Origin: Rikenella microfusus DSM 15922
GTDB taxonomy: Bacteria > Bacteroidota > Bacteroidia > Bacteroidales > Rikenellaceae
DNA: 64,000 nt
Direction of reading: 5' to 3'
NCBI RefSeq assembly: GCF_000427365.1
Contig: NZ_KE386488.1
Coordinates: 1,178,001-1,242,000, forward strand
Part shown: positions 1-64,000 of the stretch, in pieces
Position numbering within the stretch: position 1 is the stretch's first letter
Layout: the number at the start of each line of letters is the position of its first letter
The notes under the pieces: generated by a model
Told to the model about the DNA's origin: nothing
The model's database searches: none
The model's input: only the letters and a program-made list of their open reading frames with translations
Translations under genes and position numbers: made by a program

Positions 1-330
1 TGCGAAGAACGAGGGTAATTACAGCCCGGCTGGAGTGCCCGGCGGCACCGGGTCTCCCCGTGGGGAGGCGTCCGGCCCGCCCGCTGACGCGGAAATTTAG
101 TTTTAACAGTACGGTTTATTACAATGTTCTCCCTTAGTCAGGCCGGAGCCACCCCCGGCGTAGGCCTGCAAGCAGTCCGCGCTGGCTCCGGCCTTGAATT
201 TGCAAATTAAAAAGTACGGCTAATTGACAAGACTGCGACTCGGAACCGACGAAAGCCGTGGCAGTTACAGCCCGGCTGAATGCCCAGCGATACCGAAACC
301 GATTTTTAACAGAACGACCGACAACAAGAC
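1..330. repeat. mosaic of GC-rich intergenic repeat modules (family 3, copy 1)
   Basis: I see no gene in this leading stretch. It is built from modules that recur elsewhere in the window. One module, at about 50-105, ends in CCCGCCCGCTGACGCGGAAA and recurs near 33855-33895. A palindromic module at about 143-195 (arms GCCGGAGCC and GGCTCCGGC) recurs near 33695-33770. A motif beginning TTACAGCCCGGCTG occurs twice within the stretch, at about 19 and 265. The region could carry the promoter of the downstream permease pair, but I found no clear -7 box. Confidence 0.6.
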
Positions 331-1503
331 ATGGGACTATTCAGCAACAGCATAAAGCGTGAAATCAGGCGGTTCGGACAAAGCCGGATGCTGGTCACCG
401 CGGCCATTATCATACCGGTCGCGATGACCGTACTGTACGTGTTGATGTTCTGGAAAGGCACCGTGCACGACCTGCCCGTCGCCGTATACGACGGCGACAA
501 GACGGAACTGTCGCGGCAGCTGATCCGGATGGTCAATTCTACCCCCAGCGCACACGTTGCCCTGCAGGCGGAAAGCATCGAACAAGGCCGGCAATCCATG
601 GTACAGGGGCTGACCAACGCCCTGATCGTGATACCGAAAGGATTGCAGGCCGACATTCTGGCCGGTAACGGAGGGGCACAGATCTCAGCAGAGGTCAGCG
701 GCGCGAGGATACTCAACTCCGGACTGCTCAAGCGCGACATCACGACCGTTTTCCAGGCCTTCAACATAGGCGTGGAGACCCAGATGTTGGGAGCCAAAGG
801 AATCCCCGCCTCGAAAGGATACGCCATAGCCTACCCCATCGCTTTCGAAAAACACGTCCTGTTCAACCCTTACGGCAGTTACGCCTACTACCTGCTGCCG
901 GGCCTGCTTTTCCTCGCGCTGGTCATTACCGTAAGCCTGGTAACCGTCTATGCGGTGGGAAGCGAACTGAAAAACGGTACGGCAGGCGAATGGGTAGCCG
1001 CGGCCGGAGGAAGCATCACGCGTGCCCTGGCAGCCAAACTGGCTCCATACGTACTGTTGTTCACCCTGCTGTCGCTATTTATGAACACCCTACTCTACCG
1101 CTTCCTCGGACTGCCTTTCCACGGACAGGAGGCAGCGATACTGGTGCTGGGCAACCTGTTCGTCATACTGGCTTACATGGCCATCGGCGTGATCCTCGTG
1201 GCCGTAAGCGCCAACATGCGTTTTTCGCTGTCCGTGGCGGGCGGGCTGGCGACAGCTTCGCTCTCATTCTGCGGGCTGACCTTTCCGACCATCGGGATGT
1301 ATCCGGCCATCGCCGCGCTGGCCCAACTGTTCCCTTTCACCCACTTTATCGACCTCTTTATCGAACAGAGCCTCCGCGGAGCGCCCCCGGCGCGGTCGCT
1401 GGGCGATCTGGCCGCCATGGGCGCATTCGTACTGATCATGGCGGCCATCGTGCCGAGACTCAAAAAGGTCGCACTGAACCCGCGATATTACGGGAAAGAC
1501 TGA
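331..1503 (+). CDS. ABC-2 type efflux permease (YhhJ/YbhR-like)
   Basis: A 390-residue integral membrane permease of the ABC-2 family, the membrane half of a multidrug or small-molecule exporter in the inner membrane. One transmembrane segment near residues 20-42 is followed by a large periplasmic domain (about 45-180, opening DLPVAVYDGDKTELSR, typical of this family). A cluster of five hydrophobic segments covers about 188-375. The start is the ATG at 331; the second permease begins 4 bases after its stop, so the two are co-transcribed and probably form a heterodimer. No ATPase, HlyD-like adaptor or TolC-like gene lies in the window; they may lie upstream of base 1. The substrate cannot be told from sequence. 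Confidence 0.85.
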   Translation: MGLFSNSIKREIRRFGQSRMLVTAAIIIPVAMTVLYVLMFWKGTVHDLPVAVYDGDKTELSRQLIRMVNSTPSAHVALQAESIEQGRQSMVQGLTNALIVIPKGLQADILAGNGGAQISAEVSGARILNSGLLKRDITTVFQAFNIGVETQMLGAKGIPASKGYAIAYPIAFEKHVLFNPYGSYAYYLLPGLLFLALVITVSLVTVYAVGSELKNGTAGEWVAAAGGSITRALAAKLAPYVLLFTLLSLFMNTLLYRFLGLPFHGQEAAILVLGNLFVILAYMAIGVILVAVSANMRFSLSVAGGLATASLSFCGLTFPTIGMYPAIAALAQLFPFTHFIDLFIEQSLRGAPPARSLGDLAAMGAFVLIMAAIVPRLKKVALNPRYYGKD

Positions 1504-1507
1504 TGCC

Positions 1508-2707
1508 ATGAAACAATTCTGGAAAATAACGAAAACCGAGTTCGTCTCCATTTTCAAGGACGGAGGAGCCATGCTGATCCTGTTCGGGGCGATGCTGATC
1601 TACGGCACCCTGTATCCGTTGATCTACGCTCCCCAGGTGGTACGCAACTTCCCCGTCGCCGTAGTGGACCTGGACAATACCCCGCCGAGCCGGAAACTGG
1701 CCCGGATGCTCGACGCCACGCCGGAAGCCGATGTACGGTACGATGCCCGGAGCCTCGACGAAGCCGAACAGCTTTTCCTCGACCGGAAGATATACGGCGT
1801 GCTTTACATCCCGCAGGGGTATGAAAAACGGATACTGGCGGGCGAACAAAACCACGTGAGCCTGTATGCCGACGGAGGTTATTTTCTGCTTTACAGCGAT
1901 TTTCTGGGGGCTGTCGGCGAGGTGGTCGGCGCAGCCGGTGCCGAAGTGCAGATCGGCACGCTGACGGCAGGAGGGCTGAACCGGCAGCAGGCGGAGTGGA
2001 CGGCGCAGCCGGTGGCCTACGATGTCAATATGCTTTACAACCCTTACGGCGGATATGCCACGGCTATCCTGCCGCCGGTATTGATTCTGATCGCGCAGCA
2101 GCTCCTGCTGGTGGGAATCGGCATGGTAGGCGGAACGTGGTACGAAAAGGGAACGTGGAGGCGTTTCCGCGACTATTCGGCCACGCGGCTGACGTTCGCC
2201 AAGGCGACAGCCTACCTGTTCCTTTATATTCCGCTGATGCTCTATATGTTCAGTTTCCAGTACAAGTTTTTCGGTTACCCGATGAACGGGAACCACCTGG
2301 ACCTGCTGGCGATCTTCCTGCCCTATCTGTTATCGGTCATCTTTCTGGGCCTGACTTTCGGAGCCTTGTTCCGCAAGCGGGAGACATCGATGATGATGCT
2401 GATCGTCACTTCGGTCTTTTTCCTGATCGTCAGCGGTATTTCCTGGCCGCGCGAAGGGATGCCGGAATGGATTTACGCCCTGGGTCGGCTGGTGCCTTCG
2501 AGCAGCGGCATCGACGCGCTGGTGCGGATACGCACGATGGGGGCGACGCTCGCGGACGTGGTTCCGGAGGCCGTCACGCTCTGGACACTGACAGGGATAT
2601 ACGGGCTGACGGCCATCCTGGCGACGCTGAGGCGAACGCGCGAACTGCAAACGGCGGCTGCAAAAGTCCGCACGGAACACTATAAAACAAATACGGAATC
2701 CGAATAA
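1508..2707 (+). CDS. ABC-2 type efflux permease, second subunit
   Basis: A 399-residue paralogue of the preceding permease with the same layout. A transmembrane segment at about 18-40 precedes a periplasmic domain that begins NFPVAVVDLDNTPPSRKLAR and runs to about residue 170. Five to six membrane segments occupy about 178-385, and the tail is charged and cytoplasmic. The near-identical motif around VAVxDxDxTxxSR in both proteins marks them as partners in one exporter. The 4-base spacing implies translational coupling. A 229-base gap follows, with yidD converging on it from the other strand; I see no gene in it, only a short palindromic piece near 2845-2870 (CGGCGGTTTTGTAAACCGC) that resembles a module in the repeat elements at 24.0 and 47.5 kb. 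Confidence 0.85.
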   Translation: MKQFWKITKTEFVSIFKDGGAMLILFGAMLIYGTLYPLIYAPQVVRNFPVAVVDLDNTPPSRKLARMLDATPEADVRYDARSLDEAEQLFLDRKIYGVLYIPQGYEKRILAGEQNHVSLYADGGYFLLYSDFLGAVGEVVGAAGAEVQIGTLTAGGLNRQQAEWTAQPVAYDVNMLYNPYGGYATAILPPVLILIAQQLLLVGIGMVGGTWYEKGTWRRFRDYSATRLTFAKATAYLFLYIPLMLYMFSFQYKFFGYPMNGNHLDLLAIFLPYLLSVIFLGLTFGALFRKRETSMMMLIVTSVFFLIVSGISWPREGMPEWIYALGRLVPSSSGIDALVRIRTMGATLADVVPEAVTLWTLTGIYGLTAILATLRRTRELQTAAAKVRTEHYKTNTESE

Positions 2708-2936
2708 AGAATTTTTCTTCAGGCGAAAAGGGAGTGCCGCTTGATCGAACAACGAGTCTAACCGAGATTTCCGAAATATGGCGATATGTTTTATTCGGCC
2801 TTGCGCCGTCCCCTCCCCGACGACTGAAAACCGTCCGGCGCCAAAACCGGCGGTTTTGTAAACCGCAAAACAGATTTGCCTGTGTCGGCCGTCCGCAAAG
2901 AGAGAACGATACCCATATCCGAATAAGGAATCGCCG

Positions 2937-3209
2937 TTACGGTACCGGATCGTGTCCGCTGCCGCCCCAGGGATGACAACGGAGAATCCGTCGGAGAGAG
3001 AGCCAAAAACCCTTGAGAGGCCCGTATTTCCGGAACGCTTCGAGCGCGTATTGCGAACAGGTGGGCGTAAACCGGCAGGCATTGGGAAGAAAAGGCGAGA
3101 TCGCCGACTGGTAGAACCGGATCAGACCGATGAACGGCGCCGAAGCTATTTTCCGGCAGGCTGCTCCCCAGTCTCTCGAATCGCTGCGTCTTTGTTCCGG
3201 ATCGTGCAT
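2937..3209 (-). CDS. yidD: membrane protein insertion efficiency factor YidD
   Basis: A small membrane-associated protein that aids YidC-dependent insertion of inner-membrane proteins. The conserved core is clear: [20 protein letters not shown], then [15 protein letters not shown] and [14 protein letters not shown] at the C-terminus. The three cysteines (in NACRF, TCSQY and RCHP) are family hallmarks. The start is uncertain. The ATG at 3209 gives 90 residues, close to family length, and overlaps the 3' end of rnpA by 64 bases in another frame. Upstream in-frame codons would lengthen it with non-family sequence. It is last in the DUF4271-hemD-rnpA-yidD run, the usual Bacteroidota arrangement. 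Confidence 0.88.
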
Positions 3210-3598
3210 AATCTGTTCAGGATAGAGACCACCGCTTTTTCGATCGTGCGGTAGTCGATCGGCTCCCCTTTCGCGACATAAGAGAAAGCGATGTCGGCCG
3301 CGAGCGTCGCGCCCTCCCCGGCCAATACATGTTTGTTGAGCCTGTATGCCTCGCGCATCCGGCGTTTGAGGAGGTTCCGGGACACGGCTTTTTTGTGGTT
3401 CCGTTTGGGAACGATCACCATGATCCGGTTCGGCCCCTCCTCCCGGAACCGGTAAGTGCATTTGACCGGATAGACCAAAAACGCCTCTCCGCGGGTGAAG
3501 AGGCGTCCTATGTCGTCACGACCGGAAAGCCGTTCGGTTTTGGGCAACGCATAACGTCCTTTCCCGCCGGAACCGGCCTGCGCATCGTTCTCCATCAT
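3146..3598 (-). CDS. rnpA: ribonuclease P protein component
   Basis: The protein subunit that helps the RNase P RNA bind pre-tRNA leaders. At 150 residues it shows the family pattern: [20 protein letters not shown] near the N-terminus, then the RNR-like basic helix [20 protein letters not shown] at about residues 67-86, which contacts the RNA. The start is ATG at 3598 or the adjacent ATG at 3595. The gap to hemD is 13 bases, and its 3' end overlaps yidD. The ribosomal L34 gene rpmH, which accompanies rnpA in many other phyla, is not beside it here. Confidence 0.93.
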
Positions 3599-3611
3599 GA
3601 AACCGAAAATA

Positions 3612-4514
3612 TCATTTCGCCGCAGCCGTCCGCCGGCAAACCGGACGTCCTCCCGTCGTTTTCGCCGCAGCCGAAACGGATTTGCCCCTGGCCGGTTTTT
3701 TCGCCGCGACCGCGGAAACCGGTTCGGGCAGCTCCTTCACCCCGAACTCCTCGACCGACTCGCCGCCGTTCAGGGCCGCGATATATTTGTCGATCGCCAT
3801 GGTCAGGGAAGGATATTTCGGAGTAGGCGCCAGAATGTCCACAGGCAGGCCCGAAGCGAGCGCCTCCCGTGCCGTGGCATTCCCCAGCGCGGCGACGATC
3901 ATCCCCTGCGGCAAAGCGCCGAAATGTCCGTGCAGCGCCTTGATATCCGCCTGGCTGTAACAAGCCACCAGATCGTACGTGTCGATCGCGATGTCCGAAA
4001 GGTCGGCCGGAACGGTATGCGCCAGAATGATCTTGGTGAATTTCACGCCGGTACGCGCCAGAAGCTGCTGGATTTCCGGCTTGTGGGGATCGGAAAGGGC
4101 GACCAGGAATTTTTCCTCCTTGTGTTTGGCCACCACTTCCATCAGGTCGGCGAACGTCGCCGTCCCGTAGAATATCTTGCGTTTGCGGTAAACGATATAT
4201 TTTTGCAGGTAGAGCGCGATCGCCTCCGTGACGCAGAAATATTTCATGTCTTCCGGCACGGCGATCCGACACTCTTCGCAGATCCGGAAAAAATTGTCGA
4301 TCGTCTTCCGAGACGTGAAAATCACGGCCGTATGGGCCAACACGTCCACCCGCTGGGCACGGAATTCCTTGACCGTAACCCCTTCCACCGTAATGAAAGG
4401 CCGGAAATCGATCTCTACTTTATGCTTGGAGGTAAGTTCCGAAAAAGGTGATTTGTCTGACGACGGCGCCGGCTGGGAGATAAGTATCCTCTTTACTTTC
4501 AATGTATTCACCAT
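3612..4514 (-). CDS. hemD: uroporphyrinogen-III synthase
   Basis: Closes and rearranges hydroxymethylbilane to uroporphyrinogen III in tetrapyrrole synthesis. The body (residues 1-270 of 300) has the two-lobed HemD pattern, with VKRILISQPAP at the start, an AVIFTSRKTIDNFF segment, and a C-terminal lobe around MIVAALGNATAREALASG and APTPKYPSLTMAIDKYIAAL. The last 40 residues are a lysine/alanine-rich tail unlike the catalytic fold. The ATG at 4514 lies one base after the DUF4271 stop, the typical Bacteroidota arrangement; an upstream ATG at 4529 would create an overlap. The assignment rests on both sequence pattern and conserved neighbours, because HemD diverges strongly. Confidence 0.88.
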   Translation of the reverse strand: MVNTLKVKRILISQPAPSSDKSPFSELTSKHKVEIDFRPFITVEGVTVKEFRAQRVDVLAHTAVIFTSRKTIDNFFRICEECRIAVPEDMKYFCVTEAIALYLQKYIVYRKRKIFYGTATFADLMEVVAKHKEEKFLVALSDPHKPEIQQLLARTGVKFTKIILAHTVPADLSDIAIDTYDLVACYSQADIKALHGHFGALPQGMIVAALGNATAREALASGLPVDILAPTPKYPSLTMAIDKYIAALNGGESVEEFGVKELPEPVSAVAAKKPARGKSVSAAAKTTGGRPVCRRTAAAK

Positions 4515-4515
4515 A

Positions 4516-5364
4516 TTAATTGATCCCACTCTTCCGAATTGCCAGGGCGATAATAAAGCTCACCGGCAGGATTTCGACGGTGCAAAGGTACAAAATCCAT
4601 TGCAATTTAGAAAACGACCGTATTCTAAAGTATTTATATAGAGCCATAAAATGGTACAGGACCAGAGCGGCCAAAACGACCATGCCCGGCTCGAACAATC
4701 GTCCGCTGACGCCGACGATGACAGCCAGCGGGGTATAGAATATCGCGATGAAGGTAATGTCGATCCGATTGAGGAATGTGATCTCCCGGAACACCTCCTT
4801 GTCGTCGGTCAGCGAACGCATCACCCCGAATGCCAGCCGCCTGTACAGCATGACGCCCAGAAAAGCGGCCACCGCCGCCAGAAACAGGTAATAGCTCTCC
4901 ACGCGGGGCAACTGGATCTCCAGCCAGGCCATCACCAGCGATGCTCCGCCCAGGACGGCCAACACCATCCCGCTCCGCATGAAAAACCCGAAATCAGCCC
5001 CCTGCCCCTCCATCAGCGTGAGCATATCTTCCGTCCGGCCGATATTCTTCAGGCAACTCATCAGATCCCTGCGAAAACGGTACAGGATATAACAATAGAA
5101 ACAGATCAGCACGACCATCGCTACGGAAATCTGCCAGGGTTCCGCCCTCGCGTCCGTCCGCACGGGAGTTCCCCGGGAGACGATCCGTTCCGACAGGGTC
5201 GAGCCGTTTCCCCACACCCGTTCCGCGGAAGGGGCCGGATGCAACAGCCACGAGGTATCGGGAACGACGCTCCGTCCCTCTTCCGCCCAGAAAGGCTTCC
5301 TCCAGGGGGCATGCGCAAGAGCCGTATCCCCCGGCGGGCTATATGCTGTATGAGGTGTTTCCAT
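4516..5364 (-). CDS. DUF4271 integral membrane protein
   Basis: A 282-residue membrane protein of unknown function from a family found in Bacteroidota beside hemD. After a hydrophilic N-terminal region of about 75 residues come several transmembrane segments: one at about 84-100 (VAMVVLICFYCYILY), then others spread between about 135 and 275 (including SGMVLAVLGGASLVMAWL and YLCTVEILPVSFIIALAI). The ATG at 5364 is chosen because translation further upstream would run into the AT-rich origin-like region and add unconserved sequence. The stop sits one base before hemD, so coupling is likely. No catalytic motif was recognised. Confidence 0.82.
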   Translation of the reverse strand: METPHTAYSPPGDTALAHAPWRKPFWAEEGRSVVPDTSWLLHPAPSAERVWGNGSTLSERIVSRGTPVRTDARAEPWQISVAMVVLICFYCYILYRFRRDLMSCLKNIGRTEDMLTLMEGQGADFGFFMRSGMVLAVLGGASLVMAWLEIQLPRVESYYLFLAAVAAFLGVMLYRRLAFGVMRSLTDDKEVFREITFLNRIDITFIAIFYTPLAVIVGVSGRLFEPGMVVLAALVLYHFMALYKYFRIRSFSKLQWILYLCTVEILPVSFIIALAIRKSGIN

Positions 5365-5939
5365 CCGGAATCCGCAAAAATCCACCAAGTTCCGACAACG
5401 ATATCGATCCGACGGCAAAGGTAGAACTTTCCGCCGGAACGGCTGTGTAAAACCTGTGGACATTTTCATTTGCCGATATGCAACATCCTGATTCCGAAGC
5501 TCCCGTACATTCCGGCATTTTGTGGACAGGCTGTGCGCATTTTTTGACATTTTGCCGGGTCCGACGCTTGCATTTTTCCGTTCCGGAAGATATATGCACC
5601 TTTTTCGTTGCCGTCCAACAAAAAATTATTTTTTTCGATAAACATCCGACGACCGGTCTCCGCGCCGGGTTTCCGACAAATCCGACCGTATGGCCAACCG
5701 TTGATAACGATTACGGCCGGTTTGTTGATATTTTACACAAACCATTGATAATCAAATTGAATTCGATTTCGATCCGGTTTACGGATATTTAACCGCATGT
5801 TAATATCCGATTATACAATCCGATTTACCCGATTTTATCAACGCTATTCACAACCATTATTCTTCTTATTTCAATGAATTAATCTTTATCTTTTTATTAA
5901 TTTTAAAAACGACGGAGAACGAAATTTCGCCGGACGGAG
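5365..5939. other. candidate chromosomal replication origin (oriC)
   Basis: A 575-base non-coding stretch between divergent gene blocks; 5590-5910 is markedly AT-rich against a GC-rich genome. It holds four DnaA-box-like 9-mers close to TTATCAACA: TTATCAACG at 5835-5843 (plus) and, on the minus strand, TTATCAACG at 5699-5707, ATATCAACA at 5723-5731 and TTATCAATG at 5743-5751. Looser TGTGGACA motifs sit at about 5455 and 5521. An AT tract (5855-5910) could be the unwinding element. Genes to the right run on the plus strand for 30 kb and those immediately left run on the minus strand, as expected for leading-strand bias. Four parS sites lie 6-17 kb to the right. The call is an inference from these together; dnaA itself is not in the window. 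Confidence 0.6.
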
Positions 5940-5970
5940 TTGGCCGTCGGTCGGAAAATGATTATCTTTG
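5940..5970 (+). promoter_or_regulatory. Bacteroidota-type promoter for rpsU
   Basis: TTG at 5940-5942, a 20-base spacer, and TATCTTTG at 5963-5970: a full match to the TTG/TAnnTTTG promoter of Bacteroidota sigma-ABfr. It implies a leader of about 205 bases before the rpsU start. Confidence 0.75.
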
Positions 5971-6184
5971 CGGTCCGAAACTCCCTGAACGCAGGGAAAT
6001 TGAAAGGAGGTCGAGTTTTATCCGCAGCTCTTTTCCGAACGGAAAGGGCGATTACCGAAACACACGACATACCATCGAAGCCGGACTGGAGCGCAGGCTC
6101 CCGTCGGCGTACCGGTTCCCCGGAATCGGTACGCATCTCTCCTTTCAACCGATTTCAAAAAAAACTTAACAAAGAAGATTCGTT

Positions 6185-6376
6185 ATGATCATCATGCCGA
6201 TCAAAGAGGGCGAAAACATCGAACGCGCCCTGAAAAAATTCAAACGTAAATACGAAAAAACGGGCGTTATCAAAGAACTGCGCGCGCGTCAGTATTTTAC
6301 CAAGCCGTCTGTCCGGAACCGGGTGCAGAAGCTCAAGGCTATTTACGTGCAGAGTCTGCAACGCGAAGAGGAATAG
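6185..6376 (+). CDS. rpsU: 30S ribosomal protein S21
   Basis: Small-subunit ribosomal protein S21, 63 residues. It begins [20 protein letters not shown] and continues with the basic helix [20 protein letters not shown], the standard Bacteroidota form. It sits alone behind a strong promoter and in front of a perfect hairpin. The roughly 205-base leader between promoter and ATG contains no other gene. Confidence 0.95.
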
Positions 6377-6458
6377 TTTTTCCGATTCCGGCGCGGGCGG
6401 GACTTTGTTCAGTTTCCCGCCGGGAAGGACGGGGCCGCCCTGCGGTATCAGCAAATAA

Positions 6459-6492
6459 CGGGGCCGGTAAAGCAGTCGCTTTACCGGCCCCG
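6459..6492 (+). terminator. hairpin after rpsU
   Basis: A 15-bp perfect stem (GGGGCCGGTAAAGC and its complement) closed by a 4-base AGTC loop, 82 bases after the rpsU stop. It lacks a T-run, so it may act as a transcript-end stabiliser rather than a classical terminator. A second hairpin, AAATCCCCG with its complement, spans 6578-6604. Otherwise the 305-base gap to ruvB holds only the ruvB promoter. Confidence 0.6.
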
Positions 6493-6626
6493 TTCGCTTC
6501 GTGTGTACGAAGGGGAGGGGCGAAGCGGTCCTGCCGGTCGGAAAGGCGCGCTGAAACCGGGCCGGCTGTTCGGCCGGAAATCCCCGAAAAACGTCCGGGG
6601 ATTTTCGGGAAAAGAAAAACGGGCCG

Positions 6627-6657
6627 TTCGGCGGAATGGAAAAAATGCTTATCTTTC
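6627..6657 (+). promoter_or_regulatory. probable promoter for ruvB
   Basis: TATCTTTC at 6650-6657 matches seven of eight positions of the TAnnTTTG box, with a weak TTC at 6627-6629 at the right spacing. It lies 25 bases before the ruvB start. Confidence 0.5.
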
Positions 6658-6681
6658 GGGGTAAATTCGGAGTATCAGAGT

Positions 6682-7698
6682 TTGAACGATATACGAAATA
6701 TCGAAAAAGACAGGGAGTTCGAGGAGCAGATACGGCCGCAGGAACTCGGGGCTTTCAGCGGCCAGGAAAAGATCGTGGAGAACCTTTCCGTCTTCATCAA
6801 GGCCGCCATCATGCGGGACGAGGCGCTGGACCACGTTCTGCTGCACGGGCCTCCCGGACTGGGAAAGACCACGCTCGCCAACATCATCACCAACGAACTG
6901 GGGGTGACCATGAAAGTGACCTCCGGGCCGGTGCTGGACAAGCCCGGCGACCTGGCGGGACTGCTGACCAACCTGGGGGAAGGGGACGTTCTTTTCATTG
7001 ACGAGATCCACCGCCTCAGTCCGATCGTGGAGGAGTACCTCTACTCCGCCATGGAGGATTACAAGATCGACATCATGCTCGACAAGGGGCCGAGCGCACG
7101 TAGCGTGCAGATCAAGCTCAACCCGTTCACCCTGATCGGGGCCACGACGCGTTCCGGACTGCTGACCAGTCCCCTGCGCGCCCGGTTCGGGATCAACTGC
7201 CATTTGCAGTATTACGACGTTCCGACCCTGACCGGCATTATCCGTCGGTCGGCCTCCGTGCTGGGTATCCCCATCGAAGACCCGGCCGCCGGAGAGATCG
7301 CCCGGCGCTCGCGCGGCACTCCGCGTATCGCCAACGGACTGCTCCGGCGCGTGCGCGACTTCGCCATGGTGCAGGGCAGCGGTAGGATCGAACTCGGCAT
7401 CACCCGCCGTGCGCTGGACGCGCTGGATATAGACACCCGCGGACTGGACCAGATGGATAACCGGATCCTTTCCACCATCATCCATAAATTCAACGGCGGA
7501 CCCGTGGGGCTGGGTACCGTCGCCACGGCGGTAAGCGAAGATGCCGGAACCATCGAGGAGGTGTACGAACCGTTCCTGATCAAAGAGGGATTCCTCAAAC
7601 GGACGCCGCGCGGAAGGGAGGCGACCCCTCTGGCTTACGAACACCTGGGGATCGCCCTGCCGGGAGGGATACATCGGCAGGGGGAACTCGAATTTTGA
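6682..7698 (+). CDS. ruvB: Holliday junction branch migration helicase RuvB
   Basis: The hexameric AAA+ motor that, with RuvA, drives Holliday-junction branch migration in recombinational repair. It has 338 residues, full length for the family. Visible motifs are Walker [10 protein letters not shown] (about 56-64), Walker B LFIDEIHR, the sensor-1 region GATTRSGLL and the arginine finger within PLRARFGI; the C-terminal winged helix ends TPLAYEHLG. The start is a TTG at 6682: no in-frame ATG lies near, and the family begins at about this point ([17 protein letters not shown]). ruvA and ruvC are not in the window. Confidence 0.96.
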
Positions 7699-7942
7699 AC
7701 GGTATGGGGCGTTGTCCTTTTCCGATCCGCCTTGGACGGGAGGGAGGGCGACCCTGCCGGAATCCTCCTCTGCGGAAGGTACGGTGCGGGCCGGCAGTTG
7801 CCGGGAACGACCTGTCCCGTGCCCGGTCGGGGTAAAATTCGTACAAGGCCGTTTTTCGCATTTAAACTTTCGGCGACCTGCCGCGTCTCACATACGGGAG
7901 AACCGACCAGAACACAAAACCAACAAATAAAACCAAACTGCA

Positions 7943-8443
7943 ATGAAAAAAGTAATCCTGCTCATGGCCGCTCTGATGGCCGTTACCTTCTCCGCTCAGG
8001 CGCAGAAGAAATCGAAAGCCGAAAAAGCCGCCGAAAAAGCCAAGAAAGAGATGATGACCGCAGCGCTGATCGACCGCGTCATCCCGGCCAAGAACTTCCA
8101 GTTCGTGCCCTACGAATACATCCAGACCAACACGGGGACGACCCAGATCAACCGGTATGAATACACCAAACTCCGTCCGAATTCGATGGAAGTGTACATG
8201 ACCAACTGCCCGGGCGTACAGACCAACCGTTACGAGTGGCTCTCCTGCGAAAAGAAAAAAGACAATTGGGTCGTGAAGATCAAAGTGGTCGCCGACAACG
8301 GCAACAACCTGAGCTTCGACTTCGCCGTCAATTCCAAGACCGGTATCGCTACCCTCCGCGTGCGTTCCAACAAATCGCTCGACCAGAACAATCCGGGCGG
8401 CGCGAACTCGATCACCTATAAGGGTAACATCCGCGAATACTAA
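7943..8443 (+). CDS. secreted DUF4251-like protein, single-domain paralogue
   Basis: A 166-residue protein with a signal peptide (MKKVILLMAALMAVTFSAQA, cleavage after about 20) and then a lysine/alanine-rich linker. One beta-rich domain begins at about residue 48 (KNFQFVPYEY) and ends SITYKGNIREY. The pattern of alternating strands with a closing YxGxI resembles DUF4251, a Bacteroidota periplasmic family of unknown function. It is the first of three tandem related genes (7943-10419). It is followed by its own strong terminator and the next gene has its own promoter, so it is probably monocistronic. No catalytic residues are recognisable. Confidence 0.75.
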   Translation: MKKVILLMAALMAVTFSAQAQKKSKAEKAAEKAKKEMMTAALIDRVIPAKNFQFVPYEYIQTNTGTTQINRYEYTKLRPNSMEVYMTNCPGVQTNRYEWLSCEKKKDNWVVKIKVVADNGNNLSFDFAVNSKTGIATLRVRSNKSLDQNNPGGANSITYKGNIREY

Positions 8444-8476
8444 TTCCGGTATGCGGCATGTGCCGTTACCGTTCGG

Positions 8477-8508
8477 CCGGAGTCTTTCGACGAGACTCCG
8501 GTTTTTTT
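8477..8508 (+). terminator. rho-independent terminator
   Basis: A 9-bp stem CCGGAGTCT/AGACTCCGG with a 7-base loop, followed directly by seven Ts (8502-8508). It closes the 7943 gene. Confidence 0.9.
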
Positions 8509-8530
8509 ATGCCGGAACCGTGCGGAACGC

Positions 8531-8561
8531 TTGCAGGGAAGTTCTGCATGTCTTATCTTTA
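8531..8561 (+). promoter_or_regulatory. Bacteroidota-type promoter for the second DUF4251-like gene
   Basis: TTG at 8531-8533, a 20-base spacer and TATCTTTA at 8554-8561 (seven of eight), 28 bases before the ATG at 8590. Confidence 0.65.
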
Positions 8562-8589
8562 GAGCAGTTATCCAATAAAGCCCGTTCCG

Positions 8590-9498
8590 ATGAAAAGATT
8601 TTTTTCCCGGCTGGCCGGATCGGCGGTGCTGATCGCAGCCCTGTGCGTTGTGCCGAGTGACTCTCTCGGCGTCGAAAAGAGGCTTTCCCAGGCCCGCCAG
8701 GTCGAGCGGCAGGCCGAATTGCGGGGAACGACCGTGCAGGAGATGGTGGACAGCCTGGTGAAGGCGGTCGATTTCCAGTTCATTCCCGGCACGTTGGACG
8801 GCCAGGTGAACGGAGTGTATGCGATCTACAAGTTTCGGAATACCCCCGGTTTTCCGCTTTGGCTGATGATGAATATGGGCGGGCCGCTGACGGTGAACGA
8901 AAGACTCTTTACCGTGAACCGGACCGAAAGCAAGATCAAGGACGGCGTGCGCGTGTGGCTGCTGAATCTCGGCTGCGCCGACTCGGTGAACGGGAAATTC
9001 GAGTTGCAGTTCATTATCGAGGCGGCAACCGGCAAAACCATGCTGGAAGTGACCCGCACCGAAGAAGGGAACGCTCCGCCTCCCGGAGAGGAGAGTCCGA
9101 AGAACCAAAACACCTTTCTGTTCCAGGGATATGTTTTTCCGGAATACTTTATTTACACTTACAAAAATAAACGGCGGGAGGAAAACGCCCGGAAGACGGA
9201 ACAACTGCTCGATTTTCTGGTGCCCCGGCTCGATTTCAGGGCCGGCGGGCGGACGATCAATCCGACTCTGCTCGAACGCCAGTTCGCCCGGTTGGTCTAT
9301 CTGGACAAGCATAACGATACCTGGTACGTGCGCATCGAGTTCCCGGAGACCAGGAACCGTTTCCAGAAAACCTCCGTACTCGATTTCGCCATCAACGCGC
9401 GGGACGGTGAAACCTATATCCGGGCGGGATTGTACGATTACCTGTTCAAAAACTGGACGCATTACCGCGGACGTTCCGTATTTACCACCTCCAACTGA
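8590..9498 (+). CDS. secreted two-domain DUF4251-like protein
   Basis: A 302-residue exported protein with a signal peptide at about residues 1-27. The first domain runs from AVDFQFIPGTLDG (about 55) to TFLFQGYVFPEYF (about 185). It contains the block NTPGFPLWLMMNMGGPLTVN, nearly identical to its downstream neighbour, and LGCADSVNGKFELQF. After a charged linker a second beta-rich domain (about 210-300) ends DYLFKNWTHYRGRS. The two halves look like diverged copies of one fold. Function is unknown. The start is the ATG just downstream of a good promoter. It probably shares a transcript with the 9547 gene (48-base gap, no terminator seen). Confidence 0.72.
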   Translation: MKRFFSRLAGSAVLIAALCVVPSDSLGVEKRLSQARQVERQAELRGTTVQEMVDSLVKAVDFQFIPGTLDGQVNGVYAIYKFRNTPGFPLWLMMNMGGPLTVNERLFTVNRTESKIKDGVRVWLLNLGCADSVNGKFELQFIIEAATGKTMLEVTRTEEGNAPPPGEESPKNQNTFLFQGYVFPEYFIYTYKNKRREENARKTEQLLDFLVPRLDFRAGGRTINPTLLERQFARLVYLDKHNDTWYVRIEFPETRNRFQKTSVLDFAINARDGETYIRAGLYDYLFKNWTHYRGRSVFTTSN

Positions 9499-9546
9499 GG
9501 CATGCGGAGCCGCAAACCGAAAGTCAAACCAAGTATTTAATTCGAT

Positions 9547-10419
9547 ATGAACGCAATGAATCTGAAGACGGCGTGCCTTTCCCTGTTGGCAGGCGCGGCG
9601 CTGGCGCTGGCGGCTCCGGCCCATGCGCAGGAGAACGGTCCCGCTACGGCTGCCGAGATCGATAAATGGGTTGCAGACGTGAAATTCCAATTCCTGCCCA
9701 GCCCCTTGCAGTCCGACGAAAGCAATGCGGCCGTGGTGCAGGGTTATTTCAACAAGACCCCCGGTTTCCCGTTGTGGCTGATGATGGACATGGGCGGCGC
9801 TCTGCCGGTGGACAAGGACCATTTTTCGGTCAATAGCGCGGAAAAAGACGAAGACGGCGTATGGGTGCTGGATCTGAGCTGCGTCGATTCGGTCAACGGT
9901 TTTTTCAAACTCAATTTCGCGATCGACCCTGAAAAAGGCGAGGCCGCGCTGAAAGTAGCTACGGCTGCCGACGGGGATATCGCGATGTATCAGGGGAAAA
10001 TCGGCCCTTACGAAGGGCCGGGAATGCCCGATTTTAGAAACGAGAAAAAAGCCGAAGAGGCGGAACGGACTGCCGCCGTGCTGGACCGGATCGTTCCGGC
10101 GTTGGATTTTACCGTGAAACTCAATTCGGAATTGTACGGAAACAAATCGCAGGTAGTCGTCCGGCCCGGGAATGTCCAGGCATGGAGTCCGCGCAAGTTC
10201 GACGCCGACGGTTATACGGTGGTCTGCTGCGAAAAACAGAACGGCGTCTGGTACGTCCGTTTGCAAGTGGGCGAACCCACTGCGGTCAGCGAAGCCATGT
10301 ATCTTGACCTGGCGATCGATTCGTGGACGGGAGATACCAATTTCCGGCTGGGACTGGCCGACAAATTGCGCCATAACTGGCGGGCGATCGTGGACGGCCA
10401 AGTGCAAATGCCCGAATAG
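9547..10419 (+). CDS. secreted two-domain DUF4251-like protein
   Basis: A 290-residue paralogue of the preceding protein, with a signal peptide ending in AAPAHAQ (about 27). Domain one (about 39-155) carries VKFQFLPSPLQ, KTPGFPLWLMMDMGGALPVD and LSCVDSVNGFFKLNF, and closes MYQGKIGPY. Domain two (about 178-290) ends LRHNWRAIVDGQVQMPE. The conserved PGFPLWLMMxMGGxLxV block, absent from the 7943 protein, suggests a ligand or partner surface specific to the two larger paralogues. No known enzymatic motif was seen. Confidence 0.72.
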   Translation: MNAMNLKTACLSLLAGAALALAAPAHAQENGPATAAEIDKWVADVKFQFLPSPLQSDESNAAVVQGYFNKTPGFPLWLMMDMGGALPVDKDHFSVNSAEKDEDGVWVLDLSCVDSVNGFFKLNFAIDPEKGEAALKVATAADGDIAMYQGKIGPYEGPGMPDFRNEKKAEEAERTAAVLDRIVPALDFTVKLNSELYGNKSQVVVRPGNVQAWSPRKFDADGYTVVCCEKQNGVWYVRLQVGEPTAVSEAMYLDLAIDSWTGDTNFRLGLADKLRHNWRAIVDGQVQMPE

Positions 10420-10463
10420 ACCCGATTCGTCCGTTCCGACAAAAGGATTACCGCGAAAAAGCG

Positions 10464-10471
10464 TAAATTTG
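10464..10471 (+). promoter_or_regulatory. -7 box for hflX
   Basis: TAAATTTG matches TAnnTTTG and lies 45 bases before the chosen hflX ATG. No clear TTG was found at -33. Confidence 0.5.
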
Positions 10472-10515
10472 TGGGTGGTCGGCCTTTGTGCCGGCCGCCT
10501 TATTTGTTTTATCGT

Positions 10516-11727
10516 ATGGAAAAAGGAAAACTGGCCGAATCGCTGGCGGAAAACGATCGGGAACAGGTTGTGCTGGCGGCGGTCGTCCGCGACCGGCAGG
10601 AGATGCGGGAAGCGGAAGAGTACCTCGACGAGCTGCGGTTTCTGGCTGAAACCGCAGGGCTGGAGACGGCGGCTACATTTACCCAGAAGCTGCCCTATCC
10701 CGATAAACGGACTTTCGTCGGCAGCGGCAAGTTGCAGGAAATCAAGGAGTATATCGCCGACAGTGCGGTCAGCGCCGTGATTTTCGACGACGAACTGTCG
10801 CCGTCCCAGACTCGGAACCTCGAAAAAGAGCTGGGAATCAAAATATTGGATCGTACCCGTCTGATTCTCGACATATTCGCCCAGCGGGCGACTACCGCTT
10901 ACGCGAAGACGCAGGTCGAGCTGGCGCAGCTGCAATACCTGTTGCCGCGGCTGACGGGGATGTGGACGCACCTCGAACGGCAGCGCGGGGGGACGGGAAC
11001 CCGCGGCGGGGCAGGGGAGCGCGAAATCGAAACCGACCGCCGTATCATCCGCGACCGCATCGCCCGGCTCAAGGAACAACTGGTCAAGGTCGATCGGCAG
11101 ATGGCGACCCAGCGCAGCGGGCGCGGGTCGCTGGTGCGGGTGGCTTTGGTAGGATACACCAACGTCGGGAAATCGACCATGATGAACATGCTCAGCAAAA
11201 GCGAGGTTTTCGCCGAAAACAAACTGTTCGCCACCCTCGATACCACCGTGCGGAAAGTGGTGCTGGAGAACCTGCCGTTCCTGTTGTCGGATACCGTCGG
11301 GTTTATCCGGAAACTGCCCACGCAGCTGGTCGAGTCGTTCAAATCGACGCTCGACGAAGTCCGGGAAGCCGATCTGTTGCTGCATGTGGTGGACATCTCG
11401 CACCCGAATTTCGAAGACCAGATAAGCGTCGTGAACCAGACCCTGCGCGACATCGGGGCGGGAGATAAGCCGGTCTTTTTGATTTTCAATAAGATAGATG
11501 CTTATACTTACGTAAAGAAAGACGAGGACGACCTGATGCCCGGCACGCGCGAGAATTGGACGCTGGAACAGTTGCAGAAGAGCTGGATCGCACGGAACAG
11601 CGGAGTGCCCTGCATCTTTATTTCGGCACGGAACCGGACCAATATCGACAAGTTGCGTAAAGACCTTTACGGCATGGTGCGCGAAATACACGAAGGGCGT
11701 TATCCGTTCAATAACTATTTGTATTGA
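10516..11727 (+). CDS. hflX: ribosome-associated GTPase HflX
   Basis: A 403-residue GTPase that splits stalled or hibernating ribosomes under stress. The N-terminal HflX domain (about 20-200) includes TFVGSGKLQEIKEYI and a glycine-rich loop GGTGTRGGAGERE. The G domain begins with G1 GYTNVGKST (about 213-221) and has G3 DTVGFI and G4 NKID. The ATG at 10516 is preferred over a GTG at 10471, which overlaps the -7 box. The stop codon overlaps the start of the next gene in a TGATG arrangement, implying coupling with the LuxE-like gene. Confidence 0.94.
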   Translation: MEKGKLAESLAENDREQVVLAAVVRDRQEMREAEEYLDELRFLAETAGLETAATFTQKLPYPDKRTFVGSGKLQEIKEYIADSAVSAVIFDDELSPSQTRNLEKELGIKILDRTRLILDIFAQRATTAYAKTQVELAQLQYLLPRLTGMWTHLERQRGGTGTRGGAGEREIETDRRIIRDRIARLKEQLVKVDRQMATQRSGRGSLVRVALVGYTNVGKSTMMNMLSKSEVFAENKLFATLDTTVRKVVLENLPFLLSDTVGFIRKLPTQLVESFKSTLDEVREADLLLHVVDISHPNFEDQISVVNQTLRDIGAGDKPVFLIFNKIDAYTYVKKDEDDLMPGTRENWTLEQLQKSWIARNSGVPCIFISARNRTNIDKLRKDLYGMVREIHEGRYPFNNYLY

Positions 11728-12740
11728 TGGACATCGCGGTACAACAAGAGAGAATTTTCTCCGATACGGCCTCTTCGGCGGGGTTCGAGTCGGTCGCGCT
11801 GGAAATATTCCGTTTCCAGGCAGCCCATTGCGAACCCTACCGGCAATATATCGGCCTGTTGGGAATCGACCCGTCGTCCGTTTCCTACACGGCGGAAATC
11901 CCGTACCTGCCGGTGGAGTTTTTCAAGACTCGCCGGATATGGAGCGCGCCGGCGGACAGTGAACCTGAAACGGTCTTCACCAGCAGCGGTACCTCCGGGG
12001 CCGAAACGAGCCGCCATTATGTAGCATCGACGGCCTTATACGACGAATCTTTCACGCGGGGGTTCGAATATTTTTACGGCCCGGCGGGGGAGTGGAGCAT
12101 CTTCGCTCTGCTGCCGTCTTATATGGAGCGCAGCGGGTCGTCGCTGGTCTGGATGGCGGAACGGTTGCAGGCGCGAAACAGGGCTTGTGGCGGCTTTTAC
12201 CTGTACGACCACGGCAAATTGACCGGGGAGCTGCGGAAAGCGGCGGAAAAGGGCGAAAAAATCCTGCTGATCGGGGTCGCTTTCGCTTTGCTGGACTATG
12301 CGGAATACCTGTCGGCCGAAAATATCGCCTTGGAATTGCCGGAGGACGCCGTCGTTATGGAAACGGGCGGGATGAAAGGCCGGCGGCGCGAAGTTTCACG
12401 TGAAACAATGCACGAAACGCTGACCCGGGCATTCGGCGTAAAGACGATACATTCGGAATACGGGATGACGGAACTGTTGTCCCAGGCCTATTCGTCCGGC
12501 GGCGGCCTGTTCCGCTGCCCGCCCTGGATGCGCGTTTCGGCTCGGGACCTGCAAATCCCGCTGCGTGCGGCGGGGGAGGGCGAGCCGGGCGGGTTGAATG
12601 TTATCGACCTGGCCAATCTCTGGTCGTGTTCGTTTGTCGCCGTGCAGGACCGGGGGATCGTTTACGGCGACGGTTCGTTCCGGGTGCTGGGGCGGATCGA
12701 AGGGGCGCAGCTCCGGGGATGTAATATGTTGATCGAATAA
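11727..12740 (+). CDS. LuxE-like acyl-protein synthetase family protein
   Basis: A 337-residue protein of the LuxE/PF04443 adenylate-forming type, which in luminous bacteria activates fatty acids and carries them on a cysteine. Visible are the AMP-binding loop TVFTSSGTSGAETSR (about 76-90), an aromatic-rich middle, METGGMKGRRREVSR and SEYGMTELLSQAY (a typical adenylation A5-like motif). A C-terminal LRGCNMLIE places one cysteine where LuxE is acylated. It sits between hflX and a lipid-linked-oligosaccharide-type flippase, which suggests an envelope acylation role, but the substrate is unknown. A parS site lies inside the gene at 12392. The start is the ATG overlapping the hflX stop. Confidence 0.8.
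   Translation: MDIAVQQERIFSDTASSAGFESVALEIFRFQAAHCEPYRQYIGLLGIDPSSVSYTAEIPYLPVEFFKTRRIWSAPADSEPETVFTSSGTSGAETSRHYVASTALYDESFTRGFEYFYGPAGEWSIFALLPSYMERSGSSLVWMAERLQARNRACGGFYLYDHGKLTGELRKAAEKGEKILLIGVAFALLDYAEYLSAENIALELPEDAVVMETGGMKGRRREVSRETMHETLTRAFGVKTIHSEYGMTELLSQAYSSGGGLFRCPPWMRVSARDLQIPLRAAGEGEPGGLNVIDLANLWSCSFVAVQDRGIVYGDGSFRVLGRIEGAQLRGCNMLIE
12392..12407. other. parS site (ParB binding), copy 1
   Basis: A perfect palindrome GTTTCACGTGAAAC (12393-12406) with a matching trailing A. This is the canonical bacterial parS core, lying within the LuxE-like coding sequence. Confidence 0.88.
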
Positions 12741-12752
12741 TCTTGTCCGGAT

Positions 12753-14201
12753 ATGGCATCGGCGGCGCATCTATTGAAAAAACTGGCTTCGCAGACCGCG
12801 GTGTACGGGATCAGCGCGATTCTTTCCAAATTTCTGAATTACCTGCTGACCCCTTACCTGACGCGGGTCATGCCCGATGCGACGTACGGGCAGGTCAATC
12901 TGTTGTACGGGATCATTCCGTTCGCGAACGTGGTGCTGACCATGGGACTGGCGACCGGTTATTTCCGTTACGCCGCCAAATGCCGGACACTGGGAGACAA
13001 ACGCCGGCTTTTTACCACCACTTGGGGGGCCGTGAGCTTTATGGCCCTGCTGTTCGGGTTGCTCATGGGGTTCGGCAACGGGTCGCTGGCCGAAGCGATG
13101 CGTCTGGCCCCGGAATGTATCGCCGCGATGACGGCCCTGATCGTGGTGGACAACGTGGCGGCCATTCCGCTCGCCGCCTTGCGCGAACAGGGAAAAGCGG
13201 TCTATTACACGGTGGTCAATGTCTCCGGCGTGCTGGTCAATATCACCGCGTGTATCCTGTTTTATACCTATGTTCCGGGGGCTTCGACCGATCCGTTCTG
13301 GGTGCTGGCGGCCAATCTGATCGCCAGTTCCGTGTCGCTGCTTCTTTTGTTGCCGAATACGATCAAACTGGTGTCGAAATCTTTTTCGCCGCAGCTTTTA
13401 AGGAGTATCTTCACCTATTCCATCCCGCTGATGATGGCGGGTATCATGGGGGTGGCGGGCGACTTCATCGACCGCCAGCTGATCTATTTCATGCTGCCCG
13501 AGGGGATTGCCGACGCGCAGCTGGGTATCTATACCGCCGTGGCTAAAATCGCGGCCCTGCTGATGATTTTCCGGCAGATTTACACCCTCGGGGCGGAACC
13601 GTTTTTCCTACAGGGATTTTCGAAAGAGGATTTCCGGTCGGCCAACGCGGCGGCGACCAAATATTTCATTATCGCGGGTATCGCCATCTATCTGCTGCTG
13701 TCTCTTTTCGACCGGGAATTCGCCTATATCGTGGGTTCCGATTACCGCGGCGGCATGGGAGTATTGCCGTTGCTGTTGCTGGCCAACCTGCTGGCCGGGA
13801 TTCTGGTCAATCTGTCGTTCTGGTACAAAGCGGCCGACAAGACGCGCGTGGCTGTCTGGATTACCGGTCTGGGCGTGGTCGTAACGCTGATTATCAATAT
13901 GCTGCTGATCCCGTCGATGGGCTATCGGGGGGCGGCCGTAGCCCGCGTGGTGTCGATGCTGTTGATGGTGACGCTGAGCTATGTCCTCTGCCAGAAGTAT
14001 TTTCCCGTACCGTTCGACCTCAGGCGGATCGGGTTCTATTTCCTGCTGGGGGGCGCGATATTCGGACTGTCGTACGCCACGGCCCTCCTGCCCGGATGGG
14101 GACGCATGACGCTCAATTTTTTACTACTTTTGATATACCTCCTGACGGCCCTGAAGGTCGAACTGGGAGGACGGAAAATCAGTGCATTATGGAAAAAGTG
14201 A
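12753..14201 (+). CDS. MOP-superfamily flippase, polysaccharide/lipid-linked saccharide exporter
   Basis: A 482-residue inner-membrane protein with about 14 hydrophobic segments spread along its length and a C-terminal polysaccharide-biosynthesis domain. Its N-terminus, LLKKLASQTAVYGISAILSK, and an early block NYLLTPYLTRVM match the Wzx/RfbX branch of the MOP superfamily, which flips undecaprenyl-linked sugars across the membrane. It is found next to dut in many Bacteroidota, a position compatible with a general cell-wall or O-glycan role rather than a specific capsule locus. Its stop overlaps the dut start by 13 bases. Confidence 0.87.
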   Translation: MASAAHLLKKLASQTAVYGISAILSKFLNYLLTPYLTRVMPDATYGQVNLLYGIIPFANVVLTMGLATGYFRYAAKCRTLGDKRRLFTTTWGAVSFMALLFGLLMGFGNGSLAEAMRLAPECIAAMTALIVVDNVAAIPLAALREQGKAVYYTVVNVSGVLVNITACILFYTYVPGASTDPFWVLAANLIASSVSLLLLLPNTIKLVSKSFSPQLLRSIFTYSIPLMMAGIMGVAGDFIDRQLIYFMLPEGIADAQLGIYTAVAKIAALLMIFRQIYTLGAEPFFLQGFSKEDFRSANAAATKYFIIAGIAIYLLLSLFDREFAYIVGSDYRGGMGVLPLLLLANLLAGILVNLSFWYKAADKTRVAVWITGLGVVVTLIINMLLIPSMGYRGAAVARVVSMLLMVTLSYVLCQKYFPVPFDLRRIGFYFLLGGAIFGLSYATALLPGWGRMTLNFLLLLIYLLTALKVELGGRKISALWKK

Positions 14202-14626
14202 AAGTGATCAACCGGTCCGGCAATCCGCTGCCGGCTTACGAAACTTCGCAGGCCGTGGGGCTGGACGTGCGGGCCGATATCCGGGAACCCTGGACGATCG
14301 GGCCTCTGGAACGGGTGATGGTTCCTACCGGGCTGTATTTCCAGATTCCGGAAGGGTACGAGATACAGGTGCGGCCCCGGAGCGGGTTGGCGGCCAAACA
14401 CGGGATCGCGGTCATCAATTCGCCGGGGACGATCGATCCGGACTACCGGGGCGAGTTGAAAGTGCTGTTGGTGAACCTCTCCAACGAACCGTTCGAGATG
14501 CAGCCGGGCGAGCGGGTGGCGCAGTTGGTGTTCGCCCGTTACCAGCGGTTGGAGTGGGAAGAGACCGTCGTGCTGGACGAAACGAAACGTGGCGGCGGCG
14601 GTTTCGGTTCGACGGGGGTAAAATGA
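14189..14626 (+). CDS. dut: dUTP diphosphatase
   Basis: Hydrolyses dUTP to dUMP, keeping uracil out of DNA and supplying thymidylate synthesis; a trimeric cytosolic enzyme of 145 residues. All five family motifs are visible: AVGLDVRADI (1), RPRSGLAAK (2), GTIDPDYRGELKVLL (3, with the catalytic Asp), ERVAQLVF (4) and the glycine-rich C-terminal GGGGFGSTG (5). The ATG at 14189 overlaps the flippase end, and the stop overlaps the next ATG in an ATGA, so the three genes are translationally coupled. Confidence 0.96.
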   Translation: MEKVKVINRSGNPLPAYETSQAVGLDVRADIREPWTIGPLERVMVPTGLYFQIPEGYEIQVRPRSGLAAKHGIAVINSPGTIDPDYRGELKVLLVNLSNEPFEMQPGERVAQLVFARYQRLEWEETVVLDETKRGGGGFGSTGVK

Positions 14627-16341
14627 TCGTTATGCGGTTTCGGCGTTTTTTATATGCGTTTCTTTGCCTGCTGCCGCTGGCGGCGGGTCTGTCGCCGGCG
14701 GCGGCGCAGCAGGACGGCGGCCGGAAACGGCAGCAGAAGGCTTCGCTGCTCTATCTGGAAGGGGTGAAACGACAGAATCTCGGTACGTTGCGAGAAGCGG
14801 CACGGCTGTATGAAGCGGCGATCCGCCAGGTACCCGAACATGCGGCGGCGTACTACCGATTGTCCGGTATCGCCCGGATGATCGACGATCCGACAGCCTC
14901 TTTGCGCTATGCGCGGCGGGCTTACGAACTGGATACGGCCTGCCGCGATTATGCCGACAATTATGCCCGGATGCTGACCGTTACGGGCGATTATAAGGCC
15001 GCCGACAGCCTTTTTTCCATGCTGCTGGAACGGGACCCTTCCGATTTCGAAACAATGTCCCTGCTGGCCCTTTTGAAGCTGGAAACGGGCCTGCCCGCGG
15101 AAGCGTTGGCGCTGATCGACACGGCCGAAATCCGAGGCGGGATAAGACCCCCGATGGTCGATATCAAACGGCAGGCGCTGATTCGGACGGAACGTTATGC
15201 CGAGGCTTTCGATTATATGTCCGAGGTGTGTATGCAGATGCCCGGCGAGGCCGGATTCCGTATTCAGTTGGCCGAACTGGCCGCAGCGCTGAGGCGTGAC
15301 AGCGTGGCGGTGGCCAATTACCGGGCCGCCATCGAACTGGATTCGGCCGGGCTGGCTCCGCGCATGGCGTTGGCCGAATATTACCGGATCAAAGGGATGT
15401 GGCCCGAATATCCGGAAGCGTTGGTGCCGGTATTCGCCCATGCCGACTTTCCGGCCAAAGCTAAAAAGGAGTATTTCGATACCTATGTACGTACCTATCC
15501 GGAGGTGTACCGGCGTTATTTCGTCCAGATGGTCCGTTTGGCCGACGCCGTGTTGCAGGCGGCCCCGGACGACCCGGACGCCCGTGAATTTTATGCCGGG
15601 CACCTGATATACAGCGGCCAGTTCGATTTGGCGCACAAGTATCTGACTTCGCAAATCGGGGAAGGGAATGCCCCGTTGAAATTTTACCGGGATGTGATCG
15701 AAATGGCGCAATTCCGGGAACAGCCGGATACAGTGGCAGAATACATCCGGTTGGCGCGGCAGCGTTTCCCGCGCGACCCGGAGCTGGGTATGACGATACT
15801 TTTCACGCAGTTCCAGGCCGGAGACACGCTGGCGGCCGTCGCGACGGCGCGGGAGGTGATCCGCCGTTCCGAAAATGATTCGATAACCAGTTCGGCTTAT
15901 GGCTTCTGCGGCGACATGGCCCATCTGAGGGGAGACGACAAAGCGGCTTTCCGTTATTACAGGCAGGCCCTCAAACTGACGCCGGACAGTCCCGTGGTAC
16001 TCAATAATTTCGCTTATTATCTGAGCGAGAAGGGCCGCGATCTGGAAAAGGCGTTGGAGATGTCGGCCCGGGCGAACGAACTGGATCCGCAGAATGCCAC
16101 CTATCTCGATACGCAGGCCTGGGTATTGTACCGGTTGGGCCGTTACGAAGAGGCGCAGACGCTCATGCGCCAGGCACTCGTGCTCGATACGTCGAACAGC
16201 GCCGAGTTGCTGCTCCATTACGGGGACATACTTTACGGTCTCGGAAAGACGTTTATGGCGAAGACTTACTGGCAGCGTGCGCTGGAGGCCGGCGCGGACG
16301 GCCGTGCGATCGAAGAGCGGCTCCGGTCGCTGGAAAAATGA
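14623..16341 (+). CDS. tetratricopeptide-repeat protein, secreted
   Basis: A 572-residue TPR scaffold with a signal peptide (FLCLLPLAAGLSPAAAQ). TPR units are visible at about 37-70 (LLYLEGVKRQNLGTLREAAR), 71-140 and 230-270. A C-terminal run at about 410-560 includes GDDKAAFRYYRQALKLTPDS, NNFAYYLSEKGRDLEKALEM and TQAWVLYRLGRYEEAQTLMR. In many Bacteroidota this TPR gene lies between dut and the murein-hydrolase activator, implying an envelope assembly role, but no function is established from sequence. The ATG at 14623 overlaps the dut stop; an ATG at 14632 is an alternative. Confidence 0.85.
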   Translation: MIVMRFRRFLYAFLCLLPLAAGLSPAAAQQDGGRKRQQKASLLYLEGVKRQNLGTLREAARLYEAAIRQVPEHAAAYYRLSGIARMIDDPTASLRYARRAYELDTACRDYADNYARMLTVTGDYKAADSLFSMLLERDPSDFETMSLLALLKLETGLPAEALALIDTAEIRGGIRPPMVDIKRQALIRTERYAEAFDYMSEVCMQMPGEAGFRIQLAELAAALRRDSVAVANYRAAIELDSAGLAPRMALAEYYRIKGMWPEYPEALVPVFAHADFPAKAKKEYFDTYVRTYPEVYRRYFVQMVRLADAVLQAAPDDPDAREFYAGHLIYSGQFDLAHKYLTSQIGEGNAPLKFYRDVIEMAQFREQPDTVAEYIRLARQRFPRDPELGMTILFTQFQAGDTLAAVATAREVIRRSENDSITSSAYGFCGDMAHLRGDDKAAFRYYRQALKLTPDSPVVLNNFAYYLSEKGRDLEKALEMSARANELDPQNATYLDTQAWVLYRLGRYEEAQTLMRQALVLDTSNSAELLLHYGDILYGLGKTFMAKTYWQRALEAGADGRAIEERLRSLEK

Positions 16342-16363
16342 GTATAATCCGAAATCCCGACAA

Positions 16364-17554
16364 ATGATGAGACTTAACCGATATGCCGGCCGGCTGGCGG
16401 GAGCGTTGTTCGCGGTTGCGGCGTTCTCGGCATGTCCGTTGGCTGCGTCGGGGCAGGGGAGCGTGCGCGACGAGATCCGGCAGGCCGAAGCCGAAATCGC
16501 CCGGATCAACAAACTGGTCGGCGACACGCGGAAAGAGCAGGGGGCGACGCTCGGACACCTGAAGCTGGTCGGTACGAAATTGGAGAACCGGCAAAAGATC
16601 GTTCGCGGTATCGAGTCGGAAATGGGAACCGTTTCCGGGCGACTTCGGGCCAAATCGATGGAGGTCGAACAGCTCCGGAAACGTTATGACGAGCTAAAGC
16701 ACAGTTACTCAGCGCTTATCAGAATAGCGTACAAAAATTATCGGAATAACAGCTTTCTTTCGTTCATCTTCTCGGCGCGTGATTTTACAGACGCGGCACG
16801 AAGACTTTATTATGTTAAACGAATAGGGGTCGATATCGAGAAAAAAGCCGGAGAATTGGAAGAACTTCGTCGGAAATTGGGAGCGGAGGTGTCGGCTCTG
16901 AACGACCGGAAGAGGGAACTTGCCGGTTTGCAGGAGGAACATACGGCGGAGGTGAAACAGCTGGAAGAGGAACGTGTGCAGTTGAAAAAGACGCAGGATG
17001 CGTTGAAAGGCAAGGAGAAGAAACTGTTGGCCGAGGCGGAAAAGCGGCGCCGGCAGATTGCCGAATTGGAGCGGAAATTGCAGGAGGCAGTCAAAGCCGA
17101 TGTGAAGAAAACGAGCGGCAAAGCGGTCGCTTCGGGGCCTTTGACGGCGCAGTTCGCAGCGAAAAAAGGAAAGCTGCCGCGTCCGGTGGAGGGGGTAGTG
17201 GTGGATCGTTACGGCCTGCATAACCACCCCACGCAGAAAGGGGTCAAGGTCAATAATAAGGGGGTGAATATAGCCGCGAAAGCGGGAAGCGAGGTACAGT
17301 GCGTCTTTGCGGGCGAAGTCCGGAAAGTCTTTTTCTTCCAAGGGTTGGGCAATTCGGTCATGGTGCGTCACGGCGCTTATCTGACGATTTATGCCAACCT
17401 CGAATCCGTTTTCGTGCGGGAAGGGGAGGGCGTGATGGAAGGAAGTCCGATAGGGACGGTCGCGAAGGCGGCTTCGGGCCAGCAGGCGATTCTGCATTTC
17501 GAGGTATGGAAAGAGAGCGACAACCTGAATCCGGAACTGTGGATCCGGCGGTAA
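16364..17554 (+). CDS. EnvC-like murein hydrolase activator with degenerate LytM domain
   Basis: A 396-residue periplasmic protein: signal peptide (about 1-30), long coiled coil (about 33-265, rich in E/K/R/L), then a LytM/M23 fold (about 265-395). In active M23 peptidases the zinc site is HxG[IV]D plus the second His of HxH, and YxHL gives a catalytic His. Here these read NKGVN (N298, N302), ILH (only H378 kept) and YANL (N345). So four of the five key residues are lost. As in E. coli EnvC, this predicts an activator of an amidase rather than a peptidase. The DUF4292 gene often found between the TPR and M23 genes is absent. Confidence 0.88.
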   Translation: MMRLNRYAGRLAGALFAVAAFSACPLAASGQGSVRDEIRQAEAEIARINKLVGDTRKEQGATLGHLKLVGTKLENRQKIVRGIESEMGTVSGRLRAKSMEVEQLRKRYDELKHSYSALIRIAYKNYRNNSFLSFIFSARDFTDAARRLYYVKRIGVDIEKKAGELEELRRKLGAEVSALNDRKRELAGLQEEHTAEVKQLEEERVQLKKTQDALKGKEKKLLAEAEKRRRQIAELERKLQEAVKADVKKTSGKAVASGPLTAQFAAKKGKLPRPVEGVVVDRYGLHNHPTQKGVKVNNKGVNIAAKAGSEVQCVFAGEVRKVFFFQGLGNSVMVRHGAYLTIYANLESVFVREGEGVMEGSPIGTVAKAASGQQAILHFEVWKESDNLNPELWIRR

Positions 17555-17572
17555 TCTCAAAAACAGGATACT

Positions 17573-18025
17573 ATGGCGATAACGTTCAATTCGGAAGATA
17601 CGAAATTCAATATCGACGGCCGTAAACGCGAGACGGCCGCGTGGATGCGGGCCGCTGTCCGGGAAGAGGGGTTCGCCGCGGGGGAGATCAATGTGATTTT
17701 TTGCAGCGACCCCTATCTGCTCGAAATCAATCGGCAATATCTCCGGCACGATTATTTTACCGACATCATTACGTTCGATTATTGCGAAAACGGCGTTCTG
17801 TCGGGCGATCTGTTTATCAGCGTCGATACGGTGAAAGGTAATGCGGAAGAGTATGGGGTGATGTTCCACGTGGAACTTTTACGGGTTATCATTCACGGTG
17901 TCATGCACTTGGCCGGGTATAAGGATAAGACCGACCCCGACGCGGCCAAAATGCGGGAGCGGGAGAACCATTATCTGGCGCAGGCGCCGGAGGGGTTGTT
18001 GGAAGGGGTCGTATATAGGAGATAA
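17573..18025 (+). CDS. ybeY: rRNA maturation endoribonuclease YbeY
   Basis: A single-strand endoribonuclease involved in 16S rRNA 3' maturation and ribosome quality control, 150 residues. The metal site is [13 protein letters not shown]: the first two histidines are present, while the third ligand position of the proteobacterial HGxLHLxGYDH reads GYKDK, a form I associate with Bacteroidota homologues. A parS palindrome overlaps codons just before this motif (17862-17877). The stop is 2 bases before the mnmG start. Confidence 0.94.
17862..17877. other. parS site (ParB binding), copy 2
   Basis: Palindromic GTTCCACGTGGAAC (17863-17876), matching the parS core GTTnCACGTGnAAC, inside ybeY. Confidence 0.82.
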
Positions 18026-18027
18026 GG

Positions 18028-19908
18028 ATGAAATTCGAATACGATATTATTGTGGTCGGTGCGGGCCACGCCGGCTGCGAGGCGGCGGTCGCCTCGGCTC
18101 GCATGGGGATGCGGACGCTGCTGGTGACGATGGACATGGGCAAGGTAGCCCAGATGTCGTGCAATCCGGCGGTCGGCGGTGTCGCGAAAGGGCAGATCGT
18201 GCGGGAGATCGACGCCCTGGGCGGCCAGATGGGCATCGTGACGGACCGGACGACCATCCAATTCCGGATGCTGAACCGTTCGAAAGGGGCGGCGATGTGG
18301 AGTCCTCGGGCGCAGTGCGACAAATACGCGTTTTCGCAGGAGTGGCGGCGGGTGCTGGATTCGACCGAAAACCTCTATATGTGGCAGGACAGCGTGACGG
18401 AATTGCTCGTTTCCGGGGACAGAAGGGTAGAGGGTATTGTTACTCAATTAGGCGTCCGTTTTCGGGCTGCGCGGGTGATTCTGACGAACGGTACTTTTCT
18501 GAACGGTCTGATGCACGTCGGCCTGGCCCGGACCGAAGGGGGCAGGGCAGGGGACATGCCGAGCCGGGGACTTTCGGAACAGCTTAGGGGATTGGGTTTC
18601 GAGGTGGATCGGATGAAAACGGGAACACCGGCCCGTCTGGACGCCCGGACGATCGACTTTACGCGGATCGAAGCGCAATACGGCGATGAGGAACCGGAAA
18701 AATTTTCGTTCCTGCCTTCCGTCCGTCCGGTTCCTGTGGAAAGACAAATGCCTTGTTATCTGTTATATACGTCCTTACCGGTACACGATACGCTGCGTTC
18801 CGGCTTCGACCGTTCTCCGCTTTTCACGGGAGTCATCCGGGGGAAAGGGCCGAGGTATTGTCCGAGCATCGAAGACAAACTGCGTACGTTCGCCGACAAA
18901 GAGCAGCATCAGTTGTTTCTGGAACCGGAAGGACGTATGACGAACGAATATTACCTGAACGGTTTTTCGTCTTCATTGCCGTGGGAGGTGCAGGTAGCGG
19001 CCCTGAAACAGATCGAAGGGCTGGAAAACGTGCAGATTTACCGGCCCGGTTATGCGATCGAGTACGATTATTTTCCGCCCACGCAGTTGTATCATACGTT
19101 GGAGACCAAACGGCTGGAGGGGCTTTATTTCGCCGGCCAGATCAACGGTACGACCGGTTACGAGGAGGCAGCGGCGCAGGGGCTGATGGCGGGCATCAAC
19201 GCCGTGCGCAGCCTGCGGGGCGAAGAACCGTTCATATTGGGGCGGGACGAGGCCTATATCGGCGTGCTGATCGATGATCTGGTGACCAAAGGGGTCGATG
19301 AACCGTACCGGATGTTTACCAGCCGGGCCGAATACCGGATTCTGTTGCGGCAGGATAATGCCGACCGGAGGCTGACGCCGGCCGGGAGACGGATTGGACT
19401 TGTTTCGGACGAACGGTGGGAGGCGTACACGGCCTCGGAGCGTCGGATTGAAGAGTTGTCGTCATTTTTGAAAGAGACGGCCGTAGCTCCGGACGAGGTG
19501 AACGGGTATCTGGCATCGGTCGGCGAATCTCCGGTAGAGCAGCGGAAAAAAGCGGCGGAATTGTTGCTTCGGCCGGGCGTAACTCTTTCCGGCCTGGCCG
19601 AAGCATTGCCCGAATTGGCGCGTTTCCTGGAAGGAATCGGCGCGGCGCGGGAAGACGTGAGGGCGGTAGAGACCGGCGTGAAATATGCCGGGTATATCGA
19701 AAGGGAACGGATGGTCGCGGAAAAGATGAAGCGCTTGGAGGGTATCCGGATCCCGGCGGGATTCGATTTCGAGGCGCTCGGATCCCTCTCTATCGAGGCC
19801 CGGCAGAAACTGACCCGTATCCGACCGCAGACTATCGCTCAGGCTTCGCGTATCCCGGGGGTATCGCCGGCCGACATCAATGTATTGCTGGTCTATTTCG
19901 GTCGTTAG
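18028..19908 (+). CDS. mnmG: tRNA uridine-5-carboxymethylaminomethyl(34) synthesis enzyme MnmG
   Basis: The FAD-dependent partner of MnmE that modifies wobble U34 of several tRNAs. It has 626 residues, full length. The FAD site [10 protein letters not shown] (about 11-20) is clear, followed by [10 protein letters not shown], the MKTGTPAR segment, [25 protein letters not shown] and the C-terminal domain ending [20 protein letters not shown]. Known formerly as gidA, it is near oriC in many bacteria, in keeping with the parS sites around it. It is followed by a parS site 7 bases after the stop. Confidence 0.97.
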
Positions 19909-19914
19909 TCGCAG

Positions 19915-19930
19915 TGTTCCACGTGGAACA
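19915..19930. other. parS site (ParB binding), copy 3
   Basis: A perfect 16-base palindrome (TGTTCCAC followed by GTGGAACA), intergenic between mnmG and the acyltransferase. Intergenic placement removes coding constraint as an explanation. Confidence 0.88.
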
Positions 19931-19938
19931 CCGGGCGA

Positions 19939-19970
19939 TTTGGAAACGAAAGGCGAAACAGGTATATTTG
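19939..19970 (+). promoter_or_regulatory. Bacteroidota-type promoter for the acyltransferase gene
   Basis: TTTG at 19939-19942, a 20-base spacer, TATATTTG at 19963-19970; an exact match to the -33/-7 consensus, 43 bases before the ATG. Confidence 0.75.
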
Positions 19971-20012
19971 GTACGGAGCTTGTTTCCGAAAGTGCCGTAA
20001 ATTCGATGGGTT

Positions 20013-21863
20013 ATGAAGAAATTAGTGGATAACTCCGATCTCGGAATACCTTATACCACCGTGTTGAATAAGGCTGTCGTCAAGTTGGCGCAGTCCATGC
20101 TGGGTATCAACAAGATCAATCGTCTCTATTCGGAAGCCTCCGGCAAAGAGGGAATCGATTTCGCCCGTGCGGTGCTGGATCAGTTGGGGATCGTGGCGGA
20201 GACGGATGCCGGACGGCTCGGTTTTATTCCGGAAAAGGGGCCTTTCGTGCTGGTTTCGAATCATCCGCACGGAGCTTTGGACGGTTTGCTCCTGATGGTC
20301 TTGGTCGCCCGTATTCGGCCGGATGTCAAGTTTCTGGGTAATTTCCTGCTGACGAAGATCGATACGCTGAACGAGTTTTTCCTGCCTGTCGATCCGTTCG
20401 ATGCGAAAAACGGTCGTAATATTTCGGGGGTACGGCGTGCGGTGGAACATCTGAAAGCGGGGAGGCCGTTAGTCGTTTTTCCGGCCGGAGAGGTCTCCAC
20501 TTATCGGAAAGGTTTTTCGAAAATCGAGGACAAACCGTGGTCCCGGTCGGTTTCCAAACTGATTCTCCGGGCCGGAGTACCGGTAATACCGGCTTATATA
20601 GAAGGATGTAATAGCTTGATATTCCATTTGTTGGGTAAGATACACCCGATGTTGCGGACGGTGCGCCTGCCGTTGGAGCTGATCAATAAGAAGGGGAGAT
20701 CGGTAGCGGTGGCTTTCGGTTCGGCGGTGCCGGCCAAATTGTTGAAAGAGATCGGTTCGGCGGAGTCGGTTTCGGATTTTCTGCGGGCGAATGTGTATTG
20801 CCTGCGTTCCGTATTGACCGATACGGCGGCTGCGACGGAAGAGTTGGAGGCGGTACGCCGGGCTACGGTTTCGAGGTTGGGGTTCCGTAAAAAACGGAAG
20901 GCAGGGGGCGGGAAGTCCGTGGCGGATGAGTTGGCGGAGCCGGTCGATCCGCTTCTGCTGGGGCGCGAGTTGGATGCGCTTGCCGACGAACGGATGCTGA
21001 CGCGGGTGGGAAATATGTGTCTTTTCTGTGCTCCGACATCGGTCATACCTCTGACAATGAAAGAAATAGCGAGGCTGAGGGAGGTGACTTTCCGGGCTGT
21101 GGGCGAGGGGACTCAACTGGAGACGGACAGCGACGAATATGATGACCTGTATGAGCATCTTTTTGTCTGGGATGCGGAAAAACAGGCGATCGCCGGGGCG
21201 TATCGGATCGGTTTCGGAGATGTGCTGCTGGACAACCGCGGGTTCGAGGGGTTCTATACTTATACGCTTTTCGAGTTCTCGCGCCGTTTGAACGATGTGC
21301 TGCGGCAGTCGATCGAACTGGGGCGTTCGTTCGTGGTGCCGGGGTATCAGCGGCGTTCGCAGACTTTGTTGTTATTATGGCGGGGTATTTTGCATGTTTT
21401 GCTGCGGAATCCGTCTTACCGTTACCTGATGGGGCCGGTGAGCATGTCGGGCGGCTATGCGATGGCGGCGAAGTGGCTGCTGATCGATTATATCAAGGCG
21501 AATCACTGGAATGCGGAGCTGGCTCGTTATGTGGTGCCGCGTAACGGTGTCGGGGCGCTGGGACGTCCGGCGGTGGATGAGGAGATGATCCGGAGGATCG
21601 TCTCGACGGATGAAATCGATAAGTTGATCCGGGATGTGGAACCTTCGGGGCAGGGGATGCCTGTGCTGATGAAAAAGTATCTGCAACTGGGGGGACGGGT
21701 CATGGGATTCAATATCGATCCGCTGTTCAACGATGCGCTGGATGCCATGCTGATTCTCGACCTGTGCGATGTGCCGAAGGATAAAATCGATATGGTGGCC
21801 AGGGAGTTCGCGGGCGAAAATGTCTATGAACGTTTCCGCTCCGTCGGTAATACGAAATTATAA
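20013..21863 (+). CDS. fused lysophospholipid acyltransferase / N-acyltransferase (OlsF-type aminolipid synthase)
   Basis: A 616-residue two-domain protein. The N-terminal half (about 1-280) is a PlsC-like O-acyltransferase with NHPHGALDG (about 83-91) in place of the usual HX4D box, FPAGEVST and PVIPAYIEG. The C-terminal half (about 310-600) is an OlsB/GlsB-type GNAT N-acyltransferase, with LREVTFRAVGEGTQLE, AYRIGFGD and FVVPGYQRRS. This fusion matches OlsF from Serratia and Flavobacterium, which makes ornithine lipids. In Bacteroides, two separate proteins (GlsB and GlsA) make glycine lipids, so the amino acid used here cannot be deduced. The repeat element begins directly after its stop codon. 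Confidence 0.85.
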   Translation: MKKLVDNSDLGIPYTTVLNKAVVKLAQSMLGINKINRLYSEASGKEGIDFARAVLDQLGIVAETDAGRLGFIPEKGPFVLVSNHPHGALDGLLLMVLVARIRPDVKFLGNFLLTKIDTLNEFFLPVDPFDAKNGRNISGVRRAVEHLKAGRPLVVFPAGEVSTYRKGFSKIEDKPWSRSVSKLILRAGVPVIPAYIEGCNSLIFHLLGKIHPMLRTVRLPLELINKKGRSVAVAFGSAVPAKLLKEIGSAESVSDFLRANVYCLRSVLTDTAAATEELEAVRRATVSRLGFRKKRKAGGGKSVADELAEPVDPLLLGRELDALADERMLTRVGNMCLFCAPTSVIPLTMKEIARLREVTFRAVGEGTQLETDSDEYDDLYEHLFVWDAEKQAIAGAYRIGFGDVLLDNRGFEGFYTYTLFEFSRRLNDVLRQSIELGRSFVVPGYQRRSQTLLLLWRGILHVLLRNPSYRYLMGPVSMSGGYAMAAKWLLIDYIKANHWNAELARYVVPRNGVGALGRPAVDEEMIRRIVSTDEIDKLIRDVEPSGQGMPVLMKKYLQLGGRVMGFNIDPLFNDALDAMLILDLCDVPKDKIDMVAREFAGENVYERFRSVGNTKL

Positions 21864-22262
21864 ACCGTTCTTTTATCCGTACTGTTCAGGTTTGAGGGTA
21901 CTGTTCCTTTTGTTCACAAAAGGAACCGAAAAAACTTTTTGAGATGCTGGCGCATCTCCTGAACCTGCCGGGTACCCCCTTTTCTTTGACAGTCTTGTTT
22001 TGCAATGGCAGGGGGCTTTTCAGTCCAATACAATTTGGTTAGCTCCCTGCCATTGCAAAACAAAGAGCAGGCTCAATGCAAGAGGACTGCGGAGACTGAG
22101 GCGCACACGGCTGCTCGAAAGTTTGGCTTCGCCTTCTTCCTGACGCCTCGGCCATTCGAGTGAACTCGACGGCTCTCGGCTGCTGCGTCGGCTCTTTGGT
22201 TCTTTCTTTTCAAAGAAAGAACGGTTGCCTCAAAACTTAACGTACAGAATAAACGAACGATT
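21864..22262 (+). repeat. inverted-end intercistronic element, copy A (family 1)
   Basis: A non-coding element of about 400 bp. The left end (21865-21907, begins ACCGTTCTTTTATCC) and right end (about 22218-22262, ends GAATAAACGAACG) are imperfect inverted repeats of about 40 bases. Inside are a 19-of-20-bp stem (21997-22016 with 22042-22061) around a loop containing GGTTAG, and a small palindrome GTTCTTTC...GAAAGAAC near the right end. It starts directly after the acyltransferase stop and ends 26 bases before the DUF4435 ATG, with a parS site between. Related copies are at 23936, 28347 and 47276. Confidence 0.85.
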
Positions 22263-22270
22263 GATATTAC

Positions 22271-22286
22271 AGTTTCACGTGGAACA
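22271..22286. other. parS-like site (ParB binding), copy 4
   Basis: GTTTCACGTGGAAC (22272-22285), a hybrid of the two half-sites seen at copies 1 and 3; it fits GTTnCACGTGnAAC. It lies 3 bases before the DUF4435 start codon. Confidence 0.75.
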
Positions 22287-22288
22287 TT

Positions 22289-23269
22289 ATGGGGAAAAGG
22301 TTGGTTCAGAATATAACGTCCGAATATTTCGAAGCTATTTCCGCTTTGCATAAGCGGAACCGGGTTATGGTGTACGTCGAAGGGTACGACGATATACCCT
22401 TTTGGCGGTCCATATTCGATGAATTCGAAACTCCCGACCGGCGGTTCGAGATTTCGACCCCCGCACGGAACGACCTCGCCAAAGGGAAAAAAGTGGTTTT
22501 GCAATTCGCGGATCAGGCCGGGAAAAGCCTGATACTATGTGTCGATTCCGATTTCGATTACCTGTTCGGCGACCTCTCGTCGCAGTCCCGGACCGTCAAT
22601 CACACCCCCTACCTGCTCCAGACCTATACTTATGCCATAGAAAACTACCTCTGTTATCCGCCCTCCCTGCATTCCGTTTGCGTGCGGGCGACCAAGAAAG
22701 ACGCGCATATCTTCGATTTCGAAGAATTCATGGCCGAATATTCCCGGACCATATACCCCCTGTTCGTGTGGTACGCCTATGCCGCCCGTGTCGATCGTCC
22801 CACGATCTTTACACTGGCAGACTTTCGCAATACGGTGAAAATCAATTATATCAATGTGGAAGATAACGGCGAGGACACCCTGGAATGGCTCGGTAAGCAG
22901 GTGGCTAAGCGACTGCGGTTCCTTCGGGCCAAACACCAGAAACGGTTGCCCGAAGTCGATAAATTCGACGCTTATCTTCGGGAGAAAGGCGTGGTGCCCG
23001 AAGAGACCCATCTGTATATGCAGGGGCATGCTTTGTTGGACAATGTAGTTTCCGTATTGGTAGGTACCGTCTGCAATGCGCTCCGGAAGATGGCCGTAGG
23101 CCAGATATTGGGCAGTTCGCGGCAGGGATTGCCGCTCAATAACGAACTGAGTTCCTATAACAACTCTCTGTCGGACGTGGACGAGTTGCTGAAAAGCAAT
23201 ACGGGGTTCCGGTCGTGTCCGTTGTTCACCAAACTGCGGGCGGATATCGTGCGGATGCTGGAAAATTGA
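22289..23269 (+). CDS. DUF4435 (TOPRIM-like) protein, no ATPase partner
   Basis: A 326-residue protein with the DUF4435 signature: VMVYVEGYDDIPFWRSIF (Glu31) followed by LILCVDSDFDYL (Asp86, Asp88), the acidic set of a TOPRIM nuclease fold. A middle section IENYLCYPPSLHSV and a helical C-terminal half (about 200-326) complete it. DUF4435 is the nuclease-like subunit (AriB) of the PARIS anti-phage system and pairs with AAA ATPases elsewhere, but here the neighbours are lipid and envelope genes and no ATPase is adjacent. It may be a housekeeping form of the family; the nucleic-acid substrate is unknown. A parS-like site and repeat element A immediately precede it. Confidence 0.8.
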   Translation: MGKRLVQNITSEYFEAISALHKRNRVMVYVEGYDDIPFWRSIFDEFETPDRRFEISTPARNDLAKGKKVVLQFADQAGKSLILCVDSDFDYLFGDLSSQSRTVNHTPYLLQTYTYAIENYLCYPPSLHSVCVRATKKDAHIFDFEEFMAEYSRTIYPLFVWYAYAARVDRPTIFTLADFRNTVKINYINVEDNGEDTLEWLGKQVAKRLRFLRAKHQKRLPEVDKFDAYLREKGVVPEETHLYMQGHALLDNVVSVLVGTVCNALRKMAVGQILGSSRQGLPLNNELSSYNNSLSDVDELLKSNTGFRSCPLFTKLRADIVRMLEN

Positions 23270-23349
23270 CGATTCTTCGGAAAAATGGCTACCTTGTGAA
23301 CGATTGTTGCCTTATGCCGGCAACGGTGAAATGTAAAACTGGAAAACAA

Positions 23350-23925
23350 ATGACAGGACATTACGGATTTCGTATATCGGGCCGGATGGCGGCCGTGTTT
23401 TCGGGACTGCTTTTATGTGTGGGGACGCTCGTTTCGTGTTCGAGAGAACTGACGCCGGAAGACGCGCTGGGACAGATCGTGGAGCAGGCGGAGTTCCAGA
23501 TGCCGTACTATGCGCCGATGCGTGTCGGGGAAATGGTTTTGACGGGGGATAACCACAAGAATAGCAGGCAGTATATCCGCAAACATTACGGTACGTTGAT
23601 CGATGCGGGGCTGGTCGAGGTGAAGAACACGGACAGCAATACGTGGAGGACGGTAATCGACGTGCAGCTGACGGCCAAAGGGCAAGCGATGTCGGACTCG
23701 CGTCGTTCGACGGATAAGGAGGCGTATGTGCAGGTTTGCCGGATGGTGCCGGTGAAAATCGAGGAATTCCGCACGGTGTCGGAGGGAAATGTAATCGAAT
23801 GCTCATACGTTTTCGAGGAGCGGGAAATCACTCCGTTCGGTGCGTACCAAGGGTTCCAGCAAGGACGGTCCTATAAAGATAAACGCACTTTCGTCCGCTC
23901 GCGCGGATCCTGGCATGTCCAGTGA
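23350..23925 (+). CDS. lipoprotein of unknown function
   Basis: A 191-residue predicted lipoprotein: hydrophobic signal then lipobox VGTLVSC (Cys at about 31). The mature part contains IRKHYGTLIDAGLVEVKN and, further on, VQLTAKGQAM. Together these read like the recognition-helix-plus-wing layout of a winged helix (xxYGxLxxAGLV...xLTxKG), odd for a surface or periplasmic protein. The C-terminus ends in a basic stretch GRSYKDKRTFVRSRGSWHVQ. The start is ATG at 23350, chosen because it gives a proper signal peptide. Element B begins 10 bases after the stop. Confidence 0.65.
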   Translation: MTGHYGFRISGRMAAVFSGLLLCVGTLVSCSRELTPEDALGQIVEQAEFQMPYYAPMRVGEMVLTGDNHKNSRQYIRKHYGTLIDAGLVEVKNTDSNTWRTVIDVQLTAKGQAMSDSRRSTDKEAYVQVCRMVPVKIEEFRTVSEGNVIECSYVFEEREITPFGAYQGFQQGRSYKDKRTFVRSRGSWHVQ

Positions 23926-23935
23926 ATATTTGTTT

Positions 23936-24450
23936 AACCGTTCGTTTATTCCGTACTGTTCAGGTTCGAGGGTACTGTTGTCCGAAACGACGGCCTGCAC
24001 CTAAACTTGAGGTTCGGCCTGTCGCCCTCCCCCCGTGGCGCGAAGCGCCAGGGCGACAAGGCCGGCGGTTCTGCGAACCGCAAAACCACGGGCTATCGTT
24101 CCGATCGAAAATCCTGAAGAAAAGGGCATCTGCCAAACTCAGGAGATACGATCTCAAAAAGTTTGGTTTCACCTTCTTCCTTGCGCCTCGGCCATTCGAA
24201 CGAGTTCGACGGCACTCGGCTGCTGCGTCGGTTTTCCGGTTCTCTTTGTTCACAACCGACGCTGCCAGCGCATCCGGAGACCGCTTGCGGGCTATGGTAA
24301 GCGGCGAGGAGGAACCGAGTAGCGTTCCGAGACCAAAGACCGTTCACGGTCTTTGGCAAGGCAGCACGAGGAAGCCGCAGGCAAAACGAGCGAAGCGACG
24401 TTAAAGAGAACAGTACCCTCGAACCCAACAGTACAGAATAAACGAACACT
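23936..24450 (+). repeat. inverted-end intercistronic element, copy B (family 1)
   Basis: About 515 bp, the longest copy. The left end (from 23936, AACCGTTCGTTTATTCCG) and right end (to 24450, AGTACAGAATAAACGAAC) are inverted repeats of about 40 bases. A central module of roughly 280 bases (about 23980-24250) is shared, same orientation relative to transcription, with copy D at 47.3 kb. It includes a hairpin GGCGCGAAGCGCC and the palindrome GCGGTTCTGCGAACCGC. The right end stops 9 bases before the mscL ATG. Open frames through it are not conserved as proteins between copies. Confidence 0.85.
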
Positions 24451-24459
24451 TAAAAAGAT

Positions 24460-24876
24460 ATGCATATGAAATGGTTATCCGAGTTTAAGAAATTCGCTAT
24501 GCGCGGTAACGTAGTGGATATGGCCGTCGGTATTATCATCGGTGCCGCATTCGGGAAGATCGTCAGTTCGCTCGTCAGCGACGTTATCATGCCCCCCATC
24601 GGCGTATTGCTCGGCGGCGTGGACTTTTCCAATCTGGCTGTTACCATCAAGCAGGCCAGCGGGGACACCCCTGCCGTAGTGATCGGATACGGGAAATTCA
24701 TTCAGACCGTTATCGACTTTATCATCATCGCCTTTTCCATCTTCGCGCTCGTGAAATTCATGAACGCCCTCAAGAGCAAAGCCGAGACCGCCGCAGAAGC
24801 TCCGAAACCCGCCGAACCGACCAAAGAAGAGCAGTTGCTGACCGAAATACGCGACCTGTTGAAAGAGAAAAAATGA
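24460..24876 (+). CDS. mscL: large-conductance mechanosensitive channel
   Basis: Homopentameric inner-membrane emergency valve opened by membrane tension on osmotic downshock. At 138 residues it has [20 protein letters not shown] for the amphipathic start and the pore-lining TM1, [19 protein letters not shown]2 at about 78-101 ([20 protein letters not shown]) and a C-terminal bundle helix [15 protein letters not shown]. The ATG at 24460 or 24466 may be used. The preceding repeat element supplies the sequence just upstream of the start codon. Confidence 0.95.
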
Positions 24877-24988
24877 TACCGGGCTTGTCCGTTTCGTTGG
24901 CTTTGGCAATCTTTCGGTATCGAAAGAAGGAAAAGTCTGAACGGAACCCGCTACAAAAGTTAGGAAAACAGAACATAAAGTGTAAGAG

Positions 24989-26134
24989 ATGGGACTGATC
25001 GCCACCATGAGCAAGAAAGATAAAAAAGATATACCTTCGCTTGCCGAACTGATACAAATGGGAAATCATAAGACAGCGAGGAACATCCTGATTACCGGCG
25101 GCGCCGGATTTATCGGGTCGCACGTCGTGCGGCTTTTTTGCGAGAAATACCCCGATTACCGGATTTACAACCTCGACAAGCTGACCTATGCCGGGAATCT
25201 GGAAAACCTGAAAGACGTGTCCGGGAAATGTCCCAACTACCGTTTTATCAAAGGCGACATCTGCGATCTGGAACACATGCGCCGTATCTTTGCGGAGCAT
25301 AAGATCGACGGCGTGATCCACCTGGCCGCCGAAAGCCATGTAGACCGCTCCATCAAAGATCCTTTCGCCTTCGCGCAGACCAACGTGCTGGGTACCCTCT
25401 CGCTGTTGCAGGCCGCCAAAGAAGCCTGGGACGGCGCCATGGGCGGCAAGCTCTTCTACCATGTCAGCACCGACGAAGTGTACGGGTCGCTGCGCGACCC
25501 CGGCACTTTCTTCGTCGAGACCACCCCTTACGATCCCCAGTCGCCCTATTCGGCCTCCAAAGCCTCCAGCGACCACTTCGTGCGGGCGTTCGGCAACACC
25601 TACGGCCTGCCCGTCGTAATCTCGAACTGCTCCAACAACTACGGGCCGAACCAGTTTCCCGAGAAACTCATTCCGCTGTTCATCAACAACATCCGACACA
25701 ATAAACCGCTGCCCGTGTACGGTACCGGCGAGAACGTGCGCGACTGGCTTTACGTCGTCGATCACGCGCGGGCCATCGACACCATTTTCCACAGCGGCCG
25801 GGTAGGGGAGACCTACAACATCGGCGGATTCAACGAATGGCGGAACATCGACCTGATTCGGGTGATGATCGCCACGGCCGACCGTCTGCTGGGACGGCCC
25901 GCAGGGACGAGCGAAAAACTCATTACCTACGTGGCCGACCGCGCCGGGCACGACAAACGCTACGCCATCGACTCCGCCAAACTCCACGAGGAACTCGGCT
26001 GGGAGCCTTCGCTGCAATTCGAAGAGGGGATCGAAAAGACCATCCGTTGGTACCTCGACAACCAGGAGTGGCTCGACAATATCACCAGCGGCGCTTACGA
26101 ACGGTATTACGAAGAGATGTACGGCGACAAATAG
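24989..26134 (+). CDS. rfbB: dTDP-glucose 4,6-dehydratase
   Basis: An NAD-dependent short-chain dehydratase converting dTDP-glucose to the 4-keto-6-deoxy sugar, step two of dTDP-L-rhamnose synthesis. Visible are the Rossmann motif TGGAGFIGSHVV (about 37-48), catalytic STDEVYG and YSASKAS (YxxxK), and the substrate loop SNNYGPNQFPEKLIP. At 381 residues it has an N-terminal extension of about 30 charged residues beyond the family start, so an internal start (ATG at 25007 or 25058) is possible. rfbA and rfbC are not in the window; rfbD follows after one gene. Confidence 0.93.
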   Translation: MGLIATMSKKDKKDIPSLAELIQMGNHKTARNILITGGAGFIGSHVVRLFCEKYPDYRIYNLDKLTYAGNLENLKDVSGKCPNYRFIKGDICDLEHMRRIFAEHKIDGVIHLAAESHVDRSIKDPFAFAQTNVLGTLSLLQAAKEAWDGAMGGKLFYHVSTDEVYGSLRDPGTFFVETTPYDPQSPYSASKASSDHFVRAFGNTYGLPVVISNCSNNYGPNQFPEKLIPLFINNIRHNKPLPVYGTGENVRDWLYVVDHARAIDTIFHSGRVGETYNIGGFNEWRNIDLIRVMIATADRLLGRPAGTSEKLITYVADRAGHDKRYAIDSAKLHEELGWEPSLQFEEGIEKTIRWYLDNQEWLDNITSGAYERYYEEMYGDK

Positions 26135-26146
26135 GAGTGCGTAGCG

Positions 26147-27463
26147 ATGTACCGGAATGCGGAAGAACCCGTCAGGTTGGTGATGGTCGGTTTCGGTAAC
26201 CGGGCCAGAACTTATGCGGATTATCTGCGCCGGGTTTCCCCGAACTCGGCGGGCGGCCCGGCAGCCCGTGTCGTTGCCGTCGTGGAACCCAATGTTTTCC
26301 GGCTCCGTGCCGCGTTGGAGACGTTTTCTTTGCCCTCCGGCGCCGGTTTCGATACCTGGGAACGGTTTCTGGAGGCGACTTCCCCCACGGGGCCGGCCCG
26401 GTTGTCTGAGATACAGGCCGCGATCGTTACCACCCCGGATCATCTGCACTACGGTATCGCGATGTCCGCCCTGCGGGAGCGGGGATACCATCTCCTGCTC
26501 GAAAAACCCATCGCCCAAAGTTATCGCCAATGCCTCGACATCGCTGAGGCCGCCCGGCAGCGGGGGCTGATCGTCGGCATTTGCCATCCGCTGCGTTATC
26601 ACCCTTTCTTTGTCCGTTTCCGCGAATTGGCACGGGACGAAAGCCGGGTCGGGCGTATCGTCGCCATTTCCTATGCCGAGAATATCGGTTTGGGCCGGAT
26701 GACCCACGCTTTCGTGCGGGGGTTATGGCGGAACCGTACAGCGAGCAATACGCTGCTCGTCTCCAAATGCTGCCACGACGTCGATTATCTGGTCTGGCTG
26801 ACCGGCTCGTCGGCCGTGAGCGTGCGGACCGCCGGAGGATTGTCCCTTTTCCGGCCCGAACGGGCGCCGGGGGCCAGCGCCGGCGCGCAGCGGTGCCTCG
26901 ACTGTCCGATGGAGCGCGAGTGCCCCTATTCGGCGGTGGAACTCTATCTGCGGCAGCGGAAGTGGTTGAGGCATTTCGACCTGCCGCCCGGATTCGGCGA
27001 CGGCGACATACGGCGGGTGTTGCGGGACAGCATATACGGCAGGTGCGTTTACCGGGTCGGAGATAACGACGTCTGGGACCACCAGTCGGTGCAAATCGCG
27101 TTGGCGAACGGAGCGGACGTCGCTTTGGAAGTGAACGGGGTGACGGCTGTCGAGGGACGCCGCATCCATGTGATGGGGTCGAAAGGGGAACTGTGGGGCG
27201 ACGAGCATACCATACGGTTCCGGTATTATCCCACGGCGGGGATGCAGACGGGCGACCGGGAGCAGGAGTGGCATTTCCCGGCCCTGGCCGACGCGCCGGG
27301 ACATGCGGGGGCGGATTATGCCCTGGTCGAAGATTTTTTGAACGGCGTGCGGGCCGTTTTGTCAGGCAGGGGCGGATGGCCGTTGTGCGACATCCGTCAT
27401 TCGATGGAGGCGTACCGCATCGCATTTTTGGAAACGGATAATCAGCGGATAACGAATGGATAA
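26147..27463 (+). CDS. Gfo/Idh/MocA family oxidoreductase
   Basis: A 438-residue NAD(P)-dependent sugar oxidoreductase. N-terminal Rossmann fold VRLVMVGFGNRARTYADYL (about 9-27), the family signature LLLEKPIAQS (about 115-124), and C-terminal alpha/beta domain with KCCHDVDYLVWLTG as the likely active-site helix. A cysteine cluster RCLDCPMERECPY (about 248-260) is present. It lies between rfbB and rfbD, 12 bases after the former and overlapping the latter by 8, so it is expressed with them and may act on a dTDP- or free sugar intermediate. The substrate is unknown. Confidence 0.85.
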   Translation: MYRNAEEPVRLVMVGFGNRARTYADYLRRVSPNSAGGPAARVVAVVEPNVFRLRAALETFSLPSGAGFDTWERFLEATSPTGPARLSEIQAAIVTTPDHLHYGIAMSALRERGYHLLLEKPIAQSYRQCLDIAEAARQRGLIVGICHPLRYHPFFVRFRELARDESRVGRIVAISYAENIGLGRMTHAFVRGLWRNRTASNTLLVSKCCHDVDYLVWLTGSSAVSVRTAGGLSLFRPERAPGASAGAQRCLDCPMERECPYSAVELYLRQRKWLRHFDLPPGFGDGDIRRVLRDSIYGRCVYRVGDNDVWDHQSVQIALANGADVALEVNGVTAVEGRRIHVMGSKGELWGDEHTIRFRYYPTAGMQTGDREQEWHFPALADAPGHAGADYALVEDFLNGVRAVLSGRGGWPLCDIRHSMEAYRIAFLETDNQRITNG

Positions 27464-28346
27464 GATTTTGGTGACCGGCGCGAACGGTCAGTTGGGAAAC
27501 GAACTGCGCGACATCGACCGCAGCGGGAAGTATGCCGGGCGGTACGGGTTCGTCTTTACGGACGTAGCGGAACTGGATATTACGGATCGGGCGGCGGCGG
27601 TGGCTTTTGCGGAGAGCGAGCGGCCGGCGTGGATCGTCAATGCGGCGGCTTATACGGCGGTCGATAAAGCGGAGGTGGACGCGCGGCGGGCGGAGCTGCT
27701 GAATGCCGGTGCGGTGGGCAATCTGGTCGCGGCCGCGGAGGCTGTGGGGGCGGGTTTCGTACAGGTTTCGACGGACTATGTGTTCGACGGGCGTATACCG
27801 GCCGACCGTCATGCGCTGACGGAGGACGATCCGGTGGGACCCTGTTCGGTATATGGGACGACGAAGTGGCAGGGGGAGGAGCTGGCGTTGGCCTATCCGC
27901 GGAGTTTCGTGGTGCGCACGGCGTGGCTTTACAGTACGTATGGCAATAATTTCGTGAAGACGATGCTGCGCCTGGGGGCGGAGCGTCCGGAGCTGGGCGT
28001 GGTGGCGGACCAGTGGGGAACGCCGACCTATGCGGCGGACTTGGCGGCGGCGATCCTGCGCATGATCGCTGTGACGGATGGGGAGGCGTCGGAACGGGCG
28101 GACGGGCTGTTCGGCCTCTATCATTATACGGACGGGGGAGTGGCTACGTGGTGCGATTTCGCACGCGAGATCATGCGTCTGGGGGGACGCAAATGCGAAG
28201 TGCGGGGAATTACTACGGCGGAGTTCGGCGCTGCGGCGCCTCGCCCGGCGTGGTCGGTACTCTCCAAGGATAAGATACGGAACGCGTTCGGCGTTGAGGT
28301 CCCGGACTGGCACGATAGCCTCGCCCGCTGTATCCAAGCCCTTTAA
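27456..28346 (+). CDS. rfbD: dTDP-4-dehydrorhamnose reductase
   Basis: The NAD(P)H-dependent last step of dTDP-L-rhamnose synthesis. 296 residues: TGANGQLGNELRDI (about 6-19), VNAAAYTAVDKAE, VSTDYVFDG and YGTTKWQGEE (catalytic YxxxK), and DQWGTPTYAADLA in the C-terminal half, all standard RmlD motifs. Overlaps the oxidoreductase gene by 8 bases. Repeat element C begins at the base after its stop codon. Confidence 0.94.
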   Translation: MDKILVTGANGQLGNELRDIDRSGKYAGRYGFVFTDVAELDITDRAAAVAFAESERPAWIVNAAAYTAVDKAEVDARRAELLNAGAVGNLVAAAEAVGAGFVQVSTDYVFDGRIPADRHALTEDDPVGPCSVYGTTKWQGEELALAYPRSFVVRTAWLYSTYGNNFVKTMLRLGAERPELGVVADQWGTPTYAADLAAAILRMIAVTDGEASERADGLFGLYHYTDGGVATWCDFAREIMRLGGRKCEVRGITTAEFGAAAPRPAWSVLSKDKIRNAFGVEVPDWHDSLARCIQAL

Positions 28347-28721
28347 ACCGTTCGTTTATTTGTACTGTTCAGGTTTGAGGGTACTGTTCTCTTTAACTTC
28401 GCTACGCTCGTTTTCCTCCTCGCCGCTTACCATAGCCCGTAAACGGTCTCTGGATTCGCTGGCAGCGTCGGTTGTGAACAAAGAGAACCAGAAAAACTTC
28501 CGAACGCATCCCGTTGGGATGCTAATGCCGTATTTGCCCCGATTTTGCTATGCGGGAGGGGGCCGGTTAGTTCCTGCATAAGCCCCTCCCGCATAGCAAA
28601 TGCAAAAGGTAGTTACAGCGTGGCTGCCCGAAGGGCGGCCTCTGGAAAGTCTTTTTGGTTCTTTTTCTTCAGAAAAAGAACGGTTGCCCCTAACCCAACG
28701 TACGGATAAACGAACGAATTG
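28347..28721 (+). repeat. inverted-end intercistronic element, copy C (family 1)
   Basis: About 375 bp, beginning directly after the rfbD stop with ACCGTTCGTTTATTTG and ending in GTACGGATAAACGAACG, 10 bases before the fcl ATG. The interior differs from B and D but has the same layout as A. A long stem TTTGCTATGCGGGAGGGG (from 28544) pairs with 28582-28600 around a loop holding GGTTAG, and a palindrome TTCTTTTTC...AAAAAGAA precedes the right end. A TAGTTACAGCGTGGCTGCCC motif at about 28610 resembles a module at 1-50 and 41110. Confidence 0.85.
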
Positions 28722-28730
28722 AAAAGAGAT

Positions 28731-29819
28731 ATGGAAAAGAGATCGAAGATATACGTGGCCGGGCACCGGGGATTGGTAGGGTCGGCCATTTGGCGGAATC
28801 TCGGAAGCAAAGGGTACGCGAACCTCGTCGGGCGGACCCATGCGGAACTCGATTTGACCGACCAGCAGGCCGTGGAAAAGTTTTTCCGGAAGGAACAGCC
28901 CGAATACGTGTTTCTGGCCGCCGCATACGTCGGCGGGATTATGGCCAACAGCCGGTACCGCGCCGACTTCATCTGGCGCAACCTCCAGATACAGAACAAC
29001 GTGATCGCCTCCGCCCGGCGGTACGGCGTGAAGAAACTGCTATTTCTCGGATCCACCTGCATTTATCCCCGCGAGGCGCCCCAGCCCATGCCCGAAGAGT
29101 GCCTGCTCGCCTCACCTCTGGAATATACCAACGAACCGTACGCCATCGCCAAAATCGCCGGGCTGAAAATGTGCGAAAGTTTCAACCTGCAATACGGCAC
29201 CAACTTCATCGCCGTGATGCCCACCAATCTGTACGGCCCCGAAGACAACTTCGACCTCGAAACCAGCCACGTGCTGCCCGCCCTGGTGCGAAAAATGCAC
29301 CTGGCCAAAGCGCTCGCCGAAAGCAACTGGGGCGTTATACGCGCGGATTTCGCCCGACGGCCCGTCGAAGGAGTAGGCGGCGACGCTTCCGAAGCCGAAA
29401 TTCGGGGAAAGCTCGAAAAATACGGCATTGCCCAGGGGCGGATGACCGTCTGGGGCACCGGGAAGCCCCTGCGCGAATTCCTGTGGAGCGAAGATATGGC
29501 CGACGCCTGCGTTTACATTATGGAGCGGGTCGATTTCAAAGACCTCGCCGCCGGAAAAGGGAGCGAAATCCGGAACTGCCACCTCAATATCGGTACCGGT
29601 ACGGAACTGACCATCGCCGACCTCGTCCGGCGGATCGCCGATACGGTCGGATACCGCGGCGAGATCGTGTTCGACGCATCGAAACCCGACGGCACGATGC
29701 GCAAACTGACAGACCCGTCGCGGCTCCATGCCCTCGGCTGGCGGCACAAAGTATCCATAGAGGAAGGTATAGACCGCCTTTATCGTTGGTACCTGGGGAA
29801 ACAGGCGGATATTTCCTGA
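28731..29819 (+). CDS. fcl: GDP-L-fucose synthase
   Basis: An NADPH-dependent epimerase/reductase that turns GDP-4-keto-6-deoxymannose into GDP-L-fucose (also called wcaG). 362 residues from the ATG at 28731: YVAGHRGLVGSAIWRNL (Rossmann), AAAYVGGIMAN, LGSTCIYPREAPQPMPEE and YAIAKIAGLKMCE (YxxxK), MPTNLYGPEDNFDLETSHV. A slightly upstream ATG (28719) would add four residues inside the repeat end. The GDP-mannose dehydratase gene gmd is not in the window. Fucose may feed capsule or O-glycosylation of secreted proteins. Confidence 0.94.
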   Translation: MEKRSKIYVAGHRGLVGSAIWRNLGSKGYANLVGRTHAELDLTDQQAVEKFFRKEQPEYVFLAAAYVGGIMANSRYRADFIWRNLQIQNNVIASARRYGVKKLLFLGSTCIYPREAPQPMPEECLLASPLEYTNEPYAIAKIAGLKMCESFNLQYGTNFIAVMPTNLYGPEDNFDLETSHVLPALVRKMHLAKALAESNWGVIRADFARRPVEGVGGDASEAEIRGKLEKYGIAQGRMTVWGTGKPLREFLWSEDMADACVYIMERVDFKDLAAGKGSEIRNCHLNIGTGTELTIADLVRRIADTVGYRGEIVFDASKPDGTMRKLTDPSRLHALGWRHKVSIEEGIDRLYRWYLGKQADIS

Positions 29820-29890
29820 AAAATACGGATATTTGTAACCGCCCCGGAATCGGGGGCCGCAGAGCTAACCATTAAACCTCTCAGGAGACG

Positions 29891-30433
29891 ATGAAAAAGA
29901 AAATTTTTGTAGCCTTGATGGCCGTAGCGGTCGGTTTGGGCATGCTGACCGGCTGTTCGAAAGACAAGCCGTATTCTTCGTACAATATCGGGGTCGATTT
30001 TTACGGTCTTCCCAAGCATGAAAACGGCTCCAATTATACCGAAGAAGAGGCTTCGAAATTGCCGGCCGACCAGCGCGACCTCTATTTCGTGGCCAACTAT
30101 CTGGCCGGTTGGCTGATCGACAACGGGTACATCCGGACCAACTACGTGAACGCTCTGGTCATCGAAGGCGCGGATCTGGCTTACAACGATCAGGTTGCGT
30201 ATAACCTGTACGAGAACGAAGTCAAAAGGCTGGACGAAGCCGACCTGGAAAAGGTGCTCGCCGATGCGCAGAAACTTTCGGGCGACGACAAACTGGAGAT
30301 AACCACTTCCGGTACGGTTTCGTTTACTTACAGGCTTACCCGTACCACCACCCTGCCCGAAGGCACGCAGCTGTCGAAACGATATACCGTAAGTTACAGC
30401 CCGGCCTCGGCGAACCCGTCAAATCCCGAATAA
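29891..30433 (+). CDS. lipoprotein of unknown function
   Basis: A 180-residue predicted lipoprotein: basic start MKKK, hydrophobic stretch, lipobox GMLTGC (Cys22). The mature chain has a helical acidic middle (about 50-135, EEEASKLPADQRDLYFVANY) and a threonine-rich beta-like tail (TTSGTVSFTYRLTRTTTL). No family was recognised. It lies 71 bases after fcl and 3 bases before ugd, so it is probably co-transcribed with the nucleotide-sugar gene. Confidence 0.7.
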   Translation: MKKKIFVALMAVAVGLGMLTGCSKDKPYSSYNIGVDFYGLPKHENGSNYTEEEASKLPADQRDLYFVANYLAGWLIDNGYIRTNYVNALVIEGADLAYNDQVAYNLYENEVKRLDEADLEKVLADAQKLSGDDKLEITTSGTVSFTYRLTRTTTLPEGTQLSKRYTVSYSPASANPSNPE

Positions 30434-30436
30434 TCC

Positions 30437-31759
30437 ATGAAGATAGCCATCGTAGGGACGGGGTATGTCGGTCTGGTGACCGGAACCTGTTTCGCGGAAC
30501 TGGGAGTAGACGTTACCTGCGTGGATACCGACGCTTCGAAAATCGAGCGGCTGCGCAGCGGGATCATTCCCATTTACGAGCCTAATCTGGAACTGCTGGT
30601 CGAGAAGAACCACAAAGCGGGACGTCTGCACTTCACCACGTCGTTGGAAGAAGCGCTTCCCGAAGTGGAAATCGTTTTTTCGGCCGTGGGCACGCCGCCC
30701 GACGAAGACGGCTCGGCGGATTTGCGCTACGTGTTGCAGGTGGCCCGCACCATCGGGAGGAATATGGAACGTTACGTTCTTGTGGTAACGAAATCGACCG
30801 TTCCGGTGGGGACGGCCGCCAAAGTCCGTGCGGCCATCCGGGAAGAGCAGGACAAGCGCGGCGTACAGGTGCCGTTCGACGTGGCTTCCAATCCGGAATT
30901 CCTCAAGGAAGGCAATGCCATCGAGGATTTCATGCGACCCGACCGCGTGGTGGTGGGCACCGATTCCGAACGGGCGAGAGACCTGATGACGAAACTTTAC
31001 AAACCGTTGTTGCTGAATAATTTCCGGGTGATGTTCATGGATATTCCGTCGGCCGAGATGACCAAATACGCCGCGAATGCCATGCTGGCCACGCGTATCA
31101 GTTTCATCAACGACGTGGCCAATCTGTGCCAGGCCGTGGGAGCGGACGTCAATATGGTGCGCAAGGGAATCGGGGCGGACAGCCGCATCGGGAACAAGTT
31201 CCTCTATCCGGGCTGCGGATACGGCGGTTCCTGTTTCCCGAAAGACATCAAGGCCTTGATTCGCAGCGCCCAGGAGAACGGGTGCCGGATGGAGGTGCTG
31301 GAGGCGGTGGAGAGGGTCAATGAACGGCAGAAAGGCATCCTGTTCGAGAAACTGGCCCGGCATTTCGGAGGGATACCGAACCTCCGGGGTAAGCGGGTCG
31401 CCTTGTGGGGGTTGGCTTTCAAACCGGGTACGGACGACATGCGGGAAGCGCCGTCCCTAGTGCTGATTCCCCAGTTGCTGGAAGCGGGGGCCGAAGTGGT
31501 GGCCTACGATCCGGTGGCGACGGACGAAGCACGCCGACGGCTGGGCGGCGCCGTCGCTTATGCCGCGGATGCCTATGGGGCCGTGCTGGATGCGGACGCA
31601 TTGGTGTTGCTGACGGAGTGGAAAGAGTTCCGGCTGCCGAATTGGGAAGTGGTGGGAAGGGCCATGCGGGACAGGGTAGTGGTGGACGGCCGCAACATCT
31701 TCGACCGGAACGAACTCCGCGCGCTGGGATTCACCTATTACGGAATCGGAGTGCTGTAA
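30437..31759 (+). CDS. ugd: UDP-glucose 6-dehydrogenase
   Basis: Oxidises UDP-glucose twice to UDP-glucuronate for capsule or exopolysaccharide. 440 residues: NAD site IAIVGTGYVGLVTGTCFAE (about 3-21), VVTKSTVPVGT, NPEFLKEGNAIEDFMRPDRV, the catalytic cysteine in PGCGYGGSCFPKD (about 257-269) and the C-terminal domain from LWGLAFKPGTDDMREAPS. The family could also include UDP-ManNAc or GDP-mannose dehydrogenases, but the motifs favour UDP-glucose. Confidence 0.92.
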   Translation: MKIAIVGTGYVGLVTGTCFAELGVDVTCVDTDASKIERLRSGIIPIYEPNLELLVEKNHKAGRLHFTTSLEEALPEVEIVFSAVGTPPDEDGSADLRYVLQVARTIGRNMERYVLVVTKSTVPVGTAAKVRAAIREEQDKRGVQVPFDVASNPEFLKEGNAIEDFMRPDRVVVGTDSERARDLMTKLYKPLLLNNFRVMFMDIPSAEMTKYAANAMLATRISFINDVANLCQAVGADVNMVRKGIGADSRIGNKFLYPGCGYGGSCFPKDIKALIRSAQENGCRMEVLEAVERVNERQKGILFEKLARHFGGIPNLRGKRVALWGLAFKPGTDDMREAPSLVLIPQLLEAGAEVVAYDPVATDEARRRLGGAVAYAADAYGAVLDADALVLLTEWKEFRLPNWEVVGRAMRDRVVVDGRNIFDRNELRALGFTYYGIGVL

Positions 31760-31778
31760 TCGGGACCATAAGGAGGTA

Positions 31779-31912
31779 AGTATATACGATATTACCCAAA
31801 ATCGGGAAATGATTTCCCTAAACGGCCCTGCGCCCAAGCGGCTACGCCGCTTCGGGGGGGCGGGCCGATGAAAATCAAGTGTGCATAACAATATAGGGTA
31901 AAGTCGTATACC
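31779..31912. repeat. palindromic intergenic element, family 2 copy a
   Basis: About 134 bp between ugd and ribE. The ends TATACGATATTACCC (31783-31797) and GGGTAAAGTCGTATA (31896-31910) are inverted repeats matching at 13 of 15 positions. The core CGGCCCTGCGCCCAAGCGGC folds back on GCCGCTTCGGGGGGGCGG. Related copies occur at 54488 and, as a half-element, at 57120. Confidence 0.75.
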
Positions 31913-31945
31913 TATAGGAAATTCGGACTATCAAAATCGAAAAAT

Positions 31946-32557
31946 ATGTTTTCAGGGATTGTACAGACCGTCGGTACCGTCGTACGGTTGGTGAAAGAAG
32001 GGGACAACCTCCACCTGACATTGAAAGCGGACATTGCGCCCCAATTGCATATCGACCAGAGCGTCGCCCATAACGGCGTGTGCCTGACCGTCGTGGCGCT
32101 CGACACGGAGGCGGGTACCTATACCGTTACCGCCATCCGCGAAACCCTCGAAAAAAGCAACCTCGGCCTCCTGGAAGAAGGCGATCTGGTGAACCTCGAA
32201 CGGAGCATGCGCATGGACGCCCTGCTCGACGGCCATATCGTACAGGGGCACGTCGATACCACCGCCCGTTGCGCGGCCGTCGATTTCGCCGACGGAAGCT
32301 GGTATTACACGTTCGAATACGAAGCGTCCGAACGGATGCGGAAAGCCGGATACGTGACCGTCGAAAAAGGTTCCGTCGCCGTGAACGGGGTCAGCCTGAC
32401 CGTGGTCAATTCCCGGCCGGAGAGCTTCCAGGTAGCCATTATTCCCTATACCCACGAACATACCAATTTCCATACGATACAGCCCGGCACGCGCGTGAAT
32501 CTCGAATTCGACATCATCGGCAAATACGTGGCGCGTCTGCTCGGTACGGACAAATAG
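31946..32557 (+). CDS. ribE: riboflavin synthase, alpha subunit
   Basis: Dismutates two 6,7-dimethyl-8-ribityllumazines to riboflavin. 203 residues made of two lumazine-binding barrels: MFSGIVQTVGTVVRL with DQSVAHNGVCLTVV (about 1-95) and HVDTTARCAAVD with VEKGSVAVNGVSLTVV (about 96-190). No FMN riboswitch-like sequence was seen in the leader, which is occupied by the family 2 element. It stands apart from other rib genes. Confidence 0.95.
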   Translation: MFSGIVQTVGTVVRLVKEGDNLHLTLKADIAPQLHIDQSVAHNGVCLTVVALDTEAGTYTVTAIRETLEKSNLGLLEEGDLVNLERSMRMDALLDGHIVQGHVDTTARCAAVDFADGSWYYTFEYEASERMRKAGYVTVEKGSVAVNGVSLTVVNSRPESFQVAIIPYTHEHTNFHTIQPGTRVNLEFDIIGKYVARLLGTDK

Positions 32558-32575
32558 CCGCTTCGTCCCTCTGCG

Positions 32576-33586
32576 ATGAAAATAAGGACCATACGGGCCG
32601 CTTCTTCGGCCTCGGCGATAGCCGGGGCGGGAGCGGTTTTTCTGTCTCTTCTGGCGGGCTGGGAATGGGCCGCCGTGCCTGCCGTCGCTGTCGTCGTCTA
32701 TTTCGCGGCGGCCCATGTGATGCGGCGGTACGTTATTTTCCGAATCAAACCCATGTACCAGATTCTCCGCTCCCGCGACAGCAAGTCCGGCGAGATCGCC
32801 GAGGAGTATCGGGGACGCGACGTCGTGACCGAAGTCGAGGGCGAATTGCAGGCGTGGGCCGAGCGCAATACGCTGGAGATCGCCCGCCTGCGCGAAAACG
32901 AACAGTACCGGAAAGAGTTCGTCGGCAACGTGTCGCACGAACTGAAGACCCCCCTTTGCAGTATTCAGGGTTATATCCTGACGCTGCTCGACGGCGGCCT
33001 CGAAGACCCCGACATCAACCGGAAATATCTGGAACAGACCGAGAAAAATATAGAACGGCTGATCCATATCGTGCGCGACCTGGAGGACATTTCCCGGTTG
33101 GAAGCCGGGACGCTGGAACTTCGGCGCGAACGTTTCGATCTGCTGGCTCTGGTGGACGAAATCATGCAATCGCTGGAGATGCAGGCCGCGGAGCGGGGTA
33201 TCGTGCTGGTTTCGGATGCCGGTCCGCTCGACCGGCTGATGGTCGATGCCGACCGGGCGAGGGTGGGGCAGGTGCTTATCAACCTGCTGAGCAATTCGAT
33301 CAAATACGGAAAAGAGGGCGGCCGTACACGGGTACGGTACGTGGATATGTTCGAAAAAGTGATGGTCGAAGTGCAGGATAACGGGATCGGCCTGACGGCG
33401 GAGCAGTTGCCCCGTATTTTCGAACGGTTTTACCGAGTGGATAAAAGCCGGTCCCGGGCGGCGGGCGGCACCGGTCTCGGACTGGCCATCGTCAAACATA
33501 TTCTGGAGGCCCACAAGGAGACGATCACCGTACGCAGTACGCCGGACGTCGGGACTACTTTTTCGTTTACGCTGGCCAAAGCCTGA
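32576..33586 (+). CDS. PhoR-type sensor histidine kinase
   Basis: A 336-residue membrane kinase: two hydrophobic segments at about 10-28 and 31-48 with almost no periplasmic loop. The DHp domain carries the phospho-acceptor in VSHELKTPL (His121). The HATPase domain has N box INLLSNSIKYG, G1 DNGIGLT, F box FERFYRVD and G2 GGTGLGLAIV. There is no response regulator next to it, although Bacteroidota PhoR-like kinases usually have one. The very short extracytoplasmic part suggests membrane or internal sensing. Confidence 0.9.
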   Translation: MKIRTIRAASSASAIAGAGAVFLSLLAGWEWAAVPAVAVVVYFAAAHVMRRYVIFRIKPMYQILRSRDSKSGEIAEEYRGRDVVTEVEGELQAWAERNTLEIARLRENEQYRKEFVGNVSHELKTPLCSIQGYILTLLDGGLEDPDINRKYLEQTEKNIERLIHIVRDLEDISRLEAGTLELRRERFDLLALVDEIMQSLEMQAAERGIVLVSDAGPLDRLMVDADRARVGQVLINLLSNSIKYGKEGGRTRVRYVDMFEKVMVEVQDNGIGLTAEQLPRIFERFYRVDKSRSRAAGGTGLGLAIVKHILEAHKETITVRSTPDVGTTFSFTLAKA

Positions 33587-34228
33587 ACCCGGCAGAGGGA
33601 AGGGTGCGGCATGAGCGGGCGAAGAAAAACAAATGCCCGTCGGCGATAGACATACGAATAACCGTAGGGTTATTCGTAAAAGTACCGCGATAGCGGGAGG
33701 GCCGGAGCCACCCCGGGCGGCGGCCTGCAACTGCGCTGCGCTTGTTTCGGCTCCGCTGGCTCCGGCCATACATTAACCGTACTGTTATTTATAAAATCCG
33801 GACGCCCGGGAGCGGTCGCAACTTCCGACGCGTCGAGCGGCGAAATGCGGGCCTCCCGAGGGGGAGGCGTCCGGCCCGCCCGCTGACGCGGAAACTGATT
33901 TTAAACCGTAAGTTTAAGAAGTACTTCCGGCTTCTTACTTGGTATCGAAGTGCGGGTAAAGGCTGCAGATCCGGGAATTCGCATTCCCGGCGAATTTTTC
34001 GCTTCCTTTTTTGCTCGTTCAAAAAAGAAGGTGCCCCGCCGGCATGAGCGGGCCAAGAAAAAATAAATGTCCAACGGCGAAAGACAGTACGTTAGTCCTA
34101 CGATTTATGGCAGGTGGCAAAAACAATCGCCAAGCAAAACGAACAGAACGAAACGAAGAAATACGACAGCCCCGAAACAGACGACAGGCGCCGGGAAAAA
34201 GGATAACCTACAAGTGGCGGATAATGAT
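33587..34228. repeat. mosaic of intergenic repeat modules (family 3, copy 2) with a flanking direct repeat
   Basis: No gene is visible in these 640 bases. A hairpin ACGAATAACC/GGTTATTCGT (33654-33677) is followed by the palindromic GCCGGAGCC...GGCTCCGGCC module (about 33693-33768) and the module ending CCCGCCCGCTGACGCGGAAA (to about 33895). A direct repeat of about 50 bases starting GGCATGAGCGGGC brackets the mosaic, at 33608-33656 and 34041-34090. A T6/A6 palindrome TTTTTTGCTCGTTCAAAAAA lies at about 34009-34028. Compared with 1-330, the two main modules are in swapped order. Confidence 0.65.
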
Positions 34229-34236
34229 TAACTTTG
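34229..34236 (+). promoter_or_regulatory. -7 box for folA
   Basis: TAACTTTG fits TAnnTTTG exactly and lies 19 bases before the ATG at 34255. It rules against an in-frame ATG at 34234, which overlaps the box itself. Confidence 0.6.
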
Positions 34237-34254
34237 CCCCCGAAACAGACAGTT

Positions 34255-34752
34255 ATGATCCTTTCCGTTATCGTCGCCGTCGCAGAGAACGGCGTTATCG
34301 GCAACGCCGGGCGGATGCCGTGGCACATCAGCGAAGACCTGAAGCGGTTCAAACGCATCACCTCCGGCCATCCGGTCGTTATGGGACGCAAGACATTCGA
34401 ATCGCTCGGCAGCAAACCCCTGCCGAACCGGCTTAACATCGTCGTCACCCGCAATCCGGAATTCACCGTACCGGAGGGAGTCGTCGCGGTCTCCTCGCTG
34501 GAACAGGTTGCCGAAAAATATAAAGACACCGCCAAAGAGGTTTTCATTATCGGCGGTGGAGAGATCTACCGGCAGGCCGTGCCGTTGGCCGACAAGCTCT
34601 ACCTGACCCGCATACAGGCCGCGCCGCAGGGCGATACGCATTTTCCGGAAATCACTGCCGACCGGTGGCGCATGGTCTGGAACGAAACGCATCCGGCCGC
34701 CGGGGAAACGCCCGCTTTCGAATTTACGGACTATATCCGCGTCGGACGATAA
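34255..34752 (+). CDS. folA: dihydrofolate reductase
   Basis: NADPH-dependent reduction of dihydrofolate to tetrahydrofolate; the trimethoprim target. 165 residues: LSVIVAVAENGVIGNAGRMPWHISEDLKRF cut here into the start strand, the Met20-type loop and the catalytic Asp in ISEDLKRF. Then come TSGHPVVMGRKTFESLG, LNIVVTRN and EVFIIGGGEIYRQAVPLADK (NADPH pyrophosphate loop). The start is the ATG at 34255, downstream of the -7 box. A 3-base gap separates it from the next gene. Confidence 0.95.
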   Translation: MILSVIVAVAENGVIGNAGRMPWHISEDLKRFKRITSGHPVVMGRKTFESLGSKPLPNRLNIVVTRNPEFTVPEGVVAVSSLEQVAEKYKDTAKEVFIIGGGEIYRQAVPLADKLYLTRIQAAPQGDTHFPEITADRWRMVWNETHPAAGETPAFEFTDYIRVGR

Positions 34753-34755
34753 ACC

Positions 34756-35703
34756 ATGCAGCACGCACTGACTTTACGGACACGCGCCTGCGCCGTACGG
34801 GGTTTCCGGAACGGATTAAGCACCTGGTGGTGGTTGGTAAAAATGATGTTGCCGATCACTTTCGGCGTCGCCCTTCTGCAATGGGCCGGCGCGATCGCTG
34901 CGGTTTCGGAGTGGCTGACTCCCGTATTTTCCCATATCGGGCTGAACGGCGAAGGCGTATTGACTTTCCTGACCGCCGTTTCGGCCTCGATCTACGCCGC
35001 GATCGGCGTGATGGGCACCCTGAACCTCGATTACCGGAGCGTGACGATCATCGCAGTGATGACGCTCATCGCTCATAACCTGATTGTGGAATCGGTCGTA
35101 CAGCGCAAAGCAGGATGCCGCTCGGCTTGGGGTATGGCGGCCTTACGGCTGGCGATGGCTCTGCTTACGGCCTGGATACTGAACCGCATCCTGCCGGAAA
35201 ACTACACCGGAACGCTTCTTGTGGCGCACCGCGACGCGGGCGGCGCCTCGTTCGGGGCCGTCATGCAGGGCTGGGCCACGGCGCAGGCACGGTTGTTGCC
35301 GCTGATGTTCGCGATGATCGTTTCGCTGAACGTGTTGCAACAGCTATTGCGGGAGTTCCGCCTGATCGGACGGCTGACCGCCCCGCTCGCGCCGCTCATG
35401 CGGATTTTCGGCCTCTCGCCGGACAGCGCGTTCCTTTGGGTAGTGCTCAACACGTTGGGACTGACTTACGGCAGCTCGGTGATGATCGGCGAAGTGGAAA
35501 CGGGTGCCGTCCCGCGGCGGGAAGCCCGTCTGTTGAACGCCCACGCGGCCATGAACCATTCGTTGCTGGAAGATACCCTGCTCTATGCGGCATTGGGTAT
35601 CGGGCTGTTCTGGTTGTTGGTTCCGCGGCTCGCGATGGCGATGGCCGTGGTGTGGGCGATGCGGCTGGGGATCGCCCTGCGGGAGCGGAGACGTAACCAA
35701 TAA
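34756..35703 (+). CDS. nucleoside-recognition (Gate) domain membrane protein
   Basis: A 315-residue inner-membrane protein with about seven to eight hydrophobic segments. Two Gate-like units (about 25-140 and 185-300) resemble those in spore maturation proteins SpmA/SpmB and in nucleoside transporters. Motifs include WWLVKMMLPITFGVALLQW, YAAIGVMGTL, and GLTYGSSVMIGEVETG followed by NAHAAMNHSLLEDTLLYAAL. It follows folA directly, and a one-carbon/nucleotide link is possible, but the substrate is unknown. Confidence 0.8.
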   Translation: MQHALTLRTRACAVRGFRNGLSTWWWLVKMMLPITFGVALLQWAGAIAAVSEWLTPVFSHIGLNGEGVLTFLTAVSASIYAAIGVMGTLNLDYRSVTIIAVMTLIAHNLIVESVVQRKAGCRSAWGMAALRLAMALLTAWILNRILPENYTGTLLVAHRDAGGASFGAVMQGWATAQARLLPLMFAMIVSLNVLQQLLREFRLIGRLTAPLAPLMRIFGLSPDSAFLWVVLNTLGLTYGSSVMIGEVETGAVPRREARLLNAHAAMNHSLLEDTLLYAALGIGLFWLLVPRLAMAMAVVWAMRLGIALRERRRNQ

Positions 35704-35710
35704 CTATTCG

Positions 35711-35780
35711 GCCCGTCGCCCACCCCCGAAGCCGCAAAGCGGCTTGGGCGACAGGGCCGCTGCTGACGCGGAGACTTACA
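35711..35780. repeat. GC-rich palindromic module (family 3 related)
   Basis: A stem GTCGCCCACCCCCGAAGCCGC folding on GCGGCTTGGGCGAC, followed by GGCCGCTGCTGACGCGGAGAC, close to the module ends at about 105 and 33895. It lies directly in front of prfB. Confidence 0.55.
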
Positions 35781-35794
35781 AACAATACGAAAAT

Positions 35795-36884
35795 ATGATT
35801 ACGACAGAACAGATGAAAGAGCTTGTAAGGCGCCAGGATGCGCTGAGGAGGCATCTTTGACTTGGACGGGAAACGCGAAGAACTGAAAAACGAAGAGGCG
35901 CTGACTCTCGCTCCCGACTTTTGGGACGATGCCGAAAAAGCGCAGGCGCAGCTCAGGAAAGTGGCCGCCATCAAATCGTGGGTTTCGGACTACGACGCCA
36001 TCGCCACGGCGATGGACGAAATGAATCTCGTGCCCGAATTCATCAAGGAGGGGGCGGCGACGGAGGAAGACCTCGACGCGGCTTACGACAAGGCGCTGAA
36101 GCTGATCGAAGCGCTCGAAATGCGTAACATGCTCCGTTCCGAAGAGGACAAGATGGGGGCTATCATGGAGATCAACTCCGGCGCGGGAGGTACCGAAGCG
36201 CTGGACTGGGCGTCGATGCTGCTGAGGATGTACACCCGCTGGGGTGAACGCAACGGTTATACGGTCAAAGCGCTGGATATCCAGGACGGCGACGAAGTCG
36301 GGGTCAAATCGGCCATGATCGAATTCGTGGGAGACTATGCCTACGGTTACCTCAAGAGCGAAAACGGGGTGCACCGCATGGTGCGGCTTTCGCCGTTCAA
36401 CGCCAACAACAAGCGGCAGACTACCTTTGCGAGCGTATTCGTCTCCCCGGCGGTGGACGACACCATCGAAATCGTCATCAACCCCGGCGATATCAAGTGG
36501 GACACCTACCGCAGCAGCGGCGCGGGGGGGCAGAATGTGAACAAGGTCGAAACGGGCGTGCGGCTCTACCATATCCCGACCGGGATCGTGATCGAGAATA
36601 CCGAAACCCGGTCGCAAATTATGAACAAGGAGAATGCCCTGCGCATCCTGCGGTCGAAACTTTACCAGCTCGAAATGGAAAAGCGGCAGGCTTTGCAGGC
36701 GGAGCTGGAGGGGCAGAAAAAAAAGATCGAATGGGGATCGCAAATCCGCAGCTATGTATTCGACGACCGGCGGGTGAAAGACCACCGGACGAATTACCAG
36801 ACTTCGGATGTGGACGGGGTGATGGACGGCGAGATCGACGATTTCATCAAGGCTTACCTGATGGAGTTCGGCGGCCGGGCCTGA
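35795..36884 (+). CDS. prfB: peptide chain release factor 2 (programmed +1 frameshift)
   Basis: RF2, which terminates translation at UGA and UAA. The reading frame is in two parts: 21 codons from ATG 35795 up to an in-frame TGA at 35858-35860, then, after a +1 shift, 341 codons from GAC 35859 to the stop at 36884, giving 362 residues. The second part shows the RF2 codon-recognition motif [12 protein letters not shown] and the catalytic [11 protein letters not shown] (GGQ), plus the C-terminal QRSQI-like segment [17 protein letters not shown] strong terminator follows. Confidence 0.97.
35846..35861 (+). promoter_or_regulatory. RF2 autoregulatory frameshift site
   Basis: AGG AGG CAT CTT TGA C: a Shine-Dalgarno-like GAGGAGG, the slippery CTT, the in-frame TGA and the following C. 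Low RF2 lets the ribosome slip forward at CTT to read GAC; high RF2 stops at TGA. The layout matches the E. coli site (AGG GGG TAT CTT TGA C). Confidence 0.96.
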
Positions 36885-36906
36885 GGCTGTCCCGATGCTT
36901 CTCCTC

Positions 36907-36960
36907 CGGAAACACGTGCGCGGCGTAAGGATTTGTCCTTGCGCCGCGCACGTGTTTCCG
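36907..36960. terminator. long hairpin after prfB
   Basis: A 19-bp perfect stem CGGAAACACGTGCGCGGCG with its complement, extended by AAGGA/TCCTT to about 25 bp, around a TTTG loop. It contains CACGTG but not a parS flank. No T-run. It separates prfB from the converging HAD gene. Confidence 0.75.
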
Positions 36961-37056
36961 GCATACGCTTTGTCCGCAGAACCCGGCCGGGCTTCACGAG
37001 CCGGCCCCGTTACGAACAGCCTATACCGCCCTCAAACGAAAAACCGGAACGAACCG

Positions 37057-37878
37057 TCAGAGTTCCAACTTCTTGAGTCGGTCGTCGGCAGCCACTTTGT
37101 CGATAATGGCCTTGACCACCTCGTCCATCCGGCTGCCCGGCGAATAGTCGGCCGGCGCCACGAAATTGACCCGGTGCTCCTCGACCAGCTGCCGCAGCGA
37201 ATGGCCCACCTCCTTGTCCGCCGGATTGTAAACGGCGATCGAATGGCCCTGCTTTTCCTTGACCAGCCGCATACAGGGAATATCCGTCGTCCCGTCCCCG
37301 ATATAGATCATATGGGTGAACGGCACCGGCCGCGTCTGTTCCGGTACGAAACGGTTCACCGCCTTGGAGTCGTACACGCTGTCGATTCCCTTGCTGATTT
37401 TGAAGATGAACTGCGTCTTGTTGGTATAATTGACCGCCACGCCCGGCCAGTAGGCCACCCCGTCCACCGAGTAAAGGAACGTGCTGGCGAAAATCTGCCT
37501 GAAATACCGGGCGATCGGCGTGCCTTCGATCATCTCTTTCAGCCCCGACGAGTTGATGTAATGCACCACCTGTATCCCTTTGGACTGGCCGTAGCGGTTG
37601 ATGCGGGCGAACCACGACTCGACCCCTTCGTACAGCTTCACTTTCCGTCCCGACTCCGCAAAAGCGTCGCGACGCAGCGACACGCCGCTGACCGTGGCCT
37701 GGCGGATCATCTCGTTCATATAGGTCAGGATCGGATCGGCGTCGTTCTCTTCGGCCATCCGGTTGCAATTGTCCCAGAACTCCCGGTTGCCTTTCCCGAT
37801 AGCGGGGATGAAATCGTATTCCTGCATGTTCCCCGGCGACAACGTGCCGTCGAAATCGTAGATCAGTGCGAGTACCAT
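37057..37878 (-). CDS. HAD-superfamily hydrolase
   Basis: A 273-residue haloacid-dehalogenase-type phosphatase. Motif I is IYDFDGTLS (Asp8 nucleophile, Asp10), motif II YINSSGLKEMIEG, motif III in the KTQFIFKISKG region, and motif IV HMIYIGDGTTDIPCMRLV. The large helical cap (about 18-110) is unlike the phosphoserine phosphatase cap and includes EFWDNCNRMAEENDADP. The physiological phosphate ester is unknown. It stands alone, converging on prfB. Confidence 0.85.
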   Translation of the reverse strand: MVLALIYDFDGTLSPGNMQEYDFIPAIGKGNREFWDNCNRMAEENDADPILTYMNEMIRQATVSGVSLRRDAFAESGRKVKLYEGVESWFARINRYGQSKGIQVVHYINSSGLKEMIEGTPIARYFRQIFASTFLYSVDGVAYWPGVAVNYTNKTQFIFKISKGIDSVYDSKAVNRFVPEQTRPVPFTHMIYIGDGTTDIPCMRLVKEKQGHSIAVYNPADKEVGHSLRQLVEEHRVNFVAPADYSPGSRMDEVVKAIIDKVAADDRLKKLEL

Positions 37879-38119
37879 AGTCGGTGCGGATTTTCACAAC
37901 CCCGGTTATATACTTGGACTTGAAATAAAGGGAATGGCCGCCGAACATGTTCGGCATATCGAAATATATAATCAGGTTCACAAATATAACGATTTGCCGG
38001 GGATTTCCGCAGCCCGGCCCGCCGGCCCGGACAGGCGGGAAAAACCCACCCGGCCCCGGAAACGGGAACCGCCGGGCAGCGGGAAAACAAACGAGGGAAA
38101 AAAGATGTATTTTTGCGAT

Positions 38120-38602
38120 ATGCGCAAAGCGATTACTCGGTTAGCCGACTTTTTTTACATCAGGCCCCTGAGGCGGATCGTCCCGCAGGAGACATTCCGC
38201 TACGCTTTCGTCGGCGGGTTGAATCTGCTGTTCAATGCGGTCTTCTACTGGTTCTGCTATAACTTCGTGCTCGGGCAGCGGGACACCGACTTCGGGATCG
38301 TGGTCGTTTCCGCCCCCATTCTTGCCTTCCTCGTCACGTTCGTCGTCACCTTCTTCACCGGTTTCTACCTCGCTCGCAACATCGCCTTCGGCAAATCGGA
38401 GGTGCACGGCGCCAAACAACTGTTCCGGTACGCTCAGGTGGTCGCCGTCAATATCGCGATCAATTATTTCGGCCTGAAACTGCTCGTCGGAACCTTGGGC
38501 GTGTATCCCTCGATCGCGAACGTGATGATCCAGGTCGTTACCGTTACATTCAGTTACGTGGCCCAACGATTCTACACTTTCCGTACCCACCGCTGCCCTT
38601 AG
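38120..38602 (+). CDS. GtrA family membrane protein
   Basis: A 160-residue protein with four transmembrane segments (about 28-50, 60-85, 105-125, 130-150) and the GtrA motif FRYAFVGGLNLLFNAVFYWF near the N-terminus and FSYVAQRFYTF at the C-terminus. GtrA proteins are thought to flip or recruit polyprenyl-phosphate sugars for envelope glycosylation. A TATTTTTG box at 38108-38115 lies so close to the ATG (38120) that the transcript would be nearly leaderless; a possible upstream ATG at 38105 overlaps it. No glycosyltransferase is adjacent. Confidence 0.85.
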   Translation: MRKAITRLADFFYIRPLRRIVPQETFRYAFVGGLNLLFNAVFYWFCYNFVLGQRDTDFGIVVVSAPILAFLVTFVVTFFTGFYLARNIAFGKSEVHGAKQLFRYAQVVAVNIAINYFGLKLLVGTLGVYPSIANVMIQVVTVTFSYVAQRFYTFRTHRCP

Positions 38603-38780
38603 AGAATGAAAACGGGGTCGGCGTACCCGGCACCGCCCCATCTGATTCGGCCCCTCCGGTTTGCAATGGTTTTCGGCCCGCGCTGCATCCCTCCCCATTC
38701 CGGTGCGGAACAGACATAGCCGCATCCTGTTTCGGCATATGCTCCCTGAAGCGGTTCCGACGCCATTTTAGGCAGGCCTT

Positions 38781-39713
38781 TCAGAGCGAGCTTTTGATCT
38801 TCTCCAGCCCGGCCCGCAGCAAAGGACTGCGGGCGAAACGGGCCTCGAACTCCTCGCCGGTCATCTCCCGCCATCCGTCGGCCGTCAGTTCCAGGCGCTC
38901 CGCCACGGCTTCCAGACCGGCATTTTCCGGCGCCAGCGGCATATCGGGCCGGTTGTTGTACGGACAGACCTCCATACAGCGGTCGCACCCGAAAATACGT
39001 CCGTCCAGAAACGGACGGACGGCACTTTCGACAGCTCCGGGCCGTTCTATGGTCTGGTACGAAAGACAGCGGCCCGCGTTCACGACGCGCGGGGCGACGA
39101 TGGCTTTCGTGGGACAGGCCTCCATGCAACGCCGGCAGTTCCCGCAGCCGTCCGGTACCCGCTGCGCAGGCAAACAGCCGTCGGGCAGCGGCATGTCCAG
39201 CAAAAGCATCCCGATCAGGGTGAAACTGCCCAGCCGGGGATGGATCAGCATCGAACTGCGGCCGATCCAGCCCAGTCCGGCACGAACGGCCCAAGCCCGT
39301 TCGAAAGCGGGCGCACTGTCCGTTACGGGCCGGCCTTTCGCAGCCCCGAACCCTTCGTAACCGCGGATGGCCTCGAGCAGCCGGCGCAGGTTCCGTTTGA
39401 GCACGTCGTGATAATCGTCTCCCCATGCGAAACGGGCGATACGCGGCGCGCCGTCCGGCTGCCGGACTTCGGGCGGCCGACGGTACGACGTCAGGGTCAC
39501 GACCACGCTCCGTACCGCCGGAAACAACCGACGCAGGTCGTGCCGGTAACCCGCCGAGCGCTCCAGATAGCCCATGTCGGCTCCGTATCCTTGGCCGAGC
39601 CACTGTACGAACCGCTCCTTTTCCTCTTCCAGCAGGGCGAAAGCGGCGACGCCTGCGGCCGAAAAGCCGCAGGCGCGATACTCGCGTTCCACTATTTCCT
39701 GCAATCCGTACAT
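38781..39713 (-). CDS. queG: epoxyqueuosine reductase
   Basis: Cobalamin- and iron-sulfur-dependent reduction of epoxyqueuosine to queuosine in tRNA anticodons. 310 residues from ATG 39713: LRRLFPAVRSVVVTLTSY near the start, RPVTDSAPAFERAWAVRAGL (catalytic Asp region) and GWIGRSSMLIHPRLGSF. Two ferredoxin-type clusters follow, CGNCRRCMEACPT and CDRCMEVCPY. It lacks the HEAT-like C-terminal extension seen in some QueG. An upstream ATG at 39770 is possible but adds unconserved residues. Confidence 0.93.
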   Translation of the reverse strand: MYGLQEIVEREYRACGFSAAGVAAFALLEEEKERFVQWLGQGYGADMGYLERSAGYRHDLRRLFPAVRSVVVTLTSYRRPPEVRQPDGAPRIARFAWGDDYHDVLKRNLRRLLEAIRGYEGFGAAKGRPVTDSAPAFERAWAVRAGLGWIGRSSMLIHPRLGSFTLIGMLLLDMPLPDGCLPAQRVPDGCGNCRRCMEACPTKAIVAPRVVNAGRCLSYQTIERPGAVESAVRPFLDGRIFGCDRCMEVCPYNNRPDMPLAPENAGLEAVAERLELTADGWREMTGEEFEARFARSPLLRAGLEKIKSSL

Positions 39714-39861
39714 ACCGATGTTCCGGCTGTTCCCCGGCGATTCCTCTCCCGTCCCGGCACTTCCCATCACCTATCCGCCCGCTCCTCCCTGTCTGTACCT
39801 CGACGATTTTCGGCCCGCGCTGATCCTTCCGGACAAAGATAGGGAAATCCTTCGGCGGCCG

Positions 39862-40746
39862 TTACCGGAAAAAGAGCCGGACATAGACCGGCAGGTGGTC
39901 GCTGATCGTCCGGTCGGGGTATCCGCGGAACCGTCCTTCGGCCGTCAGCATCCAGTCGCGCAGGAAAATCCGCGCATCTTCGGCCGGTTCCAGGTCGCGG
40001 CTGACGAAAATATGGTCGTACATCACCCACGTGTCCCGCCACGCATACGACCCCTGCCCCCGGCGATGCGGCGCAGCCGTCAGGCAACGGAGTCCGGACA
40101 GGTTGCGCCGCACCAGTTTCGACCCCGGATGGTCGTTCAGGTCGCCCAGAACGATCGCGCCCGTTCCGGGCGCCTCTTGCGCCGCCATATCGCCCAGCCG
40201 GGCCGCGATCGTCTCCCGCATGCGGGCCGCGCGGCCGTAGCCGCCCCGACGCGAGGGGAGGTGCACGGCATAGACCGCTATGCGGCGGTCCGTGCCGGTG
40301 ACGGCAAATTCCGCCCGGAGGATGTCCCGCGTCGGATAACCGTCCGACACCCTGATCGGTTCCGAGGCGAGCGGCTCCACGCGATCCCGGCGGTAGAGCA
40401 GGGCCACGTCGATACCGCGGTTGTCCGGAGAGTCGTAATGGATGAAACGGTAAGGCACGGTATCGAGCGGCGCGGAAGCCAGCAAATCGCCCAGCACGCC
40501 GGCATTTTCCACTTCGCACAAAGCGACGATGTCCGCCGACAGTCCGCCGATCACCCGCGCCAGCGCCGCCGTTTTCGCCTCATAAGCCTCCGGCGTGAGC
40601 ACCAGGTCGCGGATGCCGGGATCGTTGATCGTATCGAACAGATTGCAGACATTGTAGGAAGCGACGGTCAGCACCCGCGCCGGCTGGGCCTGTGCGGGCC
40701 GGACGGCGTACAGGAGAATAAGAATAAAAGGGAGGATCGGACGCAT
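39862..40746 (-). CDS. secreted endonuclease/exonuclease/phosphatase-fold protein
   Basis: A 294-residue exported protein with a signal peptide (RPILPFILILLYAVRPAQA) and an EEP (DNase I-like) domain. Visible are ASYNVCNLFDTIND, VALCEVENAGVLG (metal-binding Glu), DNRGIDVALLYRR, YAVHLPSRRGG, VLGDLNDHPGS (GDxND) and ISDHLPVYVRL (SDH). It may act on extracellular nucleic acid or lipid/inositol phosphates. The start is the ATG at 40746, giving a clean signal peptide. A structured RNA-like element (40786-40908) lies in its leader. Confidence 0.87.
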   Translation of the reverse strand: MRPILPFILILLYAVRPAQAQPARVLTVASYNVCNLFDTINDPGIRDLVLTPEAYEAKTAALARVIGGLSADIVALCEVENAGVLGDLLASAPLDTVPYRFIHYDSPDNRGIDVALLYRRDRVEPLASEPIRVSDGYPTRDILRAEFAVTGTDRRIAVYAVHLPSRRGGYGRAARMRETIAARLGDMAAQEAPGTGAIVLGDLNDHPGSKLVRRNLSGLRCLTAAPHRRGQGSYAWRDTWVMYDHIFVSRDLEPAEDARIFLRDWMLTAEGRFRGYPDRTISDHLPVYVRLFFR

Positions 40747-40785
40747 TTTTCCGGGTATGAAAAAGGCACACGACCTGAAGACAAT

Positions 40786-40908
40786 CCGCTCTGAGGTAGG
40801 ACGAGTACACCCTAACGAACCATAGCCCCAGGCGTGTGCCCGTATAGGCAACGCAAGGAGCTCGGTTCGTTATGCTTCGTTGGCTTGAAACTCGTCTTTT
40901 CAGAGCGG
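40786..40908 (-). ncRNA. candidate structured RNA (rod-like hairpin) or leader element
   Basis: Nested complementary segments build one long rod with internal bulges: CCGCTCTGA with TCAGAGCGG (40786-40794/40900-40908), GACGAG with CTCGTC (40800-40805/40891-40896), AACGAACC with GGTTCGTT (40814-40821/40864-40871) and GCGTGTGCC with GGCAACGC (40832-40840/40847-40854). Orientation is set only by a possible -7 box on the minus strand at 40970-40977. A transcript from there would be about 185 bases and end near a T-run at 40762-40766 on the minus strand. It could be a 6S-like rod RNA, a leader regulating the downstream secreted protein, or simply a DNA palindrome. I did not recognise an Rfam family. 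Confidence 0.4.
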
Positions 40909-40969
40909 AAGCGCGTAAAATGTAAGAACTTATCGGGTGGCAGCCTGCTGGAGCGGGCACGCCGGTAGA

Positions 40970-40977
40970 CAAATATA
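40970..40977 (-). promoter_or_regulatory. -7 box upstream of the structured element
   Basis: On the minus strand TATATTTG, an exact TAnnTTTG match; no TTG at the expected -33 position. Confidence 0.45.
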
Positions 40978-41099
40978 ATGATTTCTTTCGGACTGTTGTA
41001 ATGCTTTAGGACGATTCTGATTATTGGAGATGCTGCCCTCGTTGGGCCTCTTGTCAGGGTTTTGCATTACCTGATGGAAGTGCGGCGTAGGCGCAGTGC

Positions 41100-41350
41100 C
41101 CTCCTTTGGGTAGTTGCAGCCCGCTCGAGTACCGGGCGGCACTGTCCGCCCGCTGCAAGGGCAAGAACGCTAAGTCTGGCTTACGCCAAACGTGCAGAAT
41201 TGCCACGGGCGTCATTATTTTAGACGTATGGGGCTTGCCAAAAGTTGCTTACTGTTTGCGCGGCAACGGTCAGCCCGCAGCCGCCCCCGGCGGAGGACTG
41301 CCATATTCGCTGCGCTTATTTGCACCTCCGCTGGCTGCGGGCGCATATAG
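41100..41350. repeat. family 3 intergenic repeat modules, copy 3
   Basis: Contains a GTTGCAGCCCGCTCGAGTAC motif (from 41113), similar to 19-50 and 265-294, and a palindromic module with arms CAGCCCGCAGCC and GGCTGCGGGC (about 41271-41342), laid out like the GCCGGAGCC...GGCTCCGGCC module of copies 1 and 2 but with different arm sequences. No gene is seen between 40980 and 41440. Confidence 0.55.
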
Positions 41351-41444
41351 CCTTATGATATTTATCTTATTTATCATAGATTATAATTCGATACGCCGAG
41401 TGTGTCTTTTTTGTACGTCGGAGGCGGTTCTCTCCTGAAAATCG

Positions 41445-41452
41445 TATCTTTG
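41445..41452 (+). promoter_or_regulatory. -7 box for the UPF0104-type gene
   Basis: TATCTTTG, an exact match, 58 bases before the chosen ATG at 41510. Confidence 0.6.
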
Positions 41453-41509
41453 CCAACGGCGCCCGCCTCCCCTGACGGAACCGGGCCGGATACCCATCAG
41501 AAAAACCGC

Positions 41510-42574
41510 ATGGAGAACAATACAGTCGGCCGCGTCCGGTGGTGGAAAATCGCCCTGCCCGTCCTTTTCGGCCTCGGTTTCGTGGCCTGGATGATCGCCC
41601 GCGATTTCGATCCCGCCATTTTCGAGCATGTCCGGTTCACGTGGCACGCGCTGCTTTTCATCCTCGTCGCTTTCCTTTTCATGGTCGGGCGCGACCTCGG
41701 CTACATTATCCGTATCCGGCTGTTCAGCCGGGGACAACTCTCCTGGCGGCAGGCGTTCCGCATCATCATGCTCTGGGAGTTCACCTCAGCCGTGACTCCT
41801 TCGGCCATCGGCGGCACCAGCGTGGCCGTCGTTTTCGTCCACAAAGAGGGGATCCCCGTAGGTAAAAGCGCGGCGATCGTCATGCTCACCTCGTTTTTCG
41901 ACGAGTTGTATTTTGCCGTCGTCTTTCCCGTCGTCTTTTTCATCGTGGGCGGAGACCGGTTGTTCGACGGACCTATGGGCCACCAGTTGATGCTTTTCGC
42001 CGCGATCGGCTACGGCGTCAAGCTCGCCTACCTGCTGTTGCTGAGTTACGGGCTGTTCCTCAATCCGTTGGGGCTGAAATGGTTGATCGTCAAAATATTT
42101 TCTCTTCCCGGCCTGCGCCGCTGGCGACCGGGGGCGGTCAAGGCCGGCACGGACGTGGTGCGCAGCGCCATCGAGATCCGGCGCTACCGTCCCCGGTTCT
42201 GGGCCGAGTCTTTCGCGGCGACTTTCCTGTCGTGGAGTTCCCGCTATCTGGTGGCCAACGCGCTGTTCATGGCTTTTTTCATGCTCAGCGACCAGTTTCT
42301 GGTTTTCGCGCGCCAACTGGCGATGTGGATCATGATGCTGGTGGCTCCGACGCCGGGCGGAAGCGGTTTCGCGGAATATATCTTCTCCAATTTCCTGAGC
42401 GACGTAATTCCTGTCGGGGCCTCGATACAGATCGGCACGGCAGCGGTGATCGCCCTCTTGTGGCGGCTGGTGACCTATTATCCCTACCTGATTATGGGGG
42501 CGGTCATCCTGCCCCGGTGGCTGCGCCGCAGTTTCGGCAGACAAAATCCGGGGATATCCCGGAAGGCCGGCTAA
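41510..42574 (+). CDS. lysylphosphatidylglycerol synthase-like (UPF0104/YbhN) membrane protein
   Basis: A 354-residue polytopic protein with about eight transmembrane segments and the family motifs EFTSAVTPSAIGGTSVAV (about 86-103) and VAPTPGGSGFAEYIFSNF (about 276-293), both glycine/proline-rich pore-like loops of the flippase domain of MprF-type proteins. There is no catalytic synthase domain, so it is the stand-alone flippase-like type; the transported lipid is unknown. The Na/Pi cotransporter gene follows after 34 bases. Confidence 0.87.
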   Translation: MENNTVGRVRWWKIALPVLFGLGFVAWMIARDFDPAIFEHVRFTWHALLFILVAFLFMVGRDLGYIIRIRLFSRGQLSWRQAFRIIMLWEFTSAVTPSAIGGTSVAVVFVHKEGIPVGKSAAIVMLTSFFDELYFAVVFPVVFFIVGGDRLFDGPMGHQLMLFAAIGYGVKLAYLLLLSYGLFLNPLGLKWLIVKIFSLPGLRRWRPGAVKAGTDVVRSAIEIRRYRPRFWAESFAATFLSWSSRYLVANALFMAFFMLSDQFLVFARQLAMWIMMLVAPTPGGSGFAEYIFSNFLSDVIPVGASIQIGTAAVIALLWRLVTYYPYLIMGAVILPRWLRRSFGRQNPGISRKAG

Positions 42575-42608
42575 ACGCTCTTCCCCCGCCCTGTAACTCT
42601 CTTTCCGG

Positions 42609-44276
42609 ATGGATATACTGATACGCATTCTCAATATCGTCGGCTCGCTCGGTCTTTTCCTTTACGGGATGAAACTGATGAGCGAAGCCCTGCAACGCGC
42701 CGCGGGAAGCCGACTGCGCCGCGTGACGGGACGCATGGCCGCCACGCCGCTTTCGCAGATCGCCTCCACCGCCGCGGTAACGGCCACCGTACAGTCCTCC
42801 AGCGCGATCACCGTAATGATCGTCAGCTTCGTGAACGCCGGAATCGTAAACCTGCGGCAGGCGATCGGAATGATTATGGGAGCCAATATCGGGACGACCG
42901 TTACGGCATGGATCATCGCCGTCTTCGGTTTCGAACTGAATTTTTCCGTCATTTCGGTGCCGATGGTCGGGCTGGGATTCGCCCTGATCCTGCTCCATAA
43001 AGCCCGTTACCGTGCGCTGGGCGAGATCGTCATCGGTTTCGCGCTGATGCTGCTGGGGCTGGCCGTGCTCCAATCTTCGATGAGCGGCGTCGCCCAGAAT
43101 ACGGCCTTGTTCCGCGAACTGGCCGTTTATGCCGACCTGGGCTATCTGTCCGTCATTCTGTTCGTGTTGATCGGCGCCCTGCTGACCGCGATTCTGCAAT
43201 CGTCGAGCGCCACCATCACCCTGACGATCATCATGTGCCAGAGCGGCTGGATTCCCTTCGAAGCAGGAGCGGCGATGATCCTCGGCGAAAACGTCGGAAC
43301 CACCGTGACGGCCAACCTCGCGGCGATCGTGGCCAATACTTCGGCCAAACGGGCCGCCCTGTCGCACACCCTGTTCAATGTAGCGGGATTGGTATGGGTC
43401 GTGCCGCTGATGCCGTGGATTACGGACGGAATCGCCGGCCTGTTCGCCGGCATGGGCCATACGGGACCGGAAGCCGCCCCCCTGATGCTGGCTTTTTTCC
43501 ATTCGGGATTCAATATCCTGAATGTCTGTCTGTTGGTCAATTTTATCCCGCAGATCATGCGGTCGGTGACGTGGATGGTGCACCAGTCGCCCGACGACAA
43601 CCGCAAACGGCTTTTCGCGCTCGATTCGGGCATGGTCTCCACGCCGGAACTGTCGCTGATGCAGGCCCACAACGAAATCACCAACCACGCCAAACGGGTC
43701 CTCAAGATGTTCGGTATGGTGCGTTCGCTGATGACGACCACCAATGCGCAGGAGTTCCTGGCTGCGTACGAGCATGTGGAAAAATACGAACGGATCACCG
43801 ACCGCGTGGAACGCGAAATCATCACTTACCTGTCGCGTATCACCTCGCAGGATAACAGCGAAGGGGCTACACGCCGTCTGCAAACCATGTTCCGCACCAT
43901 TTCGCATATCGAACAGATCGGGGACGGCAATCTGGAGCTGGCCCGGATACTTCGGACCAAGAAAGAGCGCAACCTTTGGTTCAATCAGGAGCTGCGGGAC
44001 AAACTGGGGAGTCTGTTCGACTTGGTGGAACAGGCGCTGTACGTGATGGTGACGAACCTCGAAAATCCCACGGCCGAAGGGGTCGAGCGCTCGCGGGCCA
44101 TCGAGCAGCAGATCAACCTGACGAGCGCACGGCTGCGCGGCGAACAGCTGCAGGAGGCCCAAGGACAGGATTACAAATATATGGCGGGCATCGCTTTCAT
44201 CGAGATGGTGGTGGAATGCGAGAAACTGGGCGATGCCGCCGTCCATATCTCCGCCGAACAGGCGGAAGGCCTGTAA
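42609..44276 (+). CDS. Na+/phosphate cotransporter with PhoU-like domain
   Basis: A 555-residue NptA/YjbB-type transporter. Two inverted Na/Pi repeats carry the paired QSSS motifs TVQSSSAITVMIV (about 60) and ILQSSSATITLTI (about 198), with GANIGTTVTAW and GENVGTTVTANL after them. About eight to nine hydrophobic segments end near residue 320. Residues 345-545 form a PhoU-like helical domain (NEITNHAKRVLKMFGMV, ECEKLGDAAVHIS). It probably moves phosphate across the inner membrane. Confidence 0.92.
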   Translation: MDILIRILNIVGSLGLFLYGMKLMSEALQRAAGSRLRRVTGRMAATPLSQIASTAAVTATVQSSSAITVMIVSFVNAGIVNLRQAIGMIMGANIGTTVTAWIIAVFGFELNFSVISVPMVGLGFALILLHKARYRALGEIVIGFALMLLGLAVLQSSMSGVAQNTALFRELAVYADLGYLSVILFVLIGALLTAILQSSSATITLTIIMCQSGWIPFEAGAAMILGENVGTTVTANLAAIVANTSAKRAALSHTLFNVAGLVWVVPLMPWITDGIAGLFAGMGHTGPEAAPLMLAFFHSGFNILNVCLLVNFIPQIMRSVTWMVHQSPDDNRKRLFALDSGMVSTPELSLMQAHNEITNHAKRVLKMFGMVRSLMTTTNAQEFLAAYEHVEKYERITDRVEREIITYLSRITSQDNSEGATRRLQTMFRTISHIEQIGDGNLELARILRTKKERNLWFNQELRDKLGSLFDLVEQALYVMVTNLENPTAEGVERSRAIEQQINLTSARLRGEQLQEAQGQDYKYMAGIAFIEMVVECEKLGDAAVHISAEQAEGL

Positions 44277-44493
44277 TGGCTCTCCCGGCGGCACGCAAAC
44301 CGGGGCTTACTCCGCCCGAAAAAGACGGAAAAATCGGATAACTTATCCTGCTATGGCTTCGGTCAGCGCCGCCCCCTTCCGACTGAACGAACGCCCGGTC
44401 GGAATGCCCGGCGGCGCCGCAGAGCCGAAATCGGTTTTCCGGACCGTCAGTCCCTCGTGCGCAAACCGAAAACGGCTACCGTAATTCCCGGTT

Positions 44494-45990
44494 TTAGAAC
44501 TGGAAATAGATAAACGGCTGGACATCGCCGTTGCGCAACTGCATGATGAGCCAGATCAGCCCCGTCATCATCACCGCATAGAGCACGATCGGCATCCGCT
44601 GTACCAGCTGCAAAGTGCGTGCCTCGACACGGGCGCTGGCGAAATGGAGCAGGTATCCCAGCGCCATCAGCATGACCACCCATTTGTATCCCGTCACGAA
44701 ATCGAAGAAAATCTCCGGGTGGAAAGCCGTGAAAATCTGCGAAAACACCTGCCCGGCCACCTCCATGGAGGGCGACCGGAAGAAAACCCACGTCACGCAG
44801 ACGAAGCCGAACGTGACCGCGATGCCGATTACCCTGCGCCAGCGGGGCATGTCCGCCCCCGTCGGTCTGAAACTCAGGAAACGGTTCATCGTCCACTTGT
44901 GGCAGGCCAGCCCCGCGCCGTGCAGGCCGCCCCACACGATGAAACGCACCGCCGCGCCGTGCCACAGGCCGCCCAGCAACATCGTCGCCATCAGATTCAG
45001 GTAGGTACGCAGGCGACCTTTGCGGTTGCCGCCCAGCGAGATGTACAGATAATCCTTGAGCCAGCTCGACAGCGAGATGTGCCACCGCCGCCAGAACTCC
45101 GTGATCGTCGCCGACTTATAGGGCGAATCGAAGTTGGCGTTGAACCGGAAACCCAGCAGGAGCGCGATTCCGATAGCCATGTCCGAATAACCCGAGAAAT
45201 CGCAGTAAATCTGCAAAGCGTACCCCAGTACTCCCATCAGATTTTCCAGTCCCGTATAGAGCATCGGGTTGTCGAAGATACGGTCCACGAAATTGAGGCT
45301 GATGAAGTCCGAAATCACCGCTTTCTTGAACAGACCGCACAGGATCAGCCAGAATCCTTCGCCGAACTGCGCCCGGCTGACGATCAGCGGCCGCTGGTGT
45401 ATCTGAGGAATGAAGTCGCGCGCCCGCACGATCGGCCCCGCCACCAGCTGCGGGAAAAACGAGATGTAGAACAGGTAGTCGATCCAGCGGCGCAGCGGTT
45501 CCACTTTGCCCCGGTAAAGGTCGATGATGTAGCTCATCGACTGGAACGTGAAGAACGAAATGCCGATCGGCAGGAAGATATTCCTGAACTCCAGGGGGTC
45601 GGCCAGGAAGTTGTTGAATATTTCGATCAGGAAGTTAGTGTACTTGAAATACCCTAACATACCGAGGTTCACGCACACGCTGAGGGCTACCAGCCACCGC
45701 CGTGCCCGCCGCGTGCGGGCGCGGGCGATGAAATGGCCGATCAGGAAATCGCTCGTGGCCGTGAACATCAGGAGCAGGAAAAAGATCCCGCTGGTCTTAT
45801 AGTAGAAATAGAGCGAGAAAAGCGTGACGTAGACGATCCGCAGGGTTACCGTCCGGCGCATGAACCCGTAGAAAAAGGTGAACCCCAGAAACAGGAACAG
45901 GAACAGGCCGCTGGTAAACAACAACGGCTCTTCGGGGTTGTATTTCAGCAGTTCGACGAGGTTACTGAGCTGTTGAGCCATAGCCGACAT
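44494..45990 (-). CDS. MBOAT O-acyltransferase (DltB/AlgI/PatA-like)
   Basis: A 498-residue inner-membrane acyltransferase with about 11 hydrophobic segments. It has SYIIDLYRGKVEPLRR, the conserved SSWLKDYLYISLGGNRKG and the catalytic-histidine region GLWHGAAVRFIVWGGLHG. Such proteins carry acetyl (or other acyl) groups out through the membrane to a periplasmic SGNH partner; here two SGNH genes lie directly upstream. The 5' end overlaps the first SGNH gene by 29 bases from the ATG at 45990, or 20 from that at 45981. The target glycan (peptidoglycan, capsule or other) is not decidable from sequence. Confidence 0.9.
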   Translation of the reverse strand: MSAMAQQLSNLVELLKYNPEEPLLFTSGLFLFLFLGFTFFYGFMRRTVTLRIVYVTLFSLYFYYKTSGIFFLLLMFTATSDFLIGHFIARARTRRARRWLVALSVCVNLGMLGYFKYTNFLIEIFNNFLADPLEFRNIFLPIGISFFTFQSMSYIIDLYRGKVEPLRRWIDYLFYISFFPQLVAGPIVRARDFIPQIHQRPLIVSRAQFGEGFWLILCGLFKKAVISDFISLNFVDRIFDNPMLYTGLENLMGVLGYALQIYCDFSGYSDMAIGIALLLGFRFNANFDSPYKSATITEFWRRWHISLSSWLKDYLYISLGGNRKGRLRTYLNLMATMLLGGLWHGAAVRFIVWGGLHGAGLACHKWTMNRFLSFRPTGADMPRWRRVIGIAVTFGFVCVTWVFFRSPSMEVAGQVFSQIFTAFHPEIFFDFVTGYKWVVMLMALGYLLHFASARVEARTLQLVQRMPIVLYAVMMTGLIWLIMQLRNGDVQPFIYFQF

Positions 45991-47266
45991 ATCCGTTGTA
46001 TAGTGCGTTATAGATCAGAAGGCCCTGCACGCGGTACCCTTCTTCAGTATAATGAATCCTGTCGCGTCCCATCAGCCCGTATTCGGCCCAGCTTTCGGCT
46101 GACCCTTCGCCGCCCGTGGCCCCATAGAGGTCGATAAAAGCCACCCCTTTGTCCTGCGCGTAACGTTTCAGCGTCCGGCTGACCCGTCCGAAATTGGCGT
46201 TCGGCGTTCCGCGCTTGAACGCCTGCGTCGGAGCCGTCAGCAGAATGGCTGCCTCCGGGTTGGCTGCCCGAAGCGGGGCGACGAAACGGTCGATCTCGCG
46301 ATAGAAGACTTCGTCGTTGAAGTTGTTGCCGGAGGCTTCGTTGGAACCCATCGAAAGGATAATGAGGTCGGGTTCGAGGGCCGCGCTCTGGCGGATCGCC
46401 TCTTCCTGACGGCCCCAGTGCAGGTAACAGGCGCTATTGACGCCGATCGCGTGGTAGAGTATGCCGTCGCGTCCGTTTTCGAGCGAGAACCCGTAGATCG
46501 GTCCTTTGGCGAACCGGCCGTCGGCATAGGTGCGCAGTTCCAACGAATCGACGGTGGCTATCAGGTCGATGTCGGTATTGAAGTCGTAAATGATATCCGG
46601 AGCGCCCAGTCCGGCGGAGAGGCTGTCGTCGGCCTCGATGATGGGGGCGTATTTGTCGTGAAACACACGCACACGGTTGAAACCGTAGTCCAGGCTGTCG
46701 CCGGTAGGCAGGGTACAGATCAGGATGCGGTTGTCGGCGGTGGAGCTTTGCACGGCCACGCCGCTGATGCCGATCGGCAGGGCGCACCGGGAATTGACGG
46801 CGCGGGCGGAACTCCACTGGCCGCACCGGCCGGGCAGCGGACGGATGGCGTAGTCGCGCGGTTCGTTGCTGCCGCATATCTTATGGGGCACGATCATGCC
46901 GCGGCCTGCGTTGCCGAACCGGCTGTGCAGATGCCGCATGATGACGTCGGTCATGAATCCGGCCTGGATGTGGGAGTCGCCGAAGTGGATGATATTGACC
47001 AGACGAGGCCCGTCGGCGGACAAACTGTCGGAGCAGGCCGTGCGGATACTGTCGAGCTGCCGCAGCTTAGTGTAAAAGGGAACCAGATTGCGGGCGGGAT
47101 CGGAAATGGTGTCGGCGGTGGTGTCCACAAAGGGATACGAGGCGATAAACACCGAATCGGAGGGCGTTGTTTCCTCTTCTTCCTGCCGGGCGCCGCTGCC
47201 GCCGGCAGCACAACTGCTGACTACGGCAATGATCCCCAATATCGTATATACTATATGCTTCAACAT
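45962..47266 (-). CDS. SGNH/GDSL hydrolase-fold lipoprotein, O-acetylation partner
   Basis: A 434-residue predicted lipoprotein (lipobox AVVSSC, Cys19) with a C-terminal SGNH domain. Block I is IIHFGDSHIQAG (Ser98 region, GDSH at about 96-99), block III LSMGSNEASGNNF, and block V GRDRIHYTEEGY (Asp and His of the triad). An insert (about 140-290) carries a beta-rich region. It overlaps the MBOAT start, like PatB or AlgJ/AlgX-type partners that receive the acyl group. The ATG at 47266 gives the signal peptide; the frame stays open upstream only because element D happens to lack stops. Confidence 0.87.
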   Translation of the reverse strand: MLKHIVYTILGIIAVVSSCAAGGSGARQEEEETTPSDSVFIASYPFVDTTADTISDPARNLVPFYTKLRQLDSIRTACSDSLSADGPRLVNIIHFGDSHIQAGFMTDVIMRHLHSRFGNAGRGMIVPHKICGSNEPRDYAIRPLPGRCGQWSSARAVNSRCALPIGISGVAVQSSTADNRILICTLPTGDSLDYGFNRVRVFHDKYAPIIEADDSLSAGLGAPDIIYDFNTDIDLIATVDSLELRTYADGRFAKGPIYGFSLENGRDGILYHAIGVNSACYLHWGRQEEAIRQSAALEPDLIILSMGSNEASGNNFNDEVFYREIDRFVAPLRAANPEAAILLTAPTQAFKRGTPNANFGRVSRTLKRYAQDKGVAFIDLYGATGGEGSAESWAEYGLMGRDRIHYTEEGYRVQGLLIYNALYNGYVGYGSTAQ

Positions 47267-47275
47267 CCCATTTTT

Positions 47276-47670
47276 ACCCGTTCGTTTATTCTGTACGTTA
47301 AGTTTTGAGGTAACCGTTCTTTCTTTGAAAAGAAAGAACCGAAGAGCCGACGCAGCAGCCGAGTGCAATCGAACTCGTTCGAATGGCCGAGGCGCAAGGA
47401 GGAAAGCGAAGCCAAACTTTTTGAGATCGTATCTCCTGAGTTTGGCAGGTGCCCTTTTCTTCAGGATTTTCGGCTGGAACGACAGTTCGCGTTGTTTTGC
47501 GGTTCGCAGAACCGCCGGCCTTGTCGCCCTGGCGCTCTGCGCCACGGGGGGAGGGCGACAGGCCGAACCTCAAGTTTAGGTGCAGGCCGTCGTTTCGGAC
47601 GAACAGTATTCCGGAACCCGAAGCGTGCACAGTTGCCTCAAAACTTAACGTACAGAATAAACGAACGGTT
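47276..47670 (-). repeat. inverted-end intercistronic element, copy D (family 1)
   Basis: About 395 bp filling the gap between the two SGNH genes, from 5 bases after the stop of the upstream gene to 9 bases before the start of the downstream one (both minus strand). The ends ACCCGTTCGTTTATTCTG (plus strand, 47276 on) and TACAGAATAAACGAACGGT (to about 47670) are inverted. Read on the minus strand, the interior matches copy B over about 280 bases in the same orientation relative to transcription, and the palindrome GTTCTTTC...GAAAGAAC sits at 47318-47338. Confidence 0.87.
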
Positions 47671-47675
47671 ATATA

Positions 47676-49139
47676 TTATTGTGCGGTTGTAATCGCGTCG
47701 AACAGCGCCGTAGCGATTTTGCGTCCGCCCCTGGCCGAGATATGCGTATAATCCTTCGCCGCCCAGCCGTTTTTGACAAACGCGCTCATACCTCCCGCCG
47801 CCCGCATCGCATCGTACGTATTCCAGAACAGCACCCCGCAGTCCCTGGCCACCTGTTCCTGCGCCGCGACCATCGCCCGGATACCCGGCATCGTCACGAA
47901 AGCGCCGTTGCTGCGCGTCGCCCGGTCTCCCACGCTCATTACCAGAATCGCCGTCCCCGGAAAACAACGCCTGATGTGGTTCACCACCGCTGTCATCTGT
48001 TTCCGGTAAGCCGAATAATCCGTCACCTGGCTCGACACCACATTCAGCCCGTACTGCAAAATAATCAAGTCATACGGCGACAACTTGCCGAACTGCTCGC
48101 TCAGCACCGGACTGATACGTCCCATCGCCGTGCCCGAATTTCCCCGTACCGAGAAATTGTCCACGCTCACCCCCGTCGGATTCTCCAGAAACACCCCATA
48201 AGCCGTAAATCCCTCCACGTCGCTGATCTGGTAGCGGATCGACCGGAAATCGCCGTCGAGCTGAACCTCCTGCAACGACTCCATCGGGTCGGTATTGAAC
48301 AGGAACTCCTCCTCGCCATTGACCGTGGCCCGGATCACCGACCTCCCCTTGCTGATGAACAACAGCCTGGCCCGCCCGAAACGGTCGAGATGCTTTTTGT
48401 GCGACGACCCTTTGTATTCCACATAGCTGTCTTCCGAGGGCGTGAAACGAAACGCCGAAATCGTGAACCCCTCCTGTTTGCTATTGACGATCGAACTCTG
48501 TTTCCACTGGCCGAACTTATGCCCCACCGTTTGCCGGAACCCGGCCACCTGCGAAGTGATCGGCACGAATCCCACGCCGCCCCCGCCGTAACGGCTCTGC
48601 ATCAGCTCCCGGAAATCGGAAGTCAGCAGGTCGCCTTCGATGAACGAATCACCCATGAATCCGATACGCAGCGGGCGTTTCATCTGCCCGATACCCGCCA
48701 GTTTACCCGTGAAAGTCCGCATCATCGCTCCGTCCGGAGAATAGTCCCGGACCGGAACGGCACTCCCCGCCTGTACAGGGGCGGCAGATACCGTATCGAC
48801 CGGTTCCGGGGCGGCGACGGCCGAATCCGCCGGCAAAACCGGCTCCGGCTCTACGAAAATCGTGCTGACCGAACGGCTGCTGTCTCCGTCGGTCGAGGCG
48901 GTCGTATCCGGTTCCGTTACGGAACGGACGGAATATCCTCCCTGGCGGATGCCGGCACCGGCCTCGGCGTCGAGTCCCTCCAGCTCCTCCACCGTATTCC
49001 CCCGGTCGAGGTCGGCGATAATATTGACAGGTTTGAGTCCGGCCTCCTCCACAGATTCCGTCGGGAGGTACTTCAATCCGAGCATCATCAGGGCGACCAG
49101 CAGAACCAGCCCGAAGGTATAACGGAAATAATTTTTCAT
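47676..49139 (-). CDS. membrane-anchored SGNH hydrolase-fold protein
   Basis: A 487-residue protein with one N-terminal transmembrane anchor (about 7-24) and a Pro/Ala/Ser/Thr-rich spacer (about 70-135) that could span cell wall. The SGNH domain has block I RIGFMGDSFIEGD (GDSF at about 163-166), block III LIILQYGLNVVSS and block V KDYTHISARGG. It differs from the neighbour in being anchored rather than lipidated. Together with the downstream SGNH and MBOAT genes it forms a three-gene acyl-transfer module. The ATG at 49139 is chosen; an upstream GTG/ATG would precede the anchor. Confidence 0.85.
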   Translation of the reverse strand: MKNYFRYTFGLVLLVALMMLGLKYLPTESVEEAGLKPVNIIADLDRGNTVEELEGLDAEAGAGIRQGGYSVRSVTEPDTTASTDGDSSRSVSTIFVEPEPVLPADSAVAAPEPVDTVSAAPVQAGSAVPVRDYSPDGAMMRTFTGKLAGIGQMKRPLRIGFMGDSFIEGDLLTSDFRELMQSRYGGGGVGFVPITSQVAGFRQTVGHKFGQWKQSSIVNSKQEGFTISAFRFTPSEDSYVEYKGSSHKKHLDRFGRARLLFISKGRSVIRATVNGEEEFLFNTDPMESLQEVQLDGDFRSIRYQISDVEGFTAYGVFLENPTGVSVDNFSVRGNSGTAMGRISPVLSEQFGKLSPYDLIILQYGLNVVSSQVTDYSAYRKQMTAVVNHIRRCFPGTAILVMSVGDRATRSNGAFVTMPGIRAMVAAQEQVARDCGVLFWNTYDAMRAAGGMSAFVKNGWAAKDYTHISARGGRKIATALFDAITTAQ

Positions 49140-49163
49140 CTTTCGTCCCGGGACAAATCGTCG

Positions 49164-49171
49164 CAAAAATA
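49164..49171 (-). promoter_or_regulatory. -7 box for the SGNH-SGNH-MBOAT operon
   Basis: On the minus strand TATTTTTG, 24 bases before the ATG at 49139; no clear -33 TTG. Confidence 0.5.
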
Positions 49172-49225
49172 GCTATTTTAATCGGTTCCGGGATGTCCCG
49201 AACGATTTTCGGACCGTCTGCGGAA

Positions 49226-49260
49226 CAAAAAAGCCGCTCCCCTGCGAAAAGGGGAACGGC
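49226..49260 (-). terminator. rho-independent terminator of rpoN
   Basis: On the minus strand, stem GCCGTTCCCC/GGGGAGCGGC (one T-G wobble), loop TTTTCGCA, then TTTTTT. It lies 34 bases after the rpoN stop. Confidence 0.88.
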
Positions 49261-49293
49261 CCGGCCGATAAATGCTGACAAAAAAACGTTTTT

Positions 49294-50712
49294 TTACAAC
49301 TCTTTCCTCAGCCGGGAAGCCGGAATACCCAGCATCTCGCGGTACTTGGCTACCGTGCGTCTCGCGATCTTGTACCCCTTGGCCGTCAGGGTATCCATCA
49401 GAGCTTCGTCGGTCAGCGGATCGTGTTTGTCTTCGTTTTCGATGGCTTCGGCCAGGATACGCTTGATTTCGCGCGTGGACACCTCCTCGCCGCCTTCCGT
49501 CGGCAATCCTTCGGAGAAGAAATATTTGAGCAGGAAAACGCCGAAATGGGTCTGGATATACTTGCTGTTCACCACACGGGAGATAGTGGATATATCGAAT
49601 CCCGTGGCGTCGGCGATGTCTTTGAGAATCATCGGGCGCAGCTTCGCCTCGTCGCCCTCCACGAAATAGTCGTGCTGGAACTGGAGGATCGCCCGCATGG
49701 TCTTCATCAGGGTTTCCTGCCGTTGCCGGATGGCGGAGATGAACCATTTGGCCGATTCGATCTTCTGCCGGATGAATTGCAGGGCCTCTTTGTCCGATTC
49801 GCTCTGGCTGCCGCTGTTCATGGCTTTCTCGGCCATACGCAGGTAGCTGCTGTTGATCTTCAGGTCGGGCACGCTGCGCGAAGCGAGCTGGAGGTCGAAA
49901 TTGCCGTTGCTGTAATCCAGAATGAAGTCCGGAATGATATTCGGCGAGGCCGCCGAACTTTCGTCCGAATAGCCGTTGGTCGGCTTCGGGTTCAGGTGCA
50001 TGATCTCTTCGAGCGCGGCCCGGAATTCGTCTTCCGTCACGCCCAGCCTGCGCATCATCCGTTCGTAATGTTTCTTGACGAAAGCGTCGTAATGGTCGGT
50101 CAGGATCGTTATGGCGAGCCTGACTGCCGGCGTCTGGTTCCGGAGCGCTTTCAGCTGGATGACCAGACATTCGCCCAGGTCCCGCGCCCCGATGCCGGCC
50201 GGGTCGAGCATCTGGACGATCCCCACTACGCGGTCCACCTCCTGTTCGGTCACCTCGATACCCTGCGTGAACGCGATGTCGTCCGCTATGGAGGCCGTGG
50301 GCCGGCGCAGGTACCCGTCGTCGTCGAGCGTCCCGATCACGAAACGGGCGATGGTCATCTCCTTCTCGCTGAGGTTGTGGTAGGCCAACTGCTCGGTCAG
50401 GAAGTCCTGCAAGGACATGCCCTGCGAAAGGGTAGGCGACCGGCGTTCGTCGTCTTTGGAGGTATTGTTGGTCTTGAGTTTATAGGACGAAGCGCTCTCT
50501 TCGTTGCGGATATAGTCTTCGAGCGTCAGGTTCGTTTCGTCCTGGTCGTTTTCGCGCTCCTCTTCTTCGAGCACGGGGTTCTCCTCGATCTCCTGTTTGA
50601 CGCGCTGCTCCAGCTGGAGGGTGGGTAGCTCCAGCAGTTTGATGCCTTGTATCTGCTGCGGCGAAAGCCGCTGCTGCAATTTTTGTTCTAAACTTTGACT
50701 GATAGATGCCAT
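49294..50712 (-). CDS. rpoN: RNA polymerase sigma-54 factor
   Basis: The alternative sigma factor that needs AAA+ activators and reads -24/-12 promoters. 472 residues: the Gln/Leu-rich activator-interacting region I (LEQKLQQRLSPQQIQGIKLL, about 7-26), an acidic region II, core-binding domain, and region III with the helix-turn-helix and the diagnostic RpoN box ARRTVAKYRE (about 448-457). Promoter and terminator are its own, so it is monocistronic. Confidence 0.97.
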   Translation of the reverse strand: MASISQSLEQKLQQRLSPQQIQGIKLLELPTLQLEQRVKQEIEENPVLEEEERENDQDETNLTLEDYIRNEESASSYKLKTNNTSKDDERRSPTLSQGMSLQDFLTEQLAYHNLSEKEMTIARFVIGTLDDDGYLRRPTASIADDIAFTQGIEVTEQEVDRVVGIVQMLDPAGIGARDLGECLVIQLKALRNQTPAVRLAITILTDHYDAFVKKHYERMMRRLGVTEDEFRAALEEIMHLNPKPTNGYSDESSAASPNIIPDFILDYSNGNFDLQLASRSVPDLKINSSYLRMAEKAMNSGSQSESDKEALQFIRQKIESAKWFISAIRQRQETLMKTMRAILQFQHDYFVEGDEAKLRPMILKDIADATGFDISTISRVVNSKYIQTHFGVFLLKYFFSEGLPTEGGEEVSTREIKRILAEAIENEDKHDPLTDEALMDTLTAKGYKIARRTVAKYREMLGIPASRLRKEL

Positions 50713-50758
50713 AGGAAATGATTGGAGAAACAGGCCCTTCGCCGGGGCGCTGTCCGGA

Positions 50759-50789
50759 CAAATGTAGGCATTTTGCCCCTAAATCCCAA
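50759..50789 (-). promoter_or_regulatory. Bacteroidota-type promoter for rpoN
   Basis: Minus strand: TTG (50787-50789), exactly 20 bases, then TACATTTG (50759-50766); 47 bases before the ATG. Confidence 0.75.
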
Positions 50790-51400
50790 TTCAGGGCTGC
50801 TGCGGGGCTGTTTCCGGCCTGTGGGATAAGGGCCGGACGACCATCGATCGTCCGGCCCGCTGCGTTCCGATGGGATGTGGCGGCTTTTATAGTGTCTGAA
50901 AATACGACGTCCTCTCTTTTACCGCTTTTTGCTCCCGGTTTGCCGGATCCGAACGCGTTGCGTAGCTTTTGCCGTGTGTCTTTATCCGGTGTCGGTAACA
51001 ACGGTTATCGCTCAAGACTGCTGTTAATCTGGATTTTATTTTGAACGAGCCGTCACTACCCGAACCCTTCCGGGCATCCGGATTTTATAAAACAAAAAGG
51101 TTAAATACATCGTTTCGCTTTCTCCGGCGAATACAACTCCGGCCGGAACGACCCCTTCAGGGCTTTTGTCAGGGTTTACACGCATATTCGGACGGTACCG
51201 CAGTATCTCGTAAAAAATTATCGCTCCGTTTCGGGTAAAACCGCATATGCTTACCGACTCCTGAAAGGTTGTCCCCCGGTTCCCTTTCCAGATGCGACAC
51301 GGTATCGCCCGAGTCATATCGAGCCGTGCGGATAAAACCGGACAGTGTTTGTATCCGCTTGATTTTGCGGGACAATCGAGAGGCATTCGGGATCCTGCCG
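50790..51400. other. non-coding gap between rpoN and pepE
   Basis: About 600 bases with open frames on both strands but no recognisable protein, no start-site signals and no repeat shared with the other families. Nothing further can be supported. Confidence 0.5.
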
Positions 51401-51450
51401 GAAACAAAACGTCCCCGGCCAGTTCTGCCGAACGAACTGCGCCGGGGACG
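51401..51450 (-). terminator. terminator of pepE
   Basis: Minus strand: CGTCCCCGGC arm (51441-51450) with GCCGGGGACG (51410-51419), an inner GAACTG/CAGTTC pairing, then GTTTTGTTT. It lies 20 bases after the pepE stop. Confidence 0.8.
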
Positions 51451-51470
51451 GTCCGTAACAGGGGACGGCC

Positions 51471-52187
51471 TTACAGTAAGAACGACAGATCGTCGTCGGC
51501 CGTCAGCTCTTTCGGCGCCTGCCCGTAGCGGAACAACCGCAACGGCTTTTTACCGATCAGCGACAGTTTCCCGTCTTCGGCCAGCAGCATGCAACCTTCA
51601 CGGAGACCCGCCACGTTCATCCCTTTGTTCGCCGCGATATATTCCTCGATACGCATTTCGCGCGTCTCTCCGGCATGTCCGTCCGGATGAGCGTCCAGGT
51701 AATGCGGATTGATTTGGAACGGAATGAGATTCAAGGCCTTGAACGACATCGGTTCCACGATGGGCATGTCGTTCGTGGTGCAGATCGTCGGACAACTCAT
51801 GTTCGAGCCGGCGCTCCAGCCGATATACGGCACTCCCCGTTCGGCGACCGCTTCCCGGATCGGTTCGTACAACCCCTGGTCCTGCATCGTTTTGGCGAGG
51901 TGGAACGTATTTCCGCCGCCCACTACGATCGCCTGCGCCCCGCGTACCGCTTCCGCCGGATTCGCATAGCGGTGCACCGAATCCACTTTCACCCCGAACT
52001 CCGCGAACCGGGCGGCCACTTTGGCCTGATACTCGTCATAACTGAACGTAACGGCCGCATAAGGCACGAAAAGCACCGTGTCCACTTTCCGGGCCGAGGC
52101 CGCCAGAAAATCGGCGATATGCCCTTTCGGATATTCCAGATAGGCTTCGCCCGCATTGGTCGAATTGCTGATAAGGAGCAGTCGCAT
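51471..52187 (-). CDS. pepE: peptidase E (alpha-aspartyl dipeptidase)
   Basis: A cytosolic serine dipeptidase of family S51 that cleaves Asp-X dipeptides. 238 residues with MRLLLISNSTNAGEAYLEY at the start (the residues after STN shape the Asp pocket), AIVVGGGNTFHL (about 86-97), the nucleophile in YIGWSAGSNMS (about 121-131), and PFQINPHYLDAHPDGHAGET, whose His completes the active site. It starts 43 bases after the lgt stop on the same strand, so the two may share a transcript. Confidence 0.94.
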   Translation of the reverse strand: MRLLLISNSTNAGEAYLEYPKGHIADFLAASARKVDTVLFVPYAAVTFSYDEYQAKVAARFAEFGVKVDSVHRYANPAEAVRGAQAIVVGGGNTFHLAKTMQDQGLYEPIREAVAERGVPYIGWSAGSNMSCPTICTTNDMPIVEPMSFKALNLIPFQINPHYLDAHPDGHAGETREMRIEEYIAANKGMNVAGLREGCMLLAEDGKLSLIGKKPLRLFRYGQAPKELTADDDLSFLL

Positions 52188-52230
52188 AGTCTTCGTATGT
52201 TTTAGATCGTTAGGTTTATCCGTCCGGCGG

Positions 52231-53097
52231 CTATTTTTTCCGCTTTGCCGCCGCGTTTCCGGCCAGCGGCATATCCGTATAAGGCTGAGCAGGCCGCCGC
52301 AAAGCCCGCCACAGGATGATCCCGCCTCCGACGATGAACGGTATGCTGAGTATCTGGCCCATATTGAGCGCCATCGCCTGTTCCCAGGCTTCCTGCGGCA
52401 GTTTGATCGACTCGATGAGCAGCCGCACCGTGAACAGCAGGATCAGAAACAGTCCGAAAATGACGCCCCGCCTTTCTTCGGCCAGTTTCGTGCGCCAGTA
52501 GAGATGCGCCAACAGGAAAAAGATCGCCAGGTAGGCCACGGCCTCGTAAATCTGCGTCGGGTGCATCGGCACCGTTTCGCCCGTCCGGACGAAGACGAAA
52601 CCCCACGGCAGCGACGTCGGGTCGCCGTAGATTTCGGAGTTCATCAGGTTGCCCAGACGCACCAGCGCTCCGCTGAGCGGCACCATGACCGCCACCCGGT
52701 CGAGTATCCAGATGTACGGGAATTTCCATTTGCGGGCAAAGAGCCACAATCCTACCAGCAGTCCGATGGCCGCGCCGTGGCTGGCCAGTCCGCCGCCGCG
52801 GATGTCGAGCAGCTTGATCCAGGGAAATTCCGGCATGAACGGGTGGAGGAAATATTCTCCCGGCTCGTAGAACAGGCAATGTCCCAACCGGGCGCCGATA
52901 ATGGTGGCGAACACGCCGTAGAGGAATCCGGAATCGACCAGCCGCGGATCGAGTCCCTCCCGCTTCACCATGCGGGCGAATATCCAGAGGGCGATCAGCA
53001 GTGCGGCGGCCCACAGCACGCCGTACCAGGCTATTTCGAGCGAACCGATGGAAAATGCGACGGGGTCGGCGTCCCAAACGACGGAAAGCGGGATCAT
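52231..53097 (-). CDS. lgt: prolipoprotein diacylglyceryl transferase
   Basis: First step of lipoprotein maturation: moves diacylglycerol from phosphatidylglycerol to the lipobox cysteine. 288 residues from ATG 53097 with about seven transmembrane segments. It has the catalytic-histidine loop RGGGLASHGAAIGLLVGL, the Lgt signature RLGNLMNSEIYGDPTSLPWG and HPTQIYEA. It would serve the several lipoproteins in this window. The more upstream in-frame ATG (53142) lies at the -7 box itself and is unlikely. Confidence 0.94.
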   Translation of the reverse strand: MIPLSVVWDADPVAFSIGSLEIAWYGVLWAAALLIALWIFARMVKREGLDPRLVDSGFLYGVFATIIGARLGHCLFYEPGEYFLHPFMPEFPWIKLLDIRGGGLASHGAAIGLLVGLWLFARKWKFPYIWILDRVAVMVPLSGALVRLGNLMNSEIYGDPTSLPWGFVFVRTGETVPMHPTQIYEAVAYLAIFFLLAHLYWRTKLAEERRGVIFGLFLILLFTVRLLIESIKLPQEAWEQAMALNMGQILSIPFIVGGGIILWRALRRPAQPYTDMPLAGNAAAKRKK

Positions 53098-53139
53098 AAG
53101 CAAAGGGTTATCGTGTAAATTACGAAAGGGTATATCGAG

Positions 53140-53147
53140 CAAAAGTA
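53140..53147 (-). promoter_or_regulatory. -7 box for lgt
   Basis: Minus strand TACTTTTG; 42 bases before the ATG at 53097, supporting that start. Confidence 0.55.
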
Positions 53148-53304
53148 CACTTTTTTACGGGATTCGCCGTATGGCCCGGAAAGCGGCTCCGGCAAATCGC
53201 GGGAAGAAGACGGGAAAATCGCTCCGCGATTATTCAGGTCGGCGAAAATTCGTTGAGAAATACACAAAGCCGTCTTCCGCGATACGAATCGGAGCGAAAA
53301 AGAT

Positions 53305-53312
53305 TACATTTG
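53305..53312 (+). promoter_or_regulatory. -7 box for asd
   Basis: TACATTTG, exact TAnnTTTG, 34 bases before the asd ATG, in the divergent gap with lgt. Confidence 0.6.
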
Positions 53313-53345
53313 CAATTCCTTAAGTAATTACAACGAAAAACCGAT

Positions 53346-54344
53346 ATGAAAGTAGCAGTATTCGGCGCGACAGGGCTTGTCGGCGGCCGTATGTTGACCG
53401 TGCTCGCAGAGCGCAATTTCCCCGTAACGGAGCTGATCCCCATCGCCTCGGAACGTTCCGCAGGCAAAAAAGTCGCTTTCGGGGGTAAGGAATGGACGGT
53501 AGTGACTCCGCAGGTCGGGTTGGACATGAAGCCCGAACTGGCGATCTTCTCGGCCGGCGGGCAGACCTCGCTGGACTGGGCTCCCAAATTCGCGCAAATG
53601 GGTTGCTACGTAGTGGACAACAGCTCGGCCTGGCGCATGGACCCGACCAAGAAACTGGTCATCCCGGAAATCAACGCCGATGTGCTGACCCCGGAAGACC
53701 GTATTATCGCCAACCCGAATTGCTCGACGATCCAGATGTTGATGGCCCTGGCCCCGATCTACCGTACCTACGGCATCCGCCGTATCGTGGTATCGACCTA
53801 TCAGGCCATCACCGGTACCGGGATGCGTGCCGTGACCCAGATGGAAAACGAACGCAACGGGGTGACGGACGGCCCGATGATCTACCCGCACGTGATCGAC
53901 CGCAACTGCATCCCGCAGTGCGACAGTTTCACCGAAAACGGCTATACCAAAGAAGAGATGAAACTGGTCAACGAAACCCACAAGATTTTCGGGGACGACT
54001 CGATTCTCGTTTCGCCCACCGCCATCCGCGTTCCGGTCGTGGGGGGCCATTCGGAATCGATCAATGTGGAGACTGTCAAGGATTTCACCATCGAAGAGGT
54101 ACGCGCCCTGCTCGAACGCACGCCGGGCCTCAAGGTGGTGGACTGCCCCGAACGTTCCGAATATCCGATGGCCGTGACTGCCCAGCACCACGACGAAGTG
54201 TTCGTAGGCCGCCTGCGTCGGGATATTTCCAATCCGAAAGCGATGAACATGTGGGTCGTGGCCGACAACCTGCGCAAAGGGGCGGCGACCAACGCCGTGC
54301 AGATCGCCCAGTACCTGTTGGAAAAAGGGTTCATCCAGGCGTAA
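53346..54344 (+). CDS. asd: aspartate-semialdehyde dehydrogenase
   Basis: NADPH-dependent reduction of aspartyl phosphate in the lysine, threonine, methionine and diaminopimelate branch. 332 residues: VAVFGATGLVGGRML (about 3-17), VVDNSSAWRMD, the nucleophilic cysteine in NPNCSTIQM (Cys126), STYQAITGTGM and RVPVVGGHSESINVE. A terminator follows at once, so it is monocistronic. Confidence 0.96.
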   Translation: MKVAVFGATGLVGGRMLTVLAERNFPVTELIPIASERSAGKKVAFGGKEWTVVTPQVGLDMKPELAIFSAGGQTSLDWAPKFAQMGCYVVDNSSAWRMDPTKKLVIPEINADVLTPEDRIIANPNCSTIQMLMALAPIYRTYGIRRIVVSTYQAITGTGMRAVTQMENERNGVTDGPMIYPHVIDRNCIPQCDSFTENGYTKEEMKLVNETHKIFGDDSILVSPTAIRVPVVGGHSESINVETVKDFTIEEVRALLERTPGLKVVDCPERSEYPMAVTAQHHDEVFVGRLRRDISNPKAMNMWVVADNLRKGAATNAVQIAQYLLEKGFIQA

Positions 54345-54369
54345 CGCCCCGTTTTTGACGACGTATCGG

Positions 54370-54403
54370 ACCGTTTCCCGCCTCCGGGCAGGAAACGGTT
54401 TTT
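54370..54403 (+). terminator. rho-independent terminator of asd
   Basis: Stem ACCGTTTCC/GGAAACGGT with a 12-base loop, then TTTTT; 25 bases after the asd stop. Confidence 0.88.
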
Positions 54404-54459
54404 CGTATGGAAGAGCCTCCCTGCGGACGAAAGGACGGACGCGGAGAGGAAATAAAGGT

Positions 54460-54467
54460 TATCTTTG
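54460..54467 (+). promoter_or_regulatory. -7 box upstream of tyrS
   Basis: TATCTTTG, exact match. It is about 200 bases before tyrS, with a family 2 palindromic element lying between, so the tyrS leader would contain that element. Confidence 0.55.
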
Positions 54468-54487
54468 CAAATAAAAAAGATAAGGCA

Positions 54488-54648
54488 AGTATATACGACT
54501 TTATCCAAAACCGTGCAACGATCTCCCCGAGCGGCCCTGCGGTATCGCCCGGCACAGGCGAACGGGAGTCTTCGCCGAGAAAGGGGGGCGCGGGCCGAAA
54601 GGCATTGAATCAGACGCACGGATCGAATGAAATAAAGTCGCATATAGC
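54488..54648. repeat. palindromic intergenic element, family 2 copy b
   Basis: About 160 bp. Ends TATATACGACTTTATCC (54490-54506) and AATAAAGTCGCATATA (54631-54646) are inverted repeats. The interior has CCGTGCAACGATCTCCCC and CGAGCGGCCCTGCGG, matching 57139-57172, and a CGCGGGCC stretch. It lies wholly in the tyrS leader. Confidence 0.75.
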
Positions 54649-54670
54649 GGCCTAAAAAACGACAGCACCG

Positions 54671-55957
54671 ATGGATTTTATCGAAGAACTGACCTGGCGC
54701 GGCATGATACACGACATGATGCCCGGCACCGCCGAACAACTGAAAAAAGAGATGACCACCGCTTACGTGGGGATCGACCCCACGGCCGACTCCCTGCATA
54801 TCGGGCACCTGGTGGGCGTGATGATGCTCAAGCATTTCCAGCGGTGCGGCCATAAACCTGTCGCTCTGATCGGCGGCGCCACCGGGATGATCGGCGACCC
54901 CAGCGGCAAATCGCTGGAACGCAACCTGCTCGACGAGGAGACCCTGCGCCGCAACCAGGCCGCCATCAAAGCCCAGCTCTCCAAACTCATCGACTTCGAC
55001 AGCACGGCCCCCAACGCGGCCGAAATGGTCAATAACTACGACTGGATGAAAGAACAGACCTTCCTGGGCTTTATCCGCGACATCGGGAAACTCATCACCG
55101 TCAATTACATGATGGCCAAGGATTCGGTCAAAAAGCGGTTCAACGGCGAAGGAGAAGGGATGTCTTTCACCGAGTTCACCTACCAGCTGGTACAGGGGTT
55201 CGACTTCCTGCACCTGTACGAAACCAAAAACTGCAAACTCCAGTTGGGCGGTTCCGACCAGTGGGGCAACATCACCACTGGTACCGAGCTGATCCGCCGC
55301 AAGGCCGGCGGCGAAGCGTTCGCCCTGACCTGTCCGCTCATCAAGAAAGCCGACGGCACCAAATTCGGGAAGACCGAGAGCGGCAACGTATGGCTCGATC
55401 CGCGCTACACCTCGCCTTACAAATTCTACCAGTTCTGGGTCAATGTGAGCGACGAAGACGCCGAACGGTATATCAAGATATTCACGATGCTCGACAAGGA
55501 GACCGTCGAAGCCCTGATCGCCGAACACCGTGAGGCGCCGCACCTGCGCAAGTTGCAGAAGAAACTGGCCGAGGAGGTGACCGTGATGATCCACTCGCGC
55601 GAGGATTACGAACGCGCCGTGGCCGCCAGTTCGATCCTGTTCGGCGGCGGGGCCGACGCGCTGAAAGCCGCCGACGAACGGACCATTCTCGAAGTTTTCG
55701 AAGGGGTGCCGCAGTTCGAAATCGCCAGGGCCGATCTGGAGGCCGGCGTGCCGTTCTCGGCGCTCTGTACCGAAAAGGCGTCCCTGTTCGCCTCCAAAGG
55801 CGAGCTTCGCCGGTTGATTCAGGGAGGCGGCATTTCGCTGAACGGTACCAAAACGGCCGATGCGGAACAGACGGTGACCCCGGCCGACCTGATTTCGGGC
55901 AAATTCCTGCTCGTGCAGAAAGGAAAGAAGAATTACTTCCTGATTATTGCGAAATAA
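54671..55957 (+). CDS. tyrS: tyrosyl-tRNA synthetase
   Basis: Class I aminoacyl-tRNA synthetase, 428 residues, TyrRS type 1 of the bacterial kind. [18 protein letters not shown] contains HIGH (about 43-46), [15 protein letters not shown] binds tyrosine, the KMSKS loop reads KFGKT, and the C-terminal S4-like RNA-binding domain covers about 360-428 ([16 protein letters not shown]). The long palindrome-bearing leader may influence expression, but no T-box is expected or seen. Confidence 0.96.
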
Positions 55958-55971
55958 CGAGGCGGATTGCC

Positions 55972-55979
55972 TAACTTTG
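55972..55979 (+). promoter_or_regulatory. possible -7 box for the TlpA-like gene
   Basis: TAACTTTG, exact match. It ends at the base just before the tyrS terminator hairpin, so a transcript from it would begin inside the hairpin. It may be a coincidence. Confidence 0.35.
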
Positions 55980-56012
55980 AAGGGACTTCCCGACGGGGAA
56001 AGTCCCTTTTTT
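55980..56012 (+). terminator. rho-independent terminator of tyrS
   Basis: Stem AAGGGACTT/AAGTCCCTT, extended by CCC/GGG, then TTTTTT; 22 bases after the stop. Confidence 0.92.
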
Positions 56013-56033
56013 CGTATCCAAACCCGAACCGCC

Positions 56034-57110
56034 ATGTTCAGACACCTGTTTTTCGCAACCGCCGCACTGTTTACGGTCGGCACCGCCTCGGCCTGGAAAA
56101 TCGAGGGCCGCATCGCCGGCGTGGCCGACAAAGATTCGGTTTCCGTTATGCTTTTCCGCTATTGGGGCAACATCGGACGCAGCATCCAAACGGACACCAT
56201 CCGTAACGGTCGATTCTCTTTTTCAGACACTTTGCCCGCAAGCGAGATGGTGATGATGTCGATCCGTGCCGGCAACGGGCGCACGACTTCCAACCTGTGG
56301 ATAACCGATACCACGGAAATCCGTATCGGCGGAGCCGCCGACGGAAAGTGGACTGCGGCGAGCAATGAGCCGGAGCAGGAGATAGAACAGGCGATAGATG
56401 CGATCGATCTCTCCGACTTGGACAGCCTGTTGGAGACCGACGAAGGCTACTGGAAGTACCGCGATTCCGTATGGCGAATCCACGTAGAGCGGCTTTGGCC
56501 GGTTTTCGACCAATACCCCAATTCGCAGGCGATGCTCAACTGCCTGAACTTTTATGTCAAAGTAGGGGCCGTCCCGCACGACAAATTGCAGCGGATATAC
56601 GACCGGCTGACGCCCGAAATGCGCGGCACGTTGAATGGCGAAGCGATCGCCGTGGCCCTCGACCCGCCCCGTATTCCGCAGGTGGGCGAACCTTTCGGCG
56701 ATTTTCAGGCCGCGGATACTTCGGGAGCGACGCACAGGTTGTCGGATTTTGCAGGGCGGGGAAAATACGTTCTGCTGGATTTCTGGAGCGTGGGGTGCGG
56801 CGGATGCTACGCCGCTTTCCCGGAGCTGAAAGAGATTTACGCCCGCTATAAAGACCGGCTCGAAATCGTCGGGGTGAGCCTCGACGCCAATAGAGAGATG
56901 TGGCAGGGAGCGATCATTTGGCAGGCATTGCCGTGGGTGCACCTTTCGGACGGGAAAGGGACGTATGCCGGGGCCGGCGTGCTGTACAAGCCGGATGTCA
57001 TGCCGACTTACGTCCTGATCGATCCGCAGGGCACGATCGTCGAACGGTGGTATCCCGGAGAGGGCGACTTCCGGAACCGGATGATCGAACCGTATCTCGA
57101 AAAGCAATAG
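56034..57110 (+). CDS. DUF4369 / TlpA-like thiol-disulfide oxidoreductase
   Basis: A 358-residue envelope protein. Signal-like N-terminus (about 1-20), a DUF4369 beta domain (about 21-110, IEGRIAGVADKDSVSVMLF), a helical linker and a thioredoxin-fold domain (about 215-358) with redox motif VGCGGCYAAFP (CGGC, Cys255 and Cys258) and the cis-proline loop VMPTYVLIDPQGTI. Such proteins reduce or oxidise periplasmic thiols in Bacteroidota. The motif CGGC differs from the common CxPC. The start ATG 56034 follows the tyrS terminator by 21 bases. Confidence 0.86.
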   Translation: MFRHLFFATAALFTVGTASAWKIEGRIAGVADKDSVSVMLFRYWGNIGRSIQTDTIRNGRFSFSDTLPASEMVMMSIRAGNGRTTSNLWITDTTEIRIGGAADGKWTAASNEPEQEIEQAIDAIDLSDLDSLLETDEGYWKYRDSVWRIHVERLWPVFDQYPNSQAMLNCLNFYVKVGAVPHDKLQRIYDRLTPEMRGTLNGEAIAVALDPPRIPQVGEPFGDFQAADTSGATHRLSDFAGRGKYVLLDFWSVGCGGCYAAFPELKEIYARYKDRLEIVGVSLDANREMWQGAIIWQALPWVHLSDGKGTYAGAGVLYKPDVMPTYVLIDPQGTIVERWYPGEGDFRNRMIEPYLEKQ

Positions 57111-57119
57111 GCGACTCTC

Positions 57120-57207
57120 CATACGACTTTACCCGAAGCCGTGCAACGACCGCCCCAAACGGCCCTACGCCGAAGCCGTTTGACGGCATCGGGCGTGCGG
57201 GCGAAAT
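57120..57207. repeat. half-element of family 2 (copy c)
   Basis: Left end CATACGACTTTACCC followed by CCGTGCAACGACCGCCCC and AACGGCCCTACGCC, as in copies a and b; no matching right end was seen. It lies between the two thioredoxin-fold genes. Confidence 0.6.
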
Positions 57208-57276
57208 ATGCAGAAAACCAGAGACACAGATAAAACAGTTACCAAACAACGGACTACTCACCAAAATATCGAAACC

Positions 57277-57801
57277 ATGCTGAAAAAAATGCTGTTTGCG
57301 GCTTTGGCGCTGGGCTTCTCGCTCGCTGCCGGGGCACAGGAGCCGGCCGGTCAAGTCAAGGTAGGCGACAAACTCTACGATGTGGAACTGCACGATACGG
57401 AGGGCAATTACTCCTACCTGGCCGATTACGCGGGTCAGGACGGGAAATACCTGCTGGTGCTCTTCTGGACGTCGAACTGCCCGCGGTGTCACGCTTCGTT
57501 TCCCGAAGTGGCCAAATACGCGGAAAAATATGCGGACAAACTCTCCGTGGTGGGCGTGATGCTGAGCGACAACCACGACGGCTGGATGGAGATGTACAAA
57601 TACCGCAAACCGTTCGAATGGCCGAACCTTTCGGACGGTAAATTGCTGAAAGACGGGGCGGCGGTGCCGTACGGGATCGGTCTGTATCCGACATTCGTGC
57701 TGGTGGAGCCGGAAGAGGGCAAAATCGTCAGGATGTGGAGCGGTTTCAAACTGGATCGCTTCCAGACCGAAATGCAACCCTATTTCGCCCCGGTGGAGTA
57801 A
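57277..57801 (+). CDS. secreted thioredoxin-fold protein
   Basis: A 174-residue periplasmic thioredoxin-like protein: signal peptide (FAALALGFSLAAGA, about 7-20), then a single TlpA/AhpC-type domain with LLVLFWTSNCPRCHASFPE (CPRC, Cys68 and Cys71) and the cis-Pro loop GLYPTFVLVEPEEG. The arrangement next to a larger DUF4369-TlpA protein suggests a related envelope redox role. The ATG at 57277 gives the signal peptide. Confidence 0.86.
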   Translation: MLKKMLFAALALGFSLAAGAQEPAGQVKVGDKLYDVELHDTEGNYSYLADYAGQDGKYLLVLFWTSNCPRCHASFPEVAKYAEKYADKLSVVGVMLSDNHDGWMEMYKYRKPFEWPNLSDGKLLKDGAAVPYGIGLYPTFVLVEPEEGKIVRMWSGFKLDRFQTEMQPYFAPVE

Positions 57802-57956
57802 CGTTTTCCTTATCGCCGTCGGGAACGGAAAGGAGCATATCCGGCCCGAGCAAGGCCGTGCGTCTGTACCGAAGATCCGCGGGGACCGTACACAAATCCG
57901 CGCCGCGACAGATACCGCCTTTTCAGCGGCAGTAATGGACTTACGGATTCGGGCCG

Positions 57957-58003
57957 AAAAAGCCGCGGTCGCGCCCCGACAAAGGGGCGCGACCGCGGCT
58001 TTT
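57957..58003. terminator. bidirectional terminator
   Basis: A 20-bp near-perfect stem AAAAGCCGCGGTCGCGCCCC with its complement and a 6-base loop, A-run on one side and T-run on the other, between two converging genes (57801 plus, 58076 minus). Confidence 0.9.
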
Positions 58004-58075
58004 CAGGTATCCGGCTGTTTCAGGGAGCCATCGAAAACGGAGCACCCGGACACTCCGCGAACGGGCGCCTGTCGG

Positions 58076-59140
58076 TTACAACAGCTCCTTTACCGCCGCT
58101 TCGATCTCCGTCGGAGGCACATTGCGGCGGACAATGTTCCCTTCCCGATCTATCAGAAAATTGGCCGGGATTTTCTGCACGTTATAGAGCCTCACCGCCG
58201 GAGAGTCTCCCCCCAGCTGGTCGCTCACCGAAATCCACGGCAGACGCTGTTCCGCGACGCTGCGTATCCATTGCGCCTTGTCCGTGTCGAGCGACACCTG
58301 GTAAACCTCGAACCCCTGCGCCGCATGCCGGTTATGGACTTCCACCAGCTCCCGGTTCAATATCTTGAGTTCGGGCAGATTCGATGCCGTGAACGAAAGC
58401 AGAATCACTTTTCCGCCGAGGTCGGACAATTTATGCCGTTTGCCCAGCGCGTCCGGCAGGTCCAGGTCCGGAAACGAAACCACGTTGTCCATGTTCTCGG
58501 CCAGCAGGCGGCCCGTTGCGGCCGCATTTTCGAAGCCCTGCACGTCGGCCGCCAGCGCAAGGGCGTAAGGCGACCCCGGATAGCGGTTGTTCAACGAATC
58601 GCTGACCATTCCGAAATAGACCACGTCCGTAACGTCGTCCGCGAAGACGAACGAGCCGTCCGCCGCCGTCTGGTACAGCGGCACGATAGCCGCCAGCGAA
58701 CCCGCATGCCGGCTGATGAATCCGGCCGCCGCCTGTTTCCGGGCGACCGGGTCGGCCTGTGCCAGAATGTCGTTCGCCTCCTGCACCAGGGCCGAACCTG
58801 CCGAACCCGTTACGTCGTATCGGCGGGCCGTGCTGTCGGAGATGCGGACGACGATTTTTTCCGATGCGTCGGCCAACAGCGGGACATTGCCGCCGCCCGC
58901 GATGCGCAGGTTATAGAATTCCGGCACGCCCGGTTCCTGTTCGATAAAAAGGTTGAAATTCCCGTTCCGGTCGGTCCTGACGGAATCGACGAAACGGGCG
59001 CCCGTCGGAACGACTCGTTCCACGACGATGGTTTTGCCGCTGCCTCCGGCGGCGATGTCGCCGCGGACGGTTACGCCGCTGCCGGAACAACCGGCCAGCA
59101 GGAGGGCTGCCGTTCCGAGAAATGGAGTTATGTTTTTCAT
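58076..59140 (-). CDS. thioredoxin-fold lipoprotein lacking catalytic cysteines
   Basis: A 354-residue lipoprotein (lipobox LLLAGC, Cys18) with a DUF4369-like beta domain (about 22-115) and a C-terminal AhpC/TlpA fold (about 222-354). Where active relatives read W-C-x-x-C, this one has FTASNLPELK: both cysteine positions are leucine (Leu255, Leu258). The rest of the fold (VILLSFTAS, VYQVSLDTDKAQW, the loop KIPANFLIDREGNI) is intact. So it cannot do disulfide chemistry by that motif; a binding or structural role is likely. The two upstream thioredoxin genes face it across a terminator. Confidence 0.84.
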   Translation of the reverse strand: MKNITPFLGTAALLLAGCSGSGVTVRGDIAAGGSGKTIVVERVVPTGARFVDSVRTDRNGNFNLFIEQEPGVPEFYNLRIAGGGNVPLLADASEKIVVRISDSTARRYDVTGSAGSALVQEANDILAQADPVARKQAAAGFISRHAGSLAAIVPLYQTAADGSFVFADDVTDVVYFGMVSDSLNNRYPGSPYALALAADVQGFENAAATGRLLAENMDNVVSFPDLDLPDALGKRHKLSDLGGKVILLSFTASNLPELKILNRELVEVHNRHAAQGFEVYQVSLDTDKAQWIRSVAEQRLPWISVSDQLGGDSPAVRLYNVQKIPANFLIDREGNIVRRNVPPTEIEAAVKELL

Positions 59141-59174
59141 AGTATGGTTCGGGGTTAGGTACGATGTCCGGTTA

Positions 59175-59182
59175 CAAATATA
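59175..59182 (-). promoter_or_regulatory. -7 box for the thioredoxin-fold lipoprotein
   Basis: Minus strand TATATTTG; 34 bases before the ATG at 59140. Confidence 0.55.
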
Positions 59183-59202
59183 GCCTTTTCCGCGGGGGTT
59201 CC

Positions 59203-59562
59203 CTATTTTTTGAACATGAAATAGACCGCCAGCACGAGGAAAAAGGCCCCGAACAGGTGGTTGAGCCGGAGCGTTTCGGTTTTGAAAAACAGGGTGGTGA
59301 AAACGGCGAAGACGAGCAGTGTGACGACCTCCTGGATCACTTTGAGCTGCAAGAGGCTGAACGGGCCTCCGGTACCTTCGAAGCCGATGCGGTTCGCCGG
59401 AATCATGAAACTGTATTCGAACAGGGCGATGCACCAGCTGACCAGAACGATACCCCACAAGGGCAGCCCCTGGAAGAATTTGAACCGCAGCTGGCCGTAC
59501 CAGGCCAGCGTCATGAACGAGTTGGAGACTACCAACAGCAGAATCGCGTATATTCCTTTCAT
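59203..59562 (-). CDS. DMT-family small membrane protein (DUF486)
   Basis: A 119-residue inner-membrane protein with four hydrophobic helices (about 3-21, 33-52, 74-93, 97-116). SWCIALFEYSFMIPANRIG and QLKVIQEVVTLLVFAVF are the most recognisable parts of DUF486, a branch of the drug/metabolite transporter fold. Substrate unknown. Confidence 0.85.
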   Translation of the reverse strand: MKGIYAILLLVVSNSFMTLAWYGQLRFKFFQGLPLWGIVLVSWCIALFEYSFMIPANRIGFEGTGGPFSLLQLKVIQEVVTLLVFAVFTTLFFKTETLRLNHLFGAFFLVLAVYFMFKK

Positions 59563-59743
59563 GTTTAGCAGGGTAAACGGATATGGCGTTGTCCGGCGCC
59601 TGTCGTCCGTACGACGTCCCCCGGCACGGAAGAACCGGTGCTTTCCGGGCGGAGGCCGGAGATTTTCGGCGATGCGGGGGAAGCCTGCGGCGCGGTTGTC
59701 TTTTCCGGGTCTGTCCGGTTCCGGCGTTTTCCGGGGCGGCGTT

Positions 59744-60844
59744 TCAGCCGAACAGTTCCGCGATCAGGAAATCCGAGACCAGGAAGCGTTCCGCAGGGAT
59801 GGCGAATCCTTCCGCAGTACGGAACATGTCGCCCTCGGCCGCGAAATCGCCGCAACGGGCGGCGATCCGTTCTGCCTGTTCCGCGCCGAATCGGGCGGCG
59901 ATAAAATCGGTCGATATCCCCTCGGCCGTCCTCAGCCGGGTCATCAGGTATTCGTTCAGCAGGTCGGTGTCCGTCAGCCGTTCTTCACCGGGCGGTTCCC
60001 CGGCCAGATAACGACGGTTGTCGGCCACGTTCCACCGGCGGCACCTCGCCCCGTCGTAAGAGTGGGCCGAAGGCCCGGCGCCCAGATACGGCTCCCCGTG
60101 CCAGTAGGAGGAGTTGTGGCGGGCGCGGAAGCCCGGCCGGGCGAAATTCGACACTTCGTAATGTTCGAAGCCCGCTGCCGACAACGTTTCGCGCAGGATC
60201 CGGAATTGTTCTTCCGAAACCGATTCGTCCACCGGCTGCAACCCCTGCCGGCCGAAAAAGGTACGCGGCTCGATGGTCAGGTGGTAGGCCGACAGGTGCT
60301 GCACGTCCAGCTCCACGGCTCGGTCGAGGCTATATTGCCATTCGCGGGCCGTCATCCGGGGCAGGCCGTAGATCAGGTCGATCGTGATGTTCCCGAATCC
60401 CGCCGCCTGCGCCTCCCGCACCGCTTCGATGGCCCTGCGGGCGTCGTGGCGGCGGTTCATCCGCCGCAAATGGTCGTCGCAGAAAGACTGGATGCCGATG
60501 CTGAGCCGGTCGATACCGGCTTCGCGCAGTCCGTCGAGGTAAGCGGGCGTCAGGTCGTCCGGGTTGGCTTCGAGCGTAACCTCTTCGAACGTATCCGCCC
60601 TCCAGCGTTCCCGCACCTGCCGCACGAACCGTCCGATCTCTTCGGGGGTACATACCGACGGGGTCCCGCCGCCGAAGTAAAGGGTTTTCACGCTCCCGCA
60701 CCCGATTTCCGCCCGTCGCCGGTCGATTTCGCGGCCGATGGCGTCGAGCATCCCGTCCTTGCGGGCCAGCGACGCGACGTGGTGGAAATCGCAGTATCGG
60801 CAGATTTGCCGACAAAAAGGTATATGGATGTATATTCCCGACAT
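59744..60844 (-). CDS. hemW: radical SAM heme chaperone HemW
   Basis: A 366-residue radical SAM protein, often annotated as oxygen-independent coproporphyrinogen III oxidase but in fact the HemW branch. It has the cluster motif FCRQICRYCDF (CxxxCxxC, about 10-20), YFGGGTPSVCTPEEI, the ANPDDLTPAYL block and SIGIQSF, and it lacks the long N-terminal extension of HemN. HemW inserts heme into target proteins. hemD is elsewhere (3.6 kb), so no heme operon is evident. Confidence 0.92.
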   Translation of the reverse strand: MSGIYIHIPFCRQICRYCDFHHVASLARKDGMLDAIGREIDRRRAEIGCGSVKTLYFGGGTPSVCTPEEIGRFVRQVRERWRADTFEEVTLEANPDDLTPAYLDGLREAGIDRLSIGIQSFCDDHLRRMNRRHDARRAIEAVREAQAAGFGNITIDLIYGLPRMTAREWQYSLDRAVELDVQHLSAYHLTIEPRTFFGRQGLQPVDESVSEEQFRILRETLSAAGFEHYEVSNFARPGFRARHNSSYWHGEPYLGAGPSAHSYDGARCRRWNVADNRRYLAGEPPGEERLTDTDLLNEYLMTRLRTAEGISTDFIAARFGAEQAERIAARCGDFAAEGDMFRTAEGFAIPAERFLVSDFLIAELFG

Positions 60845-60906
60845 ACGGTATCGACTTCAGGCCGGTTTGCCGCCGTCCGCCCGGCGGCCCGTACCGTTCC
60901 ATACGG

Positions 60907-60938
60907 GGACTGCCGCCTCCCGGAGAAAGCGGCAGTCC
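60907..60938. terminator. hairpin between the glycogen gene and hemW
   Basis: Stem GGACTGCCGC/GCGGCAGTCC with a 12-base loop; no T-run. It lies 23 bases after the stop of the glycogen gene. Confidence 0.5.
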
Positions 60939-60960
60939 GTCCGGACCTCCGGTGTCCGGC

Positions 60961-63900
60961 CTATACCCATTTGACCAGGGCGAAATCCATGCGGTGGGGC
61001 AGTTTCGGATTCCGGGCATAGACCCGGATCGCCACGTCGTAGGAACCGGCGTTCTCCGGCGTCGAATTGAGCCGGAAAGTGGCCACGCTGCCTTCCACCT
61101 GTACCAGGTCGAACTGGTAGGTGTTTTTGAGCGTGATCTTGCCTTTGTTCTGTCCGTCGTCGGTAATCTGGTCGGCCACCAGCATCTCTACGCCGATGTC
61201 TTCCGGCATCAGGCCGTCGATATCCACATTTACCTCCAGGTTGTAGTGTTCGCCGAGTTTGATGGTCATGTGGCCGACGTCGTACTGTTTGAAGTTGAGC
61301 ACCTGGACTTTGTCCCACGACCGGCTCACGCGCCGTTTCCAAGCCGCGATTTCGCGCGCCTGGGCGAAGTCGTCGGCGATCATCTTCTCATGCCGCGCGT
61401 AGAGTTTCGAGTAAAACCGGTCTTCGTAATCCTGCATCATGCGGTTGGTGGTGAACTGCGACGCCACTTCGGCGATGCATTTCTTGACCGCGGCCACCCA
61501 TTTCACCGGCAGGTTGTTCTCGTCGCGTTCGTAATAGAGCGGGGCGATCTGTTCCTCGATCGTGGCGTAGATCATCTCCGCGTCCAGTTCGTCCTGGTAA
61601 CGCGGGTCGTCGAACGTGCTCTCCATCGGCAGCATCCATCCGGCGCCTTCCTTGTAACCTTCCACCCACCAGCCGTCGAGCACCGAGAAGTGCAGCACGC
61701 CGTTCATCACGGCCTTTTCGCCGCTGGTACCCGAAGCCTCCAGCGGACGCGTCGGGGTGTTCATCCATACGTCCACGCCCTGCACCATCCGCCGGGCCAG
61801 TTCCATGTCGTAGTTCTGCAGGAAGATGATTTTCCCCAGGAACTGGGGCATCTTGGAGACTTCGACGATCTTTTTGATCAGGTCCTGTCCCGCCTTGTCC
61901 GCCGGATGCGCTTTCCCCGCGAAGACGAACTGTACGGGACGTTCCGGGTTGTTCACGATCCGTTCCAGCCGTTCCATGTTGGTAAAGAGCAGGTGCGCCC
62001 GCTTGTAGGTGGCGAAACGGCGGGCGAAACCGATCGTCAGCACGTCGTTTTTCAACGACTCCTGAATCTGGACGATCTGGCGCGGCGAGTCGAACCGGAA
62101 CTGTACCGGGTCGGCCACGCGCGTGCGTATCTTTTTCATCAGCCGTTCCTTGAGGTAAAGCCGGGCGTCCCATAGCACCTTGTCGTCGATGTTGTAAACT
62201 TTCTCCCAGTTCTCTTTGGCGTAGTTTCCCTGGCGGAACGACTCGCCGAAAGCGTTGTAATAGATCTCCTTGAGCCGCGTGGCCGCCCATGTCGGGAAGT
62301 GCACCCCGTTGGTCACGTAGCCGATATGCAGTTCGCAGGGCATGTACCCCGGCCAGATGTTTTTGAGGATATCCTTGCTCACCTCTCCGTGCAGCCAGCT
62401 CACCCCGTTCACCTCCTGCGACATGTTGGAGGCCAGCACGCTCATCGAGAATTTCTCGTTCGGGTCGTTCGGATCGGTCTTGCCGAGGTTGATGAACTGG
62501 TCCCAGGTGATTTTCAGCCGGTCGGGATAGTGGGACATGTATTGGCGGATCATGTCTTCCGGGAACGCGTCGTGGCCGGCGGGTACCGGCGTGTGGGTCG
62601 TGAAGAGCGACGACGAACGGACGCATTCGATCGCTTCCGAGAAGCTCAGGTCGTACCTGGCGATCAGGTTGTGCACCCGTTCCAGCCCGATGAAGGCGGC
62701 ATGGCCTTCGTTGCAGTGGTAGATGTCGGCTTCGATGCCCAGGGTATTGAGCAGCCGGATACCGCCGATCCCCAACAGGAATTCCTGCTTGAGGCGGTTG
62801 TCCCAGTCGCCGCCGTAAAGGTGGTGCGTCACGCTGCGGTCTTCGGGCAGGTTCAGGTCGTGGTCGGTGTCCATCAGGTAGAGCTGCGTCCGCCCCACGT
62901 CGCAGCGCCAGATACGGGCGATCACTTTCCGGCCGGGGAAATTGACCGTAACGGTTTTCCAATTCCCCTGCGCGTCGCGTACCGGCGAAATCGGGAGCTT
63001 GAAGAAGTCCTGCGGTTCGTAGCTGGCCTCCTGGTCGCCTGCGGCGGAGAGCCGCTGGGTGAAGTAACCGTAGCGGTACAGCAGACCGACGGCCGTCATC
63101 GGCACGTTTTTGTCCGAGGATTCCTTCAGGTAGTCGCCGGCGAGGATGCCCAGGCCGCCCGAATAGATTTTCAGCGTGTGGTGCAGCCCGTATTCCATCG
63201 AGAAATAGGCTATTTGCGGCCGCGCGTCGGTCGGTTTGGCCGCCATGTATTTCCGGAATTCGGCATAGACGGCGTCCATCCGGGCCAGAAAATCCTGATT
63301 CTCGGCCAGTTCGCGCAAGGTCGTGAGGTTGAGCCTGTCGATCAGGTCGATCGGGTTGCGGTCCACCTGGTTCCACAGTTCCGGATTGATCGATTCGAAC
63401 AGCTGCCGCGCCGGATCGTACCACGACCACCAGAGGTTCTTGGTCAGCTCTTCGAGCGGGCGCAGACGTTCCGGAACCGAGCTTTCGACCATCATCCGGG
63501 TCCAGTTCGGCTTGCTTTCTACCACCAGCTGCTGACGCACGTAATTGAGTTGTTCGTGGTTAGTTCCGCCGTCGGTATAGGTGTGCGCGCTGCGGCGGAT
63601 CGCCGTTTGCAGGGCTATATCGTACAAGTCGAGGTAGTGGCCGTACAGGTTCGACCAAAGGGCGGTCTGCGAAATTTCCCGCGCCGATTCGCGGTGGCGG
63701 AGCATCTCCCGGTCGGTCATGTTGGCGTATCCGACCAGCGTCCCGGCGATGGCGGCCACCACTTCGGGGCTGTTGGTATCGTCGCGGTGCACGACCGTAA
63801 CGCCGGTATGTCCGTCTTTAGCGTGCTGTTCGACCCAGAGGCCGAAGCCGGCCAGGTCGGTGGTTACGGTCGGCACCGAAAAAGCGATGCTTTCGAGCGG

Positions 63901-64000
63901 CGTGTAGCCCCACGGCTCGTAGTAGGACGGGAAAACGGTGACGTCCATCCCGACCAACAGTTCGTAGTAGGTCTTGTTGAAGATGCCGTCGTTGCCGTTC
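60961..64000 (-). CDS. fused glycogen synthase / alpha-glucan phosphorylase (5' end beyond window)
   Basis: Partial at the window edge: over 1010 residues are visible and the frame runs open to base 64000. The first visible part is the end of a glycogen synthase-type GT domain (NGNDGIFNKTYYELL, VTVFPSYYEPWGYTPLESIA, the acidic motif region). After a linker comes a GT35 alpha-glucan phosphorylase, with QIAYFSMEYGLHHTLKIYSG, CNEGHAAFIGLERV, GFARRFATYKRAHLL and the pyridoxal-phosphate lysine in EASGTSGEKAVMNGVLHFSV. The last 115 residues add a beta-sandwich-like tail. Fusion of synthase to phosphorylase is known in Bacteroidota; it couples glycogen making and breaking in one chain. Confidence 0.92.
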   Translation of the reverse strand, partial: NGNDGIFNKTYYELLVGMDVTVFPSYYEPWGYTPLESIAFSVPTVTTDLAGFGLWVEQHAKDGHTGVTVVHRDDTNSPEVVAAIAGTLVGYANMTDREMLRHRESAREISQTALWSNLYGHYLDLYDIALQTAIRRSAHTYTDGGTNHEQLNYVRQQLVVESKPNWTRMMVESSVPERLRPLEELTKNLWWSWYDPARQLFESINPELWNQVDRNPIDLIDRLNLTTLRELAENQDFLARMDAVYAEFRKYMAAKPTDARPQIAYFSMEYGLHHTLKIYSGGLGILAGDYLKESSDKNVPMTAVGLLYRYGYFTQRLSAAGDQEASYEPQDFFKLPISPVRDAQGNWKTVTVNFPGRKVIARIWRCDVGRTQLYLMDTDHDLNLPEDRSVTHHLYGGDWDNRLKQEFLLGIGGIRLLNTLGIEADIYHCNEGHAAFIGLERVHNLIARYDLSFSEAIECVRSSSLFTTHTPVPAGHDAFPEDMIRQYMSHYPDRLKITWDQFINLGKTDPNDPNEKFSMSVLASNMSQEVNGVSWLHGEVSKDILKNIWPGYMPCELHIGYVTNGVHFPTWAATRLKEIYYNAFGESFRQGNYAKENWEKVYNIDDKVLWDARLYLKERLMKKIRTRVADPVQFRFDSPRQIVQIQESLKNDVLTIGFARRFATYKRAHLLFTNMERLERIVNNPERPVQFVFAGKAHPADKAGQDLIKKIVEVSKMPQFLGKIIFLQNYDMELARRMVQGVDVWMNTPTRPLEASGTSGEKAVMNGVLHFSVLDGWWVEGYKEGAGWMLPMESTFDDPRYQDELDAEMIYATIEEQIAPLYYERDENNLPVKWVAAVKKCIAEVASQFTTNRMMQDYEDRFYSKLYARHEKMIADDFAQAREIAAWKRRVSRSWDKVQVLNFKQYDVGHMTIKLGEHYNLEVNVDIDGLMPEDIGVEMLVADQITDDGQNKGKITLKNTYQFDLVQVEGSVATFRLNSTPENAGSYDVAIRVYARNPKLPHRMDFALVKWV

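Follow-up and report, generated by a model that had tools for sequence, protein, structure and literature searches.

The genome of Rikenella microfusus DSM 15922 contains a family of intergenic elements, at least 64 in number and 250-619 bp long, with inverted ends (three further end matches, near 1456708, 1763801 and 229433, stand outside the analysis), and in most of these elements the two arms of a central hairpin change in sequence together, such that pairing is retained. We give a probability of roughly one half to the reading that arm exchange by template switching within the local hairpin, combined with a requirement for the fold, explains the paired changes of what is a mobile or formerly mobile element. 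Four copies lie in the window, the stretch of 64,000 nucleotides that was analysed, and their parts are as follows.

20013-21863 and 22289-23269: acyltransferase gene and DUF4435 gene, respectively, beside copy A (by Pfam)
21861-22264, plus strand: copy A, whole element, with inverted ends and copies elsewhere
21861-21902, plus strand: copy A, left inverted end, overlapping the stop codon of the preceding gene
21903-21926, plus strand: copy A, left small perfect hairpin, GTTCCTTTTG-TTCA-CAAAAGGAAC
21941-21958, plus strand: copy A, second small hairpin, GAGATGC...GCATCTC, seen in the sequence and paired in the fold of relatives
21995-22017, plus strand: copy A, central hairpin, 5′ arm
22018-22040, plus strand: copy A, central hairpin, loop, inverted with respect to that of the copy at genome position 1419525
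22041-22063, plus strand: copy A, central hairpin, 3′ arm
22199-22222, plus strand: copy A, right small perfect hairpin, GTTCTTTCTT-TTCA-AAGAAAGAAC
22223-22264, minus strand: copy A, right inverted end
23932-24455, minus strand: copy B, with a B-type centre, preceding the mscL gene at 24460-24876 (mscL by Pfam)
24016-24063, minus strand: copy B, B-type central hairpin, sequence-conserved, with a one-base asymmetry
28342-28722, plus strand: copy C, whole element, flanked by an RmlD-like gene (27456-28346) and by an epimerase gene
28544-28561, plus strand: copy C, central hairpin, 5′ arm
28562-28582, plus strand: copy C, central hairpin, loop
28583-28600, plus strand: copy C, central hairpin, 3′ arm
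28658-28681, plus strand: copy C, right small perfect hairpin
47272-47671, minus strand: fourth window copy, with a B-type centre (genome 1225272-1225671)

The central hairpins of copies A and C lie where an earlier note on this DNA had placed them, and their stems are, as it had said, unlike in sequence while each still pairs. Specifically, the 23-nt arms of copy A are 96% complementary (22/23), and the arms of copy C are complementary at 18 of 18 positions; a 19th pair that the note had claimed for copy C, joining 28562 to 28582, sets G against G and is unpaired. Both hairpins fold far better than dinucleotide shuffles, with z of −7.9 on the plus strand and −7.6 on the minus strand for copy A, −6.0 and −5.8 for copy C, and 0 of 200 shuffles as good for either copy. 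The string GGTTAG, which the note had reported as kept in both loops, is indeed present in both, at the 3′ end of the copy A loop, from where it continues into the 3′ arm (22037-22042), and on the 5′ side of the copy C loop (28565-28570). It is nevertheless weightless as evidence, and a conserved loop motif is ruled out, since GGTTAG occurs in 3 of 42 family loops and its reverse complement in 1 of 42.

Searches of the genome with copies A, C and B as queries returned 112, 116 and 96 matching pieces, respectively, and, among the matches listed, all lie on contig C2. A typical element has a centre flanked by inverted ends, which start near TTTAACCGTTCGTTTATT; immediately inward of each end comes a perfect hairpin of small size, and a further small hairpin is also present. 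The inverted ends were detected by match in 53 of the 64 elements. The centre is a central hairpin of the kind found in copies A and C in 42 elements, a sequence-conserved B-type centre in 16, and neither in 6. The 42 hairpins of the A/C type have 18-28 pairs and loops of 13-28 bases, fall into 12 stem clusters, and were all found with ungapped arms. Whole elements are predicted to form a single long structure. Longer inserts are present within the small hairpins of some copies.

Both neighbouring genes were called for 63 elements; these genes are co-directional in 54 cases, divergent in 8 and convergent in 1, and the median distances of the elements are 3 bases from the stop codon and 18 from the start codon; these gene calls, made with a codon-usage model trained on eight window genes, are approximate. 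Matches were present in 7 of 7 other genomes of the genus that were searched, and of 53 genomes from outside the genus, two gave short, weak matches with query C and three others with query A. A scan for the end motif in a wider contig collection, which may omit this genome and its near relatives, gave 0 matches. The window contains no match to Rfam 15 at gathering score, and relaxing the threshold to E values up to 0.5 brought up for the hairpin only two plant-type microRNA precursors, with E values of 0.16 and 0.42, far under their gathering scores. A literature search found no description of the element family. The element is a genus-wide, mobile or formerly mobile and apparently non-coding palindrome, mostly located between co-directional genes, where it often reaches from the stop codon of the first gene to shortly before the start of the second.

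The central hairpin covaries across the family. In a set of 40 distinct hairpins from this genome, with 19 pairs each (760 cells), standard pairs fill 96.2% of the cells, compared with 72.1% in shuffles, and two-sided change affects 15 of the 19 pairs. Two-sided cells number 197 of 760, compared with 55 (sd 8) in shuffles and 11-34 in slid controls, and the covariation score is 0.697, compared with 0.217 in shuffles. RNAalifold returned the same stem, with two-sided change at 18 of 21 pairs. Furthermore, agreement between the arms, by an ungapped measure, is 0.981 for arms of the same copy and 0.662 for arms of different copies. This very strong covariation indicates that pairing is maintained across the family. 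The earlier note had named covariation over many copies as the check on its claim that two-sided change is the sign of selection acting on folded RNA or on a cruciform. Such covariation is present among the copies of this genome, and the claim is partly supported: pairing is kept family-wide, but selection does not hold as the sole cause, given that loops are inverted and that the outer arms of the elements do not covary, as described below.

Relatedness among the copies bears on how these numbers are read. Were the hairpins a few different stems that had spread, the covariation could be a by-product of shared ancestry, with neither selection nor arm exchange. Many copies are indeed close relatives, the shuffle control leaves relatedness in, and two measures are weak against shuffles: 19 of 500 shuffles reach the observed number of pairs with two-sided change, and 482 of 500 reach that of further pair types. 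However, when each of the 12 stem clusters is reduced to one representative, arm agreement is still 0.968 within copies and 0.598 between them, and the slid controls, which also keep relatedness, lose most of the two-sided cells. The outer arms, which belong to the same family, exhibit no such effect. In addition, single pairs have changed on both sides within clusters: copy C carries GCGGGAG/CTCCCGC where the copy at genome position 204481, of the same cluster, carries GCAGGAG/CTCCTGC, a contrast that is a cleaner case than that of copies A and C, and a further contrast sets AAGAACA/TGTTCTT against AAGGACA/TGTCCTT, with one A-C intermediate (43333). We therefore regard ancestry on its own as very improbable. 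The stems also do not stand out in their rate of change. Over all copy pairs, the identity of the arms (0.755 and 0.758) lies inside the range of four flank segments (0.67-0.83), which rules out stems slower or faster than their flanks, so a raised mutation rate is not seen in the stems; the loops have an identity of 0.561, compared with 0.56 after shuffling.

Template switching between inverted repeats is described as yielding homogenised arms and inverted spacers (PMC8604942), and it has been suggested to generate compensatory changes in the stems of RNAs (PMC8794818). Both parts of this signature are found in the family, namely arm homogenisation (0.981 versus 0.662) and loop inversion. In five contrasts, the loop resembles the reverse complement of its partner's loop, while the stems are alike (0.86-1.00) and the 40-base flanks run in the same direction with identities of 0.72-0.95. 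In particular, copy A and the copy at genome position 1419525 have identical stems and flanks at 0.95, and their loops match at 0.32 directly and at 0.77 when one is reversed. Among 76 four-base loops of the small hairpins, 12 have the minority orientation (7/36 left, 5/40 right), a soft count in that the motifs that set element orientation include some of these loops, and two of the seven left hairpins with a minority orientation carry right-type arms. Since arm homogenisation and loop inversion together constitute the published signature of template switching, selection is not needed to produce a paired change.

The outer arms, formed by the element ends approximately 300 bases apart, agree at 0.756 within a copy and at 0.777 between copies (permutation p 0.97; 53 of 64 elements). 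Maintenance of pairing is therefore local, acting on short-span hairpins and not on long-range arms. A single very large RNA fold under selection, with the element ends as its closing stem, is ruled out, because two ends from one copy match each other no more closely than ends from different copies.

These results also bear on selection at the level of a transcript, in which a near-perfect RNA hairpin of 20-25 bp would serve processing, termination or stability, with compensatory mutations fixed one by one. The location of 54 of 63 elements between co-directional, probably co-transcribed genes, near stop and start codons, is what such selection would lead one to expect, and the strong covariation, the very stable folds on both strands, and the retained stem length of 18-28 pairs are consistent with it. 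Loop inversions, outer arms without covariation, and the absence of any Rfam match at gathering score argue in the opposite direction, as does the nearly random orientation of the elements with respect to transcription (30 same, 24 opposite). Wobble pairs are likewise rare. Among 817 pairs in the 35 central stems that lie between co-directional genes, coding-strand mismatches comprise 9 G-U, 6 A-C and 2 others, small numbers that leave the G-U test with only 15 informative cells. A wider count over 38 long stems and 870 pairs, which includes two stems from outside the 42-copy set and for which the 817-pair recount is the version confined to central stems, gives 12 G-U, 9 A-C and 5 others, and read in element orientation over all copies, the mismatches are 9 G-U, 16 A-C and 13 others. 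Selection on an RNA helix should clearly spare G-U, so the slight excess gives little sign of it. Taken together, the loop inversions, the slight G-U excess and the non-covarying outer arms mean that RNA selection need not follow from the covariation, and we consider transcript selection unlikely.

Hairpins from related genomes add a feature that arm exchange does not readily account for. A gapped search of sister genomes and two metagenome records yielded 43 distinct central hairpins, 40 of which contain at least one unpaired base; the 3 with none all come from one genome (G004). In the 21 stems with a single unpaired base, this base lies 11-13 bases from the foot in 19, and in the 17 of known orientation it is on the 5′ arm in 15. 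The upper stem of these sister-genome hairpins varies by type, with pairing retained, and in two contrasts (L166/L201 and L167/L172) the hairpin seems to have been turned as a unit, its asymmetry included. In the present species, the B-type centre could be read in 15 of its 16 copies, and each of the 15 carries a one-base asymmetry. Because homogenising template switching should erase asymmetry, the copies that have it should be either young or under selection for the irregularity. The near-fixed unpaired bases of the sister genomes thus point to a constraint on the fold as well, and it is likely that some structural constraint acts on the central hairpin.

Comparison of loci among relatives, made by eye, indicates that elements have been gained or lost. 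The site of copy A is occupied in L134, L135 and L138, and that of copy B in L134 and L135. Other sites of this genome are occupied in L147, L153, L160, L163, L172, L177, L178 and L179, and also in L181, L186, L188, L200, L201 and L202. The element is absent from L151 at 1668168, from L203 at 1064395, from L186 at 1261860, and from L142 at the sites of both A and B; L190 and L191 retain remnants only, and L151 carries an element at a site that is empty in this genome. The relative loci were chosen by a match to copy A, to copy C, or to the protein beside copy A, a biased sample that gives no rate estimate. Furthermore, of 10 locus pairs at 8 sites of this genome in which both members have a central hairpin of known orientation, 3 (L153, L160 and L179, by eye) show reversal of the entire element. 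Gain or loss, and reversal, therefore happen.

Searches for the agent of such movement gave negative results. Target-site duplication at any length or offset did not exceed shuffles in the 56 of 64 elements tested, and no transposase-bearing copy was recognised among matches in this genome to one end of copy A. The Y1 (RAYT) transposase domain PF01797 was found in 0 of 8 genomes of the genus, 4 of which are at least 90% complete, while the same search was positive in 5 of 14 controls; the Y2 transposase domain PF04986 was likewise found in 0 of 8, but no control genome was positive either, so that this absence carries no weight. The signal of palindromic growth of the elements into host flanks is weak, and we do not claim such growth: the permutation p is 0.042, with 3 of 56 copies scoring at least 18 (shuffles mean 0.95, up to 6), and one of the three high scorers resembles two similar gene starts.

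The sister-genome hairpins raise the prospect of selection on a single-stranded DNA fold, the hairpin being a strand-specific site for an undescribed recombinase or transposase that moves the element by a logic like that of REP or attC. The preferred position and arm of the unpaired base would fit such a site, REP recognition is described as depending on conserved bulges (PMC8266576), and the elements are present, absent or reversed at the same sites in relatives. On the other side stand the ungapped arms found in all 42 central stems of this species, the eight genus genomes without a Y1 transposase, the 42 stems without an adjacent GTAG, and the negative results for target duplication and for a candidate enzyme. 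We consider this possibility unlikely as well.

Our preferred reading, the combination of arm exchange and a fold requirement, assigns these observations to two steps. In this species, template switching at replication between the arms of the hairpin would be the proximate cause of the paired changes, with one arm copied onto the other and the loop sometimes flipped in the same exchange at the level of DNA. We infer, from a comparison of one genome per species, that each paired change arises in a single step. The mover of the element, or a factor acting on its transcript, may in turn need a hairpin of about 20-25 pairs, and this need would guard against loss of the hairpin and could preserve the unpaired bases in the stems of sister genomes. 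Template switching would thus supply paired changes, and the fold requirement would filter them. In a more specific proposal, which we put forward tentatively and think improbable as it stands, the central hairpin is read by its shape, as single-stranded DNA or as RNA, by an undescribed partner in the genus; its sequence would drift through template switching, while the partner would keep its length and, in sister genomes, its unpaired base. If true, the family would represent a mobile or regulatory element coded by shape and distinct from both REP and attC.

Paired change is often taken as proof of a functional RNA, and the present family combines covariation with loop inversion and little wobble. 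With dozens of copies in one genome, it is well suited to asking what amount of covariation can come from template switching alone, and it cautions that, for dispersed palindromes in bacteria, a covariation test can be significant where no RNA function exists.

Integron attC sites have a variable sequence with a kept fold, an unpaired base, core boxes and an arrangement in cassette arrays. The family shares with them the variable sequence with a kept fold and, in sister genomes, the unpaired base; it differs in that the foot of its stem shows no such core boxes and no cassette array was noticed.

The family is reminiscent of the REP, BIME and REPIN sequences that are associated with RAYT (TnpA-REP), as both consist of dispersed intergenic palindromes with a mosaic build and variable stems, and one REP group is described as having a bulge in its stem (PMC8266576). 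However, REPs are units of 20-40 bp, whereas the elements of the family span 250-619 bp and have inverted ends. Within 15 bases of the 42 central stems, the tag GTAG occurs 0 times on the 5′ side and its complement 0 times on the 3′ side, and CGTC occurs 0 times on the 5′ side and once on the 3′ side. Membership in the REP/RAYT system is ruled out by the absence of GTAG from 42 of 42 stems and of the Y1 transposase from 8 of 8 genomes, and the family is a mosaic palindromic intergenic repeat, not a REP.

Bacterial MITEs, for example BrickBuilt of Porphyromonas gingivalis (PMC5771137), are likewise short and intergenic, with inverted ends, many copies, and presence or absence between genomes, and the elements of the family are short and have terminal inverted repeats and no internal transposase gene. 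They differ from MITEs in having no target-site duplication, in having no transposase-bearing copy recognised among the end matches, and in the strong covariation of the central hairpin. Compared with the template-switched inverted repeats described in yeast genes (PMC8604942) and in RNA genes (PMC8794818), the family comes without dated events and is a dispersed bacterial family with dozens of copies, but it bears the same matched arms and inverted loops.

In some copies of the element family, the small perfect hairpins that lie just inside each inverted end of a typical element are interrupted by longer palindromic modules, as in copy B (window 23932–24455, minus strand) and in copies 550262 and 518352 of the same genome, named by genome position. 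The placement of palindromic modules within the small end hairpins gives these copies the build of a nested mosaic. At locus L207 (own genome 1763200–1764500), two end-type matches run in opposite directions and overlap within about 95 bases (1763801–1763895), perhaps representing a minimal element that consists of nothing but ends.

Extension of the inverted match into the host flanks is a weak effect across the whole element family; in three own-genome copies (1533865, 830355 and 1275537), the flanking host DNA continues the inverted match. Among the matches listed in the own-genome searches, contig C2 holds all, and contig C1 (about 186 kb) holds none.

Short element modules are also matched in a few genomes from other genera of the bacterial family (G026, G016, G035, G012 and G021).

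Loci with short-module matches outside the genus: L115, L116, L128, L129 and L130

These sequence matches in other genera suggest that some pieces of the element mosaic may predate the genus.
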